Below are positions 1-53,642 of a DNA stretch of 53,642 bases, one piece after another. The DNA lies in NCBI GenBank assembly GCA_902826615.1, contig CADEFN010000004.1:530819-584460 (forward strand), in the 5' to 3' direction. The DNA is from an uncultured Gemmatimonadota bacterium (GTDB taxonomy: Bacteria; Gemmatimonadota; Gemmatimonadetes; Gemmatimonadales; Gemmatimonadaceae). A program made the position numbers and the translations under genes. Within the stretch, counting starts at the first letter, position 1; the number at the start of each line of letters is the position of its first letter. The notes beneath the pieces were generated by a model. The model did not search any database. It was not told where the DNA came from and worked only from the letters and a program-made list of their open reading frames with translations.

Positions 1-398
1 TTGACTACGGGGAGCGGCGCATTGGTCTGGCCATCAGCGACCCGTCGCGCACCATTGCCTCCCCCGCCGGGCACATCCTGCGACGCGCAGGCAAACGTCC
101 CCCCGTCGCCGAACTCATCCGACGCATGGTCGCGCTCGAGGCAAACGAAGTAGTGCTGGGGCTCCCCCTCGACGGAAATGGCGACGAAACACCGCGTTGC
201 GCCGAGGTGCGTCTGGTGGGCACTGCGATCGGTGAACGGACCGGTGCGGCGGTTCGGTATGTCGACGAACGCTTCACCACTGCCGCCGCGCTGCGTGCCA
301 TCCGCGAACTCGGTGGCTCTACCGAGGGGCGCAAGGGTGACGTCGATGCGCTGGCCGCGACGGTGTTGCTGCAACATGCGCTGGAGTCGAAGGGATGA
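1..398 (+). CDS. ruvX: RuvX/YqgF-family Holliday junction resolvase-like nuclease (5' end cut by window)
   Basis: The reading frame is open from base 3 and lacks its first residues because the window begins inside the gene; about 131 codons remain. The visible start reads DYGERRIGLAISD, the hallmark first strand of the RNase H-fold YqgF/RuvX family, and VDERFTTAAA and GDVDALAATVLLQ match the conserved C-terminal motifs with the last catalytic Asp. Family members process 16S/23S rRNA 5' ends or branched DNA in the cytoplasm. The stop overlaps the ATG of mltG (ATGA), so the two are translationally coupled; a ruvX-mltG neighbourhood is common in bacteria. The only oddity is truncation by the window edge. 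Confidence 0.9.
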   Translation, partial: DYGERRIGLAISDPSRTIASPAGHILRRAGKRPPVAELIRRMVALEANEVVLGLPLDGNGDETPRCAEVRLVGTAIGERTGAAVRYVDERFTTAAALRAIRELGGSTEGRKGDVDALAATVLLQHALESKG

Positions 399-1411
399 GG
401 GGCGAGCTCCCGTCGTCTCCGCGAAAGCGGGGAGCTCTCTTGGCCTGCACTGCCGCACTGGCGATCCTCACCGCATGCGGTGGCGACCCGACACCGCGCC
501 GCGTGGTAATCCCGCCTGGCACACCCTTCCGAACGGCCGCTGACTCCCTGGCCTCTCGCAAGGTCATCCGCTTTCCTGCGTTGTTCGCCCGGTACGCATC
601 ACTGACGGGCCGCGACCGCGCCATCAAGGCCGGTACCTACCAGTTTGCAGCTTCTCAATCGTGGGGAGAGTTACTCGACGCCCTGGCAGGTGGTCGCGGG
701 TTGATGGCCATGATCACCATTCCCGAAGGCTGGAATCTCGGGAAGATCATGCCGCAGCTCGCCCGCGTACTGGAGGTGCCACCGGAATCGGTGATGGCCG
801 CCGTCTCGGATAGCGCCCTGCGCCGCAGACTGAACGTCCCCACACCCACGGTGGAGGGATACCTCTTTCCCGACACCTACGCCTTTGCGCCCGGCACCAC
901 GGCCCGTGACGCCGTTGCCGCCATGGTTGATCGATTCGAGCAAAAGTGGAAACCCGAATGGGATGAACGCGGCAAGGTCATGGCCATGACTCGTCACGAC
1001 CTCATGTCGCTCGCCGCCATCATCGAGACCGAGGCGCGCGTGCCTGAGGAGCGCCCCATCATCTCGGCGGTGTATCACAACCGGCTCAAGATCGGGATGC
1101 GTCTCCAGGCCGACCCCACCGTTCAGTACGCGTTAGGCAAACATGTCGAACGGGTGCTCTTCAAGGACCTCGAGGTCGACTCGCGCTACAACACGTACAA
1201 ATACGCCGGGCTCCCGCCGGGCCCCATCGCCTCTCCGGGTGCGCCGAGCATGGATGCCGCAGCCAACCCGGCGAATGTGCCGTGGCTCTACTTTGTCGCC
1301 CACCCCGATGGCCACCACGAGTTCCGGCGCACCTTCCGCGAACACGCCGAAGCAATCCGGGCCGTCAAACGCGCACGGACGACCGCAAAACGCGACAGCG
1401 CTGACAATTAA
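395..1411 (+). CDS. mltG: Endolytic murein transglycosylase MltG, lipoprotein-anchored form
   Basis: The 338-residue YceG-like protein cleaves nascent glycan strands in the periplasm to end peptidoglycan chain growth. Family hallmarks are EGYLFPDTY (residues 154-162), the catalytic Glu in AIIETEAR (E211) and the closing YNTYKYAGLPPGPI segment. Most MltG proteins have an N-terminal transmembrane helix. Here the N-terminus is a basic stretch, a short hydrophobic run and LTAC at residues 25-28, which reads as a lipobox, so the protein is probably lipid-anchored. A LysM-like N-terminal part follows at about residues 35-100. The start overlaps the ruvX stop, and the stop TAA is directly followed by the rlmI-like ATG, so the three form one operon. 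GTTAGGC occurs in frame near codon 246 as Ala-Leu-Gly. Confidence 0.92.
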   Translation: MRGELPSSPRKRGALLACTAALAILTACGGDPTPRRVVIPPGTPFRTAADSLASRKVIRFPALFARYASLTGRDRAIKAGTYQFAASQSWGELLDALAGGRGLMAMITIPEGWNLGKIMPQLARVLEVPPESVMAAVSDSALRRRLNVPTPTVEGYLFPDTYAFAPGTTARDAVAAMVDRFEQKWKPEWDERGKVMAMTRHDLMSLAAIIETEARVPEERPIISAVYHNRLKIGMRLQADPTVQYALGKHVERVLFKDLEVDSRYNTYKYAGLPPGPIASPGAPSMDAAANPANVPWLYFVAHPDGHHEFRRTFREHAEAIRAVKRARTTAKRDSADN

Positions 1412-2569
1412 ATGACACGAGCAGTAGTCAGCGCCAAGGGTGCGCTGCGGTGGCGCACTGGTCACCCCTGGATTTTCCGCAGTGATCTGATCGAGCGACC
1501 CGCTACGCCCCCCGGAGTGGTCGCGGTCCATGAGCGCAGCGGCCAGTTGCTGGGGCAGGCCCTCTGGAGCCCCGCGTCGGAGATTTCCCTGCGTCTCCTC
1601 GATCGCGATCCGGCGGCGACCATCGACCAGGCGTGGTGGCGCAACCGGCTGTCGCGCGCCATCACGCGGCGCGATGGGATCGACGCCTCCGCCTGCCGGC
1701 TGGTGCATGGCGAAGGTGATGGGCTCCCCTCCCTGGTGGTGGACCGCTACGACCGGTGGCTCGTGGTCCAGCTGCTGAGCGCCGGGATGGAGTCGTTCCG
1801 CGAGATGATTGTCGCCGAGTTGCTGTCGCTCACTGGGGTGGAAGGGATTCTCGCGCGCAACGACGCCGCGGTGCGCGATCGTGAGGGCCTCGCGCGGAAC
1901 ACCGAACTCCTGCATGGCGAAGTGCCACGCGAGATCGAGGTCCGCGAAGGCGGTATCACCTACCTTGCCGCGCCATGGACGGGGCAGAAGACCGGCGCCT
2001 TTCTCGACCAGCGTGAGAATCGCATCCGCGTGGGACAGGTGGCCCGCGGCCGCGCGCTCGACTGCTTCAGCTATCACGGCTCCTTTGCCCTCCATCTGGC
2101 CGCGCGCGCCGATCATGTGATTGCCGTTGACTCGTCAGGCGAGGCACTGGACCGTGCCGCGCAGAATGCCGCGCGAAACGGACGCAGCAATATCGAATTC
2201 GTCGAGGCCAACGCCTTCGACTACCTGCGTGACGCTGAGCGTGCGGGGACGAAGTTCGAGACCGTCGTCGTGGACCCGCCGGCCTTTGCCAAGAACAAGC
2301 AGTCGCTTGGAAACGCCATTCGCGGCTACCACGAGATCAACCTGCGCGCCATGCGTCTCCTCGCTCCGGGTGGCATGCTCTTCACGGCGAGCTGTTCGTA
2401 CCACCTCACCAAATCCCGCTTTCTGGAGATGATTGAGGGGGCCGCCGCGGACAGTGGCCGGCGCCTCTCGCTGCGCGAACTCTCCGGCCAGCCACTCGAC
2501 CATCCCGAGATCCTCTCGATTCCCGAGACCGGCTATCTCAAGGGTGCGCTCGTGGAGGCCATGGATTAG
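1412..2569 (+). CDS. rlmI: Class I rRNA large-subunit methyltransferase, RlmI type (PUA plus SAM domain)
   Basis: The 385-residue protein probably makes 5-methylcytosine in 23S rRNA using S-adenosylmethionine. An N-terminal PUA-like RNA-binding domain covers about residues 1-75 (KGALRWRTGHPWIFRSD). The EEHAD-like middle ends in KTGAFLDQREN, followed by a Rossmann methyltransferase with the SAM loop around ALDCFSYHGSFAL, DPPAFAKNK as motif IV, and ASCSYH carrying the motif VI Cys. Length and motif order fit RlmI/RlmK-type proteins. It starts one base after the mltG stop, so transcription with ruvX-mltG is likely. The exact rRNA position modified is by family only; other members of COG1092 would look similar. 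Confidence 0.85.
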   Translation: MTRAVVSAKGALRWRTGHPWIFRSDLIERPATPPGVVAVHERSGQLLGQALWSPASEISLRLLDRDPAATIDQAWWRNRLSRAITRRDGIDASACRLVHGEGDGLPSLVVDRYDRWLVVQLLSAGMESFREMIVAELLSLTGVEGILARNDAAVRDREGLARNTELLHGEVPREIEVREGGITYLAAPWTGQKTGAFLDQRENRIRVGQVARGRALDCFSYHGSFALHLAARADHVIAVDSSGEALDRAAQNAARNGRSNIEFVEANAFDYLRDAERAGTKFETVVVDPPAFAKNKQSLGNAIRGYHEINLRAMRLLAPGGMLFTASCSYHLTKSRFLEMIEGAAADSGRRLSLRELSGQPLDHPEILSIPETGYLKGALVEAMD

Positions 2570-2644
2570 GCTCGAAACGCGGCTGGCAATGCTCGCGGCC
2601 CGCGGTCCCGGCCGTATCTTGAGGCTCCCACTGCCGACCGTGCC

Positions 2645-4531
2645 ATGCGAAATCTCCCGATCCGCGTCGTCTTTGCTGCCCTTGCGGCGTCCCTCGCCGT
2701 TGCGACCACCGCGGTAGCCCAACGCACACAGAAGCCCCCGCTGCACGGCCGGCATTGGATGGCCGTGACGGGCAAGCCACTCGGCGCCACCGCCGGGGCC
2801 ATGACCTTCCAGAAGGGCGGCAATGCCGTGGACGCCGCCTGCGCCATGCTCGGCGCCGTCGCCACCATGTGGGATGTGCTCAGCTGGGGCGGGGAAACCC
2901 AGGCACTCATCTACAATCCCAAACTCAAGAAGGTTGTCGGGATCAACGCGTTAGGCGTGGCACCGGCCGGCGCAACCCCGGCGTATTTCCGCACCCGCGG
3001 GATGAACAACCCGCCGGAGTTCGGCCCTCTTGCGGCGGTCACCCCCGGCACACCGGGTGGGCTGATGACGATGCTCGCTGAATACGGCACGTTGTCCCTG
3101 GCCGAGGTGCTGGCGCCGGCTATCCAGATGGCGGATGGGTATGCCATCGAGGCCCAGACCGCGAACTCCATCGAGACCAACAAGTCGCAGCTCAAGAAGT
3201 GGAAATACGCTCGCGACATCATGCTGCCCCACGGCGGGCAGTCGCGCGAAGCGCCCGAGGCGGGGGAGTTGTTTGTCCAGAAGGACCTGGCCACCACGCT
3301 GCGCAAACTCGTCGAAGCAGAAGCCGCTGCCCTCAAGCAGGGCAAGTCGCGCAAGGAAGCCATTTATGCCGCTTATGATCGCTTCTACAAGGGCGATATC
3401 GCCGAAGAGATCGTGCGTGGCACACGCGAAGAAGGGGGGCTCTTCACACGCGAAGACCTGGCCAACTGGAAGGTGAAGATCGAGGAGCCCACGGTCACCA
3501 ACTACCGCGGTGTCGACGTCTACAAACTGCAGCAGTGGACCCAGGGCCCCGCCCTGCTCCAGGCGCTCAACATCCTCGAGAACGCCGACCTCAAGAGCAT
3601 GGGCTTCAACAGCACCAAGTACATCCACACCGTGTACCAGGCGATGTCGATGGCCTTTGCCGATCGCGACTTCTACTACGGTGACCCGGCTTTTGCGCCC
3701 GCCGAGCCGATGCGTGGTCTCATGTCCAAGGAGTATGCCCGCACCCGCTTTGCCTCGATGCTCAAGGACCGCAACGACGCCACCATCAAACCCGGCGATC
3801 CCTATCCCTTCCAGGGAGAAACCAATCCCTTCGCCGATCTCCTCGCCAAGTGGAGTGTGACCGGTGCGCCGGCCGACATGCCAAAAAGCGGACAGCAGGA
3901 CCGGGTGGTGCCAGAGAACGAGCACCTGAGTTTCGAGGAGGGCTTCTACGCCGGCACCACCTCCATCCAGACGGCTGACTCGTCAGGCTGGGTGGTGTCC
4001 ATCACGCCCTCTGGCGGGTGGGTGCCGGCCGTGATTGCCGGGCGTACCGGGGTGGGGCTGAGCCAGCGCGGGCAGAGTTTTGTCACCCATCCCGGCGACG
4101 GCCCCTTCAACGTCATAGAGCCCGGCAAACGCCCGCGTGTGACGCTCACACCCTCGCTGGCGCTCAAGGACGGTGAACCGTATCTGGCCTTCAGCGTGCA
4201 GGGGGGCGACTCGCAGGACCAGAATCTCCTCCAGTTTTTCCTGAACGTTGTGGAGTTCGGCATGACACCGCAGGAAGCCGTAGAAGCGCCAAACATCAAC
4301 AGCTTCCAGATGCGGTCCTCGTTCGGGGCGCATGAGTCGCGGCCGGGGCGGATTGTGCTCAACGAGTCGGTCCCGTCGTGGACACGGAACGAGTTGCGGC
4401 GCATGGGATACACACTCGAGTTCGAGGAGCGCACCTCCGGGCCGATCACCGCCATCTGGATGGATCGCAAGCACCGCACGTTGTGGGGCGCCGCCTCCAA
4501 CCATGGCGAAGACATGGGGATTGCCTGGTAA
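2645..4531 (+). CDS. ggt: Gamma-glutamyltransferase family N-terminal nucleophile hydrolase, exported
   Basis: The 628-residue protein has a Sec signal peptide (residues 1-25, ending TAVAQ). It is a GGT-fold proenzyme expected to cut itself into large and small subunits and to transfer or hydrolyse gamma-glutamyl groups such as those of glutathione in the periplasm. The large subunit shows FQKGGNAVDAA and the TPGTPGG loop. The nucleophile is probably T438 in GTTSIQ; the usual TTH triad is here TTS, so the residue after the threonine pair is changed. The small subunit holds the GG loop (TPSGGW) and the family's closing AAS(N)HGED-like end. The changed third residue and long central region suggest an unusual substrate range. 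It begins 75 bases after the rRNA methyltransferase. Confidence 0.85.
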   Translation: MRNLPIRVVFAALAASLAVATTAVAQRTQKPPLHGRHWMAVTGKPLGATAGAMTFQKGGNAVDAACAMLGAVATMWDVLSWGGETQALIYNPKLKKVVGINALGVAPAGATPAYFRTRGMNNPPEFGPLAAVTPGTPGGLMTMLAEYGTLSLAEVLAPAIQMADGYAIEAQTANSIETNKSQLKKWKYARDIMLPHGGQSREAPEAGELFVQKDLATTLRKLVEAEAAALKQGKSRKEAIYAAYDRFYKGDIAEEIVRGTREEGGLFTREDLANWKVKIEEPTVTNYRGVDVYKLQQWTQGPALLQALNILENADLKSMGFNSTKYIHTVYQAMSMAFADRDFYYGDPAFAPAEPMRGLMSKEYARTRFASMLKDRNDATIKPGDPYPFQGETNPFADLLAKWSVTGAPADMPKSGQQDRVVPENEHLSFEEGFYAGTTSIQTADSSGWVVSITPSGGWVPAVIAGRTGVGLSQRGQSFVTHPGDGPFNVIEPGKRPRVTLTPSLALKDGEPYLAFSVQGGDSQDQNLLQFFLNVVEFGMTPQEAVEAPNINSFQMRSSFGAHESRPGRIVLNESVPSWTRNELRRMGYTLEFEERTSGPITAIWMDRKHRTLWGAASNHGEDMGIAW

Positions 4532-4559
4532 CATGGCGGTTCTGCCTAACCGGTGACTG

Positions 4560-5585
4560 ATGATGCGTTCCGATCTCCTGGTTGTAACTGCCGGAGCACT
4601 GGCCCTCGCTGCCGTCGGCGCCCCGCGTGAAGGGGCGCGACACGCCTCGGCGTCCGCGCCAGTGGCATCGACGCAGGGGATGCGCTGGTGGAAAGGCAAC
4701 ACACACGCCCATACCCTCAACTCCGACGGCGACTCCTCCCCCGACGACGTCGCGCGCTGGTACAAGGAGCAGGGCTACAATTTCCTGGTCCTCACCGATC
4801 ACAACCACCTCACCTCGGTGGATGGGCTCAACGCCCTCATGGGGGCGGACGACAAATTCCTGATTCTCCCGGGTGAAGAAGTCACCGACCGGTACGGGAG
4901 CCTCCCACTCCACATCAACGGTCTTCTGGTCACCCGCAAGGTGGACCCGCAGGGCGGGAATAGTGTGAGTGAGGTGATCCAGCGCGATGTCGATGCCATC
5001 CGCTCCGCCTCGGGGCTGCCGCACCTCAATCACCCCAACTTCGGGTGGGCCGTCACCGCCGCCGACCTCAAGCGCGTGCGCAATGACAAACTCTTCGAGG
5101 TGTACAACGGGCATCCCCTGGTCAACAACGAGGGTGGTGGCGACCGGCCCAGCCTGGAGGAGATGTGGGACGACATTCTCTCGTCAGGCAAGCTGCTCTA
5201 CGGCCTGGCCACGGACGATGCCCATCATTTCAAGCGTCCCTGGGACCCGACGGCATCAAAACCCGGCAAAGGGTGGATCTACGTGCGCGCGCCACGTCTG
5301 GATGGTCGCGAGCTCATCGCCGCCATGGAACGCGGTGATTTCTACGCGTCGACGGGCGTGGAGCTCACCGACGTGTCCTTCACAAACAAGCGGCTGAGTA
5401 TTGCGGTAAAGCAGGACGGGGTGAGCAAGTACCGGATTGTTTTTATCGGGAACGGAGGCCGCGTGCTCAAGGAAGAGCGCGGCGCGACCGCCAGCTATGA
5501 GCTGCGTGGCGACGAGGGGTATGTGCGCGCGGTGGCGTACGAGTCGAACGGCAAACGAGCCTGGGTGCAGCCGGTCAGGCCGTAG
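4560..5585 (+). CDS. Exported PHP-domain metal-dependent phosphoesterase-like protein
   Basis: The protein has 341 residues. A hydrophobic N-terminus (about residues 4-20) looks like a signal peptide. The PHP fold follows with GNTHAHTLNSDG (residues 47-57), VLTDHNHLT (78-85), EEVTD, HLNHPNFGW, and DDAHH as the last metal-ligand motif, so a trinuclear metal site is plausible. The C-terminal ~80 residues look like a small beta-sandwich. PHP proteins hydrolyse phosphoesters; the substrate here cannot be told. Start ATG at 4560 is followed by another ATG at 4563. It lies 28 bases after ggt in the same direction and overlaps the 3' end of mutM, which is convergent, by 11 bases. A second, membrane-bound PHP protein lies at 25071-26354. 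Confidence 0.8.
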   Translation: MMRSDLLVVTAGALALAAVGAPREGARHASASAPVASTQGMRWWKGNTHAHTLNSDGDSSPDDVARWYKEQGYNFLVLTDHNHLTSVDGLNALMGADDKFLILPGEEVTDRYGSLPLHINGLLVTRKVDPQGGNSVSEVIQRDVDAIRSASGLPHLNHPNFGWAVTAADLKRVRNDKLFEVYNGHPLVNNEGGGDRPSLEEMWDDILSSGKLLYGLATDDAHHFKRPWDPTASKPGKGWIYVRAPRLDGRELIAAMERGDFYASTGVELTDVSFTNKRLSIAVKQDGVSKYRIVFIGNGGRVLKEERGATASYELRGDEGYVRAVAYESNGKRAWVQPVRP

Positions 5586-6411
5586 TCCCCCTGCTGCGAC
5601 TGCCCGTCGCGCGTTTCGGGTGCGACGCGCACTCGGCGCACCAGTACGTACTCCGCGCGCCCTGCGTCACCCGCACAATCGGTGACCGGCAGCGCCGGCA
5701 CCCCTTCCCCTCGCGATCATACACGTTGAAGCGCACGGCGTCACTCACCCCGTCGGCCCCGTAGTACCGCTCGGGATGTTCCAGCGCCTTGCCAAGCGCC
5801 CGCTTCACACCGGTGACCACCGCACGGAGTTCCGCCGGACCTAACGCATTGGCGGGACGTCGCGGATCCACGCGAGCATACCAGAGCGCTTCGCTCGCGT
5901 AGATATTGCCCACCCCGGCCACCACACCCTGATCGAGCAGAGCCACCTTGATCGGCACCCGACGTGTGCGCAGGGCGTCGGCCAACGTTGCATCGTTGAA
6001 GTCCGCCGAGTTGGCTTCGGGGCCCAGATCGGGCAATGGATCGATGTCGGGGGGATACAGTGTGATCCCACCCAGCGCCCGCGAGTCGACGAGGGCCAGT
6101 GCGGCGCCGTCTTCCAGGCGAAAGAGAATCCGCGTATGGGCCGGCAATTCACCCCCGGGCTGCACCGCTGCCCAGTCGCCGGTCATGCGAAAGTGCACGA
6201 GGAGTGACCGGCCACTCGTCAGGCGGAACACCTGGTACTTGCCCCGACGTTCGATGCGCGCGATGCCATCGCCGGCCAGCGAGCGTGAGGCACGTGGGGG
6301 CAGACCCCTGCGCTGCGCCGCATGCAGCACCTCGACCGAGCCGATCCGCTTGCCCTCCGCCACACGACGCGCCACGCTGGCCGCGTATTCGACCTCGGGC
6401 AGCTCAGGCAC
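5575..6411 (-). CDS. mutM: Formamidopyrimidine-DNA glycosylase (Fpg/MutM)
   Basis: The 278-residue bifunctional glycosylase/AP lyase removes 8-oxoguanine and ring-opened purines from DNA. The start is the GTG at 6409-6411, because the mature enzyme must begin with the catalytic proline: the frame then reads (M)PELPEVE. The middle carries the helix-two-turn-helix with GVGNIYASEALW, and the C-terminus has the four-cysteine zinc finger (CRRC...CAEC). The longer upstream open frame is not part of the gene. The start overlaps the end of the metallo-beta-lactamase-fold gene by 8 bases, so the two are probably cotranscribed, and the tail converges on the PHP gene. One GCCTGACGAG word lies inside, encoding Leu-Thr-Ser. 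Confidence 0.95.
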   Translation of the reverse strand: MPELPEVEYAASVARRVAEGKRIGSVEVLHAAQRRGLPPRASRSLAGDGIARIERRGKYQVFRLTSGRSLLVHFRMTGDWAAVQPGGELPAHTRILFRLEDGAALALVDSRALGGITLYPPDIDPLPDLGPEANSADFNDATLADALRTRRVPIKVALLDQGVVAGVGNIYASEALWYARVDPRRPANALGPAELRAVVTGVKRALGKALEHPERYYGADGVSDAVRFNVYDREGKGCRRCRSPIVRVTQGARSTYWCAECASHPKRATGSRSRGTTA

Positions 6412-7348
6412 TTTCCGCTGGCGCCGGAGGCTTCGGCTTCTCCTTGCGGCGCCAATATCGCGCCAGCCCGGGCCATGAGCTCTGGATGGATTTGCGATCC
6501 ACCCACTCGGCCTGCTCCTGAGGCATGCCACTCGTCAGGCGCTGCCACTCCGACTCGGCGAACGCTTCGGCATGATACTCGTCGCTGCGGCTGGTGTCGG
6601 CAATCATTTCCTTCACCTGGGCTGCCCAGTCCACGAGACGCGTCCACATCTCTTCGAGGTGTTCCTGCGGCCTGGCCACCTGGCCGAAGTGAGTGAGGAG
6701 CAGCTGCTCCGGTCTCCATGAGAGCATGAGGTCGATACTCGTCCGCCACGACTCGAGGTCGATATCGGGCGGCGGTGTGACCGGGAGCGCCGGCGTGTTG
6801 TGCTGCGTGGCCTCGCCCGCCACATCGCCAGTGAACACCACCCCTTCCTTCTCGTCGAGGTAGGCGATGTGGTGGATGGCATGCCCCGGTGTGTAGCCGG
6901 CGAGCAGCCGCTTGTGTCCCAGCTTGAGGTGTTCGCCACCCTCGAGCACCACCAGACGATCGCGTGGGACCGCGCCATAGTCGCCAAAGAGCCGAGCCAT
7001 GTCGTCGCCGTAGATCCGGAGTGCGCTGGCGAGGAGACGCGACGGGTCTTCCATGTGCGGGGCTCCGCGTGCATGCACATACACGTGCGCGCGCGGCGAC
7101 TCCTTCACGAGTTGTCCGGCGAAGGCGGCATGATCCAGATGGATATGCGTCAGGAGCACGTGCCGCACGTCACTGAAGGTGGCCCCCATGGCCCCGATTG
7201 CCTGCTCGAGTGCCTCACGAGTCACCGAGGGTCCCGGGTCGACCACGGCCAGCCCGTCACCCGTGTCGATGAGGTAGACCGCCAGCATCTCGGGGGTGAG
7301 CCAGTGGACGTCCGCCTGCATGATCCCTTCGCGAATCCGAACCAGCAT
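6404..7348 (-). CDS. Metallo-beta-lactamase-fold hydrolase
   Basis: The protein has 314 residues starting at the ATG at 7346-7348 (MLVRIREG). It shows the HTHIHLDHAAF metal motif (HxHxDH), followed by YTPGHAIHH and FTGDVAG (metal-ligand His and Asp) and THFG near the C-terminal third. The final ~90 residues are a helical extension rich in Glu and Trp. This arrangement is typical of glyoxalase II-like or quinoprotein-associated hydrolases, but the substrate cannot be told from sequence. It is upstream of and overlaps mutM. The 112-base gap to the divergent gene at 7461 contains several copies of the shared intergenic words. The open frame continues upstream to 7486, but that would overlap the divergent gene and is not preferred. 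Confidence 0.85.
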   Translation of the reverse strand: MLVRIREGIMQADVHWLTPEMLAVYLIDTGDGLAVVDPGPSVTREALEQAIGAMGATFSDVRHVLLTHIHLDHAAFAGQLVKESPRAHVYVHARGAPHMEDPSRLLASALRIYGDDMARLFGDYGAVPRDRLVVLEGGEHLKLGHKRLLAGYTPGHAIHHIAYLDEKEGVVFTGDVAGEATQHNTPALPVTPPPDIDLESWRTSIDLMLSWRPEQLLLTHFGQVARPQEHLEEMWTRLVDWAAQVKEMIADTSRSDEYHAEAFAESEWQRLTSGMPQEQAEWVDRKSIQSSWPGLARYWRRKEKPKPPAPAESA

Positions 7349-7460
7349 AACGCTCCTGCCTGACGAGTAAACGCCTGACGCTAATGATTCCATGCAAGAG
7401 ACCCTTGCGCGCCTGACGAGAGTGCCTAACTTTGCCTTCGACTCCCCTGCCGCGTGAGGC
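7349..7460. promoter_or_regulatory. Divergent intergenic region with clustered GCCTGACGAG / GCCTAAC words
   Basis: The 112-base gap separates two divergent genes and should hold both promoters. It contains GCCTGACGAG at 7358 and again at 7411, GCCTGACG at 7373 and GCCTAAC at 7424. No other stretch of this length in the window is so rich in these words. They may be operator sites for both genes or just an accumulation of the genome-wide word. Confidence 0.45.
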
Positions 7461-8219
7461 ATGTCCCGGCCCTCCCGATCGCTCAAGACCGAATACGAGC
7501 TCTACGTCGACCAGGAGATCGAGAACTATAAGGACTCGATCCCGCGCTCGGCGATTCTTCGTATCGGTGATGAGGCGGTCACGAGCCTGCGGGCCAGCGA
7601 GCAGATGATGTTCGGCGAGATGATGCTCTGTACAGAAGTGGACCGCATCATCCGCAAACGCCTCCGGCTCCCCTCCTACGCCACCTGGCGCCGCCGGCGA
7701 CTCAAGCTCATCGAGGCCTACAAGCGCCCCGAACACTGGGGGATGACCTTCGACGCCCCGCTCGTGCAGGCCCTCCCGTCCGAAGCCGAGGCGCATGTGC
7801 TCGTCCTGGGCCCGCAGGAGGAAGGGACAGCACTCTACCTCGTGGCAAATGGCTGTCAGGTCACCGCGGTCGAAGAAGACCCGGACGGCGTGGAGCGTGT
7901 GATGACAGCGGCTGGCCAGGTCGGCCTTTCCTCCCGGGTCAATGGAATGGTCTCTCCGGTCGACGCATGGTTCCCGGCATCGCCGCTTCACGCCGTCGTG
8001 TCTTCGCCCGCTGCCTTTGAGAAACTCTCCCCGGAAGAACGGGGACGCGTCATCGAGATCCTCAAGAGCGCCACGCTCGATGGCGGGGTGCATCTCGTAC
8101 GCACCCTCGTCGCCGGACAATCGAACCTGAGTCAGGATGAATTGCGCCAGCGCTACTCCGGCTGGGACGTCAACATCCTCGACCAGCACACCTTCCTGGC
8201 GCGCAAAGCCTTCGCCTAG
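7461..8219 (+). CDS. Class I SAM-methyltransferase-like protein, possibly non-catalytic
   Basis: The 252-residue protein has an N-terminal helical region (about 1-95), rich in charged residues and Met. A Rossmann-like half follows: AEAHVLVLGPQEEGTALYLV resembles the SAM loop with GxExGT instead of GxGxG, and TAVEEDPDGVERV gives the acidic residue after strand 2. DAVVSSPAAFEKL would sit at the motif IV position without a typical catalytic motif. It may be a degenerate methyltransferase or a binding protein. A GAGG stretch (7452-7455) lies just ahead of the ATG. It is followed by a small palindrome and a hairpin that may end the transcript. Confidence 0.6.
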   Translation: MSRPSRSLKTEYELYVDQEIENYKDSIPRSAILRIGDEAVTSLRASEQMMFGEMMLCTEVDRIIRKRLRLPSYATWRRRRLKLIEAYKRPEHWGMTFDAPLVQALPSEAEAHVLVLGPQEEGTALYLVANGCQVTAVEEDPDGVERVMTAAGQVGLSSRVNGMVSPVDAWFPASPLHAVVSSPAAFEKLSPEERGRVIEILKSATLDGGVHLVRTLVAGQSNLSQDELRQRYSGWDVNILDQHTFLARKAFA

Positions 8220-8223
8220 GTCG

Positions 8224-8238
8224 GTGTCAGACTGACAC
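8224..8238. promoter_or_regulatory. 15-base perfect palindrome
   Basis: GTGTCAGACTGACAC is an exact inverted repeat of 7-base arms about one central base. It lies 5 bases past the stop of the methyltransferase-like gene. A half site, GTGTCA, recurs about 17 bases on, near 8241. The form is typical of a dimeric repressor site, but no adjacent regulator is seen. Confidence 0.35.
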
Positions 8239-8285
8239 GGGTGTCACTTCCTCCCCGTGTCGTTTCCGCACTTCGAGCGACCCGC

Positions 8286-8310
8286 GCAACAGCCTTCTGT
8301 TGCCCTTTCC
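8286..8310 (+). terminator. Hairpin, possible weak terminator
   Basis: A 7-bp stem (GCAACAG/CTGTTGC) closes a CCTT loop at 8286-8303 and is followed by CCTTTCC. It lies 67 bases past the stop of the gene at 7461-8219. The T-run is weak, so termination is only plausible. Confidence 0.4.
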
Positions 8311-8394
8311 CCCTGTGTACAGCGTGTGGAAAGTCGCGCGTACGCGGGCACGCGTCCTGCCTTCCTTATATGGAGGAAGCCCAACGGCTTCGTG

Positions 8395-8437
8395 ACCGGC
8401 CGTAGTCGACGAACCGTTCTCGTCGGCTACGGCCGGT
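8395..8437 (+). other. Very long hairpin upstream of a small gene
   Basis: Arms 8395-8412 and 8420-8437 pair over 18 positions with a single G-U wobble around a 7-base loop. No T-run follows, so it is unlikely to be a simple terminator. It precedes the 52-codon frame by about 113 bases. A second inverted repeat (ATCACGC near 8495 with GCGTGAT near 8527, enclosing GTAGGGGCCTAC) sits between. The 8220-8549 gap therefore looks like a structured leader or small RNA region rather than empty DNA. Confidence 0.6.
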
Positions 8438-8549
8438 GGTGCATTAACGGTGGCTCCAGCGAGCCCGTCAGTACGGGGGTGGGGGTCAAATCCATCACGC
8501 GTGTTTTCACGTAGGGGCCTACAATGCGTGATCAACGGGGGGAAACGAG

Positions 8550-8708
8550 ATGAAACAGAACAGTCAGACCACAACAGACAACGAGCCGATCGGCATCGTG
8601 ATTTCGAGAGGGAGCCAGGTCGAAGAGCCGCCCAGGTTCTGGGCCTACGTCTGGGGACAGTTTGAAGAGCCGGAGACTTCGGAGGTGTTGGTCGGGAGGA
8701 CTGGTTAG
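8550..8708 (+). CDS. Small hypothetical protein, 52 residues
   Basis: ATG at 8550 is preceded by a strong purine-rich ribosome site (GGGGGGAAACGAG) and runs 52 codons to TAG at 8706. The peptide is hydrophilic at first (KQNSQTTTDNEP), then PIGIVISRGSQ, then a Trp/Phe/Tyr-rich stretch PRFWAYVWGQFEEPE, ending VLVGRTG. There is no signal peptide, Cys or obvious domain, and I do not recognise the family. Its size, strong ribosome site, structured leader and downstream bidirectional terminator argue for a real gene. A polar N-terminus with an aromatic C-terminal half would also suit a ribosomally made peptide precursor, but no modifying enzyme is nearby, so that stays speculative. Confidence 0.55.
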   Translation: MKQNSQTTTDNEPIGIVISRGSQVEEPPRFWAYVWGQFEEPETSEVLVGRTG

Positions 8709-8723
8709 ACCTGACGACACAGC

Positions 8724-8807
8724 GTCCCGGGTCAAGTCCGGGAAACGGCAGGAGGATCGTTTCCGGGTAACGCGGGAGACACTGGGTCCCGGATCGAGTC
8801 CGGGACA
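8724..8807. repeat. Two copies of a REP-like palindromic element
   Basis: Copies at 8724-8743 (GTCCCGGGTCAAGTCCGGGA) and 8787-8807 share the plan TCCCGG-N6-TCCGGGA. Each is a short imperfect palindrome, and the two are about 60 bases apart between a gene stop and a terminator. The position and form resemble repetitive extragenic palindromes. No other copy was noticed in the window. Confidence 0.5.
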
Positions 8808-8810
8808 ACA

Positions 8811-8842
8811 AAAAAGCCGACGCTTTCGCGTCGGCCTTTTTG
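8811..8842. terminator. Bidirectional intrinsic terminator
   Basis: A perfect 8-bp stem (GCCGACGC/GCGTCGGC) closes a TTTC loop. It is flanked by six A on the left and five T on the right, so it can end transcripts from both sides: the 52-codon gene on the plus strand and the lysine-rich microprotein on the minus strand. Confidence 0.9.
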
Positions 8843-8865
8843 TTGGTTGGGACCACTACCGCAAA

Positions 8866-8931
8866 CTACTTCTTCTTCTTTGCGGCTTTCTTCTTCGTGG
8901 CCTTCTTCGCAGCCTTCTTCTTGGCAGCCAT
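8866..8931 (-). CDS. 21-residue Lys/Ala-repeat microprotein
   Basis: ATG at 8929-8931 is preceded by AGGAG at a good distance (ACCAGGAGATTTTCTC). The product is 21 residues of almost only Lys and Ala, with one Thr, in repeats of AAKK(K/A). That composition matches the tail of bacterial histone H1-like proteins, so the peptide probably binds nucleic acid. A bidirectional terminator sits 24 bases past the stop. The open frame upstream (to 9066) is not needed. It is too short for most gene finders. Low-complexity sequence means chance cannot be excluded, but ribosome site, ATG, stop and terminator are all in place. Confidence 0.6.
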   Translation of the reverse strand: MAAKKKAAKKATKKKAAKKKK

Positions 8932-9149
8932 GAGAAAATCTCCTGGTCTGTTGTGAATGCCGGTCCATTCCCCCGGTGGAGTGGTCGGCCCCAACCGGAC
9001 AATCGCTTGCCCGGCTGTTCCTTCGCGCCAACCTGCAGCGCTGTTCTGCGAGACTACCCGAACCATACTGTCTACTGAGTGCGCTCAGACCTCTTGGCAC
9101 CTAACCGCAGTGCCTGACGAATGCACGCTATTCAATAGACTACCACAAT

Positions 9150-10520
9150 CTATATCGCGTCACTCAAACTAGTAAAGTTGAATTCGCGACTTTTTATCGC
9201 GGGGACCACAATTGCATTCCCCGGACCTCCAGACTCACTCGCACTCACACGTTCTGCACGACCCATCGCTTCGAGATTGTTGAGCATGAAGATGGGCGAC
9301 TCGTTGAAGCGAAGGTTCTTCACTGCGCGCGTGATCTTGCCTTTCTCGATGAGGAATGTCCCGTCTCTCGTGAGGCCTGTGTAGAGGATGGTGCGCGGAT
9401 CCACGCCTCGGATGTACCAGAAGCGGGTAACCAGCAGCCCACGCTCCGTCGAAGCAATGAGTTCTTCGAGAGAGGCCGTTCCCCCGCTCATGCGCAGCGT
9501 ACCAACGGTCGGCACGGGCTCCACACCCTTCCGCTGCGCCCAATAGCGGTCGTAGGCGAGGTTCTTCACCACGCCATTTTCGATCCAGGTGGTGCGCCTG
9601 GCTGGCTGCCCGTCCCCTGTGAACGGGAGGGCGTATGCCTCGGGATCCTGCGGATCGCTTGTCAGCGTCACCCGCTCATCCACGACCTTCATGCCGACCT
9701 TGGTGCCCCCGCCCTGCTTTGAAAAGAAGGAGCGGCCCTCGTCGGCACTGCGGGCATTCAACGCCCCACTGATCAGCTGCACAAGGTTGCCGACCGCGGT
9801 CGGCTCAAGCACCACGGTGTAGCGCCCTGGCTCGATGGCCACCGGATTCGCGGAGCGCTTGGCCTTGTGGATCGCACGAGCACCAAGATCACGTGGACGC
9901 ACACGACTCCAGTCATGCGACGCGGTGCCCGCCCACCCCGACCCCGTGCCGTCTTCGGTGCGCACCGTCGTTGTGAAGGCGAGCGACGTCTGCCGACCGT
10001 AGGCGAAGAGCCCTTTGGAATTGGCCACTGCCTGCGCACCCGCCTGCGTCTCCAGGTATCCGGTCGCGGTCAGACCTGCGGCGCGCGAAGCCTCGGTGAT
10101 CTCACGGGTCGCACTCGCGCGGCTCCCCGGCTCGAGCGCCGCAGTGGCATCACTCCAGCCCAGCGACTCCGAGTACTGCTGCGGGTCGAGCTCCGGCATT
10201 GCCTCGGGGTCTTCGGGCGAGAGCCGCGCCAGACGTTCACTCATCTGGACCGCTTCCTTGAGGGAAGCATCGTCCAGTTTGTTCGTGGTCACCGAGCCGG
10301 CGCGCTTCCCCATCCAGCTCAGCACCGTCACCGAGGTGTTGAAGTTGTCGCCACCGGTGGAGACCTGGTTCACCGCGAATCGCGTGTTGCCGCGGCTACC
10401 GGAGTTGATCGAAACACGTGCCGCCTCGGCGGTGGAGAAGCCGAGCACCCGTTTGGCCAGGGCTTCGGCCTCGGCGCGCGACATGGTGCGCGCGGCAAGC
10501 ATGGAGCGGGGTTCACTCAT
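9150..10520 (-). CDS. pmbA: TldE/PmbA-family metalloprotease subunit
   Basis: The 456-residue partner of TldD belongs to the TldD/PmbA family, whose heterodimer degrades unfolded or precursor peptides. In other bacteria it is required for microcin B17 maturation and CcdA decay. The family core is seen in the N-terminal half (SGSRGNTRFAVNQVSTGG) and in the C-terminal barrel (ALPFTGDGQPARRTTWIENGVVKNLAYDR). The HExxxH metal motif is absent, as expected for the non-catalytic subunit. ATG at 10518-10520 overlaps the TGA of the tldD-like gene (ATGA), giving coupled synthesis of the two subunits. Unlike its partner it has no signal sequence, so its place in the cell is uncertain. Confidence 0.88.
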   Translation of the reverse strand: MSEPRSMLAARTMSRAEAEALAKRVLGFSTAEAARVSINSGSRGNTRFAVNQVSTGGDNFNTSVTVLSWMGKRAGSVTTNKLDDASLKEAVQMSERLARLSPEDPEAMPELDPQQYSESLGWSDATAALEPGSRASATREITEASRAAGLTATGYLETQAGAQAVANSKGLFAYGRQTSLAFTTTVRTEDGTGSGWAGTASHDWSRVRPRDLGARAIHKAKRSANPVAIEPGRYTVVLEPTAVGNLVQLISGALNARSADEGRSFFSKQGGGTKVGMKVVDERVTLTSDPQDPEAYALPFTGDGQPARRTTWIENGVVKNLAYDRYWAQRKGVEPVPTVGTLRMSGGTASLEELIASTERGLLVTRFWYIRGVDPRTILYTGLTRDGTFLIEKGKITRAVKNLRFNESPIFMLNNLEAMGRAERVSASESGGPGNAIVVPAIKSREFNFTSLSDAI

Positions 10521-12157
10521 CCCTGCCGCCCCGTGTTGATGATGTTGATCTGGCGATGCCGAGTGGGCGGGCATCCATGCGAGATGGCGTTGGACTGTGC
10601 TGGCTGGCCCTTCCCGTCACCGAACGCGCCCCACAGCTGATAGCTGCTCTTGCCACCAATCATGTCGATCGCATTCCAGAACACCGGCGTCTGGATCTGG
10701 TAGGCCACGTCTTTCAGCATGCCCACCACCTTGCCGCCGCGGATCTCATAGAAGAGCTGCCCACCGAACTGCGCGTTGTAGCGCTGCTGGTCGATGGAGA
10801 ACGATCCGTCACCGACAATGGCGATTCCGCGATCGGTTGCTGCAATCAGGTCTTCGAAGGAGAGGTCTTTCTCGCCCGGCAGGAGCGAGACGTTGGGCAT
10901 GCGCTGGAACTGCACGTCGGCCCACGATTGCGCATACGAGCAGCCATGCGAACGCGTTGAACGTCCCTGCTGCTTGTACCACCAATCGAGCCACATCGCC
11001 TGCTCGCGTGTGGTTTGATAGTCGTTGACGAGTCCGTTCTTGATGATGTGGAACTCTTCGGGTTTCACACCCTCATCATCCCATCCAACCGCAGAGAGCG
11101 AGCCCGGTTGATGCCGGTCGCCGACCACGTTCATGAACTCGGGCCCATAGCGGAACTTGCCGAGCACCTTTTCGGGCGGCGACACAAAACTCGTCCCGGC
11201 ATAGTTGGCTTCGAAGCCATAGGCGCGGTCGAGTTCCGTGGGATGGGCAATGGCCTCGTGCAGGGTGAGTCCCAGGTGCGAGGGATGCAGCACGAGATCA
11301 TACCGCCCCACCTCGACAGGTTTGGCGGAAAGCTTTTGCACGGCCAGCTCAGCCCAGCGCGGCGCGTTTTCGGCGAGTTTGGCGTTGGTGACGTATTCGT
11401 AACCCAGCCCCATGGGCTGTGTCTCATACGACTGCAGCGACTGGAAATCGCTGTTGTCTGCCGAGACGGCGGTGATGTTGACCCCCGTGGAGACCCGATA
11501 GATGGTCTGCGCGGTGAAGGTGCCGTCGGAGTTGGCGAAGGTCTTCTCCTCGCGCAAGAAGAACATCGACGAGTTCACGAAGCGAGCGCCCTTTGTCTTG
11601 AGTGCCGCTTCGTTGGCGGCGAGGAGGAGGGCGATCTTGTCTTCGATGGCGACCGTGAACGGGTCGACCTGAATGGGGCTCTTCCATTCCCCATTTGGCG
11701 TGGGATCCGCGGGTGCGAGTTGCACGGGACGAATCTGCGCGACTCGGTTGGCGCGCCCCTGGGCGACGGCCTGCTTGGCCACGCGAGTCACCTCTTCGCG
11801 GGTGACCTCGCTCGATGCGGCAAAGCCCCACGTGCCATCGACGAGCACACGGACGCCGAAACCAAAAGTGTCGTTGTCAGAGATCCCCTGCACTCGCCGC
11901 TCGCGCGTGAAGACGTTCTGCGAGCGATTGCGGGAGAAGCGGACGTCGGCGTAGCTGGCCCCGGCGCGTTTGGCTTCGTCTACCGCGAGGAGCGCAAGCT
12001 CCTTGATCGCGGGATCAGCGGGGTTGATTGGTCCGTCGCCATACGGGGTGGCGATGAGTCCGCTCGATGCGGGCTGGGCCGGGATCTTCGCGGCAAGGCC
12101 CAGCGATGCGGCGGCAAGAGAGGTACGCTGGAGAAACTGTCGGCGTGACGAGGGCAA
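10517..12157 (-). CDS. tldD: TldD-family metalloprotease catalytic subunit with twin-arginine signal
   Basis: The protein has about 546 residues if it starts at TTG 12155-12157. The N-terminus then reads PSSRRQFLQRTSLAAASLGLAA, a textbook Tat signal (SRRxFLQ). The metal motif HEAIAHPTE (HExxxH) marks it as the catalytic subunit. Conserved GDGSFSID and the Q-rich C-terminus follow. An ATG further upstream (12226) would add 23 residues, but a good promoter (TTGACG, 18 bases, TATATT) lies inside that extension, so the nearer start is preferred. No ribosome site precedes the TTG, so the start is uncertain by a few codons. It is translationally coupled to pmbA. A Tat-exported TldD is unusual compared with the cytoplasmic E. 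coli enzyme. Confidence 0.85.
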   Translation of the reverse strand: MPSSRRQFLQRTSLAAASLGLAAKIPAQPASSGLIATPYGDGPINPADPAIKELALLAVDEAKRAGASYADVRFSRNRSQNVFTRERRVQGISDNDTFGFGVRVLVDGTWGFAASSEVTREEVTRVAKQAVAQGRANRVAQIRPVQLAPADPTPNGEWKSPIQVDPFTVAIEDKIALLLAANEAALKTKGARFVNSSMFFLREEKTFANSDGTFTAQTIYRVSTGVNITAVSADNSDFQSLQSYETQPMGLGYEYVTNAKLAENAPRWAELAVQKLSAKPVEVGRYDLVLHPSHLGLTLHEAIAHPTELDRAYGFEANYAGTSFVSPPEKVLGKFRYGPEFMNVVGDRHQPGSLSAVGWDDEGVKPEEFHIIKNGLVNDYQTTREQAMWLDWWYKQQGRSTRSHGCSYAQSWADVQFQRMPNVSLLPGEKDLSFEDLIAATDRGIAIVGDGSFSIDQQRYNAQFGGQLFYEIRGGKVVGMLKDVAYQIQTPVFWNAIDMIGGKSSYQLWGAFGDGKGQPAQSNAISHGCPPTRHRQINIINTGRQG

Positions 12158-12180
12158 AAGCGCGACGGGTTGGATGGGCG

Positions 12181-12210
12181 AATATAGGAGTGTGCACAGG
12201 CTGGCGTCAA
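12181..12210 (-). promoter_or_regulatory. Sigma-70-type promoter for tldD-pmbA
   Basis: On the minus strand TTGACG (12210-12205) and TATATT (12186-12181) are 18 bases apart. Transcription would begin near 12174, about 17 bases ahead of the TTG start, giving a very short leader. The match supports the shorter reading of the protein. Confidence 0.6.
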
Positions 12211-12587
12211 CGAGAAGGGGAACCATGGTGTCGCTTGCTGCACCGGTTGGTCGCTGCACGACGCTGTTAGTCAGCCACCAGAACCGCCCCGATTCGGCTG
12301 TGCGGCCCCTGCCCTCGGCACACATCGGGCTCGCGATCTCCCCGTGCCCGGACGCACCCTGACAGCGCCGGCGAGGCGTCCGCATGCGGGGAATTAAAGA
12401 CTGAAACGGGCGATGCCGAGACTGATCCGGAGCTGGCGGGGGGTGCCTTGGTGGCCCCGCCCCGAAGCCCCGCGACCATGCGGGGCCCGATCGTCGTGCC
12501 CGGACAACGTCGGATCGTCCACCGGCAAACGCTCAGGTCCATCATGCGCCGCCTCTGATCGCCGACCTTACAGAAGCAGCAGACGCC

Positions 12588-13790
12588 ATGAAGACCCCAG
12601 GAACCTACAAAGCCGCATCGCTGCTCGCGTGCCTGCTGTTCGCACTCGCGACGCCGGTGGATGCCCAGACAATCGTCGCCTCCACGAGCACGCGCCCCGA
12701 CTCCGCGGCCGCTCGTCGCGACAGTGTGCCCCGCGCAAGCGAGAAGACCGACGAGGCGGAACCACCACTCGGCATCACGCTCTCGGGTTATGTGGAATCG
12801 GCCTTCAATGTCTCGAGCCGTCCAAACGGAAGCGCGATTACGGGGCGTTTGTACGAGCGCACCAACAACCAGTTCTCACTCAACGCGCTGAAACTGACCC
12901 TGGACCGGGCGCATGATCCGAAAAAGATGGACGCCGGCCTGCACGCCGATGTGGTCTTTGGCCAGAATGCCCAGATGCTGCAGAGCTCGGGCTTCAACCT
13001 TGGACCTAATGGCGATGTGTATCAGCTGTACGGCACGCTGAACTTCCCGACGCCGAATGGCAACGGCGTCCAGGTCCGCTTAGGTCGCATGGCGACCTTC
13101 ATGGGGGTCGAACTGATTGAGACACCCCTCAATCCCAATCTCTCGATTGGCAACGCCTTCATTTACGTCGAGAACTTCACCCAGACCGGCGTCAGCGTCG
13201 AACACCGCTTCAACAGTGTTGTCGATATGCAGGTCCGGGTGCTCAACGGCTGGGACCAGGTGCAGGACGTGAACGATCGTCTCTCGTACATGGCGCGGCT
13301 GGGACTGTCGCCCGACGCAGCGACCACGATTACCGTGGAGGGGTATGTGGGGCCAGAACAGGAGAGCAACAACACCGCACTTCGCACCGGCGCCGAAATC
13401 ATGGCCAGCCGGAAAGTGGGCAAGGTTACCCTGTCACTGCAGGGTGATGTGGGACGCGAGCAGCAGAACGAGGCGCTCTTCGATCCCACCACGGACGCTG
13501 CCTGGTGGGCAACGAGCGGCTGGCTGGTGATCGACGCGACGCCGAAGGTTGGTGTGGCGCTGCGCGCGGACTACCTGAACGATCGCAACTCGGCACGCAC
13601 AGGTGCCGCCTTCGGTCTGCTCGGCACCGAGGGGCATAAGCTCGGCAGCGCCACGGCGACGCTGAATGTGAAGAGCTTCCCCAGCATGCTGCTTCGTCCC
13701 GAGGTGCGATTCGACCGATCGAGCCAGCTGGTATTCAATGGGAAGACGAGCCAGTTCACGTTCGGGATGAGCGCCGCGTACCTCTTCTGA
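12588..13790 (+). CDS. Outer-membrane beta-barrel porin-like protein (BBP2-like)
   Basis: The protein has 400 residues with a Sec signal ending VDAQ (residue 27) and a short low-complexity linker. About 330 residues of alternating polar/hydrophobic strands begin ITLSGYVESAFN and end in FGMSAAYLF, with the C-terminal Phe expected for BAM-dependent insertion. RLGRMATFMGVELIETPLNPN and NAFIYVENFTQTGV match the beta-barrel porin 2 type. It probably lets small solutes cross the outer membrane; the substrate is unknown. ATG at 12588 is preceded by a purine stretch (AGAAGCAGCAGACGCC). A strong hairpin terminator follows. No partner transporter is next to it. Confidence 0.75.
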   Translation: MKTPGTYKAASLLACLLFALATPVDAQTIVASTSTRPDSAAARRDSVPRASEKTDEAEPPLGITLSGYVESAFNVSSRPNGSAITGRLYERTNNQFSLNALKLTLDRAHDPKKMDAGLHADVVFGQNAQMLQSSGFNLGPNGDVYQLYGTLNFPTPNGNGVQVRLGRMATFMGVELIETPLNPNLSIGNAFIYVENFTQTGVSVEHRFNSVVDMQVRVLNGWDQVQDVNDRLSYMARLGLSPDAATTITVEGYVGPEQESNNTALRTGAEIMASRKVGKVTLSLQGDVGREQQNEALFDPTTDAAWWATSGWLVIDATPKVGVALRADYLNDRNSARTGAAFGLLGTEGHKLGSATATLNVKSFPSMLLRPEVRFDRSSQLVFNGKTSQFTFGMSAAYLF

Positions 13791-13817
13791 TCGGAGGTTC
13801 ACACCTCAGAACCACCG

Positions 13818-13869
13818 GGCGCCCCGCGACTCGTCCTGGATTAACCACCAAGGACGAGGGCGGGGCGCC
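13818..13869. terminator. Strong long hairpin terminator between convergent genes
   Basis: Two paired blocks, GGCGCCCCGC/GCGGGGCGCC and CTCGTCCT/AGGACGAG, enclose a 13-base loop. It sits 28 bases past the porin stop and 18 bases before the end of the convergent lipoprotein gene. There is no long T-run, but the stem is very stable and could serve both genes. Confidence 0.65.
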
Positions 13870-13886
13870 GTGCGTTCGCTCGCAGG

Positions 13887-15182
13887 TCAGCTGGTAGCCA
13901 GGGCCGTCCGCAATCGCACCGCCGCGGCGGCTGCACTCGTAAGGTTGCGCGATTCGGCCGCCAAACGCAGGTCGCGGAGAATGCCCTCCACCTGGAGCCG
14001 CGACTCAGCCGACGCGGCGCTCGCCACTCGATCCCATGTGTAGCTGGCCGACGCCACATCGCCGCGCACAAACCCGATGTTGCTCGCTGCAGCGTCGGCA
14101 ATCACCTGCGCGGCCCACAGATCCAGTCGGGTGCGATTGACCTCAGGGGAGGGTCGATACATCAGGCGAAGGTCGAGGGCCGCTCTCGCTGCTTCAATCG
14201 CCGCGACTCGTGTGGTCGCCACACTACGCGCGGTCACCCCTCGTTCGACGGCGGCCAGGGCATTGGTGAGGGCGGTCGCGAGGAGTGGTGGTGTCTCGCC
14301 GCGTATCGCAGACCATGCCGTGTTCATGGAGGTGAGGGCCGCACTCGCTGCCGTCCAGCCGCTGGAGGACGCAGCCTCACTCACTTGCAGTCCACCGTTG
14401 ACCAGTGTGGCAATGCCCGCTGGCTCAGGCCGCTGTCGGGCATCGGTTGGCACGGCCAGAGCCAGGGCCTCGCTATCTCCGCCGGACCCGGTGAAGAACT
14501 CGCCGTAACCCGGGGCGAAGGTCTTGTCCTCACGGGAACCATCCATGTGGAGCTCGTTCACCACAATGGCTCCGGCAACGGGACCTGACGGCCCCTGAAC
14601 CGAGTTGCCCACGGATTTCACGGTGACTTCCTCGAACACGAGGGGGCAACTGTTCTCCGGCCGGTACACGTCGCCTGCCCTTGGTGTCGCGGGCATGATC
14701 ATCGCCGCCACGCCATCACGCCCCGCCAGCCAGGTTCCGTCGCGGTCGGCCACGACACCATTCTCGTAGTTGAACACGTCTTCTCCCAGGTACCACACAG
14801 CGCCGTCGTCAGACTGCGCATACCAGTCGAGGGCCACTTCGTGTAGCCGCCCGTCCAGCCATGCGACATACTGCGACTCATTAGTCTGCACCGTACGCCC
14901 GTTCACGATGATGGCTTTGGTGGCCGGCATCAGGGTGGTTTCGGTGCGAAAGGGCAGGCCATCGACCGTGCCGAGCAAGACGGTGGATTGCAGGCGGCTG
15001 ATGGGAAAAAGCGGATTGGTGATGGCCAGCGGGTTGGAGAACACCGGCGGCGCGATGTCGACGCGAGCTGTTTCGGGGGCGAGGGGCAACTTGGCGCAGT
15101 CGACAGAGGGTTCCGTACCACTCGCGCAGGCGAGCAATGCGAGGACCGCGCCGCGTCGGCACACCGTGAAGAACGCTGACAT
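13887..15182 (-). CDS. Putative lipoprotein of unknown function
   Basis: The protein has 431 residues starting at ATG 15180-15182, with a clear ribosome site (CGGAGGTATATAC). The N-terminus MSAFFTVCRRGAVLALLAC looks like a lipoprotein signal with LLAC as lipobox. Residues ~30-250 form a beta-rich domain with many aromatic and acidic residues (LGEDVFNYENG, PGYGEFFTGSGGD). Residues ~270-431 are helical and Ala-rich, with several AAxxA patterns like a four-helix bundle. I do not recognise the family. It is divergent from the TonB-receptor-like gene, 94 bases away, which suggests joint regulation. The open frame extends upstream to 15548, but that would run into the divergent gene. Confidence 0.65.
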   Translation of the reverse strand: MSAFFTVCRRGAVLALLACASGTEPSVDCAKLPLAPETARVDIAPPVFSNPLAITNPLFPISRLQSTVLLGTVDGLPFRTETTLMPATKAIIVNGRTVQTNESQYVAWLDGRLHEVALDWYAQSDDGAVWYLGEDVFNYENGVVADRDGTWLAGRDGVAAMIMPATPRAGDVYRPENSCPLVFEEVTVKSVGNSVQGPSGPVAGAIVVNELHMDGSREDKTFAPGYGEFFTGSGGDSEALALAVPTDARQRPEPAGIATLVNGGLQVSEAASSSGWTAASAALTSMNTAWSAIRGETPPLLATALTNALAAVERGVTARSVATTRVAAIEAARAALDLRLMYRPSPEVNRTRLDLWAAQVIADAAASNIGFVRGDVASASYTWDRVASAASAESRLQVEGILRDLRLAAESRNLTSAAAAAVRLRTALATS

Positions 15183-15276
15183 GTATATACCTCCGTTGGA
15201 CCGGCAGGATTGCCGTGGCAATAACCCGCACGTCGCCGTGCTTGTGACACCTTGGGGCGCGGTGCATGATCGGTGC

Positions 15277-17538
15277 ATGAGACCGGGCGTCGTGTTCTTC
15301 CTGCTGGCCGGACTCGCCACTCCGTCAGCATCGCAGAGTGCGGGGCGGCTGCGCGTGAGGGTGATAGACGACGCCGCCGGCCGGCCGCTTGCCGTTGCGA
15401 CTGTGCAATTGCCTGATGTCTCACGCAGCGGCACCACCGATGTGGATGGCGTGCACCTGTTCACCGACCTCCCTCCAGGACCACAACACCTCAGCGTCCG
15501 ACGGCTGGGGTATGTGCCGAGCGTGCTGCATGTATTCGTCGGCAGCACCGGGACGCTCGAACTGACGGTGGTACTGCGTGCGCTGCCAGCACGCCTGGTC
15601 GCTGTGCGCGTGGAGTCACCCCGTCAGGTGCCACTGCGCGACGATGATGCCTTGCACGCAATAGTTGGGGAGCGGGCTCTCACACGGGCGGCGATTATCG
15701 CCTCCCCGTTGCTGGCCGAGCCGGATGCGTTGCTGGCCGTCGGCGGCGGGTACGTCACGGCGCGTCCGGAATCACCGGGAGGCCTTCACGTCATGGGAGG
15801 AGCCTCGGACCAACTGGCGTACCGCATCGATGGGCTCCCGATGCGAAGCCCGTACCACGCCGGAGGCGCCTTCGGCGGCGTCAACGTCGACATGCTGGAT
15901 CGCGTCGAGTTGCAGGTGGCGCCGGCTGCATCTGCCACCGATGCTCTGAGTGGCGTTCTGTCCTTGCACACCCGCCCAGCCCCTGCGACGACGCAGTGGA
16001 CTGGCGGGATGTCGGTCACGCAGGCGCGTTTGATGATGGAGCGACCACTCGCGCGAGTGGGTAGTGGCCTGCTTCTGAGTGGACGTCTCCTCTTTCCGGG
16101 ATTGGTGGGGCAGAAGCGCGAGCCGGCGAATCTGGATGGAGATGGAAACGACTTGGTCGCGCGTGTCATGATTCCGTGGCAAGGGGGCACTCTGCGTGTC
16201 TTGGCGTACCAGACGGCATCCGATGTGGCGCTCGCGAGTCGCGTACCAGATGTCGTGGGCGGGGGACCAATTGTGGAGAACGACTTCTCATGGTCCTCCC
16301 GCACTATGGGCGCGCAATGGGAGGGAGCGGAGTCTCGCAAACCGCGTGCGCTGGCCTTATGGCGGACCAGCACCTCAGCGAGCAGCGCCTGGCACCCTGA
16401 CACCCTGCCCCTGTCGTACCGCGGCAGCTTTTCAGAGCTGGGTGTCGAAGGGGTCATCGGGCAAAATGGCGATCACAGTGAGTGGTCGTTACGAGGTCAG
16501 GTGCTTCGGCGACACAGCACACACGTGGCATCTCGTAGTCACGTGACCAACGACCTCGGGGCCAACGCATGGCTCGTCACGCTGCAACCGCACGGTTCGC
16601 TGGTGTTTGGCCGCACCTCGCTCACGGCTGGCGCCAATACCTGGCTTCGTGCCGAGAGTGTGGAACCCGCCCCGTTCGTCCAGTGGGCCTGGCGTCCCTC
16701 GCCGGCGCTGGCCATGTCGGCCGAAGTAAGCCGGCGGGTCCAGTTCACGCAGTCGCTCCGCAACCCGGAGTCCATGGCCGCGCTCCTTTTTCCAGCCGAC
16801 CTGAGCGTGGTCGCCAGCGACGTGGTGCCGCCGGCCCGCAGCAATCAGTTTGTCGCCGCGGCCACCTGGCGTCCCGGGGCTGCACGACGCGTGGCGCTGC
16901 GCACCTGGTGGCGGCAGCTCAGCGGACTGGCGCTCCCCGCCATCGGAACGGACGCACCTTTTGCGCTGGCGGACGTGGCGGAGGGGAGTGGATCGGCACG
17001 TGGTGCGTCCCTGGACCTCACAGCCAGCGGGTCACGATGGGGGGTGACCGCAAGTTATGGCGTGCAGCGCGTACGTTTGACAGCGCGTGACACGACATGG
17101 CAACCCGAACACGGCATCAGCCACTCGGCCGACGCGGGGATCATTGTGTTTCCGGCGCCGTCTGCGTCGGTTCGTCTTGGCGCCACGGCGGGTGCGGGGC
17201 GCCGGGTGACCGGTTTCGGCGGCCCCTTCGAGTGGGAGTCCTGCAACCTGCGCGACCGCGGTTGTGAGTTTGCCGGCACACCATCGCGCGGGTCCTCGCC
17301 ACTCGGTGGACTCACCCTGCCACGTTGGGTACGCGTCGACCTTGGAGCGAGAAAGCACTGGCATTGGCGTGCCGGCCAGCGCGATGTGCTGGTGGCTGCG
17401 CACGCCACCTGGAGCAACATTCTCGATAGGCGCAACGTGCTGACTTACACACGTGATGGTGTCAGCGCCTCGCGACAGGCTGTGGTCATGCGGCCAAGTG
17501 CCCCGCTTGTCATTGGATTCGATTGGACCCTCCAGTGA
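15277..17538 (+). CDS. TonB-dependent receptor-like outer-membrane protein with carboxypeptidase regulatory-like domain
   Basis: The protein has 753 residues. The signal peptide MRPGVVFFLLAGLATPSASQ is followed by a CarboxypepD_reg-like domain (about 20-105: GRLRVRVIDDAAGRPL...TTDVDG). A plug-like domain (about 130-225: GGLHVMGGASDQLAYRIDGLP, VELQVAPAASATDALSG) and a beta-barrel to the end follow. No clear TonB box is visible before the plug. ATG at 15277 is chosen because the frame further upstream has no ribosome site and would overlap the divergent gene. The substrate is unknown. An ECF sigma factor and its anti-sigma follow within 76 bases, suggesting surface signalling or shared control. 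Confidence 0.8.
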   Translation: MRPGVVFFLLAGLATPSASQSAGRLRVRVIDDAAGRPLAVATVQLPDVSRSGTTDVDGVHLFTDLPPGPQHLSVRRLGYVPSVLHVFVGSTGTLELTVVLRALPARLVAVRVESPRQVPLRDDDALHAIVGERALTRAAIIASPLLAEPDALLAVGGGYVTARPESPGGLHVMGGASDQLAYRIDGLPMRSPYHAGGAFGGVNVDMLDRVELQVAPAASATDALSGVLSLHTRPAPATTQWTGGMSVTQARLMMERPLARVGSGLLLSGRLLFPGLVGQKREPANLDGDGNDLVARVMIPWQGGTLRVLAYQTASDVALASRVPDVVGGGPIVENDFSWSSRTMGAQWEGAESRKPRALALWRTSTSASSAWHPDTLPLSYRGSFSELGVEGVIGQNGDHSEWSLRGQVLRRHSTHVASRSHVTNDLGANAWLVTLQPHGSLVFGRTSLTAGANTWLRAESVEPAPFVQWAWRPSPALAMSAEVSRRVQFTQSLRNPESMAALLFPADLSVVASDVVPPARSNQFVAAATWRPGAARRVALRTWWRQLSGLALPAIGTDAPFALADVAEGSGSARGASLDLTASGSRWGVTASYGVQRVRLTARDTTWQPEHGISHSADAGIIVFPAPSASVRLGATAGAGRRVTGFGGPFEWESCNLRDRGCEFAGTPSRGSSPLGGLTLPRWVRVDLGARKHWHWRAGQRDVLVAAHATWSNILDRRNVLTYTRDGVSASRQAVVMRPSAPLVIGFDWTLQ

Positions 17539-17613
17539 GGAGGTGTCACAAACGGGGAGTCTGGTGGGTTCATCCACGTGACCTTCTCAACGCAGCTGGC
17601 AGACACTCGGCGC

Positions 17614-18120
17614 ATGACGCGTAGGGCACCGCCCCGTCCCACCGAGCCGTTCGCGGATTTGTTCAGAACGCACTACCCGCGGCTGCTCAGTTATGTCACG
17701 CGGTTGTGTGGTGAGCCCGACCTGGCCGCCGACATCGTGCAGGAAGCCTTTGTGCGACTGCACGCGCAGCCTCGCCCGCTCGAGACGCCCGTCCCGTGGC
17801 TCATCACGGTCGCGACCAACCTGCTGCGAAACACCAGGACACGATCCACGCGGCGTGCGGAACTGGCGGCCATGGCCATGGACGACACACCCGAAGACCG
17901 CGACCTGGTTGTGTTGCGAGAAGAGCAAGCCCGGGTGCGCGCCGCCCTGGGCACGCTGATGCCACGGGATCAGCAACTCCTCACCCTGCTGGCCTGCGGG
18001 TACAGCTATCGCGAGATGTCGCAGGCGTTAGGCATCCACGAAACCAGCGTGGGCACGCTTCTGTCCCGGGCCAAAAGGGCCTTTCGTCTGGCCTATGGAG
18101 GACGCGATGACACACCTTGA
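17614..18120 (+). CDS. ECF-type RNA polymerase sigma factor
   Basis: The protein has 168 residues from ATG 17614, or 180 from GTG 17578; neither has a strong ribosome site. Region 2 shows FRTHYPRLLSYVTRLCG...DIVQEAFVRLHAQ, which melts and binds the -10 element. Region 4 shows LMPRDQQLLTLLACGYSYREMSQALGIHETSVGTLLSRAKRAF, a helix-turn-helix for the -35 element. The end overlaps the anti-sigma gene by 14 bases. GTTAGGC sits in the region 4 code (Ala-Leu-Gly). Its targets probably include this cluster, but no promoter pair was found to prove it. Confidence 0.9.
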   Translation: MTRRAPPRPTEPFADLFRTHYPRLLSYVTRLCGEPDLAADIVQEAFVRLHAQPRPLETPVPWLITVATNLLRNTRTRSTRRAELAAMAMDDTPEDRDLVVLREEQARVRAALGTLMPRDQQLLTLLACGYSYREMSQALGIHETSVGTLLSRAKRAFRLAYGGRDDTP

Positions 18121-18838
18121 CGAGGGAACGGTGCAGGCGCTGCTGCACGGGGAGCTGGATGCTCCAGCGCGTGCTGAGGCCGAAGCGCACGCGACGTCAT
18201 GTCCAGCGTGCCGGACGCTGCTCGAGCAGGCGCGAGACGACGAGGCATGGCTCCTCGGCCGACTGGCCGTGCTGGACAAGGATGAGGCGACACGTGTGGT
18301 GCCTGCGTGGACGCCGCCCGCTGCGCCAGCAAGAATGACTGCGGCATGGCGACGCGCGGCGGGAATTGCTGTGCTGATCGGTGGGGGCGGCCTCTTGTGG
18401 GCCATGCCTGCGGTACGCAGCTGGATTGTGCGCGCGGCCCAGATCACCGCCCTGCGCGACACTGCCGGGCGCGCAGGCGCGCCACGGCCTGACAGCACGA
18501 CGAGACCGGTGGAGACGAGCGGCGTGGCAGCACTTCCCGGCGCGCAGTTCGTAGTTGATGTGCGCGGCGAGGGAACAACCATACGGCTGCGATTGGTGGA
18601 TCGTGCCGAGGTGTCGGTGGTCGCGGGAAGTGGGAATGCGGAGTTCGAGAGCAGTGAAGGACGTGTGCGTGTGCGAACAGGTCGCAATGTTGCCATCTCC
18701 ATTGATGTGCCGCGGGAGGCAAGACTGGTGGAGGTGTTGCTCAATGGACGCCGCGTGTGCTCGGTGGGGGTGGGTACGCTGACGCCGAGTTCGAGTCCCG
18801 ACGCCGACGGCTGGCACCTGCTCGAAACGCTGCGGTAA
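18107..18838 (+). CDS. Zinc-finger anti-sigma factor, single-pass membrane protein
   Basis: The protein has 243 residues. ATG 18107 is preceded by GGAGG at 5 bases, so it is preferred over the ATG at 18095. Residues 28-35 read HATSCPAC, the HxxxCxxC zinc motif of ZAS anti-sigma domains. A membrane helix runs about 84-100. The rest lies outside the cytoplasm as a small beta-rich domain (VDVRGEGTTIRLRLVDRAEVSVVAG) that resembles FecR-type periplasmic regions. It should hold the cotranslated sigma factor inactive until a signal arrives. The gene overlaps the sigma gene by 14 bases. Confidence 0.85.
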   Translation: MTHLDEGTVQALLHGELDAPARAEAEAHATSCPACRTLLEQARDDEAWLLGRLAVLDKDEATRVVPAWTPPAAPARMTAAWRRAAGIAVLIGGGGLLWAMPAVRSWIVRAAQITALRDTAGRAGAPRPDSTTRPVETSGVAALPGAQFVVDVRGEGTTIRLRLVDRAEVSVVAGSGNAEFESSEGRVRVRTGRNVAISIDVPREARLVEVLLNGRRVCSVGVGTLTPSSSPDADGWHLLETLR

Positions 18839-18965
18839 CGTCTCCGGGGGGGGCAAAAAGCGGGCTTGAAGGTGGCTGGTCCCATGGTGTGGAACCGACG
18901 CCTCGTTGCCACCGGAGTCCCCCTCAGTCATCTTGAGGTTCCGCCTCCCCAAGGGCCGCTACACA

Positions 18966-21935
18966 ATGCCGCAGCTCATCATCGACGGCCTCCCCACCTC
19001 CGTCCCCCAGGGCGCCACCATCCTGGACGCCGCTCGGGCGCTGCAGATCGATGTCCCGACACTGTGCTGGTATCCCAAGCTCACCACCGTTGGGAACTGC
19101 CGAATCTGCCTGGTCTCGGTCGAGGGAAATCCCAAACTTGTTCCTGCCTGCGCCACCCCGGCCGCTGACGGGATGGTCGTCACCACCGAGTCACACGCCG
19201 CGGTGCGCAACCGGCAAGGCGTGCTCTCCATGCTGCTGGAGCGATACCCCGGCGAGCAGATCCCGGCTGGTGGTTATCGCAACGAGTTCGAGGAACTGGT
19301 CCGCCGCTATGACGTGCCCACCACGCGGAGCCACGACCTTCCGCTGCGCATGGGAGACGAACGCGACGGTGACCCGGTCATTCAGCACGACATGTCCACC
19401 TGCATCCTCTGCACCCGCTGTGTGCGCGCGTGCGAGGACATTCAGGTGGTCGGCGTGCTCGATGTCGCCCACAGGGGCGATCATGCGCAGATCATCGTCG
19501 GCGCCGACGGAAACCCGGAACACGCCGGCTGCACCTGGTGCGGCGAATGCGTGCGGGTGTGCCCCACGGGAGCCATCCACGACATCATCCCCATGGCGCT
19601 GCGTGCGGCGAGTGGTGAGATGGTCGACCGGTCACGATCGAAAGACATGCCCGCACCCGACCGCACAGTGCGCTCGGTCTGTCCGTATTGCGCCGTGGGG
19701 TGTCAGCTCGACCTGCAGGTGCAGGAGAACAAGGTCATCCATGTGCGCTCACCCTGGATCGAGGAGAACACTCCCAATCAGGGGTCGACCTGTGTGAAGG
19801 GGCGATTCGGCACCGACTTCGTCCAGCATCGTGACCGCCTGACCAAGCCCATGATTCGCCGAGGTTGGTCCAAACACGATGGGCAGTGGGTTTTTGATCC
19901 CGCCACACATGCGGAAGCGGGATGGGGCCGGCGTGGTGGTCCCTGGGATCTCGTCGAGCAGGAGTCGATGGGAACCAAACGCCGCCCCAAAACCAATCCC
20001 TTCGATCGGACGCAGAGCGGCATCGGGTCTTTGGGAGACCCGAGGGATCGCGTCGCCACACCCGCTTCATGGTATGAGCCATTCCGCGAAGCCACCTGGG
20101 AAGAGGCGATGGAGCTCACCGCGCAGCAACTCGTGAGGCTCCGGGACACCAATGGTCCCGCGTCACTCGCCGTTTTCCAGTCGGCAAAGTGCTCCAACGA
20201 GGAGAACTACCTCCTGCAGCGGATGTTCCGCGCCGGCATCGGAAGCAACAACGTGGACCACTGCACCCGGCTCTGCCATTCGTCGTCGGTGAGTGCCATG
20301 CAGCGCGCGATGAACACGAGCGCAGCCTCGGGCTCCATGCGCGAGGTGGAGCACGAAGCCGATGTCATTTTCATTCTTGGCGCCAATACCACGGAATCAC
20401 ACCCGGTCTTCGGCGCGGCGATCAAGCGGGCCGTCAAGCGCGGGGCCACGCTGATTGTCGCCGACCCTCGCAAGATCGAACTCGCGGCTCGGGCGCACAT
20501 CCACCTCCAGGCGCAACCCGGCTCCGACGTCGCCCTCCTCAACGGGATGTTGCATCACATCCTCGCACTCGGCCTCGAGGATCGGGACTTCATCGCCAGG
20601 CGGACGCACAACTTCGACGCGGTGCGTGCGGCGGTACAGCCCTACACGCCCGAACGCGCCGAGCAGATCTCCGGCGTCCCGGCGGCACAGATCAGACGCG
20701 CCGCCGAGTTGTATGCACAGGGGCCGCGGTCGTGCACGCTGTGGGCGATGGGTCTGACCCAGCATCATACCGGCACCGACATCGTCACCTCGCTGCTCAA
20801 CCTCATCCTTGCCACCGGGATGATTGGCCGCTGGGGTGCCGCGATGATCCCCATCCGCGGGCAGAACAATGTGCAGGGCGCCAGCGACATGGGCGCCATC
20901 CCGATGGTGTACACCGACTACCAGACGGTGACCGATCCGGCGATCCGGCACACCTTTGCCTCCGCCTGGGGAGTGCCTGACGAGCGCATTCCCCTCACAC
21001 CGGGGCTCAAGGTCACGCAAATCGTCGCCGACGGCTCCCCTGTGCGTGGCATGTACATCATGGGGGAGAACCCGATTCTCTCGGACCCGGAAGTGTCACA
21101 CGCCGAGGCCTGGTTTCGCGACCTGGAGTTCCTCGCGGTGCAGGACCTCTTTCTGACCGAGACCGCTCGTTATGCAGACGTGGTGCTCCCCGGGTCCTCG
21201 TTCGCCGAGAAGGACGGGACCTTTGTGAACACCGAACGGCGCATTCAGCTCTCCCGCAAGGCGATCGACCCGCCCGGCAATGCGCGGCCCGACCTCGACA
21301 TCATCATCGACTTGTCGCGTCGCATCGGGCTCCCCACGCCATTTGTCACGGCGGCCGAGGTGATGGACGAAATCGCGCGGCTCACGCCGAGCTGGCGCGG
21401 GGTGTCGCACCAACGATTGGAAGCAGTGGCGGGTTTGCAGTACCCGGTCCCGAACCACGAGCACCCCGGCACCGATTTTCTCTTTGACCAGGCGTTCCCC
21501 ACCAGGGATGGCATGGCCACCTTCCACCCGGTGGAGTTTCTTCCGGCGGCCGAACTGCCTGACGAGGAGTATCCGTATTTCCTCAACACCGGCCGGCAGA
21601 TGTATCACTGGCACACCGGGACAATGAGCCGCCGGTCATACACCCTCGACGCCAGGGAGTCGACGCCGATTGTCGAACTGCATCCGGACGACGCTGTGGA
21701 GCTTGGCGTCGCCGATGGTGATCCCGTGCGGGTCGCCTCGCGTCGGGGTGAAGTGGTAATCAGTGTCCGGATTTCGGAGCGTGTGGCCCGCAAGCAGCTT
21801 TTTATCCCCATGCATTACCGGGAGGCAGCGGCCAACCTGCTGACCAACAAGGCGCTCGACCCATACGCGCACATTCCCGAGTTCAAGGTGTGTGCCGTGT
21901 CCATCAGCGCACTGGTGCCTGCTCGCCAGCCGTAG
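18966..21935 (+). CDS. fdhA: Formate dehydrogenase alpha subunit-type molybdopterin oxidoreductase (Cys form)
   Basis: The 989-residue protein starts at ATG 18966. Domains in order: [2Fe-2S] ferredoxin (C34, C45, C48, C62); NuoG-like His/Cys cluster region; two [4Fe-4S] clusters (CILCTRCVRAC, CTWCGECVRVCP); a further cluster ahead of the molybdenum domain (VCPYCAVGC); the bis-MGD catalytic domain; and the MopB C-terminal domain. The residue that ligates molybdenum is Cys437 in TRLCHSSS, so no selenocysteine is needed. It should oxidise formate to CO2. Odd points: an extra ~55-residue Gly/Arg-rich segment near residues 315-370, and no NuoE/NuoF-like partner subunits, FdhD or molybdenum-cofactor genes nearby, so its electron acceptor is unknown. 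Confidence 0.85.
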   Translation: MPQLIIDGLPTSVPQGATILDAARALQIDVPTLCWYPKLTTVGNCRICLVSVEGNPKLVPACATPAADGMVVTTESHAAVRNRQGVLSMLLERYPGEQIPAGGYRNEFEELVRRYDVPTTRSHDLPLRMGDERDGDPVIQHDMSTCILCTRCVRACEDIQVVGVLDVAHRGDHAQIIVGADGNPEHAGCTWCGECVRVCPTGAIHDIIPMALRAASGEMVDRSRSKDMPAPDRTVRSVCPYCAVGCQLDLQVQENKVIHVRSPWIEENTPNQGSTCVKGRFGTDFVQHRDRLTKPMIRRGWSKHDGQWVFDPATHAEAGWGRRGGPWDLVEQESMGTKRRPKTNPFDRTQSGIGSLGDPRDRVATPASWYEPFREATWEEAMELTAQQLVRLRDTNGPASLAVFQSAKCSNEENYLLQRMFRAGIGSNNVDHCTRLCHSSSVSAMQRAMNTSAASGSMREVEHEADVIFILGANTTESHPVFGAAIKRAVKRGATLIVADPRKIELAARAHIHLQAQPGSDVALLNGMLHHILALGLEDRDFIARRTHNFDAVRAAVQPYTPERAEQISGVPAAQIRRAAELYAQGPRSCTLWAMGLTQHHTGTDIVTSLLNLILATGMIGRWGAAMIPIRGQNNVQGASDMGAIPMVYTDYQTVTDPAIRHTFASAWGVPDERIPLTPGLKVTQIVADGSPVRGMYIMGENPILSDPEVSHAEAWFRDLEFLAVQDLFLTETARYADVVLPGSSFAEKDGTFVNTERRIQLSRKAIDPPGNARPDLDIIIDLSRRIGLPTPFVTAAEVMDEIARLTPSWRGVSHQRLEAVAGLQYPVPNHEHPGTDFLFDQAFPTRDGMATFHPVEFLPAAELPDEEYPYFLNTGRQMYHWHTGTMSRRSYTLDARESTPIVELHPDDAVELGVADGDPVRVASRRGEVVISVRISERVARKQLFIPMHYREAAANLLTNKALDPYAHIPEFKVCAVSISALVPARQP

Positions 21936-21941
21936 GTTGGG

Positions 21942-21957
21942 TCAGGCGCGCGCCTGA
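21942..21957. other. 16-base perfect palindrome after fdhA
   Basis: TCAGGCGCGCGCCTGA begins 7 bases past the fdhA stop and is an exact inverted repeat. As RNA it would form only a small tight hairpin, and no T-run follows. It could be a weak end signal or a protein site. Confidence 0.4.
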
Positions 21958-22085
21958 GGGTGGAGCCGGGAGGATAGTGGTCCCACCCGCAAAGCCGAGT
22001 GCAAGGAGAATTGGACGCACTGGTCGTGGGCGCGTCAGGGTCATGAAGCATCGAGCGGTTCGCTCACGCGCACCCTCGACCCGCT

Positions 22086-22547
22086 ATGCGATTCCTCCAG
22101 ACCCTGCCCCTCTTCTTGTTGTTCGGCTGTGAGTCACCGTCAGCTCCCGGACACGGACTCCACGTCTCAGCAAAGGTTGTTCGCTGGCGCACATCGGTGG
22201 GAACGCCAGTTGAAGTCACGGTTGTGGTGAAGAACTTCGGAAGTGACTCCGTGGAATTCTGGCGGAGTGGGTGTCATGGCCCCTTCGACGTTTTCGACGC
22301 CAGGGGGACGTGGGTCGGTCCCGTCGAAGGGGCTATCTGCAGAGCGGGTCCGACGTTCCATGTCGTGGCACCGGGTGGCTCGGTCACGATCCGCGAAGCC
22401 TGGTCGGCCAGGACGATCGCGGCGTACAGCGGAATGCCACTCGGCCCGCCTGATGTCAGCCCAGGCACGTACTACATCGCCGGGAACATATATGCGCCGG
22501 AGCGGGTGACGCCACAGAATGTTGGGGTAGTGGTGATTTCTCGTTAG
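22086..22547 (+). CDS. Small lipoprotein with BsuPI/Ig-like fold
   Basis: The protein has 153 residues. MRFLQTLPLFLLFGC is a lipoprotein signal with Cys at residue 15. The rest is a beta sandwich: VTVVVKNFGSDSVEF, FDVFDARG, VVAPGGSVTIREAWS, PGTYYIAGNIY, PQNVGVVVI. The order matches the intracellular proteinase inhibitor (BsuPI)-type domain found in many lipoproteins. The inhibitor role is not established for such proteins, so no function is claimed. It stands alone between fdhA and the beta-propeller pair. Confidence 0.55.
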   Translation: MRFLQTLPLFLLFGCESPSAPGHGLHVSAKVVRWRTSVGTPVEVTVVVKNFGSDSVEFWRSGCHGPFDVFDARGTWVGPVEGAICRAGPTFHVVAPGGSVTIREAWSARTIAAYSGMPLGPPDVSPGTYYIAGNIYAPERVTPQNVGVVVISR

Positions 22548-22658
22548 ACCGCGGCGGATCTTTGTGCAGTTTGGTAACACTCGCGACTTGACGGGGAAGA
22601 CATCTGGCACGAGGTTGAAGTCACCCGCCAGCATCTCCCGCCCCGGCCCCCGCGTCCT

Positions 22659-23786
22659 GTGCCACAACCTCTCTCGAGCGTCTGCCGACGCCTGCTGACC
22701 GCCCCGTCCGTCGTGATGACGGCCACGCTCTTTGCGGCCTGTGCCGACCCCATTGCCGCGCCAGCAAAGCCGGGCGTGCATCCTCTGAGTGCCATGGAGG
22801 GCCCAACCGTCGCCGACACCGCCTCGGCGACCCGCGCCCGCTTGGTCGAGTTAGCGTCCCGTCCCAACCGCGGTGCGATGCAGGCATTGGTTGAGAGCCC
22901 TGAAAGCGTCGGCGTGGCCTCAACGCCGTTTGTCTTCTGGATGCCCATGCCGAATGTGTGGGCCGCCACCTCCAATGGACGTGGCCTTGGTGCAGTCTCG
23001 AATCTCTATGACCATTCGGTCACATTCATCAATATTGCCACCACCACCACCGCTGGCGCGGTGTACACCAACTGGTTTCCAACGGGGCTCGCCTTCAGCA
23101 CCGATGGCTCTCGGCTTTTTGTGGGCACCCAGGGCGGAACCGTGGATGTGATCGACCCGGTGAGCCTCACCAGAATTGCGCGGTGGACAGTGTTCGGCGA
23201 CGCCTTCACCGTCGCGCCACACCCGAATGGATCGATCCTGTATTCCGGTACGAACTTCGGCTACCTGCATCGCATGGATGCATCAAATGGCGCAATCTTC
23301 CAGACTGAGCGCAAGTCGTTCTGGCCGATCAACGGCCTGGCGGTGAATGTCGCGGGCACACGTGTGTATGCCACCAACTGGGCTGATGGGCAATTCCTCG
23401 AGCTGGACGCCACCACGCTCGTTACGCTCCGCACCTGGAATCTGGGTGGCGTTACGCAGGGCATCGCGCTCTCTCCAAATGGTAACCGTGCCATCGTGGC
23501 CAACGAGGCAGGATACGTCACAGACATCGATCTTCGCACCGGCGACTACGTCAACTACCAGGTGAATGGCTTGGGTTTTGGTGTCGTCCCCAATCTGACA
23601 TTCGGGAACGTCGGAATAACGCTGGCCTATGCCGGACGCTATCAGACGTATGGCGTGCAAACCCGTGTCCTTCGTCCGGCGTTCTCGCTGGGAGCCGATA
23701 TCCGGCGCGGTGTGCAGGACGCGGCCACCAGGCTGTTCATGGTGACCGACTTCGGGCTCGGCCGAGTGAACTTCTTCCGTCAATAG
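22659..23786 (+). CDS. YncE-like beta-propeller lipoprotein (first of a tandem pair)
   Basis: The protein has 375 residues from GTG 22659; a start at ATG 22716 is possible but leaves a very short signal. TATLFAACADP carries the lipobox. After a linker containing TVADTASATRARLVELASRPNRGAMQ, a repeated propeller begins: FPTGLAFSTDGSRLFVGTQGGTVDVIDP, INGLAVNVAGTRVYATNW, TQGIALSPNGNRAIVANEAGYVTDIDL. The repeats match the YncE/40-residue YVTN family. The protein probably sits on a periplasmic membrane face; ligand unknown. The next gene encodes a close relative, so this is a local duplication. Confidence 0.7.
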   Translation: MPQPLSSVCRRLLTAPSVVMTATLFAACADPIAAPAKPGVHPLSAMEGPTVADTASATRARLVELASRPNRGAMQALVESPESVGVASTPFVFWMPMPNVWAATSNGRGLGAVSNLYDHSVTFINIATTTTAGAVYTNWFPTGLAFSTDGSRLFVGTQGGTVDVIDPVSLTRIARWTVFGDAFTVAPHPNGSILYSGTNFGYLHRMDASNGAIFQTERKSFWPINGLAVNVAGTRVYATNWADGQFLELDATTLVTLRTWNLGGVTQGIALSPNGNRAIVANEAGYVTDIDLRTGDYVNYQVNGLGFGVVPNLTFGNVGITLAYAGRYQTYGVQTRVLRPAFSLGADIRRGVQDAATRLFMVTDFGLGRVNFFRQ

Positions 23787-23935
23787 GCGCCCCCACCGAC
23801 CTCCGCTGCGTGAGGGGATCATCAGGGAGAGTGGCGCTGTGTGTTGCTAGGCCTTGACACCTGCTCGGCTTGACGTCTGCCTCGGGGGGGGTAGCTTGCA
23901 GCGCGCGCTTTTGGCCTCCTTACACCCCCCGCCTG

Positions 23936-25042
23936 ATGCTGTGTCTCCGACGCGTGACTCCCCCGCGCCTGCTGTGCGCACTCACGCTGGGGACGTCTCT
24001 CCAGGCGTGTTCGGCTGACCCCGTCGGCTCGAGTCCCGCGATCGCGGCACCGACCACAAATCAGCTCCCACCGACAATTGCCGACACGGCGGCGGCCATG
24101 GCACAGCGGCTTGCCGAACTCGCAGGTCGGCCGGATCGCGGCGCGTTACAGCCCATGGAAGCGCAGGCAGCGGTGGCGCCATTTCGCGCCACGCCGAACA
24201 TGACCCTCAGCATGCTCTCTCCCTGGGCCGTGGCTGTGGATGGACGCGGACTCGGCGTCGTGTCGAATATCGGCTTCGGTTTCATCACGTTTTTCGACGT
24301 GAGCAGCGCCACGGAGCTTGCTCGGGTCCCGGTGAATTTTCTCCCGACCGGCCTTGCCTTCAGCCCGGGGGGAGACAAGGTGTACGTGGGAACGCAGGGA
24401 GGGTCACTCGATGTGGTCGACGTGGCTACAAAACGCGTGACTCGTTTCCCACTGCTGGGAGATCCCTTCGTTCCAGTGCCCGAACCCAACGGGAAGCGCA
24501 TTTTTGTCGCCATGGGCTACGGAGCCGTACTCGCACTCGATCCTGCGACGGGCCAGGTTCTGAAGTCATCCGCGCAAGGTGTTGGTATCAACGGGCTGGC
24601 AGTGAATTCAGCAGGTACGAGGCTTTACAGCACCAACTTCGGAGGGGGACAGCTCTTTGAGCTGAGCGCGACGTCGCTGGAGACCCTTCGCGTATGGGAT
24701 CTCGGTGGGACGACGCAAGCCGTGTCGGTCAACCCGGCAGGTACTCTGGCGGTCGTCGCCAATGAGGTTGGTTATGTCAGCGAGGTTGACCTGGTTACCG
24801 GCGCATACAAGAACTACGCGACCGCAGGGCCAGCCTTCGGGACCGCTCCCAACACGTCGTTCAGTGTCGTGCAGTTGACGCTCACGAATTCGGGCCGATT
24901 CCAGGGATTCCAGACTCAAACCCGGTCCTTGCGCGGTGCGCTGCGTTATGGCACCGACCTCCGCCGAGCTGCCTTTGACGCCCTCACGCGGACGTTCGTT
25001 GTGACGGATCCGGCCGGAAAAGTCTACTTCGTCAAATCGTGA
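23936..25042 (+). CDS. YncE-like beta-propeller lipoprotein (second of a tandem pair)
   Basis: The protein has 368 residues from ATG 23936. The signal reads MLCLRRVTPPRLLCALTLGTSLQAC with the lipid-bearing Cys at 25. It is a paralog of the preceding gene with the same layout: a linker with TIADTAAAMAQRLAELAGRPDRGALQ, then FLPTGLAFSPGGDKVYVGTQGGSLDVVD, INGLAVNSAGTRLYSTNFGGGQLFEL, TQAVSVNPAGTLAVVANEVGYVSEVDL. Both end in a (V/D)TDxGxxxF strand. The shared, non-propeller motif RLxELAxRPxRGA(M/L)Q ahead of the propeller is characteristic of the pair. TTGACG at 23870 could be part of a promoter, but the -10 is poor. Confidence 0.7.
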   Translation: MLCLRRVTPPRLLCALTLGTSLQACSADPVGSSPAIAAPTTNQLPPTIADTAAAMAQRLAELAGRPDRGALQPMEAQAAVAPFRATPNMTLSMLSPWAVAVDGRGLGVVSNIGFGFITFFDVSSATELARVPVNFLPTGLAFSPGGDKVYVGTQGGSLDVVDVATKRVTRFPLLGDPFVPVPEPNGKRIFVAMGYGAVLALDPATGQVLKSSAQGVGINGLAVNSAGTRLYSTNFGGGQLFELSATSLETLRVWDLGGTTQAVSVNPAGTLAVVANEVGYVSEVDLVTGAYKNYATAGPAFGTAPNTSFSVVQLTLTNSGRFQGFQTQTRSLRGALRYGTDLRRAAFDALTRTFVVTDPAGKVYFVKS

Positions 25043-25070
25043 AAGCAGCGCCCCTCGCACACTTCGCCGG

Positions 25071-26354
25071 GTGAGGTGGTTCCGGGTCTCACGCCTTCGC
25101 GTGATCGGCGCCGCGCTGATTTTGCTGCCGGCCGCGCTCCGACGTCCCGATATCGAAGGGCCCGTACTTGGCGTCTCAGCCGACCTCAATCTGCCACTGT
25201 CGTACCTGGCGCTCTCACCCTTTACGCGCCTGTACGACGAGGTCACCCTGCTCGACAGCGTGCAGCTCGCGTTCCTTATCGGGACCTTTCTGATCCTTGG
25301 TCTGATCTGGATGGCGCGGCGTTTCTTTTGCCGAGCCTGCCCATGGAGGAGAACCATCTTCGGAGTGGGCGACGCCTCGGTCGTCGCATTGGTGATCGCC
25401 GGCTGGCTCGTGATCGGAGCGATCGTCCCGCGGCCCATGGCCTCGCTGGCCATCACCGATCCTGCCCTCCTCACGGTCGACTTTCACAGTCACACCAGTG
25501 ACTCGCACGATGGGCGCTGGGGCTGGGATGCCGAGGCCAATCGCGCGTGGCATGCGCAGGCAGGCTTTGACGCCGCCTATGTCAGCGATCATCAGACCAT
25601 GCGGGCATGGCAGGAACTCGCCGACCGGAACGCCCTGGCTCCCACCACGCCACCGGTTCTGCGCGCCGGCTTTCTCGACCTGAACACCACGCGTCGGGTG
25701 ACCCTCCTCCCTGCCATCGAGACGGTGATTCCCAATGCAGGGGCGCATGTCAATCTCCTCGGCGTTCGTGGCTCCCATTCGTCCTGGTTCGGTCATCGGC
25801 GTGACCTCGATGTCGCGGCGTATTCCGCCACACGCGCGACCGACACGCAGGCACCTCTGGTGCTCCTGACGCTGCCCTATGATCCCTCCGAAAAGGTGCT
25901 GCGACACTCACCAATCGATGCCATCGAGGGCGTGGATGCCTCGCCAAAGGGGCTCCGCTTTGCGCGCACCCATGCTGAGCGCATTCGCGTGCTCGCAGAC
26001 TCGTTAGGTGTGCCCCGCGTGGCCTCGAGTAATCATCATGGCTGGGGATCGACGGCGGCCGCATGGACTGTGCTCCGCCTCCCCGGCTGGAGCGCCCTCG
26101 GTCCGCAGGCCCTCGATTCCGCGATCCGCGCCACCCTTCGCACTCGACCGAGCGACGTGTCCCTGGTGCAGCGACGGGCGGTGCCACCCGCGGGAGCCGT
26201 GATCACAGAGGCCGCGATCGTGCCCGGGCTGCTCTGGCACACACTCGTCCAGCTTCAGCCACTCGAGCGGCTCTCCTGGTGCGCCTGGATGCTGCTCCTC
26301 GGCTCGTTCTGGGCCCGCCGACGCGCGACGAAAGCAGCTCTGGCATCTCGCTGA
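25071..26354 (+). CDS. Membrane-anchored PHP-domain protein
   Basis: The protein has 427 residues from GTG 25071. Hydrophobic segments at about 11-23, 62-82 and 103-120 precede the PHP domain, and another at about 399-414 follows it. PHP motifs are VDFHSHTSDSHDG (from residue 136), YVSDHQTM, and ASSNHHGWG near the end. The usual glutamate/histidine set is present, so a metal-dependent phosphoesterase is plausible; the substrate is unknown. The second half between motifs includes a family-typical LLPAIE strand. It follows the propeller pair by 28 bases and may be in the same operon. It is only distantly related to the soluble PHP protein at 4560-5585. Confidence 0.7.
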   Translation: MRWFRVSRLRVIGAALILLPAALRRPDIEGPVLGVSADLNLPLSYLALSPFTRLYDEVTLLDSVQLAFLIGTFLILGLIWMARRFFCRACPWRRTIFGVGDASVVALVIAGWLVIGAIVPRPMASLAITDPALLTVDFHSHTSDSHDGRWGWDAEANRAWHAQAGFDAAYVSDHQTMRAWQELADRNALAPTTPPVLRAGFLDLNTTRRVTLLPAIETVIPNAGAHVNLLGVRGSHSSWFGHRRDLDVAAYSATRATDTQAPLVLLTLPYDPSEKVLRHSPIDAIEGVDASPKGLRFARTHAERIRVLADSLGVPRVASSNHHGWGSTAAAWTVLRLPGWSALGPQALDSAIRATLRTRPSDVSLVQRRAVPPAGAVITEAAIVPGLLWHTLVQLQPLERLSWCAWMLLLGSFWARRRATKAALASR

Positions 26355-26403
26355 CGCGAGTGCTACCCATTGGGCGTCCCGTCACGCCCATCGCGAACAC
26401 CCC

Positions 26404-27195
26404 ATGGATCTCGGTCTTTCCAACAAAATCGCCCTGGTCTCCGGCGCATCGTCCGGACTCGGCCTCGCCATCGCACGCGAACTCAGTCAGGAAGGGGCGG
26501 CGGTCGCCATGGTCGCGCGGCGCGCCGACCTCCTCGAACGCGAAGCAGCCGCGATTGCCACAGCCACCGGTCGCAAGGTTGTCGCCGTCCCCGGTGACGT
26601 GACCAGCAAGGAAGAAGTGGAGCGCATTGTTCGCGCAGTCGAGACAGCGCTCGGCCCCGTGGACATCCTCCTCGCCAATGCCGGTGGGCCCCCCTCGACC
26701 ACCTTCGACTCCACGAGCGACGAGCAGTATCTCGCGGCACTCAACCTCAACATGCTAAGCGCCATTCGGCTCGCACATGCCTGCGTGCCGGGAATGCGAC
26801 AGCGCCACTGGGGACGTGTGCTCTTTTTGACATCGATGGCGGCCAAGCAGCCCGTCGCGGGCCTCCTGCTCTCGAACACCGCACGCGCCGGATTGCTCGG
26901 CTTCGCAAAGACGCTTGCGACCGAGGTGGCGAAGGATGGCGTCCTGGTCAACACGGTGATGCCCGGTCATTTCGACACCGATCGCGCCATGGAGCTGGCG
27001 AAGATGCGCAGCACCCGCGAAGGGAAACCCGTCGACGAAATTCTCAAGAGCCGGAGCGGTGGCATTCCACTCGGCCGCTCAGGCGACCCACGGGAGTTCG
27101 CCGCGGTGGTGGCTTTCCTCGCCAGTGAGCGCGCGAGCTTTGTGACCGGCACGGCTATTCAGGTGGACGGCGGACAGATCGGGGGAATCCTCTAG
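26404..27195 (+). CDS. SDR-family oxidoreductase with altered catalytic residues
   Basis: The 263-residue Rossmann protein has the cofactor loop SGASSGLGLAIA (TGxxxGxG type), the NAG-like LANAGGPPS, and a C-terminal GTAIQVDGGQIGGIL typical of FabG-like enzymes. Where the family has YxxxK, this protein has SNTAR: the Tyr is Ser and the Lys is Arg. A subfamily of FabG-like SDRs has this same change, so it may still bind NAD(P) but reduce poorly or use another mechanism. It sits next to tdh-kbl, separated by the inverted-repeat region; there is no clear ribosome site for the ATG at 26404. Confidence 0.8.
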   Translation: MDLGLSNKIALVSGASSGLGLAIARELSQEGAAVAMVARRADLLEREAAAIATATGRKVVAVPGDVTSKEEVERIVRAVETALGPVDILLANAGGPPSTTFDSTSDEQYLAALNLNMLSAIRLAHACVPGMRQRHWGRVLFLTSMAAKQPVAGLLLSNTARAGLLGFAKTLATEVAKDGVLVNTVMPGHFDTDRAMELAKMRSTREGKPVDEILKSRSGGIPLGRSGDPREFAAVVAFLASERASFVTGTAIQVDGGQIGGIL

Positions 27196-27328
27196 GGAAG
27201 CACGGGAAGCACGGGAAGCACGGGAAGCATGCGAGGCACGAGGCGTTGCAGAGCTGCCTGCCCACGCCTTATTTCCCCCTCCGTGCACTTCCGTGCTTCT
27301 CGTGCCTCCCGTGCTTCCCGTGCTTCCG
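27195..27328. repeat. Inverted arrays of a 9-bp tandem repeat upstream of tdh
   Basis: GGGAAGCAC repeats head to tail from 27195 to 27230 (three exact copies and one variant, then GCGAGGCAC). From 27283 to 27328 the reverse complement GTGCTTCCC repeats (variants GTGCTTCTC, GTGCCTCCC, then near-exact copies). The two arrays can pair into a hairpin of about 134 bases that ends four bases ahead of the tdh ATG. No ribosome site is visible between. Confidence 0.75.
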
Positions 27329-27332
27329 CCCC

Positions 27333-28361
27333 ATGAAAGCCCTTGTCAAAGAGTCCGCAGCACCCGGTTTTGTGCTTCGTGACGTTCCGATTCCTTCCAT
27401 CCTGGACAACGAAGTCCTGATTCGTGTGCGCGCGGCGGGTGTCTGCGGCACTGACGTCCACATTTTCGACTGGGACGACTGGGCGGCGGGGCGATGCAAG
27501 CCTCCGTTCACCGTCGGGCATGAGTTCGCCGGCGAAGTGGCCGAGGTGGGCAAACTTGTCACCGACGTGAAGGTGGGGGATCGGGTGACCGCCGAGGGAC
27601 ATATTGTCTGCGGCCGCTGTCATCTCTGCCGCACGGGCAACGCGCACGTTTGTCCCAACACACGCATCATCGGTGTAGACCGCAACGGATGTTTTGCCGA
27701 GTATATCGCGATGCCGGCCACCAACGTCTGGCATCTCGACGACAACATCCCGTTCGAGATTGGCGGCATTCACGACCCGATGGGGAACGCCTTTCACACG
27801 GCGCTGCACGGGACGGAGATCCCCGGGGCCACCGTGCTGGTCACCGGGTGCGGTCCGATCGGCATTTTTGCGGTCGGCATTTGCGTTGCGGCCGGTGCCT
27901 CACGAGTCATCGCGAGCGATGTGAATCCCAGGCGTCTGGCCCTCGCCCGGCAGATGGGGGCGCACGACGCCGTTGCCCCGGCCGACCTGTCGGCAACGGT
28001 CGACCGCGCCACGGAGGGACTTGGCGTGGATGTGGTGCTGGAAATGAGCGGGGTGCCTGCCGCGATCCATCAGGCCTTTGCCGAAGTACGCGATGGTGGG
28101 CGCGTGCAGATGCTCGGGATCCCGTCCAAGCCCTTCGAGATCAATCTGGCCACCGAAATCATCTTCAACGGGATCACCATCTACGGCGTGGTGGGACGCC
28201 GGATGTACGACACCTGGATCCAGATGACGCAGTTCTTGCGCTCCGGCAAGTTCGATCCTGCCCCGGTGATCACCCATCGCTTTCCGCTGGAAGGGTTTGG
28301 CGAAGCGATGCACGTGATCAAAAGCGGGGATGCGGGGAAAGTGGTGTTCGTCCTGGATTGA
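27333..28361 (+). CDS. tdh: L-threonine 3-dehydrogenase
   Basis: The 342-residue protein matches the usual 341-343. It oxidises L-threonine to 2-amino-3-oxobutanoate with NAD+ and zinc. Visible: catalytic zinc site at AAGVCGTDVHIFDWD, GHEFAGEV, the four-Cys structural zinc (CGRCHLCRTGNAHVC), the Rossmann loop VTGCGPIGIFAV, and EMSGVPAAIHQA. The start ATG at 27333 is fixed by homology; an upstream frame in the repeats is not used. It is followed 21 bases later by kbl, the enzyme that uses its product. Translation could be limited by the upstream hairpin. Confidence 0.93.
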   Translation: MKALVKESAAPGFVLRDVPIPSILDNEVLIRVRAAGVCGTDVHIFDWDDWAAGRCKPPFTVGHEFAGEVAEVGKLVTDVKVGDRVTAEGHIVCGRCHLCRTGNAHVCPNTRIIGVDRNGCFAEYIAMPATNVWHLDDNIPFEIGGIHDPMGNAFHTALHGTEIPGATVLVTGCGPIGIFAVGICVAAGASRVIASDVNPRRLALARQMGAHDAVAPADLSATVDRATEGLGVDVVLEMSGVPAAIHQAFAEVRDGGRVQMLGIPSKPFEINLATEIIFNGITIYGVVGRRMYDTWIQMTQFLRSGKFDPAPVITHRFPLEGFGEAMHVIKSGDAGKVVFVLD

Positions 28362-28382
28362 TTTTTCACCTCCGTCTGTCTC

Positions 28383-29588
28383 ATGTCGCTCAACACGCGC
28401 TTCACCGCCGAGCTGCAAGGCCGCATCGACCAGCTCAAGGCTGACAAGGTCTACAAACGCCTCAATCATCTCGACTCGCCCCAGTCGGCACGGGTGCAGA
28501 TGGAGGGGCGCGGCGAGGTGCTCATCCTGTCGTCCAACAATTACCTCGGTCTCTGCGACGAGCCGAGCGTGATTCAGGCGGGGCATGATGGCTTGACGAA
28601 ATTCGGCGCGGGCACGGGAAGTGTTCGCTTCATCTGCGGCACCTTCACGATCCACCGGGAGCTCGAGGCCGCGCTGGCTCGTTTTGTCGGCACCGAGGCG
28701 TCGATGAGTTTTGTCTCGGCGTGGACCGCCAACGAGGCGCTGACCGCGACCGTCGCCGAGGCTGGCGACTTCATCATCTCCGACGAGCTCAATCACGCGT
28801 CGATCATCGACTCGATGCGGCTCGCGAAGGCCATCAGCAAATGCACCACGGGTGTCTACAAGCACTCCGACATGGACGACCTCGTCGCCAAACTCGAGGG
28901 CGCGAAAGACGCCAAGCGGCGCATCATCTGGACGGATGGCGTCTTTTCGATGGAAGGCAGCATCGCCCGGCTCCCCGACATTCTCGAGATCGCACGGAAG
29001 TACGACGCCGTCGTCTTCATGGACGACTCCCATTCGACCGGCGTGCTCGGCAAGACGGGGCGTGGCACCGCTGAACACTTCGATGTCGTGGGAGAAGTGG
29101 ACGTCATCACCTCCACACTCGGCAAGGCGTTAGGCGGCGCGGCCGGGGGGTTTGTGGCGGGGTCGGCCGCCGTCTGTGACATGATGACCCAGCGCTCGCG
29201 TCCGCAGCTCTTCAGCAATGCGTTGCCACCGACGGTGGCCGCCAGTGCCCTGGAGGCCGTGCGATTCACCGAGGCGCACCCCGGGCGCGTCCGCAAGCTG
29301 CAGGACAATGCGAACTACTTCCGCGAGCAGATCACCGAAGCGGGCTTCAAACCGCTTGCCGGCGCAACCCCGATCGTCCCCATCATCATCGGCGAGACGG
29401 CCGCCGCCATGCAGATGAGCGACATGCTGCTGGATGAGGGCGTCTTTGTGACGGGGTTCGGCTTTCCGGTGGTCCCGCACGGCACCGCGCGTGTCCGTTG
29501 CCAACTATCGGCAGCGCACAGCCGCGATGACATCGACTTCGCGGTGCGTGCGTTCAAGAAGGTAGGGGGGAAGCTGGGGATCGTTTAG
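28383..29588 (+). CDS. kbl: 2-amino-3-ketobutyrate coenzyme A ligase
   Basis: The 401-residue PLP enzyme of the alpha-oxoamine synthase family converts 2-amino-3-oxobutanoate and CoA into glycine and acetyl-CoA. Motifs: SSNNYLGLCDEP, GTGSVRFICGTFTIHRELE, the MDDSHSTGVLG strand with the PLP-ring Asp/His, and the Schiff-base Lys in STLGKALGG. Together with tdh it turns threonine into glycine. The frame ends in LGIV; the stop is followed within a few bases by an AGACGGC repeat. GTTAGGC occurs in the code right after the PLP lysine (Ala-Leu-Gly). Confidence 0.93.
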   Translation: MSLNTRFTAELQGRIDQLKADKVYKRLNHLDSPQSARVQMEGRGEVLILSSNNYLGLCDEPSVIQAGHDGLTKFGAGTGSVRFICGTFTIHRELEAALARFVGTEASMSFVSAWTANEALTATVAEAGDFIISDELNHASIIDSMRLAKAISKCTTGVYKHSDMDDLVAKLEGAKDAKRRIIWTDGVFSMEGSIARLPDILEIARKYDAVVFMDDSHSTGVLGKTGRGTAEHFDVVGEVDVITSTLGKALGGAAGGFVAGSAAVCDMMTQRSRPQLFSNALPPTVAASALEAVRFTEAHPGRVRKLQDNANYFREQITEAGFKPLAGATPIVPIIIGETAAAMQMSDMLLDEGVFVTGFGFPVVPHGTARVRCQLSAAHSRDDIDFAVRAFKKVGGKLGIV

Positions 29589-29593
29589 GTCGT

Positions 29594-29610
29594 AGACGGC
29601 AGACGGCAGG
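29594..29610. repeat. Short AGACGGC tandem repeat
   Basis: Two copies of AGACGGC in a row plus a partial third follow kbl. The reverse complement, GCCGTCT, is the unit of the array at 34395-34433. Confidence 0.5.
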
Positions 29611-29622
29611 TGGCTGCGCGCC

Positions 29623-32205
29623 TTATCGCGCCTTGCCGACCGGTACACTTCGGCGAATTTCGACGGTGCGTTTTCCGCCGCCTGGTGTGGTGATCTCGAC
29701 ATCCACTCGTGCGACACCGGCGGGGATGCCGAAATGCGCCGGGCCCTGCGACTGCGCGTCGTAGCCCGAGCCGGCGTCCACCAGCCGGGTGCCTAACAAC
29801 TCACGGGTCCCGGCGCGGTACACGCGCACTTCGGAGGCGGCGCGCACCACCCCTTTTGCGTCGCGCACATCCACCAGCACGTGCCGACGCGCGACGGTGG
29901 GCGGCAGCACATTGCGCCACACCATCTGCATGCCGCTGGCGGCCGAACCGGTGAGCAGGAGGTCCTGCGCACCGTCGCCGTCGAGGTCGGCCCATTGCAC
30001 GCCGTGGTCCCCCTGCTGCGCCGCGATGCTGTCCGGGGTCACGTCCTCGAAGTGGTCACCCGCGTTGCGAAAGAGGAAGTCGCGATAACTCACGCCGCCG
30101 GTCACGGTGCCATTCAGGTAGAGATCAAGCCGCCCATCGTTGTCAAAGTCGGCGAGGGCGCAGGAGTCGTACCGGGCATCGTTGGCGAGTCCCCATGCGC
30201 GTGAGACATCCTCAAACCGACCGTTGCCGCGGTTCAGGAACAACCCGGGCGTTCCATAGTTTGCCGTGACGAGGTCGATCCGGCCATCGCCGTTCACATC
30301 GGCGGCACATGGCCGCACGGTTCCAGTCGTGGCATCGCTCTCCCGGCGACCACCCCATGCCACCCCAGCCTCGGTCGCCACGTCGGCAAAACGTCCACCG
30401 TCGTTGCGGAAAAGCCCGTTGGCATCTCCGTCCATGTTGCCGGTGTAGAGGTCGAGGTCGCCGTCCTCATCGTAGTCAAACCAGACCGCGCCGACCGTGC
30501 GTCGTCTGTCCGCCAGACCGGCCATCTGCGCCACATCGGTGAAGAGTCCCGCATCGTTTCGGTAGAGCGCGTTCGGCCGGTCGCGAAAGCCGATGAAGAG
30601 ATCAAGATCGCCGTCCGCGTCGAAATCGACAAACACGGGCTGCCGCACGGCGGCAGAGTCGCGAGCAAGACCGGCCGCAGTGGTGACATCGGTGAACCGC
30701 GCGCCCTCGTTGCGATAGAGACGCACCACACTCCCGGCACCGGGAGCAAATCCCAGCAGCAGATCAGGGTCGCCGTCGGCGTCGTAGTCACCCCAGGCCA
30801 CCGCGCGCGTGGGACGTGCATCGGCCACCCCAACGGCCGCGGCCACATCAACCAGCTGGCCCCGGGTGTTGCGGAACAACTTGTTAGGCGCGCCGTTCAT
30901 CCCGACAAAGAGGTCAAGGTCACCATCTCCGTCGAAGTCGGCCGTGGCATTGGTAAAACTCACGCCGGTGGTCCGCGTGGTGGCCTCGCCTGCCGCAAAA
31001 ACCGGCGCGGTGTTGCGTACCACGGTGCCGCTTTTCATGACGAGCCGCACGCGCTGCAGCGCCGAGATGTCGGTGAGGGGGTTGCCGTCGACCACAACCA
31101 GGTCGGCCAGCATCCCGGCCTTCACCATCCCGACGCCCTGCATGCCCAGGGCCGCCGCATTCCCTGATGTGAGCTGTGTGATCGCTTCCATGGCGCCCTG
31201 CCCGCCCATGCGCACCCGGTAGATCGTCTCCCGGATGTTCTGGCCATGTGCGCCAGCGGTGGCATCGGTGCCCATGATCACCTTGAGCCCGGGAGTTGCT
31301 ATCGCCCGTTTGAACATCGACAACTTGCGGGGAATCCCCTCTTCCATGAAGCGAAACCCGGCCTCGTCGTAGTTGCCTATGCCGAGGTACCGCGACTTGT
31401 TCTCGATGTAGTTCTGCGAGACGAGTCCGATGTTCGGCTCAAAGAAGGTGCCGCGCTCTGCCATGAGCCGCAGCTCCGCGTCGGTCACCTGACTGCCATG
31501 CGTGACGGCCCAGCAGCCGGCGTTGGCGGCGGCACGCACCGCTGACGCCGCGTGGGCATGCACCCAGATCCGTTTGTCCAGTGCGCGTGCTTCCTCACAC
31601 GCCGCGCGAATCTGCGCGTCGCTCAGCGTCTGGTCGCCTCCTTCGCGAATACTCTTCGACGCGAAAATCTTGAGCAGGTCCGCCCCGCGGGCGACGCTCG
31701 CACGCACCCAGGCGCGAATCTCGTCAGGCGTTTTGCTGGTGTCACTCAGCGAGCCAAGTGAGGAAAGCAGGCGAGGTCCGGGGATGTCACCCCTTGCGAG
31801 CATCTCGCGCAACTCGAGGTCGCTGCTGGCGCCAATACTCTGCACCGTGGTGAAACCCGCGCGCAGCATGGCATAGGCGTTCTCGCGCGCACCATACTGC
31901 CGCTGGGCCGGGTTCTCCCCCTCGTTCGAGGCTCGGCCGTCGGGGCCAAAGTGCGAATCGAGATGGATATGTGTATCGATGAAGCCCGGAAGCAGTGTCC
32001 CGTTGCGCAGGTCATATGTTGGCCGGTCGGCTGCTGTGGCGGTGCGGATGGCCTCGATCCGGTCCCTTCGTACCGTGACAAGCACGTTCTGCCGGACGGC
32101 GCCGGCGCCATCTATCAGGCGCGCCGCGCGAATGGTGACGGGCGACTGTGCGAACGCCGACGAGGCGGTGGTCGCAAGAACAATGAGGAGGGCGAGTCGG
32201 TTCAC
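29623..32205 (-). CDS. Exported amidohydrolase fused to a seven-repeat FG-GAP/VCBS propeller and ASPIC/UnbV domain
   Basis: The protein has 860 residues. The signal peptide MNRLALLIVLATTASSAFAQ is followed by an amidohydrolase at about 22-400: metal motif DTHIHLDSH (H79, H81), the LLKIFASKS lysine strand, WVHAHA, THGSQ and GTDAT. From about 415, seven calcium-binding FG-GAP repeats follow (DFDGDGDLDLF, DYDADGDPDLL, DFDADGDLDLF, DYDEDGDLDLY, DVNGDGRIDLV, DFDNDGRLDLY, DLDGDGAQDLL), enough for a seven-blade propeller. The end (GSGYDAQSQGPAHFGI) is ASPIC/UnbV-like. Each part is common alone, but I know of no such fusion. It likely hydrolyses a cyclic amide or peptide outside the cytoplasm; the substrate is unknown. 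Confidence 0.85.
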   Translation of the reverse strand: MNRLALLIVLATTASSAFAQSPVTIRAARLIDGAGAVRQNVLVTVRRDRIEAIRTATAADRPTYDLRNGTLLPGFIDTHIHLDSHFGPDGRASNEGENPAQRQYGARENAYAMLRAGFTTVQSIGASSDLELREMLARGDIPGPRLLSSLGSLSDTSKTPDEIRAWVRASVARGADLLKIFASKSIREGGDQTLSDAQIRAACEEARALDKRIWVHAHAASAVRAAANAGCWAVTHGSQVTDAELRLMAERGTFFEPNIGLVSQNYIENKSRYLGIGNYDEAGFRFMEEGIPRKLSMFKRAIATPGLKVIMGTDATAGAHGQNIRETIYRVRMGGQGAMEAITQLTSGNAAALGMQGVGMVKAGMLADLVVVDGNPLTDISALQRVRLVMKSGTVVRNTAPVFAAGEATTRTTGVSFTNATADFDGDGDLDLFVGMNGAPNKLFRNTRGQLVDVAAAVGVADARPTRAVAWGDYDADGDPDLLLGFAPGAGSVVRLYRNEGARFTDVTTAAGLARDSAAVRQPVFVDFDADGDLDLFIGFRDRPNALYRNDAGLFTDVAQMAGLADRRRTVGAVWFDYDEDGDLDLYTGNMDGDANGLFRNDGGRFADVATEAGVAWGGRRESDATTGTVRPCAADVNGDGRIDLVTANYGTPGLFLNRGNGRFEDVSRAWGLANDARYDSCALADFDNDGRLDLYLNGTVTGGVSYRDFLFRNAGDHFEDVTPDSIAAQQGDHGVQWADLDGDGAQDLLLTGSAASGMQMVWRNVLPPTVARRHVLVDVRDAKGVVRAASEVRVYRAGTRELLGTRLVDAGSGYDAQSQGPAHFGIPAGVARVDVEITTPGGGKRTVEIRRSVPVGKAR

Positions 32206-32274
32206 GGGCGCTGGTGAGGGGGCGCCACAAAGTGGATGACGGGCGATGGGATCGCGAGGGTGCGAAGGGCGCCG

Positions 32275-33258
32275 CTACAGCCCGTCCGCGATGGCCGCGA
32301 TCTCCTCGGCCTCTTCCCACGCTTCGCGCAACGACGAGAGCTCCCCCTCGATCGCCTCGCGCTCCACCGTTTCGTGCAGCGCCATCTCCAGCGCCAGCCT
32401 GGTTGACGGTGCCCGATTCTTCAGGCCACCCGCGAGAGAGTCGTCCCACCAGTAGCGACGCCCACGCCGCCGCTCGGAGGCTCGACCCTGCCGATGGAAG
32501 AAGTCGTCAGGATGCGCCTGACGCCCCAGCAGGTCCACCGCGCGGTCGAGGTCGGTGGTGCTGCCGCCCGTGGTATTGATGGCCACCAGCAGACGCCCCA
32601 GCACGCGCTGCGCCGGAGCACCCGCCAGCTCGGTGCGTCCCGCCTCGTGCTCCACCTCCAGCGACCAACCCCACGGATTGTCGGCGCGCAGGAGCCTGGC
32701 ATCGGGCAGATGGTACGCCTTGACCGCATGGGTCGAGTGCCCACCGGGTGTGGGCACGCGGGCATAGGTCTTTAGTCTGTAGGTGTAGACCTCACGCGCC
32801 GCGCCGGCCAGCGCAAACAGGCCCAGCGGAGGAAAAACAATGAACATCGACGCCGTCCAGAGGCTCGATGTCCAGGCAGGTTTCTGGGCGGGCGCGGCGG
32901 TGGTCGCCTGGGCAAGACGCTGCGCTCGCCTCTGGAAAATCGGGAGGTAACGCCAGCTCGCAAACTCGGGACGCAGGGGCTCGCCAATCCGCACGAGCTC
33001 GAGCCCCTCTCGGAGCCGCGTCATCCCGATGTTGTCGGTCGAGACGCGCAGTGGCGTCGACCGGTACAATCGCTCACACTGCTCGATTGCTTCCCACCGC
33101 TCCTCGATCGCCGTCAGGTTCCAGCGTCGGCACGAGCCACACACCACCCAGAGCCGGCCGCGACCCGAATCGAAGGCCAGGCGACGCCCCACCGGAAACT
33201 CCTCGATCACCTCATTGACGCCTAGCGGCGACGTGCAAAAGAGACAGGTGGAATACAC
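32275..33258 (-). CDS. Zinc-ribbon membrane protein of unknown function
   Basis: The protein has 327 residues from GTG 33256-33258. Cys pairs CLFC (residues 5-8) and CGSC (about 40-43) form a zinc ribbon at the start. A hydrophobic segment (WTASMFIVFPPLGLFALAGAA, about 135-155) could cross the membrane. The C-terminal ~90 residues are highly charged and helical with many Glu. I do not recognise a function. The gap before the amidohydrolase fusion is short (69 bases) and same-strand, so the two may be cotranscribed. Confidence 0.65.
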   Translation of the reverse strand: MYSTCLFCTSPLGVNEVIEEFPVGRRLAFDSGRGRLWVVCGSCRRWNLTAIEERWEAIEQCERLYRSTPLRVSTDNIGMTRLREGLELVRIGEPLRPEFASWRYLPIFQRRAQRLAQATTAAPAQKPAWTSSLWTASMFIVFPPLGLFALAGAAREVYTYRLKTYARVPTPGGHSTHAVKAYHLPDARLLRADNPWGWSLEVEHEAGRTELAGAPAQRVLGRLLVAINTTGGSTTDLDRAVDLLGRQAHPDDFFHRQGRASERRRGRRYWWDDSLAGGLKNRAPSTRLALEMALHETVEREAIEGELSSLREAWEEAEEIAAIADGL

Positions 33259-33432
33259 AACGCGAGGGGTTGGTGGTGCAGTGCCACGTTCGCGCCTGGC
33301 CGAGAATCCATCAAGAGGACGCCACGTTCAGTGGCAGACACTTAATCTCTCTGTAATGTTCCTCGATGGGTTGCTCAGACGCCCGCCAGTCGTTTGCCTA
33401 CGCCCAGCGCGCCACGCACGAGCCCCTGACTC

Positions 33433-34275
33433 ATGATCTCCCGACGAGCCTTTCTCCAGCGATCCGCCCTCGCCACGGTGGCCTGTGGCGCGGCCAGCGG
33501 AGCGTACGCGCGTCTGGTGGAGCCATTCTGGGTGGAGTACGTCGACCACCCCCTCCCGGTCCGCGGGCTCCCCAGCGCGCTCGAGGGAAAGGTCCTGATG
33601 CAGATCAGCGACCTGCACGCTGGCCACGTCGATCAGCCCTTCCTCCTCGAGTCACTGGCCGAGGCCGCGACGTACAAGCCCGATATCGTGGCGTATACGG
33701 GCGATTTCATCACCTACAGCAACCTGCAGCGCTGGGAGATCCTGGACGAACTCCTCGCCGTCGCCCCACGCGGGACCCTTGGCACCGTCTCCATTTTCGG
33801 GAACCACGACTACGGTCATCGCTGGGAGTCCATGAACGTGGCCGCTCGACTGGAGGAACATGTGCGCGGGGCCGGCATACCGGTGCTGCGCAATGCGTCC
33901 GCCGAAATCGCGGGGCTGCAGTTCGTTGGCTATGAGGACCTCTGGTCTCCCAACTTCGGCGGGGCGTCCGTTTTGCGCGGCGCTCGTCGCGACCTCCCGA
34001 CGATTGCCCTCTGCCACAACCCGGACGCCTGCGACCTTCCGATCTGGGGCGACCACGATGGCTGGATTCTGAGCGGGCACACCCATGGGGGACAAGTGCG
34101 GCTGCCACTCATCGGCGCCCCCGTGCTCCCCGTGAAGAACAAACGGTACGTTGCAGGGGTGTACGACGTGGGAGGCGGGCGCCAGCTCTACATCAATCGC
34201 GCCCTCGGCAATCTCTTTCAGGTGCGATTCCTGACGCGCCCCGAAATCACGCTCCACCGCCTAACGGCCGTCTGA
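33433..34275 (+). CDS. Metallophosphoesterase with Tat signal (YaeI-like)
   Basis: The protein has 280 residues. MISRRAFLQRSALATVACGAASGAYA is a twin-arginine signal (SRRAFLQ). Metal motifs in order: ISDLHAGH, YTGDFITY, GNHDYGH, LCHNPDA, and SGHTHGGQ near residue 215. This is the calcineurin-like fold, close to YaeI/YkuE proteins that act on lipids such as UDP-2,3-diacylglucosamine or phosphodiesters at the membrane. The substrate is not proven. The gene stands alone between divergent and downstream regions. GCCTAAC lies just before the stop. Confidence 0.85.
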   Translation: MISRRAFLQRSALATVACGAASGAYARLVEPFWVEYVDHPLPVRGLPSALEGKVLMQISDLHAGHVDQPFLLESLAEAATYKPDIVAYTGDFITYSNLQRWEILDELLAVAPRGTLGTVSIFGNHDYGHRWESMNVAARLEEHVRGAGIPVLRNASAEIAGLQFVGYEDLWSPNFGGASVLRGARRDLPTIALCHNPDACDLPIWGDHDGWILSGHTHGGQVRLPLIGAPVLPVKNKRYVAGVYDVGGGRQLYINRALGNLFQVRFLTRPEITLHRLTAV

Positions 34276-34631
34276 GTTCGCCCGCCACGCGGCCCCCCAC
34301 CCGCGCCCTGGCGCCCAACGGCTAATCGACCCGGGGACAGAATGATGCCGCATGCAGGAAAATGGTACGCCGCTTAGCAGGCAGCCCAGATAACCTGCCG
34401 TCTGCCGTCTGCCGTCTGCCGTCTGCCCTCTGGCAATGTGACCCCCCGCACACTCTTCCGCCCCGTTTCCCCTGCCCCGTGACCCGCGCCCAACCCCCCT
34501 CGTCTCTGAACTGACATTGAGGCTCCCGCCCGGCTTCGGCTCGCTGGGGTCTCAGCTCGACGTGTTGCTCCCGGGACACCCCCTGGAGCAGCGGTGAACA
34601 TCACCCACGCGGTACTCCCGAGGTTCAGCGT
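34276..34631. other. Intergenic region with a 7-bp tandem array
   Basis: The gap of about 356 bases holds CTGCCGT repeated five times at 34395-34433 and otherwise no convincing gene. No clear promoter was found, though the small barrel gene at 34632 must be read from here. Confidence 0.5.
34395..34433. repeat. Five tandem copies of CTGCCGT
   Basis: Four exact 7-bp copies and one variant (CTGCCCT) run head to tail. The unit is the reverse complement of the repeat at 29594-29610. Confidence 0.75.
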
Positions 34632-35294
34632 ATGCGCATTGCTCGCCTGTTCGGCTTTACTCTGCTGCTTTCCGCGCCCGTTGCTGCCCACGCGCAGCAA
34701 TCCACCGGCTCCCGCACCCAGTTCGAGGATTCGTGGTACTGGGGCGCCAAGGCTGGCATGTCATCTTTTGACCCGGATGGCGCGGGCCGAGTGTCGGCCA
34801 GCAGCTTCGGGGCCGAGTGGCTGATCACACGCCGTCGCGCAGGGCTGTATCTCTCCGTCGACCAGTCGTTCTTCGATGCCACCGCCGGTGTCTTCGATCC
34901 TTCCGTGCAAGGTTCGGTGCGCTCGGTCGACGTCAGCGACTGGCGTCGCTACGCTGCCGGCCTGCTCGCCTTCCCTGTGACCATGGGATCGCTCCGTCCC
35001 TACCTCGGCGTGGGACTGACCATCAATGTGCTGCAGAAAGCCGATCCGCGTGGCACCTTCGCCAGCACGGCTTCGCAGACGTCGGTGTTCAACGCAGTCG
35101 AGGAGCAGACCTCAAAGATCTCTCCGACGTTCACCGGTGGTGCGCAGCTGCAGATAGGCCGCGCCGCGCTGTTCGGTCAGGTCTCGTCGATGTCGACACG
35201 TAATAACTTCCTCATCTCCGGCGCGTCTCACACGTTTGTCCTCGAAGGCGGGCTGCGCTTCAACATCGCCAGCGCCATCGAGCAGATGAAGTAG
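34632..35294 (+). CDS. Small outer-membrane beta-barrel protein
   Basis: The protein has 220 residues with a signal peptide (MRIARLFGFTLLLSAPVAAHAQ). The rest alternates in strands typical of an eight-stranded barrel of the OmpW/opacity type (FEDSWYWGAKAGMSSFDPD, LRPYLGVGLTINVL, FLISGASHTFVLEGGLRF). The last residues, SAIEQMK, do not end in the usual aromatic, which is unusual for such a barrel. A ribosome site is weak (ACTCCCGAGGTTCAGCGT). A clear intrinsic terminator follows. Confidence 0.65.
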   Translation: MRIARLFGFTLLLSAPVAAHAQQSTGSRTQFEDSWYWGAKAGMSSFDPDGAGRVSASSFGAEWLITRRRAGLYLSVDQSFFDATAGVFDPSVQGSVRSVDVSDWRRYAAGLLAFPVTMGSLRPYLGVGLTINVLQKADPRGTFASTASQTSVFNAVEEQTSKISPTFTGGAQLQIGRAALFGQVSSMSTRNNFLISGASHTFVLEGGLRFNIASAIEQMK

Positions 35295-35314
35295 GGAATT
35301 CTCACGAATTGTCG

Positions 35315-35355
35315 CGGGTCGCGGGCCATGTGCTTGCGACCCGTTCTGTTTTTTC
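35315..35355 (+). terminator. Intrinsic terminator after the small barrel gene
   Basis: CGGGTCGC/GCGACCCG stems (35315-35322 and 35336-35343) enclose a 13-base loop and are followed by TTCTGTTTTTT. Typical rho-independent form. Confidence 0.85.
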
Positions 35356-35430
35356 GTTCATGACTCGCCACGCCCTGAACGACGCTATAATTGAGGCGCC
35401 CCCTGCCCTCACTTCCGCGAGCTTGTCTCT

Positions 35431-38094
35431 GTGTTAGAGCTGTTTGCCCGCACCTCCACCCGCTACCTGGTTGGCGCGCTGCTCGGGCTCGTCGCCACAT
35501 GGATCGTGGCCGTCACACCACCGTCGGGCAACAACACGGTGATGATCATTCCATCCACCACGGTGGTCATCGCCATCGTCGTGGTCGGCGGCCTCGGCCC
35601 CGCCATCGTTGCCGCCACGATCCCGCTGGTGGCCACAATGTGGTTCTTGCTTCCCCCAGTTGGGTCACTCGCGGTCCACGACCCCACCAGCATCGTGAAG
35701 CTGGTGCTCACCTTCGCGATGATCTGCGCCGGCAGCTGGCTCGAATACACCGCCCGTCGTGAGCGCCGCCGCCTCACGCAGCACGAGCGCGAACTCCTCG
35801 AGTCCGAAGGGCGGTATCGCATGCTGCTCGAGCACGCCTCCGACGCCATCCTCGTCTTCAACCGCGCGCACGAGGTGGTGCTGGCCAGTACCCGTGCCGG
35901 AGAAATGCTGGGGGTGCGCCCCGACGAACTCAAGGGACAGAGCTTCCACACCCTTCTTGGCGTCGCCCCCGAAGAACGGGCGGACACGCCGCTTTTCGAA
36001 ACCATCATCACACCTGCCCGCGGCCTCACCTTCACTGGCGAGGTAGCCAGGCGCACACTCCCAGATGGCGGAATGCAGGTGATCATTCGCGATGTCACGT
36101 CGCGGCAGCGCGCCGTCGCCGTCGTGCAGGAAGAGCGCGATCTGCTGGATCGTATCCTCGATACATCCGAAGCCGGCATCATCGCGGTCGAGGTGCCCAG
36201 CCGACGTGTGGTCTTCGCCAACCGCAGGCTGACCGAGATGGCAGGCGTCACACGAGAAGGGCTGGCAGCCGGTGGCGCCGATGCCCTCCCCTGGGAATAC
36301 GCCACCCCCGAGGGTGAGCCACTCCCCGCAGGCCTCCTCCCATCATCCCGCTCGCTCGGCGAAGGGCGGCTCGTCCTCGACGACCGGATTCTCGTCAGGC
36401 AGCCCGGCGCCGAATGGCGGCTGATGAGCGTGAATGCCGGCCCCCTGGTGCATGATGACGGCCGGGTCCGGGCGGTGGTGCTCTCCATGATCGACATCAC
36501 CGAGCGCACCGCCACCGAGGCCGCACTCAAGGACAGCGAGGGGCGACTCCGCCGTCTCACCGACGCCATTCCGGGCGTCGTCTATCAATACGTGCTGGGC
36601 CCCGGTGGCGACCAGCGTTTCACCTTCGCCTCGCGTGGTGTCTTCGAACTGCTGGGCATCAGCCCCGGCGCGGTCCTGGCGGACTTCAACTCCATCTGGC
36701 AGCTCGTACTTCCGGAAGAGCGCGATGGCCTGAGTAAATCGATCGCCGCGTCAGCACAAGCGGGCACGCGCTGGACCGAGGAGTTTCAGCTCAAGCTGGC
36801 CAGTGGGGAACGCAAGTGGATTCGCGGGTCGTCAGTGCCGGAGCCGCCACTCCCCGATGGGAGCATCGTGTGGAACGGCCTCCTCCTCGACATCACGGAG
36901 CGCAAACGCCTCGAAACCGATCTCCTCCAGGTCCAAGAGATGGAGAGCATCGGTCGTCTGGCGGGTGGAATCGCACACGACTTCAACAACATCCTCACGG
37001 CCATTCGTGGCAACGTGGACCTCCTGCTCGAGGATGTCACCGAGGAGCACGCCACCTACCACGAATTGCGCGACATTCGCGACGCCGCCGAACGAGCCAC
37101 CGCGCTCACCCGGCAGCTGCTGGCCTTCTCGCGCAAACAGGCCATGCAGGTGCGCGACCTGGAACTCGGGAGCCTGGTGCGCGACATGGAGAAGATGCTC
37201 CGGCGCGTGATAGGCGAGGATGTGGTGTTGCTCACGCAGCCCACCGAACCCATGGGGCTGGTGCGCGCCGATCCGGGCCAGATCGAGCAGGTGCTGCTCA
37301 ACCTCGCCGTCAACGCCCGCGACGCCATGCCCGACGGCGGTCTCCTCACCATCGAAACGCGCAACGTACGTCTCGATCCCGCCATGGCGAGCGGCTTGAG
37401 TCTCACCCCCGGGGACTTTATCTCCCTGGTAGTGCGCGACACGGGCCACGGCATGACACCCGAGACCCAGGCCCGCATCTTCGATCCCTTCTTTACCACC
37501 AAACCGCCGGGCAAAGGCACCGGACTCGGGCTGGCCATGGTGTACGGGATCGTGCGCCAGAGTGGCGGCGCCATTTCGGTGGATAGCGAGGAGGGACGTG
37601 GGGCCACCTTCCGCATCTACTTTCCGCGTGTTGCCGAAGCCTCTGATCGTCTCCCGGCGGTTATCACGCCATCGAGTGTGCCGGTCACGCGTCAGCGGCG
37701 TGACGCCACCATCATGCTGGTGGAAGACGATCCCGCCGTACGTGTCCTCACCCGCCGCATGATGGAAGAGGCAGGCTTCACGGTGCGCGAAGCGAGTGAT
37801 GCCTACGAAGCCCTCACCCTCGCCGGACCCCAGGGTGAAGGAATCGATCTGGTCGTGAGTGATGTGATCATGCCCGGCATGGGTGGTCGCGATCTGGCGC
37901 GCGAGCTGCGTTCGCGCCGGGACGATCTGCGGATCCTCTTTATCTCGGGCTACCTGGATATCGACGTCCCGCGCCTCGGGCTCAACCGCACCACCAGGCT
38001 CCTCTCCAAGCCCTTCACGCGCGACTCGCTGCTGCGCCAGGTGCACCACTTGCTCGACGAGCAACCCCCCGCCCTGGCCGGCGAGCCGAGCTAA
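35431..38094 (+). CDS. Hybrid sensor histidine kinase (DUF4118-like, PAS x3, HisKA, HATPase, receiver)
   Basis: The protein has 887 residues from GTG 35431. The N-terminus has several membrane helices (about 12-105) with FLLPPVGSLAVHDP, as in the KdpD/DUF4118 sensor. Three PAS-like domains follow at about 120-235, 235-355 and 360-485. The HisKA site is H516 in IAHDFNNILTAI, the HATPase G boxes are RDTGHGM and GTGLGLAMVYG, and the C-terminal receiver has D811 in SDVIMPGMGG. The receiver makes this a hybrid kinase that would pass phosphate to an Hpt protein or an unlinked regulator; no cognate regulator is adjacent. CTCGTCAGGC occurs in the code at 36391. Confidence 0.9.
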   Translation: MLELFARTSTRYLVGALLGLVATWIVAVTPPSGNNTVMIIPSTTVVIAIVVVGGLGPAIVAATIPLVATMWFLLPPVGSLAVHDPTSIVKLVLTFAMICAGSWLEYTARRERRRLTQHERELLESEGRYRMLLEHASDAILVFNRAHEVVLASTRAGEMLGVRPDELKGQSFHTLLGVAPEERADTPLFETIITPARGLTFTGEVARRTLPDGGMQVIIRDVTSRQRAVAVVQEERDLLDRILDTSEAGIIAVEVPSRRVVFANRRLTEMAGVTREGLAAGGADALPWEYATPEGEPLPAGLLPSSRSLGEGRLVLDDRILVRQPGAEWRLMSVNAGPLVHDDGRVRAVVLSMIDITERTATEAALKDSEGRLRRLTDAIPGVVYQYVLGPGGDQRFTFASRGVFELLGISPGAVLADFNSIWQLVLPEERDGLSKSIAASAQAGTRWTEEFQLKLASGERKWIRGSSVPEPPLPDGSIVWNGLLLDITERKRLETDLLQVQEMESIGRLAGGIAHDFNNILTAIRGNVDLLLEDVTEEHATYHELRDIRDAAERATALTRQLLAFSRKQAMQVRDLELGSLVRDMEKMLRRVIGEDVVLLTQPTEPMGLVRADPGQIEQVLLNLAVNARDAMPDGGLLTIETRNVRLDPAMASGLSLTPGDFISLVVRDTGHGMTPETQARIFDPFFTTKPPGKGTGLGLAMVYGIVRQSGGAISVDSEEGRGATFRIYFPRVAEASDRLPAVITPSSVPVTRQRRDATIMLVEDDPAVRVLTRRMMEEAGFTVREASDAYEALTLAGPQGEGIDLVVSDVIMPGMGGRDLARELRSRRDDLRILFISGYLDIDVPRLGLNRTTRLLSKPFTRDSLLRQVHHLLDEQPPALAGEPS

Positions 38095-38704
38095 CGACCC
38101 CCGCCCTTGTTCAAGCGCTCCGGTAGGAGCGACCAGATCGCGTCTGTAGATTGTTTGGCGACACCGACTACGCGCCGACGCGATGAGGTACTTCGACGTG
38201 GCGGCTCGGCTGCCGAGCTGGCACATTGATCCGCTGGGGGCAGGCCGCTGCTGGACCATTCTCCCCACAGGACGTCAACTCGATCCCAAGCACCGGCGGG
38301 TCGACGGCTCCCGTACAATGTCGCCTCGAACGCCGTCCGACTGCCGCTCGTTCGACACCCCGCCATGTAGTCCAGATAGGTGCTCGGCCACCAGCAGATC
38401 GCTCATTCGGTCGGTCCAACTCGTACGCCCTCGCGGGCAGGCACGCACCAGGGCCTGTTCCCGCTCGCTAGCAGACGACCGGAGAAGATTTGCTATGGCT
38501 CGCAGGTCGAAGAAGAGGATTCCTCAGCGTGCGTCGAGACATATGCGGTTGTTGGGTTGAAAGGGCCGAATGGAGGAAAGTAGCGACTCTGGCTTCTACC
38601 TCCGCTTGCCTCCTCAAACGAAGAGCTCGATTCCACTCAGCTACGCTAGATTTGCGACAGAGTGTGTTCCGTGCCGAATCAATGAGCGTCTCACTTCGAA
38701 CAGG
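38095..38704. other. Unassigned region before the SIR2-TPR gene
   Basis: The roughly 610-base gap contains a small hairpin (38116-38131) after the kinase and several open frames that lack domains. No attC-like site or promoter was convincingly found. TAACGACCC at 38092 recurs near 42687. ATG 38570 would extend the SIR2 protein by 45 residues, but these carry no family features. Confidence 0.5.
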
Positions 38705-41700
38705 ATGAGCATCCGCAGAATTGAGGTACCAGAATTTGTGCGTAGGCTACATGCCGACGCGAACGATGGAAAGCACCACGCACTCTTTCTGGGTGCTGGC
38801 TGCTCTGTCTCCTCTGGCATTCCCTCTGCTGGGACCTTGGTCAGTGATCGCTGGCTTGGACGCCTTCGCGACCTGAGGGCTCCAGAGAGGACAAACCTTG
38901 AGGCATGGGCTCGAGAAGAAGTCCCCGGATACGATTCTCGCAACCCTGCGCGCTCGTACGGCGTTGTTCTTGACCAACTCTTCCTAACTTCACAGGACCG
39001 CCAACGGGAGATCGAGGGCTTATGCGCTGGCGCGGAGCCTTCGTTCGGCTATGCCGCGCTCGCCCAGCTAATCGCAGCGAATGCTGAGGTGTTCAATGTT
39101 GTATTGACGACGAACTTCGATGACTTGCTCTCGGATGCGCTGTACCTGTTCACGACGTCGCGGCCATTGGTGATTCCACACGAGTCGCTCGCCACATTCA
39201 TTAGGTCCACGCAAACCCGACCGCTGGTTGTGAAGCTTCACGGAGACAGTCGCCTCGCACCGAAGAACCTTGCTTCCGAGACAGAGCTGCTAGAAAGGGA
39301 GCTGCACAGGCAAACGACAATGGTGTTGCGTGACCGAGGCCTGGTCTTCATGGGTTACGGTGGTGAGGACCAGGGCGTTCTTGAGCTGCTCGATGCACTC
39401 CCAGAAGAAGCGCTGCCGCAAGGAGTGTACTGGGTAAATCCCAAAGCCCCTGAGGGGCGAATGGCGAAGTGGCTCACCAAGCGAGGCGCAGCCTGGGTTA
39501 AAGAGGGATGGTTCGATGAAGTGATGCTCTTCATGTGGCTCAAGTTCAACCTGAAGCACCCGAGCCGAGGGCGCGTGGACCGCATCTTTCACAACTACAT
39601 CAAGACTTTCACTAGGTTGTACGAGGGCATCGACGAGAAGGCTCTTCGGCGAGGTGGCTTAACCGAGCTGCAGGGTGCGGCTAGTGCCGTACGTGCTGCG
39701 CTTCCGGATTCTTGGAGGTACCTAGCCTTGGCAATGCGCCAAGAGAAACAGGCACCTGAGAAGGCGCAGGCCATATACATCGAGGGGCTTCGGCACTTTC
39801 CAAACAATGTGCCGCTACTAGGTTCGTACGCGATGTTTCTTAGTGGCGTTCTGAAGGACGACGAGTCGGCCGAACGCCACTTCCGCATGGGCCTTGACTC
39901 TGGCGAAGAGAACGAGTTCCACCTCGCGAACTACGCTGGGTTCCTTCTGGAAAGACGTGGCGACAAAGAGGGGGCAGAGCGGCTCTTTAGGCGCGCGGTC
40001 GAGAAAGCTCCCGACAATCCCGAGATCGTAGCGTCCTTAGCGGCCTTTCAGCACTGGATACGAGGCGACGCCAGTAGTGCGGAACTCGGACTCAAGCGTG
40101 CACTTGCCCTAAATCCGAACAGCCCACTTGCCCTCAGCGAATACGCTCACCTGCTCGCACAGCAAGGCAAGGATCCCGACCTTACCGAGATGATGTTCAA
40201 GCGCGCCCTCGAAGTCCCCGGGGGTCGCGACGACATCGTCCAAGGCTACGCCCAATTCCTCGCAACTCAGCGGAAGGACGGCGCAAGAGCGATAGCCGTC
40301 TATCGACAGGCTGTGAAACAGCGGCCAACGGACCTCCGACTTCGCCTAGACATGGCTGACTTCCTCGCGGACAAGCTCGGCGACTTCGCGACGGCTGATG
40401 ATGAGTACCGTAGCATCGCAGGGGCAGGAGCTGACCCCACCCTCCTTGCGAAACTCGGGCATCGGCTTTCAACACGCGATGGCCGTGCAGCGGTGGAATG
40501 CTACTTAGGCGTGCTTCGAAAGGACCCGTGCAATTCGACTGCATGGAGCGAGCTGGTCCACCTGCTGCCCAGCCGTGGAGAAGCGAGACCCGAAATCGCG
40601 GCGCTTCTCAACAAAGCACTCTCGGCTTGCCGTAGCAATCCGGAAGTGCTCTTTGCAGCTGCGCTCGTGAATCAACACGTCCTTACCGACTTCCCCGTGG
40701 CGGAAAGCCTCTATCTCCAAGCCATTGAGGCCCAGCCGCATCGAGTTGACCTTCTGACCTGCTTCGCAGTCTTCTGCTACGAGGCCTTACGCCAGGTGGA
40801 CAGGGCTGACGCGATCTTTCAGGAAGCCCGCGCGCTCCCCACCCTTCCCGCTCTTACTCTTGTGGCATACGCACGTTTTTGCTTGCGAGCCAAAGGAGAC
40901 GTGACGAGAGCGGCGCAGCATTTTGGGGAGGCCGTCACGATGGAACCGAGGAACGGTAGGATGTTAGCCGACTATGCAACGTTCCTCGCCACCGACCTTA
41001 AGGACCGTGCTGGAGCGGAGGCGATGTATAACCGTGCAGTGGACCTCGCGCCTGGGCATCCAGGCGTATTGGTCGCCTACGCGTCCTTTCTTGCGACGGA
41101 AAGGGACAATATACCGTTAGCAGAGCAACTCCTCCTTCGTGCGTTGGCTTTGTCGCCTCAACTCGGGGCAGCCTTGAAGTGTTATGCCACTCTGCTTTGG
41201 CATGGGAAACGCGACATTGCGCGCGCGAAGCAGATGCTGATCAAGGCTCTGCGAGCCGCACCTGACGATGTCGACCTTCTCCTCGACGCCGCTAACTTCT
41301 ACGCCGAAGAGGATGAGGATCTCGATTCTAGCGAGCGCTACCTGAAGTCAGCGGTACTGCACGACAAGCATTCCAGTAGAGCGCATGTGGCCTATGCGAG
41401 GTTTAGATACTACGTGCGGGGGGACGCGAGCAGCGCGAGCCACCTCATGGCAGAAGCGCGCACGCTTCATCCTGATGACGCAACGCTCGCTTCGCTCCAC
41501 GCTTCACTACTTCTGCACGGACTAGACGACCGCGATGCCGCAGAGGCCATTTTCGCCGAGTCACTAAAGCGGGGAACCCAGGACGCGTCACTACTATGTG
41601 AATATGCAGAGTTCATGGCGAAGATCAGGGAGGATGATGCGACGGCGGAAGCGCTCTTCCGCAGCGCCCTAGAACGGGATCCCTCACATGCTGCTTCCCT

Positions 41701-42418
41701 GTATGAGTACGCACATCTTTTGGCAGGCCGCGGCGATCTAGCAACAGCCGAGCAGCTCCATCTACGTGCGATGCAGGCGCACCCGAAGGACTCTTACACA
41801 CGCGCCAACTACGGACTCTTCCTCCTGCACAGCCGCAACGACGTTCAGGAAGCTGCGCTTCACCTAACCGCAGCAGCAACGCTTGAGGGGACGACAAGCA
41901 AGCTGCATCGATGCATTGGAGCATTCCTGGAAGAACACGCCAAAGACTCTGTCGGAGCGGAGGCTGCCTTCAGGCGCGCGCTCCAGGTCGATGCCAAGGA
42001 CGCACGGTCACTACTCTCGTTGGGCATTTTCCTCCTCCGCCAAGGCAGTGATGAAGGATTCCGCCTACTCCGCGCGGCGCAGAGTACACCACACCCGCGC
42101 ATACGTTCTGCTTCACTAGGGGCCGCCTTTGCCTTGCTCATCTACTCGCGCGCCGCCGACAGACCCGCATGGATGTCGGTCCTGAAGCAGAGACTGCTTG
42201 CAGGGGACAAGTGCCCCGATCTGGATTTCGGACCAGATCTCCGTAGGCTGACGGACGCGGGAGACCCCTATGCAGCCAGGCTCGCCCAGTTGTTCTCGGT
42301 CGTAGCTGGAAGGGAGGCGCTTACGTCTCTCGAGGATTGGCCTGACTGGTCGCAAACCAAGCCTGCTGCTCAGGCGCGGACGCATATTGCAAATGCCTTG
42401 GGACAAGCAAGCGAGTGA
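38705..42418 (+). CDS. SIR2-domain NADase fused to a long TPR array; candidate anti-phage effector
   Basis: The protein has 1237 residues from ATG 38705; ATG 38570 is an alternative. The SIR2-like domain covers about 22-240: NAD loop FLGAGCSVSSGIPSA (28-42), TTNFDD with catalytic Asn137, KLHGD with catalytic His179, then GYGGED (217-222). About 22 repeats of 34-37 residues run from ~336 to ~1128, each with a Tyr/Ala-rich helix (EYAHLLA, ANYAGFLL) and an (A)E-x-LF-x-RAL helix, which is TPR-like. A helical tail ends the protein. No P-loop ATPase lies between. SIR2 proteins of defence systems deplete NAD+ when phage is sensed; the TPR array would be the sensor or oligomeriser. Codon use is AT-richer than all neighbours, suggesting transfer. 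Confidence 0.85.
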   Translation: MSIRRIEVPEFVRRLHADANDGKHHALFLGAGCSVSSGIPSAGTLVSDRWLGRLRDLRAPERTNLEAWAREEVPGYDSRNPARSYGVVLDQLFLTSQDRQREIEGLCAGAEPSFGYAALAQLIAANAEVFNVVLTTNFDDLLSDALYLFTTSRPLVIPHESLATFIRSTQTRPLVVKLHGDSRLAPKNLASETELLERELHRQTTMVLRDRGLVFMGYGGEDQGVLELLDALPEEALPQGVYWVNPKAPEGRMAKWLTKRGAAWVKEGWFDEVMLFMWLKFNLKHPSRGRVDRIFHNYIKTFTRLYEGIDEKALRRGGLTELQGAASAVRAALPDSWRYLALAMRQEKQAPEKAQAIYIEGLRHFPNNVPLLGSYAMFLSGVLKDDESAERHFRMGLDSGEENEFHLANYAGFLLERRGDKEGAERLFRRAVEKAPDNPEIVASLAAFQHWIRGDASSAELGLKRALALNPNSPLALSEYAHLLAQQGKDPDLTEMMFKRALEVPGGRDDIVQGYAQFLATQRKDGARAIAVYRQAVKQRPTDLRLRLDMADFLADKLGDFATADDEYRSIAGAGADPTLLAKLGHRLSTRDGRAAVECYLGVLRKDPCNSTAWSELVHLLPSRGEARPEIAALLNKALSACRSNPEVLFAAALVNQHVLTDFPVAESLYLQAIEAQPHRVDLLTCFAVFCYEALRQVDRADAIFQEARALPTLPALTLVAYARFCLRAKGDVTRAAQHFGEAVTMEPRNGRMLADYATFLATDLKDRAGAEAMYNRAVDLAPGHPGVLVAYASFLATERDNIPLAEQLLLRALALSPQLGAALKCYATLLWHGKRDIARAKQMLIKALRAAPDDVDLLLDAANFYAEEDEDLDSSERYLKSAVLHDKHSSRAHVAYARFRYYVRGDASSASHLMAEARTLHPDDATLASLHASLLLHGLDDRDAAEAIFAESLKRGTQDASLLCEYAEFMAKIREDDATAEALFRSALERDPSHAASLYEYAHLLAGRGDLATAEQLHLRAMQAHPKDSYTRANYGLFLLHSRNDVQEAALHLTAAATLEGTTSKLHRCIGAFLEEHAKDSVGAEAAFRRALQVDAKDARSLLSLGIFLLRQGSDEGFRLLRAAQSTPHPRIRSASLGAAFALLIYSRAADRPAWMSVLKQRLLAGDKCPDLDFGPDLRRLTDAGDPYAARLAQLFSVVAGREALTSLEDWPDWSQTKPAAQARTHIANALGQASE

Positions 42419-42685
42419 GTCGCCTGCGTCGTTCGACCGCGCCCGCAAAGGACCCGCTGGCGGACGGCACGTGAAGACATCTGATAACCACAGGTGAGTC
42501 CGAAGTACACCCCGACCGGTTTTTGTGCCAGTCGCAGCCATCGCACCCGGCACCGACGGAAGCTTCATTGAACGCCGAAACACGTCGGCGGTGATTGGCT
42601 TGAAGCCGTCAAACGCGCCGACCATCGGACCGCGTGTCGTGCGTTCGGAGCTGATACCAGAAAGCGCTCGTACCGCCTATGGAGC
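42419..42685. other. Gap after the SIR2-TPR gene
   Basis: About 267 bases hold no convincing gene. The final bases contain GCCTAACGACCC at 42684, matching the left border of the island. Confidence 0.5.
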
Positions 42686-43312
42686 CTAACGACCCGACAC
42701 AAAGCGGTTGCCACGTTCGGCGAATCGCAGCGGCCACTCGGCTGCTTTGGTGATGCCGATACGCGTTGTCACTACCACCGCGTCGTCCGCCACCGGTGGT
42801 CCGGCCAGCAAGCGCAGAGCGCCGCGGCGAAGTGATGTGCCGTTGAGCGACCGGTCAATGCCAAAGGCCTGACACAAACGACCCGGCCCTCTGGTGAGAT
42901 CGCGGTCAGCCACCTTTCCGCGACGCGCGGCCATCAACGCCACGCCCTCCACAGGCTCCACCGCACGAATGAGCACCGCGGCCCCGAATCCATTCTCGCG
43001 CGTGACCGCATTCACGCACCAGTGCAGTCCGTAGATGCGGTAGACGTACACGCTTCCTGGTGGGCCATGCAGATCGCGGTTGGCCTCTGTCAGACCTCGA
43101 GCGCTATGGCAGGCGGGATCGTGCGGGCCGAGGTAGGCCTCCACTTCCACCACGCGCCCACTGGTCACGCCCTCACTGGTCCGGTGGACCAGCAGTGCGC
43201 CTAACAAGTCGCGCGCCACCAGCTCCGTGTCTCGGTCGTAGAACGCCGGAGCCAGGGCCGCCCCAAACGACGGACGCCGCGCAACTGGCGCGGCGTCTCG
43301 TCTCCGGATCAC
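42686..43312 (-). CDS. DNA-3-methyladenine glycosylase, AAG/MPG type
   Basis: The 208-residue protein excises alkylated purines from DNA. The AAG fold is clear: FYDRDTELVARDLLGALLVH, VVEVEAYLGPHDPACHS with the catalytic Glu, GSVYVYRIYGLHWCVN and LTRGPGRLCQAFGID. GTG at 43310-43312 overlaps the stop of the NYN gene (GTGA), so the pair is translationally coupled. The stop TAG lies within GTTAGGC. It closes the right border of the SIR2 island. Confidence 0.9.
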   Translation of the reverse strand: MIRRRDAAPVARRPSFGAALAPAFYDRDTELVARDLLGALLVHRTSEGVTSGRVVEVEAYLGPHDPACHSARGLTEANRDLHGPPGSVYVYRIYGLHWCVNAVTRENGFGAAVLIRAVEPVEGVALMAARRGKVADRDLTRGPGRLCQAFGIDRSLNGTSLRRGALRLLAGPPVADDAVVVTTRIGITKAAEWPLRFAERGNRFVSGR

Positions 43313-45003
43313 CTCTTTGCCGCTGGCTTCTTGGCCTTGGCGGCAGGTTTGGCGGGCTTCTTCTCAGCTGCCGGTGCTTTGGCCGCCGTCTTCGCCTTGG
43401 TGGCCTTTGGTGCCTTGGCCACCTTGGCCGCTGGCGCTTCAACCGTCTTGGCGGGAGCCGCGGCAGGAGCCGAGGCCACTGGCTGCACCACGCCAACCAG
43501 CAGCAGCTCTGGCGGCGGGGCCGCAGGTGCGCGTCCGGTACGACCGGCACCACCACGTGGACCCATCCCGCGGGGCACCAAACCAGTCGCAACCGGCTTG
43601 GGGCCCGGCGTGTTGGCCACTTCCGCGGCCTTCACCTGGTCGGCCACACTCGCAGCCTTGGCCGGGAGCGACACTTCATAGTCGTCACCACGACGGCGCA
43701 GATCGATCACCTCGGCGTCATGTGCATCGCGGAGAATGCGATGGAAGTTGCGCTCCGCCAGCGACTCGCTGTTGCGCCCGAGGAGTTCAAAGGCCTTGCG
43801 ACGAACATCGCTGGAGAGGGCGGCATCGTCGCCAGACACCAGGGCAGCAGTGGCCGAACGCGCGAGATCAAAGGCTTCCTGCCGGGTGAGGCGTTCCCCT
43901 TCGCGGCCGATCGGGTCGGCTGAGACTTCGACCCGGGGCGCTGGCGGTGCAGCTGCTGGCGCCGGAGCGGGTGCTGGCGCGGACGAGGACGAGGATACGG
44001 CCGGCGCAGCGGGGGCAGACGATGCCGGAGCGGGACGTTCGCCACGATCGCGATCTCTCCCACGGCCACGACGTCCGCGGCGTCCACTGCGTTCCTCACG
44101 TGGTCCATCGCTGGTCCGCTCACGTGGTGCTTCGGCGGGTGCAGCAGCGGCCGCGGCTGCAGCGGCGGCCACCGCGCCATCGGCCGGCGTCACTTCGAGC
44201 TGACCGTTGTCGAGTTTGGTGACCTTCACCAGACCCTTGTCGGCGGCATCGGTGACAAAGCGGCTGAACTTGGAGTAGCCGTGCCCGACGTTCTTCTCGT
44301 CGAAGGTGGCGTCGATGTCCTGCATCACCTGCTTGAGGCGATCGGAGCGCATGACGTCGCCGTTCTTCTGCATGCGGATGATCGCTTCGGAGACCAGCTC
44401 CCAGGGATCCCACTTCACTACCTCTTCGTCGCCGGTTTTCACCAGCCCTGCAAGAGCGTTGTAGGAGTAGTACTCATCGCAGTTCATCACCAGCAGATCG
44501 CTGGACGACTCGCGAATGCCCACGCCGATGACGTACTTGCCGTATTCCTTGAGTTTGGTGACCATCGACGCGAAGTCGGAATCACCGGAAAGCAGGATGT
44601 AGGTGCCGATTTCGGGGCGTGTGAAGACCAGCTCGATGGCGTCGACGGCGAGGCGGATGTCGGTGGCGTTTTTCTTCGACGAGCCATACGCCGGGGCCAT
44701 GATCATGTCGATCGACGACTCGGCCAGCGGGACGATGTACTGGGGATAGCGGCGCCAATCGGCGTAGGCGCGCTGCACCGCGACCTTTCCCTTGATGATC
44801 TCGGAGCCGAGGAGGCTCCGGAGCTCGCTCGCCAGGTCGGAGCGAATCCCCATCGTCACGTTGTCGAAGTCGATGAGGAGTGCGGCGTTGGGGGCGTGCT
44901 GGACCGGGCTGCCGTACTGATTTTGGGGAATGGCCTGTGGACCGCGATGGAGCGGCGTGATCGGCGCGCGCGTTGGCGACGGCCGAATGTTGCGGGATTG
45001 CAT
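43309..45003 (-). CDS. NYN-domain (LabA/DUF88-like) RNase-like protein with LOTUS domain and Lys/Ala/Pro-rich tail
   Basis: The protein has 564 residues from ATG 45001-45003; a start further upstream cannot be excluded since the ribosome site is weak. The NYN PIN-like fold has its acidic residues at D45 (LLIDFDN), D115 (ATDIRL) and D141/D143 (LSGDSDF), so a metal-dependent RNase is likely. A LOTUS/OST-HTH domain (about 200-272: WELVSEAI...YSKFSRFVTDAADKGLV) would bind RNA or a protein partner. After an Ala/Arg/Gly-rich linker a second helix-rich segment follows (about 385-480), then a tail of Lys/Ala/Pro repeats, which is likely disordered and nucleic-acid binding. It is coupled to the glycosylase gene. 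Substrate unknown. Confidence 0.8.
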   Translation of the reverse strand: MQSRNIRPSPTRAPITPLHRGPQAIPQNQYGSPVQHAPNAALLIDFDNVTMGIRSDLASELRSLLGSEIIKGKVAVQRAYADWRRYPQYIVPLAESSIDMIMAPAYGSSKKNATDIRLAVDAIELVFTRPEIGTYILLSGDSDFASMVTKLKEYGKYVIGVGIRESSSDLLVMNCDEYYSYNALAGLVKTGDEEVVKWDPWELVSEAIIRMQKNGDVMRSDRLKQVMQDIDATFDEKNVGHGYSKFSRFVTDAADKGLVKVTKLDNGQLEVTPADGAVAAAAAAAAAAPAEAPRERTSDGPREERSGRRGRRGRGRDRDRGERPAPASSAPAAPAVSSSSSAPAPAPAPAAAPPAPRVEVSADPIGREGERLTRQEAFDLARSATAALVSGDDAALSSDVRRKAFELLGRNSESLAERNFHRILRDAHDAEVIDLRRRGDDYEVSLPAKAASVADQVKAAEVANTPGPKPVATGLVPRGMGPRGGAGRTGRAPAAPPPELLLVGVVQPVASAPAAAPAKTVEAPAAKVAKAPKATKAKTAAKAPAAEKKPAKPAAKAKKPAAKR

Positions 45004-45408
45004 GAAGTTCAGGTTCGGTGTGCCGACGCCCTTCGGGGCGCCAATGAGTAGTTCGGCCGCCAACCGGTGCAGCACACGTAGACACACCGGGCAGGGTCGA
45101 AGGCCACGATGAGGACCGCTCGATGGCAGCCACTCCGGCCTTCTATCGCCCACTCGCCGCAGCGCGCTCACCGGCTCCCCGCGACGCTCGCGGAAACACC
45201 GATGTCGCACCGAATCGAGGCGCCATGTCCAGCCTGAGCCGGATGGAGCGCACGGGCAACGGGGGGGAAGCTAACGGCTTTGGGGGGACGAGGGCAACGT
45301 TGGGCGGGACTCGCCGGGGGCAACGAGCGCGGGAATCTCCTTGCCTTCAGGACCGCTTGCGTCCTCCTTTGTGTCGAAACCACACGCCTCACCTCCCGTA
45401 GGTCGCTC
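45004..45408. promoter_or_regulatory. Divergent region between the NYN gene and the kinase operon
   Basis: The gap of about 405 bases should hold promoters in both directions. The frames that extend the two genes into it carry no family features. I see no clear -35/-10 pair or sigma-54 (GG-N10-GC) site that would prove either promoter. Confidence 0.35.
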
Positions 45409-46623
45409 GTGAAGCCTCTTGGCTTTCGAAAGCGGTTATTCGTCATCCTGTCGCTATTCGCGCTCCTCCCGGCGTCGGCGCTCACCGTTGCATGGGGGGC
45501 AGCCGCCCTCCAGGTGGTCCCCTTTATCAGTGCCGGGGCAGCCTGGGAGCGGGTGGCGAGGACGGGGGAAGACGCAGTGACCGAACTCGAGAGAGCCCCC
45601 CTCGACTCCAATCAGCGGAATGCCCTGCGGACGCATCACGAGGAGCTGCAGTCATCGGTGGTCCACGCCAGACGCCTCGACTTCCTGGCGACGCGCATCG
45701 CGCCCGTTGTCCTCGTGGTCGCTATCGGCGCCCTGGTCTTCCTCTGGATCTCGGCCAATCGGGTGGCGGGTCACCTCAGCCGGCAGCTCAGTCGCCCAAT
45801 CCAGGAGCTCGTGGGGTGGACCGAGATGATCCGGCATGGAGAGCAGCCGCCGAGCGCCTCGTCGTCCAAGGGGGCACCCGAGTTCGACACCCTGCGCCGG
45901 GGCATGCGTGACATGGCCACCCAGCTCGAGCGGGGGCGCCACCAGGCGCTCGAAGCCGAGCGGCTGCGGGCCTTCAAGGAAACGGCTCGGCGGGTGGCCC
46001 ACGAGCTCAAGAATCCGCTCACACCCATGCAGTTCGCCGTCGCGCAGATCAAACGCGTCGCGCCGCCCGAAGCCGCCGAAAGTCTCAAGGTGCTCGAAGA
46101 CGAAACGGCGCGCCTCGAACGCATGGCCAAAAGCTTTTCGCAGTTTGGCCGGCTCCCCGAGGGCACGGTGTCGGAGATCGACATCGAGGAACTGCTGCGC
46201 GCCACGGCCACGGCCTGTGTCCCAAGCCATCTGCAGCTCGACTTCGAGATTGCGCCCGCCCTGCCGACACTCACCGGGCACCACGATGCGTTGCAGCGTG
46301 CGGTGATGAATGTGCTGCTCAACGCCGTAGACGCCTGTGGCAACAGCGGGCGTATCTTGATTGCGGCGGCGCATGCCAACGGACAACTCGTCGTCACTGT
46401 GAGCGATTCGGGGGTGGGGATTCCCCCGGAGCAACTGGGCGAGATCTTCACACCGTACGTCACGCACAAACCGGGAGGCACAGGACTCGGCCTCGCCATT
46501 ACCGAGCAGACCATCGGGGCACATGGCGGACGAGTCACCGCCGAAAGTGTACCCGGACGCGGCACAACCATTCGTTTTGAACTTCCAGTACCGGGGCCCA
46601 GGGTCCCAGGAGCAAGTGTGTGA
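45409..46623 (+). CDS. NtrY-like sensor histidine kinase
   Basis: The protein has 404 residues from GTG 45409 (VKPLGFRKRLFVIL). Two membrane helices (about 9-30 and 102-124) flank a ~70-residue extracytoplasmic part, followed by a HAMP-like region (SRQLSRPIQELVGW). The phosphorylation site is H198 in RRVAHELKNPLTPMQ, an HELKNPLTP box typical of NtrY, followed by NVLLNAVDAC, SDSGVGIPPEQL and GTGLGLAIT. The stop overlaps the next ATG (TGATG). A matching NtrC-type regulator lies three genes on, so these should form one two-component system. Confidence 0.9.
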   Translation: MKPLGFRKRLFVILSLFALLPASALTVAWGAAALQVVPFISAGAAWERVARTGEDAVTELERAPLDSNQRNALRTHHEELQSSVVHARRLDFLATRIAPVVLVVAIGALVFLWISANRVAGHLSRQLSRPIQELVGWTEMIRHGEQPPSASSSKGAPEFDTLRRGMRDMATQLERGRHQALEAERLRAFKETARRVAHELKNPLTPMQFAVAQIKRVAPPEAAESLKVLEDETARLERMAKSFSQFGRLPEGTVSEIDIEELLRATATACVPSHLQLDFEIAPALPTLTGHHDALQRAVMNVLLNAVDACGNSGRILIAAAHANGQLVVTVSDSGVGIPPEQLGEIFTPYVTHKPGGTGLGLAITEQTIGAHGGRVTAESVPGRGTTIRFELPVPGPRVPGASV

Positions 46624-46901
46624 TGGGACCGGAAATCCTGATACCAATTTCGTTCTTCTTCTGCGCCGCGTTTATCGTGCGCAATGTTTTGCAATTCAAG
46701 GAACGCAAACTCGAGCTCGAAGCGCGGATGCGGGGCACGGGGGCGCTCGAAAGCCCGCGACTGGAGCGGATCGAGCAGGCCATCGACGCCATGGCCGTGG
46801 AGATCGAGCGCATTTCCGAGTCACAGCGATTCGTCACACGCGTACTCTCTGAGCGTCCCGCCGAGGCCCCTGCGCTTCCGCGTTCCAGCCAGTCGCACTA
46901 G
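46623..46901 (+). CDS. Small membrane protein 1 with shared C-terminal module
   Basis: The protein has 92 residues from ATG 46623, overlapping the kinase stop, with CCAGGAGC ahead. One membrane helix (about 5-22) is followed by charged residues and the module RLERIEQAIDAMAVEIERIS (residues 46-65) and ESQRFVTRVLSE. The same module recurs in the next two proteins. Its length and placement suggest a membrane-tethered scaffold or sensor that contacts the kinase or the regulator. No domain is known to me. Confidence 0.75.
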   Translation: MGPEILIPISFFFCAAFIVRNVLQFKERKLELEARMRGTGALESPRLERIEQAIDAMAVEIERISESQRFVTRVLSERPAEAPALPRSSQSH

Positions 46902-46913
46902 GAGGAACCGACC

Positions 46914-47588
46914 ATGCAGACACGCGATGAGATTCGCACGCAGGTTCAAAATCAGATCCGCGACGCCATGCGTGGGGCCGAGGATGCCGTGCGCGAGGCG
47001 AGTGCTCAGGCGCAAGCCGATCCCAACCTCGTCCTCACACTCCTTGGTTCTCAGCTGGAAGCCGCACAAAACAGGGTAAACCAGCTCACCCAGCAGATTG
47101 CCGACCCCGGCCTCTCCGGACCGGCACGTGATGCACTGGTCAGCGCGCTTCAGCAGGAACAGTCCAATCTCGCCAACCTGCAGGCGCAATTTACGTCGAG
47201 CACGCAAGGCCGTGGCGGGACAACCCAGCCCGCGTTCCCTCCAATGCCACGGGAGCGTGGCCTCACCGACAACGAGCTCGGCGCCATCTTTTTTGTCGCG
47301 GCGGCCATGACGATTGTGCTCTTTCCGATCGCCCGCGCCTTCGCGCGCTGGTTTGACCGGCGCGGCACAACAGCGCCGACGTCTGCCGACACTGGCAAAC
47401 GGCTCGAACGCATCGAACAGGCCATCGAAGCCGTCGCAATCGAGGTGGAGCGCGTTTCGGAAGGTCAGCGCTACAACACCAAACTCATGGCAGATATGAA
47501 AGGACTCCCTGCCCCGAATCCGCTGAACGAGTGGCACGCGCCCGAAGCGCGTGTGCCCGTCGCTGCCGCCACCCCGCGCAAGGAGTAA
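46914..47588 (+). CDS. Membrane protein 2 with shared C-terminal module and coiled coil
   Basis: The protein has 224 residues. AGGAGGAACC ahead of ATG 46914 is a good ribosome site. The N-terminal part (1-95) is Gln/Ala-rich coiled coil; the membrane helix is about 121-143. The module RLERIEQAIEAVAIEVERVS (163-182) is then followed by EGQRYNTKLMADMKGLPAPNPLNEW. The gene follows protein 1 by 12 bases. It is paralogous with its neighbours in the C-terminal 60 residues only. Confidence 0.78.
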   Translation: MQTRDEIRTQVQNQIRDAMRGAEDAVREASAQAQADPNLVLTLLGSQLEAAQNRVNQLTQQIADPGLSGPARDALVSALQQEQSNLANLQAQFTSSTQGRGGTTQPAFPPMPRERGLTDNELGAIFFVAAAMTIVLFPIARAFARWFDRRGTTAPTSADTGKRLERIEQAIEAVAIEVERVSEGQRYNTKLMADMKGLPAPNPLNEWHAPEARVPVAAATPRKE

Positions 47589-47591
47589 CCC

Positions 47592-48182
47592 GTGCAGGAC
47601 GCACCCGCCGCCCCGTCGGGCCCCCTTGCCCAGATCAACCAGAAAGAAGCCATTGACCTGGTTCAGGCGCAGATTGCCGGGGTCCAAAAGGAAATTGCTG
47701 ATCTGACGGGGCAGCTCGTCAACGGCACGACCGACGCACGCGAAAGTGCGATCGAAAACCAGATTGAGTCGGCAACCGAACGGCTGCAATCGCTGCGGTC
47801 GCAGCTCGACCGCATGGTGTCGGGTGAGCCCGCCATGCCGCAGATTTTCGAACCCGTCTCGGATAATGGCGACATCCCGCCCGGTGTCATGAATGTCATC
47901 AGCATGGGTCTCACCGGCTTTGTCGTCGTGGCACTCGGCCTCCCCATTGTGCGCATGATCGCGCGCCGGCTCGAACCACGCCCCAAAGCCGAACCCACGC
48001 AGGACAACCCCCGCCTCGAACGACTCGAGCAGGCCGTGGACGCCATCGCCATCGAGATCGAGCGGGTCTCCGAAGGCCAGCGCTACACCAACAAACTCCT
48101 CAGTGAAGTGAGGGCCCTGCCCGCACCAAACCCGCTGGAGCAGTGGCCACTCAAGGCGCGCGCCGAAGAGAAGGTGAAGTAA
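47592..48182 (+). CDS. Membrane protein 3 with shared C-terminal module and coiled coil
   Basis: The protein has 196 residues from GTG 47592 (AAGGAGTAACC ahead). A helical N-terminus (14-78) looks like a coiled coil, a membrane helix covers about 99-123, and the module RLERLEQAVDAIAIEIERVS (141-160) continues EGQRYTNKLLSEVRALPAPNPLEQW, almost identical to protein 2. The gene is 3 bases after protein 2 and 3 bases before the regulator. This tight packing argues that all act together. Confidence 0.78.
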   Translation: MQDAPAAPSGPLAQINQKEAIDLVQAQIAGVQKEIADLTGQLVNGTTDARESAIENQIESATERLQSLRSQLDRMVSGEPAMPQIFEPVSDNGDIPPGVMNVISMGLTGFVVVALGLPIVRMIARRLEPRPKAEPTQDNPRLERLEQAVDAIAIEIERVSEGQRYTNKLLSEVRALPAPNPLEQWPLKARAEEKVK

Positions 48183-48185
48183 GAG

Positions 48186-49580
48186 ATGCCGTCCGTGCTG
48201 CTGGTCGACGACGAACCCAACATCCGCCGCATGGTGGGAGCGTTGTTAGGCACGGAAGGCTACGAGGTGCGAGAGGCCGCCGATGGTCGCAGCGGACTGG
48301 CCGCGGCCGCAGACAACGAGCCCGACGTTGCCCTGGTCGACCTCATGATGCCGGGCGAAATCGATGGCGTGGGAGTGCTCACCGCGCTGCGTGAGAAGTA
48401 CCCGGAACTCCCGGTCGTCATGATGAGTGGCAAAGCCGGGCTGCATGATGCCGTGCGCGCCACCAAACTCGGCGCCTTCACCTTCCTCGAAAAACCACTC
48501 ACACCCGACGTCGTCACCCTCGCCCTCAGCAGCGCCCTCGACCTCCGCCAGGCGCGACGCGAAGCGGCGGCCCTCCGCGCCGAGGTGGGGCTCACAGGTG
48601 AAATGGTGGGGGAAAGTGCCGTCATGTCGGAGCTGCGCGAACTCATCGCGCGCGTCGCACCCTCCGATGCCCGCGTGCTCATCACCGGCGAATCAGGGAC
48701 CGGCAAGGAACTGGTGGCTGCCGCCATTCATGAGGCCAGCGCCCGACGCGAACGGGCCTTCATCCGCGTGAATTGCGCCGCCATTCCTCGCGACCTGGTC
48801 GAAAGCGAGATGTTCGGTCACGAGCGGGGAGCATTCACCGGCGCCTCCGAACGTCGCATCGGCAAGTTCGAGCTCGCGCATCGCGGCACCCTCCTCCTCG
48901 ATGAAGTCGGCGACCTGGGTCTCGAGGCGCAGGCCAAACTCCTTCGTGCCATCGAGTCAAAGGAAATCGAACGAGTGGGGGGCGCCAAACCCATCACCAT
49001 CGACACCCGCCTCATCGCCGCGACCAACAAGGAGCTGCAACGCGCCGCGCGCGAAGGGGCCTTTCGCGAAGATCTCTTCTTCCGGCTCAACGTGATCCCC
49101 ATCGCGCTGCCACCACTGCGCGAGCGTGCCTCCGACATTCCCCTCCTCGTCAGGCACTTCGCCGCCCTCACGCGTGCCCGCACGGGACGTGTGCTCCCCG
49201 AGTGGGGCGAGGACGCGATGCAGATGCTCCTCCGGTACCGGTGGCCCGGCAATGTGCGCGAACTCGCCAACATCGTCGAACGGCTCGTCATCATGCACCC
49301 CGGGCAACGCATTGCCGGCGCCGACATCCGCCGTGTCATCGCCGTCAGCGAAACACCGGAGTCGATGCGTGCCTCGACCTACGCCATGGAACAGGCCGAC
49401 CTGCCACTGAGCGACATGCTCGACGACTACGAACGGCTGCTGATCACGCGCGCACTCACCGCCGCCGGCGGCAACGTGGCCGAGGCGGCACGCCGTCTCC
49501 AAACCGACCGTCCCAACCTCTATCGGCGCATGAAACGTCTCGAGATCGGCGCTGAGAACGTTTCGACACAGCCCGGCTGA
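48186..49580 (+). CDS. NtrC-type sigma-54-dependent response regulator
   Basis: The protein has 464 residues. The receiver carries D52 (VALVDLMMPG), then the AAA+ domain follows with Walker A GESGTGKE, the GAFTGA loop that contacts sigma-54, and LLLDEVGDL, LIAATNKEL and RWPGNVREL. A Fis-type HTH (about 415-455: NVAEAARRLQTDRPNLYRRMKRL) binds DNA. It activates sigma-54 promoters when phosphorylated, probably by the kinase at 45409. The next gene pair is a likely target by position, but a proper -24/-12 site was not found. CTCGTCAGGC and GTTAGGC both occur inside. Confidence 0.93.
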   Translation: MPSVLLVDDEPNIRRMVGALLGTEGYEVREAADGRSGLAAAADNEPDVALVDLMMPGEIDGVGVLTALREKYPELPVVMMSGKAGLHDAVRATKLGAFTFLEKPLTPDVVTLALSSALDLRQARREAAALRAEVGLTGEMVGESAVMSELRELIARVAPSDARVLITGESGTGKELVAAAIHEASARRERAFIRVNCAAIPRDLVESEMFGHERGAFTGASERRIGKFELAHRGTLLLDEVGDLGLEAQAKLLRAIESKEIERVGGAKPITIDTRLIAATNKELQRAAREGAFREDLFFRLNVIPIALPPLRERASDIPLLVRHFAALTRARTGRVLPEWGEDAMQMLLRYRWPGNVRELANIVERLVIMHPGQRIAGADIRRVIAVSETPESMRASTYAMEQADLPLSDMLDDYERLLITRALTAAGGNVAEAARRLQTDRPNLYRRMKRLEIGAENVSTQPG

Positions 49581-49720
49581 CCTCTTTGGCGGACACCGGT
49601 CGATCCGATCCAGCGCACGACAGACGTGGAAGTTATTGTCAGTTATCACTCTGGTTCTTTCCATGGTTGTTGGTACGCGCCCTGCTTTCGGGGTCGGCGC
49701 ACCCTGTTCCAGGAGTCCCA

Positions 49721-51448
49721 ATGAGGTTTCGATGCCTGCTCGCGCTCACCGTTGCGCTCACTGCCCCGCGGCTCTCGGCGCAGGCCCTCGACGAGCGTGC
49801 ACTCCCTCCTGAAATCGCCAGCGAAGTCACCGGGCTCTTCGCGGCGCCCGGCACCTGGCGTATCGAGGGACGTCACGAGGTCGCGGCAGGCGAGGAGGTG
49901 CGGCGCGACCTGGTGGTCCTCGACGGCCCCCTGGTGGTGAGCGGTCGGATCATCGGGCGAGTGATTGCGGTGAATGCGACCGTTGAGCTGCGCACCGGCG
50001 GGAGTATCGACGGTGACCTCCTCATCGTGGGTGGGAGCCTGATCGGGCGCGACGTCGGCACCCTCACCGGGGCGGTACGCACCTACAGCACACGGGTGCG
50101 TTATGCACGCGAAGGGGATCGCCTCACCGTCCGCGAACGTGAGGCGGAGGACGAACGCTGGTGGCGTCGACGCCGAGAGAACTGGCGCAATCGCGGCTGG
50201 GGCGATCTGCGATTGGTCTCTGCCCGCACCTACAACCGCGTAGAAGGGTTGCCCATTCAGTTCGGTCCCGTCTTCGGTCGCGAGTTCGAGTGGGGCCGGT
50301 TGTCGGTCGATGCGTTAGGCATCCTTCGCAGCGCCGATTCGTTCGAGTGGACACCGCAAAATGTGGGGCACACCGCCAAGGCCGAAGTGCGGCTCGGGCA
50401 GCGACAGGGTGTTCGCTTTGGCGCCCGCCACTTTGACATTGTCGATCCTGTCGACTCGTGGCAGATGAGCGACACCGAAGTGGGGCTGGCCTCGTTTTTC
50501 CTGCATCGCGACTTCCGCGACTACTTCAGCCGCCACGGTGGGAGTGTGTTCGCGTCGGTGTTTCAGCGGAAAACCTTCGACCTCGGCGCGTCGTACTCCC
50601 ACCAGCGCTGGGCCACGCGTGACACACGCGACCCCTGGACCCTTATTCGCGACACCGACTCCTGGCGTGCCAATCCCCAGACCGATGAGGGGAAGTTCCA
50701 CATCGCCAACGCCACTCTGCGGATGGACACCCGCAATGACGAGCGCAACCCGTGGACCGGGTGGCTGGTCACCGCGGATTACGAATACGGGAATGGCACC
50801 ATTGCTCGTTATGCGCCCACCAGTCCCGGCGCGCGTGACCAGTCGCCGGGCGGCGCCACCACATACGACCGGCTCTTTGTCGACGTGCGGCGCTACAATC
50901 GCATTGCGCCTGGGGCGCAGATCAACTTCCGGCTGGCCGCAGGTGGCTGGCTCAGTGGCGACGACCTCCCCCTGCAGCGCCGCTTTGGGCTCGGCGGACC
51001 CGGTACCATGCCCGGCTTCGACTTCCGGAGGCTCATGACCGGTCCCACGGACCATCTCATGTGTAGTGCCGGCGGGACGGTGGGCAGCGCCCTTCCGATG
51101 GGACGTCCGGGCGAGTGTGAGCGCATGGCGTTGGCGCAGGTCGAGTTCAGAGGCGACTTCGACATCGATCCCTTTGGCATTCTCGACGAAGACCGCAACT
51201 GGCGGCGGCGCGGCTGGGGTCGTGGCGCCCAATGGGTTGTCTTTGCTGATGCCGGACGGGGATGGCTCGTCGGAACACCGGACCGGGCGCGGACGTATGG
51301 CAAGAGCGAGCTCCCTGCCCTCTCGACCTTCCAGACCGATGTCGGATTCGGGCTCCTCCTCGATGATCTCGGACTCTACATGGCCAAAGCAGTGTCGCAG
51401 AGCAAGGCCCCGGTCAACTTCTTCGTGCGACTGCGGCCAAGGTTCTAG
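49721..51448 (+). CDS. Outer-membrane beta-barrel protein with bactofilin-like N-terminal segment
   Basis: The protein has 575 residues from ATG 49721, with AGGAG at 5 bases; the frame further upstream is not used. The signal peptide ends LSAQ (about 20). Residues ~55-115 (LVVLDGPLVVSGRIIGRVIAVNATVELRTGGSIDG) have the short beta-turn repeats of polymer-forming bactofilin-like segments. From ~170 to the end strands alternate and finish FVRLRPRF, with C-terminal Phe, as in Omp85/D15-type barrels. It may help assembly or form a surface channel. The stop overlaps the next gene's start (TAGTG). Being behind the sigma-54 regulator suggests common control. Confidence 0.65.
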   Translation: MRFRCLLALTVALTAPRLSAQALDERALPPEIASEVTGLFAAPGTWRIEGRHEVAAGEEVRRDLVVLDGPLVVSGRIIGRVIAVNATVELRTGGSIDGDLLIVGGSLIGRDVGTLTGAVRTYSTRVRYAREGDRLTVREREAEDERWWRRRRENWRNRGWGDLRLVSARTYNRVEGLPIQFGPVFGREFEWGRLSVDALGILRSADSFEWTPQNVGHTAKAEVRLGQRQGVRFGARHFDIVDPVDSWQMSDTEVGLASFFLHRDFRDYFSRHGGSVFASVFQRKTFDLGASYSHQRWATRDTRDPWTLIRDTDSWRANPQTDEGKFHIANATLRMDTRNDERNPWTGWLVTADYEYGNGTIARYAPTSPGARDQSPGGATTYDRLFVDVRRYNRIAPGAQINFRLAAGGWLSGDDLPLQRRFGLGGPGTMPGFDFRRLMTGPTDHLMCSAGGTVGSALPMGRPGECERMALAQVEFRGDFDIDPFGILDEDRNWRRRGWGRGAQWVVFADAGRGWLVGTPDRARTYGKSELPALSTFQTDVGFGLLLDDLGLYMAKAVSQSKAPVNFFVRLRPRF

Positions 51449-52107
51449 TGTTCGCGTCCGGGCGGAGGTGGATGTGGTGTCAGCTGCTGGTGTTCGCGCT
51501 GGTGGCCCCGGTGGTGCAGGCCCAGGTCCGGCCTGCGCTCACCGTGCAGCTGCCACCGGCTGATTCGTTAGGCGCCACCGGTCCCCTCGTGCGGGCCACC
51601 GGTGTGTTGCGCGACGGGTCCGTGCGCGAACTGCTCGACAACGGCTTTCCCGCGCGCCTCACGTATCTCGTGGAGTTGTGGACCACCGCTGGATGGTTTG
51701 ACCGCCAGCTGCGCAGCACCACGTGGGATGTCGTGGTGCGTTTCGATCCCATTCGCCGGCTGTACGATGCCGTGAAGGTGGTTGATGACACGCCCACGCC
51801 ACTCGGCAGTTTCGCCACGTTGGCGGATGCCATCGCCGCCGTCGAGCAGCCCCATCGTGCGAACATCCGCGCTCCGGTCGATCGCAGCCGCACCTACTAT
51901 AACGTTGTGCTCACCCTCGAGATGCTCTCGGTGAGTGATCTCGACGAGCTGCAGCGCTGGGTGAAGGGCGATCTCTCCCCCGCCGTGCGCGGGCGTCGCA
52001 ATCCTGGTACGGCGCTGAGCCGAGGTGCCCGGACCCTTCTCTCGCGATTGCTCGGGGGTGAGCGACGCACACTGGAGACGCGCACGGAGACGTTCACGGC
52101 GCGGTAG
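51448..52107 (+). CDS. DUF4390-family exported protein
   Basis: The protein has 219 residues from GTG 51448, sharing a base with the previous stop; a start at ATG 51472 is possible, with GGAGG ahead. The signal peptide ends VVQAQ (residues ~25-26). DGSVRELLDNGFPARLTYLVELW and WDVVVRFDPIRRLYDAV match DUF4390, a beta-rich domain of unknown function found near outer-membrane or signalling genes. It overlaps the barrel gene, so both are probably made together. The C-terminus is Arg-rich. Confidence 0.7.
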   Translation: MFASGRRWMWCQLLVFALVAPVVQAQVRPALTVQLPPADSLGATGPLVRATGVLRDGSVRELLDNGFPARLTYLVELWTTAGWFDRQLRSTTWDVVVRFDPIRRLYDAVKVVDDTPTPLGSFATLADAIAAVEQPHRANIRAPVDRSRTYYNVVLTLEMLSVSDLDELQRWVKGDLSPAVRGRRNPGTALSRGARTLLSRLLGGERRTLETRTETFTAR

Positions 52108-52535
52108 GTGGCCAGCCTGGCTTAGCGCCTACGCGAGGCGAGCTGTCTCGTGTGGTCGTTGGGTGCTGGGGCAGGCAACGGGTCGGGCAACGGGGCGCGC
52201 CCCAAACTCTTCCTGGTATGTGGGTCTCGAGGGGAAAGTCGAGCCAGATATCACAGCGTAGTTCGGAGACGGTTCGGCGCAGGATAGGCTGCAGCGCCGG
52301 TGGGCATCGGCGCGTCGTTTGGCGGTGTCATCCGCTGGATATCGCGCGCCGCTCGCAAGGATATCTGGGCCTGGCTGGATCTTGGCGCTAGGTCAACCTG
52401 TGGAATGCCAAGGGTTTGCCGCGCGAGGCCGCCGGCTCGTGTCGTGGGAAAGGAAGCGAGGCTGGCGCTCTATATCGGCGTGGTCCACCGTGTTATGCGG
52501 CGTGGGGTGGGGGGGGCTGGTGCGCTATATTCTGG

Positions 52536-52576
52536 TTGTGCAATCCTGCGCTACGCAGCACAATAGAGAGTTAGGC
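52536..52576 (+). other. Possible degenerate attC or other integron core site
   Basis: TTGTGC/GCACAA and TGCG/CGCA pair into a bulged hairpin (52536-52563), followed after six bases by GTTAGGC (52570-52576), the consensus right core of integron sites. No matching left core (RYYYAAC) was found, so it is at best a partial site. It would define the left edge of a cassette ending at the clear attC at 53390. Confidence 0.35.
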
Positions 52577-52717
52577 AACTCTCCGAGCTGCAGAGCCGAG
52601 CGAAAGTGACCAAGCGCTCGTGTGCGAGGGCGAGGGATGGTGACCGCGCATGGACCAGCGCCCGTCGCGTCGCTCGGCCTGGGCGCCGGAGTCCCTCGCC
52701 CGAGCGGCGAGGCTCCC

Positions 52718-52746
52718 TTGCGGCCCTATACTGCTTTCGATATAGT
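52718..52746 (+). promoter_or_regulatory. Promoter for higBA, leaderless
   Basis: TTGCGG (52718) and TATAGT (52741) are 17 bases apart. Transcription would begin within a few bases of the GTG at 52752, so the message is nearly leaderless. CTATA (52726-52730) and TATAG (52741-52745) form an inverted repeat over the -10, a plausible operator for the antitoxin. Confidence 0.5.
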
Positions 52747-52751
52747 CCAGC

Positions 52752-53093
52752 GTGGACGAGAAACCGATCGCCTGGGTGGGGAGTGCCCACGCCGACTTGC
52801 GTGCCCTCCCACCCGAGGTGCGACGCGAGCTCGGTTACGACCTGCGCTTGGTGCAGCGGGGGCAGGAGGCGCGGGACGCCAAGCCGATGGTGACGGTGGG
52901 CGCTGGCGTGTTTGAGATTCGAGTGCGCGTCGGTGGAGCGTTCCGCCTGTTCTACGTGGCTAAGTTTGTGGAGGCGGTGTACGTACTGCACGTGTTTCAG
53001 AAGAAGTCCCAGAAGACCGCGCGGCTCGATGTCGAGTTGGGACGCGCGCGGTATCAGACTGTGGTGCGCAATCGCGCCCGAGGAGGCCCGTAA
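52752..53093 (+). CDS. higB: HigB-like toxin (Gp49 family)
   Basis: The protein has 113 residues from GTG 52752. The RelE-like toxin of the phage Gp49/HigB family is marked by FEIRVRV, FRLFYVAKF and the closing LHVFQKKSQKT. Family members cut mRNA on the ribosome and stop growth. The stop is two bases before the antitoxin ATG, in the toxin-first order typical of higBA. It is carried on what looks like an integron cassette, a frequent location for toxin-antitoxin pairs. Confidence 0.9.
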   Translation: MDEKPIAWVGSAHADLRALPPEVRRELGYDLRLVQRGQEARDAKPMVTVGAGVFEIRVRVGGAFRLFYVAKFVEAVYVLHVFQKKSQKTARLDVELGRARYQTVVRNRARGGP

Positions 53094-53095
53094 TC

Positions 53096-53395
53096 ATGAC
53101 AACGCGTATTCGCCGGGGCTCGGGGAACGTGTTCCTGGACGCCGGGTTTCCGCCCGAGGAAGCCGCGCACCTGCTCATCCGCACCGACTTGATGATTGAG
53201 CTCAACCGGGTCCTCGAGGCGCGCGCCCTCACCCAGACGCGGGCGGCGAAGCTGCTGGGGGTGTCGCAGCCGCGGGTCAGCGCACTGCGCCGGGGGAAGG
53301 TGGGGCAGTTCAGCATTGATGCGCTGGTCGAGATGCTCGCCCGCCTCGGGGTGACGGTCACGCTACAGACGAAGAAGCGCAAACGAGTTGCCTAA
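53096..53395 (+). CDS. higA: HigA-like XRE antitoxin
   Basis: The protein has 99 residues; AGGAGG lies 9 bases ahead of ATG 53096. The helix-turn-helix is LTQTRAAKLLGVSQPRVSALRRGKV (about 43-67), followed by SIDALVEMLARLGVTVTL. It binds and neutralises HigB and represses its own operon. Its stop codon TAA (53393-53395) lies within the left core of the attC site, as often seen in gene cassettes. Confidence 0.92.
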   Translation: MTTRIRRGSGNVFLDAGFPPEEAAHLLIRTDLMIELNRVLEARALTQTRAAKLLGVSQPRVSALRRGKVGQFSIDALVEMLARLGVTVTLQTKKRKRVA

Positions 53396-53483
53396 CACAC
53401 TGTTGCAACAGACAGGCGCCTTGAGGAATGCTCGCTCCGCTCGCTCTATTGGAGCGCCTGCAGTTGAACAGTAGACGTTAGGC
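53390..53483 (+). other. Integron attC recombination site
   Basis: This 94-base element has cores GCCTAAC (53390-53396, RYYYAAC) and GTTAGGC (53477-53483, GTTRRRY) as inverted ends. Inside, CTGTTGCAAC on the left pairs with the complement of GTTGAACAG on the right with one unpaired G, as in the extrahelical bases of attC. The next block, CAGGCGC/GCGCCTG, pairs exactly. The centre is a variable ~34-base loop. The higA stop lies in the left core. These features together make an attC site by structure. No integrase gene is in the window. Confidence 0.88.
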
Positions 53484-53510
53484 AGAGTTCCTCACAGAAC
53501 GGACACGGGC

Positions 53511-53642
53511 ATGGTCTCCGACTGCACCAACCTTTGGGGTGGTGAACGCGCGCGCCACGTCTGTCGGTGGATGACCGCGGTGGCCTCCTTGGCGCGGCGC
53601 GGTGGTCGGCAGACGGCCGTTGGGGCCACCGCGGCTCCGTTG
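53511..53642 (+). CDS. Possible next cassette frame, cut by the window end
   Basis: ATG at 53511, 28 bases past attC, is open for 44 codons to the window edge. The ribosome site is weak and no domain is seen. Its place just behind attC fits a further cassette gene. Confidence 0.3.
   Translation, partial: MVSDCTNLWGGERARHVCRWMTAVASLARRGGRQTAVGATAAPL

Follow-up and report, generated by a model that had tools for sequence, protein, structure and literature searches.

In the textbook integron, a single attI site adjoins the integrase gene, intI, and cassette arrays found elsewhere in a genome are put down to debris or to off-target insertion. Clusters of attC sites lacking an integrase (CALINs) are well described, with off-target insertion, loss of intI, or rearrangement as their proposed origins (PMC8618304), and in Xanthomonas CALIN loci occupy conserved positions (PMC12444791). 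For the sedentary chromosomal integron of Treponema, in which intI is transcribed toward attI, one attI per integron is stated (PMC3607928). The genomes of the Gemmatimonadaceae described here share with Treponema (PMC3607928) the IntI family, attI, attC arrays, and an intI on the cassette strand, whereas they carry several attI sites each, most of them without intI. They also contain attC arrays without a neighboring intI, as at the conserved loci of Xanthomonas (PMC12444791), but, unlike in CALINs, each array considered here is headed by a recognizable copy of attI and a conserved leader. An attI sequence outside of its usual place, usable by the integrase, is known from the Delta-attI-type cassettes (PMC12901181), although those reside in the arrays of mobile integrons, whereas the sites described below are fixed heads of chromosomal arrays. 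A search of the open-licence literature, whose silence is weak evidence, turned up no description of a single integrase with several conserved attI platforms, or of Gemmatimonas integrons of such a kind.

The window (the whole stretch of DNA that was analysed, 53,642 nucleotides) ends with the start of one cassette array, headed by an attI site without an integrase gene of its own. The features of this region are:

52184..52569, + strand: leader of about 390 bp upstream of the orphan attI, homologous to the leaders of other orphan attI sites
52553..52576, + strand: orphan attI core ACGCAGCACAATAGAGAGTTAGGC, without a mismatch to the intI-linked attI of contig C2 over the 20 specified positions
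52571..53477, + strand: 907-bp gene cassette at the head of the array, starting with TTAGGC and ending with its own attC, with complementary R'' GCCTAAC
52752..53093, + strand: higB-like toxin gene, 113 aa, RelE/ParE superfamily, Gp49-like (PF05973, 84 bits)
53096..53395, + strand: higA-like antitoxin gene, 99 aa, HTH_37/XRE (PF13744, 80 bits)
53390..53483, + strand: 94-nt attC belonging to the higBA cassette (75.9 bits and E 2.3e-15 with the covariance model; bottom-strand fold z = -3.3)
53478..53642, + strand: beginning of the second cassette, a gene-less one of about 560 bp that is repeated in this genome; contig C4 ends within it

The original prediction, a higBA cassette of about 0.9 kb with a complete attC, is borne out by the Pfam matches and by the covariance model. 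Both Pfam scores are far over their cut-offs, and the Gp49/RelE-fold toxin gene lies immediately 5' of the HTH antitoxin gene, as in HigBA type II toxin–antitoxin systems. The cassette extends from T52571 to G53477, its length of 907 bp following from the GTTAGGC at 52570–52576, and its start, TTAGGC, is complementary to its own R'' GCCTAA. The stop codon of higA (TAA, 53393–53395) falls, as had been anticipated, within the left core, R'' GCCTAAC. The attC possesses paired R''/R' cores (7/7 pairs), L''/L' boxes, and unpaired bases in L'', including the predicted unpaired G, which is on the top strand. The covariance model that recovers this site was trained on 42 attC sites, taken from the present genome and from its relatives, the window site being left out; its next-best match in the 53.6-kb window has an E of 3.3, and the window contains one attC before the contig end. 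A second, weak attC candidate (41862–42025) was unseen by the model and was dropped, and Rfam at gathering scores matched nothing in the window. In textbook attC sites the unpaired L'' base on the bottom strand is a G; in all 42 sites used here it is a G on the top strand and a C on the bottom strand (alignment A1, column 16). A change of this base from G to C is only mildly harmful (PMC2727003). As the first cassette, higBA may discourage the loss of its own array.

The cassette that follows is present in at least 12 copies in the genome, those on C35, C16, C40, C34, C36, C43, C10, C2, and C4-left being 80–95% identical. Its copies (e.g., L011:36-595, L013, L015, L016, L017) have no common ORF and an unusually long attC of about 190 nt, and numerous contig ends fall within them. 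The window stops at the end of contig C4 because the contig breaks inside this repeated cassette. In being a non-coding cassette of a large array, it is comparable to the gene-less, promoter-active cassettes described elsewhere (PMC11014356).

The GTTAGGC core ahead of the genes was correctly positioned at 52570 by the original prediction; it is to be read as an attI-type site. The bases preceding it, ACGCAGCACAATNNNNAGTTAGGC, are identical to those ahead of the first cassette beside the integrase gene on C2, and the crossover, which conforms to GTTRRRY, would lie between 52570 and 52571 (G^TT). Judged by this sequence, the core represents a further copy of this genome's attI rather than an attC site. 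A search of the whole genome (a draft of 98 contigs) with the 20-base core pattern gave four exact matches, one of them intI-linked, and four or five credible matches with 1–3 mismatches; the reversed pattern gave 0 matches, and about 3e-6 would be expected by chance. In addition to two intI-linked attI sites, on C2 and C16, the genome has six or seven attI-like sites without nearby intI, found with this pattern:

C4-left: orphan attI-like site
C4-right: orphan attI-like site, that of the window
C4:233700 (C4-mid): orphan attI-like site
C9:133387: orphan attI-like site
C1:738018 (C1-mid): orphan attI-like site
C14:52245: orphan attI-like site
C3:432047: weak orphan attI-like site, with 3 mismatches to the pattern

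A profile search agrees with the prediction that the window contains no integrase gene, and the arrangement of a complete integron, with intI beside attI, is thus absent from it. An intact gene was located on another contig:

C2:944383-945321: intact integron integrase gene intI, 324 aa (TIGR02249, 402 bits; cut-off 265)

Its product has the conserved R..HxxR..H..Y catalytic motifs, and its nearest matches, from many phyla, are only 50–60% identical to it; intI was found in 81 of the 148 genomes of the family that were searched. The order on C2 is intI, attI, and cassettes, all on one strand, with intI reading toward attI, a layout also seen in relatives in which attC sites were found downstream. 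The choice originally offered, between a CALIN and an integron with intI outside of the window, held insofar as intI does exist elsewhere; it proved too simple, since the array is headed by a copy of attI and is one of several attI-headed arrays without intI. Further attC sites are also present, the genome-wide total by the covariance model being about 62 at E <= 0.01. Quite probably, these loci constitute a distributed integron, in which the integrase of the single intact intI would act in trans on several fixed chromosomal attI platforms. IntI from C2 would then insert cassettes at the orphan sites by attI x attC recombination.

The only other intI of this genome, on C16, is 5'-truncated (aa 86–324 are left), with a break that coincides with an attC-like core. 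The order there (L012:10605-11756) is attC, partial intI, attI, and cassettes, as if the integrase had joined an attI-bearing piece to an array. Since attI and cassettes have been kept, this locus demonstrates that decay of the kind required by a different reading does occur, namely that an intI formerly accompanied every orphan attI and has since been lost, with the cassettes left over as in a classic CALIN. The relative G004, which has two attI-like sites and 24 attC matches (L117, L253, L254, L255), and in which no integron integrase was detected at E 1e-60, also accords with such a loss. We nevertheless regard relic arrays as an unlikely origin, since the stretches around the other orphan sites examined contain no remnant of intI; two further observations that speak against them are given below, with the loci of the relatives.

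Most orphan attI sites are preceded by homologous leaders, which are 58–87% identical and extend over about 390 bp in the best pairs and about 108 bp at C1. The leader of the window is 69.5% identical over 394 bp to that of C4-left, and about 60% identical over 290–370 bp to those of C9, C4-mid, and C14. The intI-linked attI does not have a leader of this type, and the orphan leaders of this genome share only about 24 bp with it, a point against the distributed reading. Off-target insertion at secondary sites other than attI (attG), which would produce an ordinary CALIN with no special platform, is a known mechanism for scattered cassettes (PMC8618304, PMC12444791). However, attG sites are expected to share little besides the GTT triplet and its surroundings, which already disfavors this reading, and the match to the intI-linked attI at 20 specified bases, the long common leader, and the fixed orthologous loci make it highly improbable here.

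The orphan leader occurs twice on C9 (L115:5152-5411 and 7692-7915), around two cassettes, with half an attC fused to the second, degraded copy. The sites of C1-mid and C9 are degraded, or their junction matches are imperfect, a further point against a distributed integron. The duplication on C9, together with the breaking of contigs in arrays, would fit a single large integron locus split by the assembly, with the attI copies being internal duplications in its array. Against this stand C4:233700, C9:133387, and C1:738018, all of them inside long contigs and away from intI, as well as the single-contig genome G048, whose orphan sites lie about 350 kb from intI; we give a single split locus hardly any credence. 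In a draft genome with arrays that break contigs, the true distance of some "orphan" loci from intI could be smaller than the contigs suggest, a doubt that G048 answers for its own genus, g23, only.

Among the arrays behind the orphan sites, that of C4:233700 is assembled with six attC (at 234538, 236459, 237245, 238134, 241039, and 244230); two attC precede the contig end at C14, and at C4-left the contig stops ahead of any attC. Cassette starts agree with the attC ends of the same cassettes, including ends that depart from the consensus, as in GTTGGGC/GCCCAAC (C4-mid) and GTTATGC/GCATAAC (C14). The first cassette at C14 carries on the minus strand a higB-like gene (L113:16565-16909), with DNA similar to that of the higBA cassette of the window; in this reverse orientation it would be unreadable from an array promoter. 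Other cassettes behind orphan sites encode a RelA/SpoT-domain protein (L116:10714-11532) and an AAA_21/AAA_15 ATPase (L112:6708-8465). A comparison with G029, of the same genus, as an empty site was abandoned: the gene upstream of the platform precedes other genes there, with neither attI nor attC, but the next gene matches on another contig of the present genome, so that the order is rearranged and the site is not a clean empty one.

A comparable organization is found in a second genus, g23, presumably Gemmatimonas, represented as the other relatives by one genome per species. Six of its 30 genomes have two or three copies of a genus-specific attI, and in G048, with one intI, the intI-linked attI lies at 4315192 and the orphan sites at 4664927 and 4679584, each with attC behind it. 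G031, which belongs to a further genus and has several intI genes, gave no match to the attI pattern tested at an orphan position, which also counts against a distributed integron. Orphan locus B is common to four genomes of g23 and locus C to three; in all pairs, 1.1–1.3 kb of upstream sequence can be aligned up to the leader, and 0 bp downstream. The pattern at the intI-linked locus A is much the same. Upstream of the orthologous orphan loci are ordinary genes (e.g., an ORF resembling cysteine synthase, an identification made by eye), yet the first cassettes are wholly different in each species, which also argues against relic arrays.

In 10 of 13 orphans, the attI hexamer at the junction is the reverse complement of the R'' of the first cassette, against 2.70 expected (p 3e-5; two were read with a model offset of 1 nt corrected by eye, and uncorrected the count is 8/13, p 3e-4). 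The matches include rare ends, such as GTTGGGC/GCCCAAC, GTTATGG/CCATAAC, GTTCGGC/GCCGAAC, GTTAGGG/CCCTAAC, and GTTAGCG/CGCTAAC. At the three sites that do not match, 2–4 kb separate attI from the first attC detected, so that a cassette may have been overlooked there.

The leaders of attI in g23 (about 208 bp) group largely by genome and not by locus, and clades by locus are rejected by the AU test for locus B (p 4e-13) and locus A (p 1e-6), although the alignment is short and contains one long-branched row, for which reason we give weight to the pattern and not to the exact p-values. At locus C, which is known from close relatives only, the leaders stay together. Recombination or gene conversion would keep the attI copies within a genome alike, and copies kept alike would, we propose, stay matched to the resident integrase. 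Leaders that follow the genome at loci A and B are not what relic arrays would lead one to expect. The attI copies, their common leader, the arrays, the complementarity at junctions, the turnover of cassettes at orthologous orphan loci, and the clustering of leaders largely by genome, all read directly from the DNA, are accounted for less well by relic arrays or by off-target insertion than by an integrase acting in trans, and it is on these grounds that such action is inferred for the enzyme of C2.

For the Gemmatimonadaceae as a family, we lean toward a picture in which a single integrase would serve several attI platforms, each at a fixed locus that is inherited vertically; the copies of attI would change in concert, both among themselves and with the resident integrase, and cassettes would be collected in parallel, in each place within its own neighborhood. 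If this is true, some CALINs would be working capture platforms driven in trans, which could help explain the conserved CALIN loci in other genera, and the platforms would provide a natural test of the coevolution of attI and integrase. That attI sites are scattered over this chromosome, at a great distance from its one intact intI, suggests that a single integrase is able to supply many separate, gene-collecting arrays.
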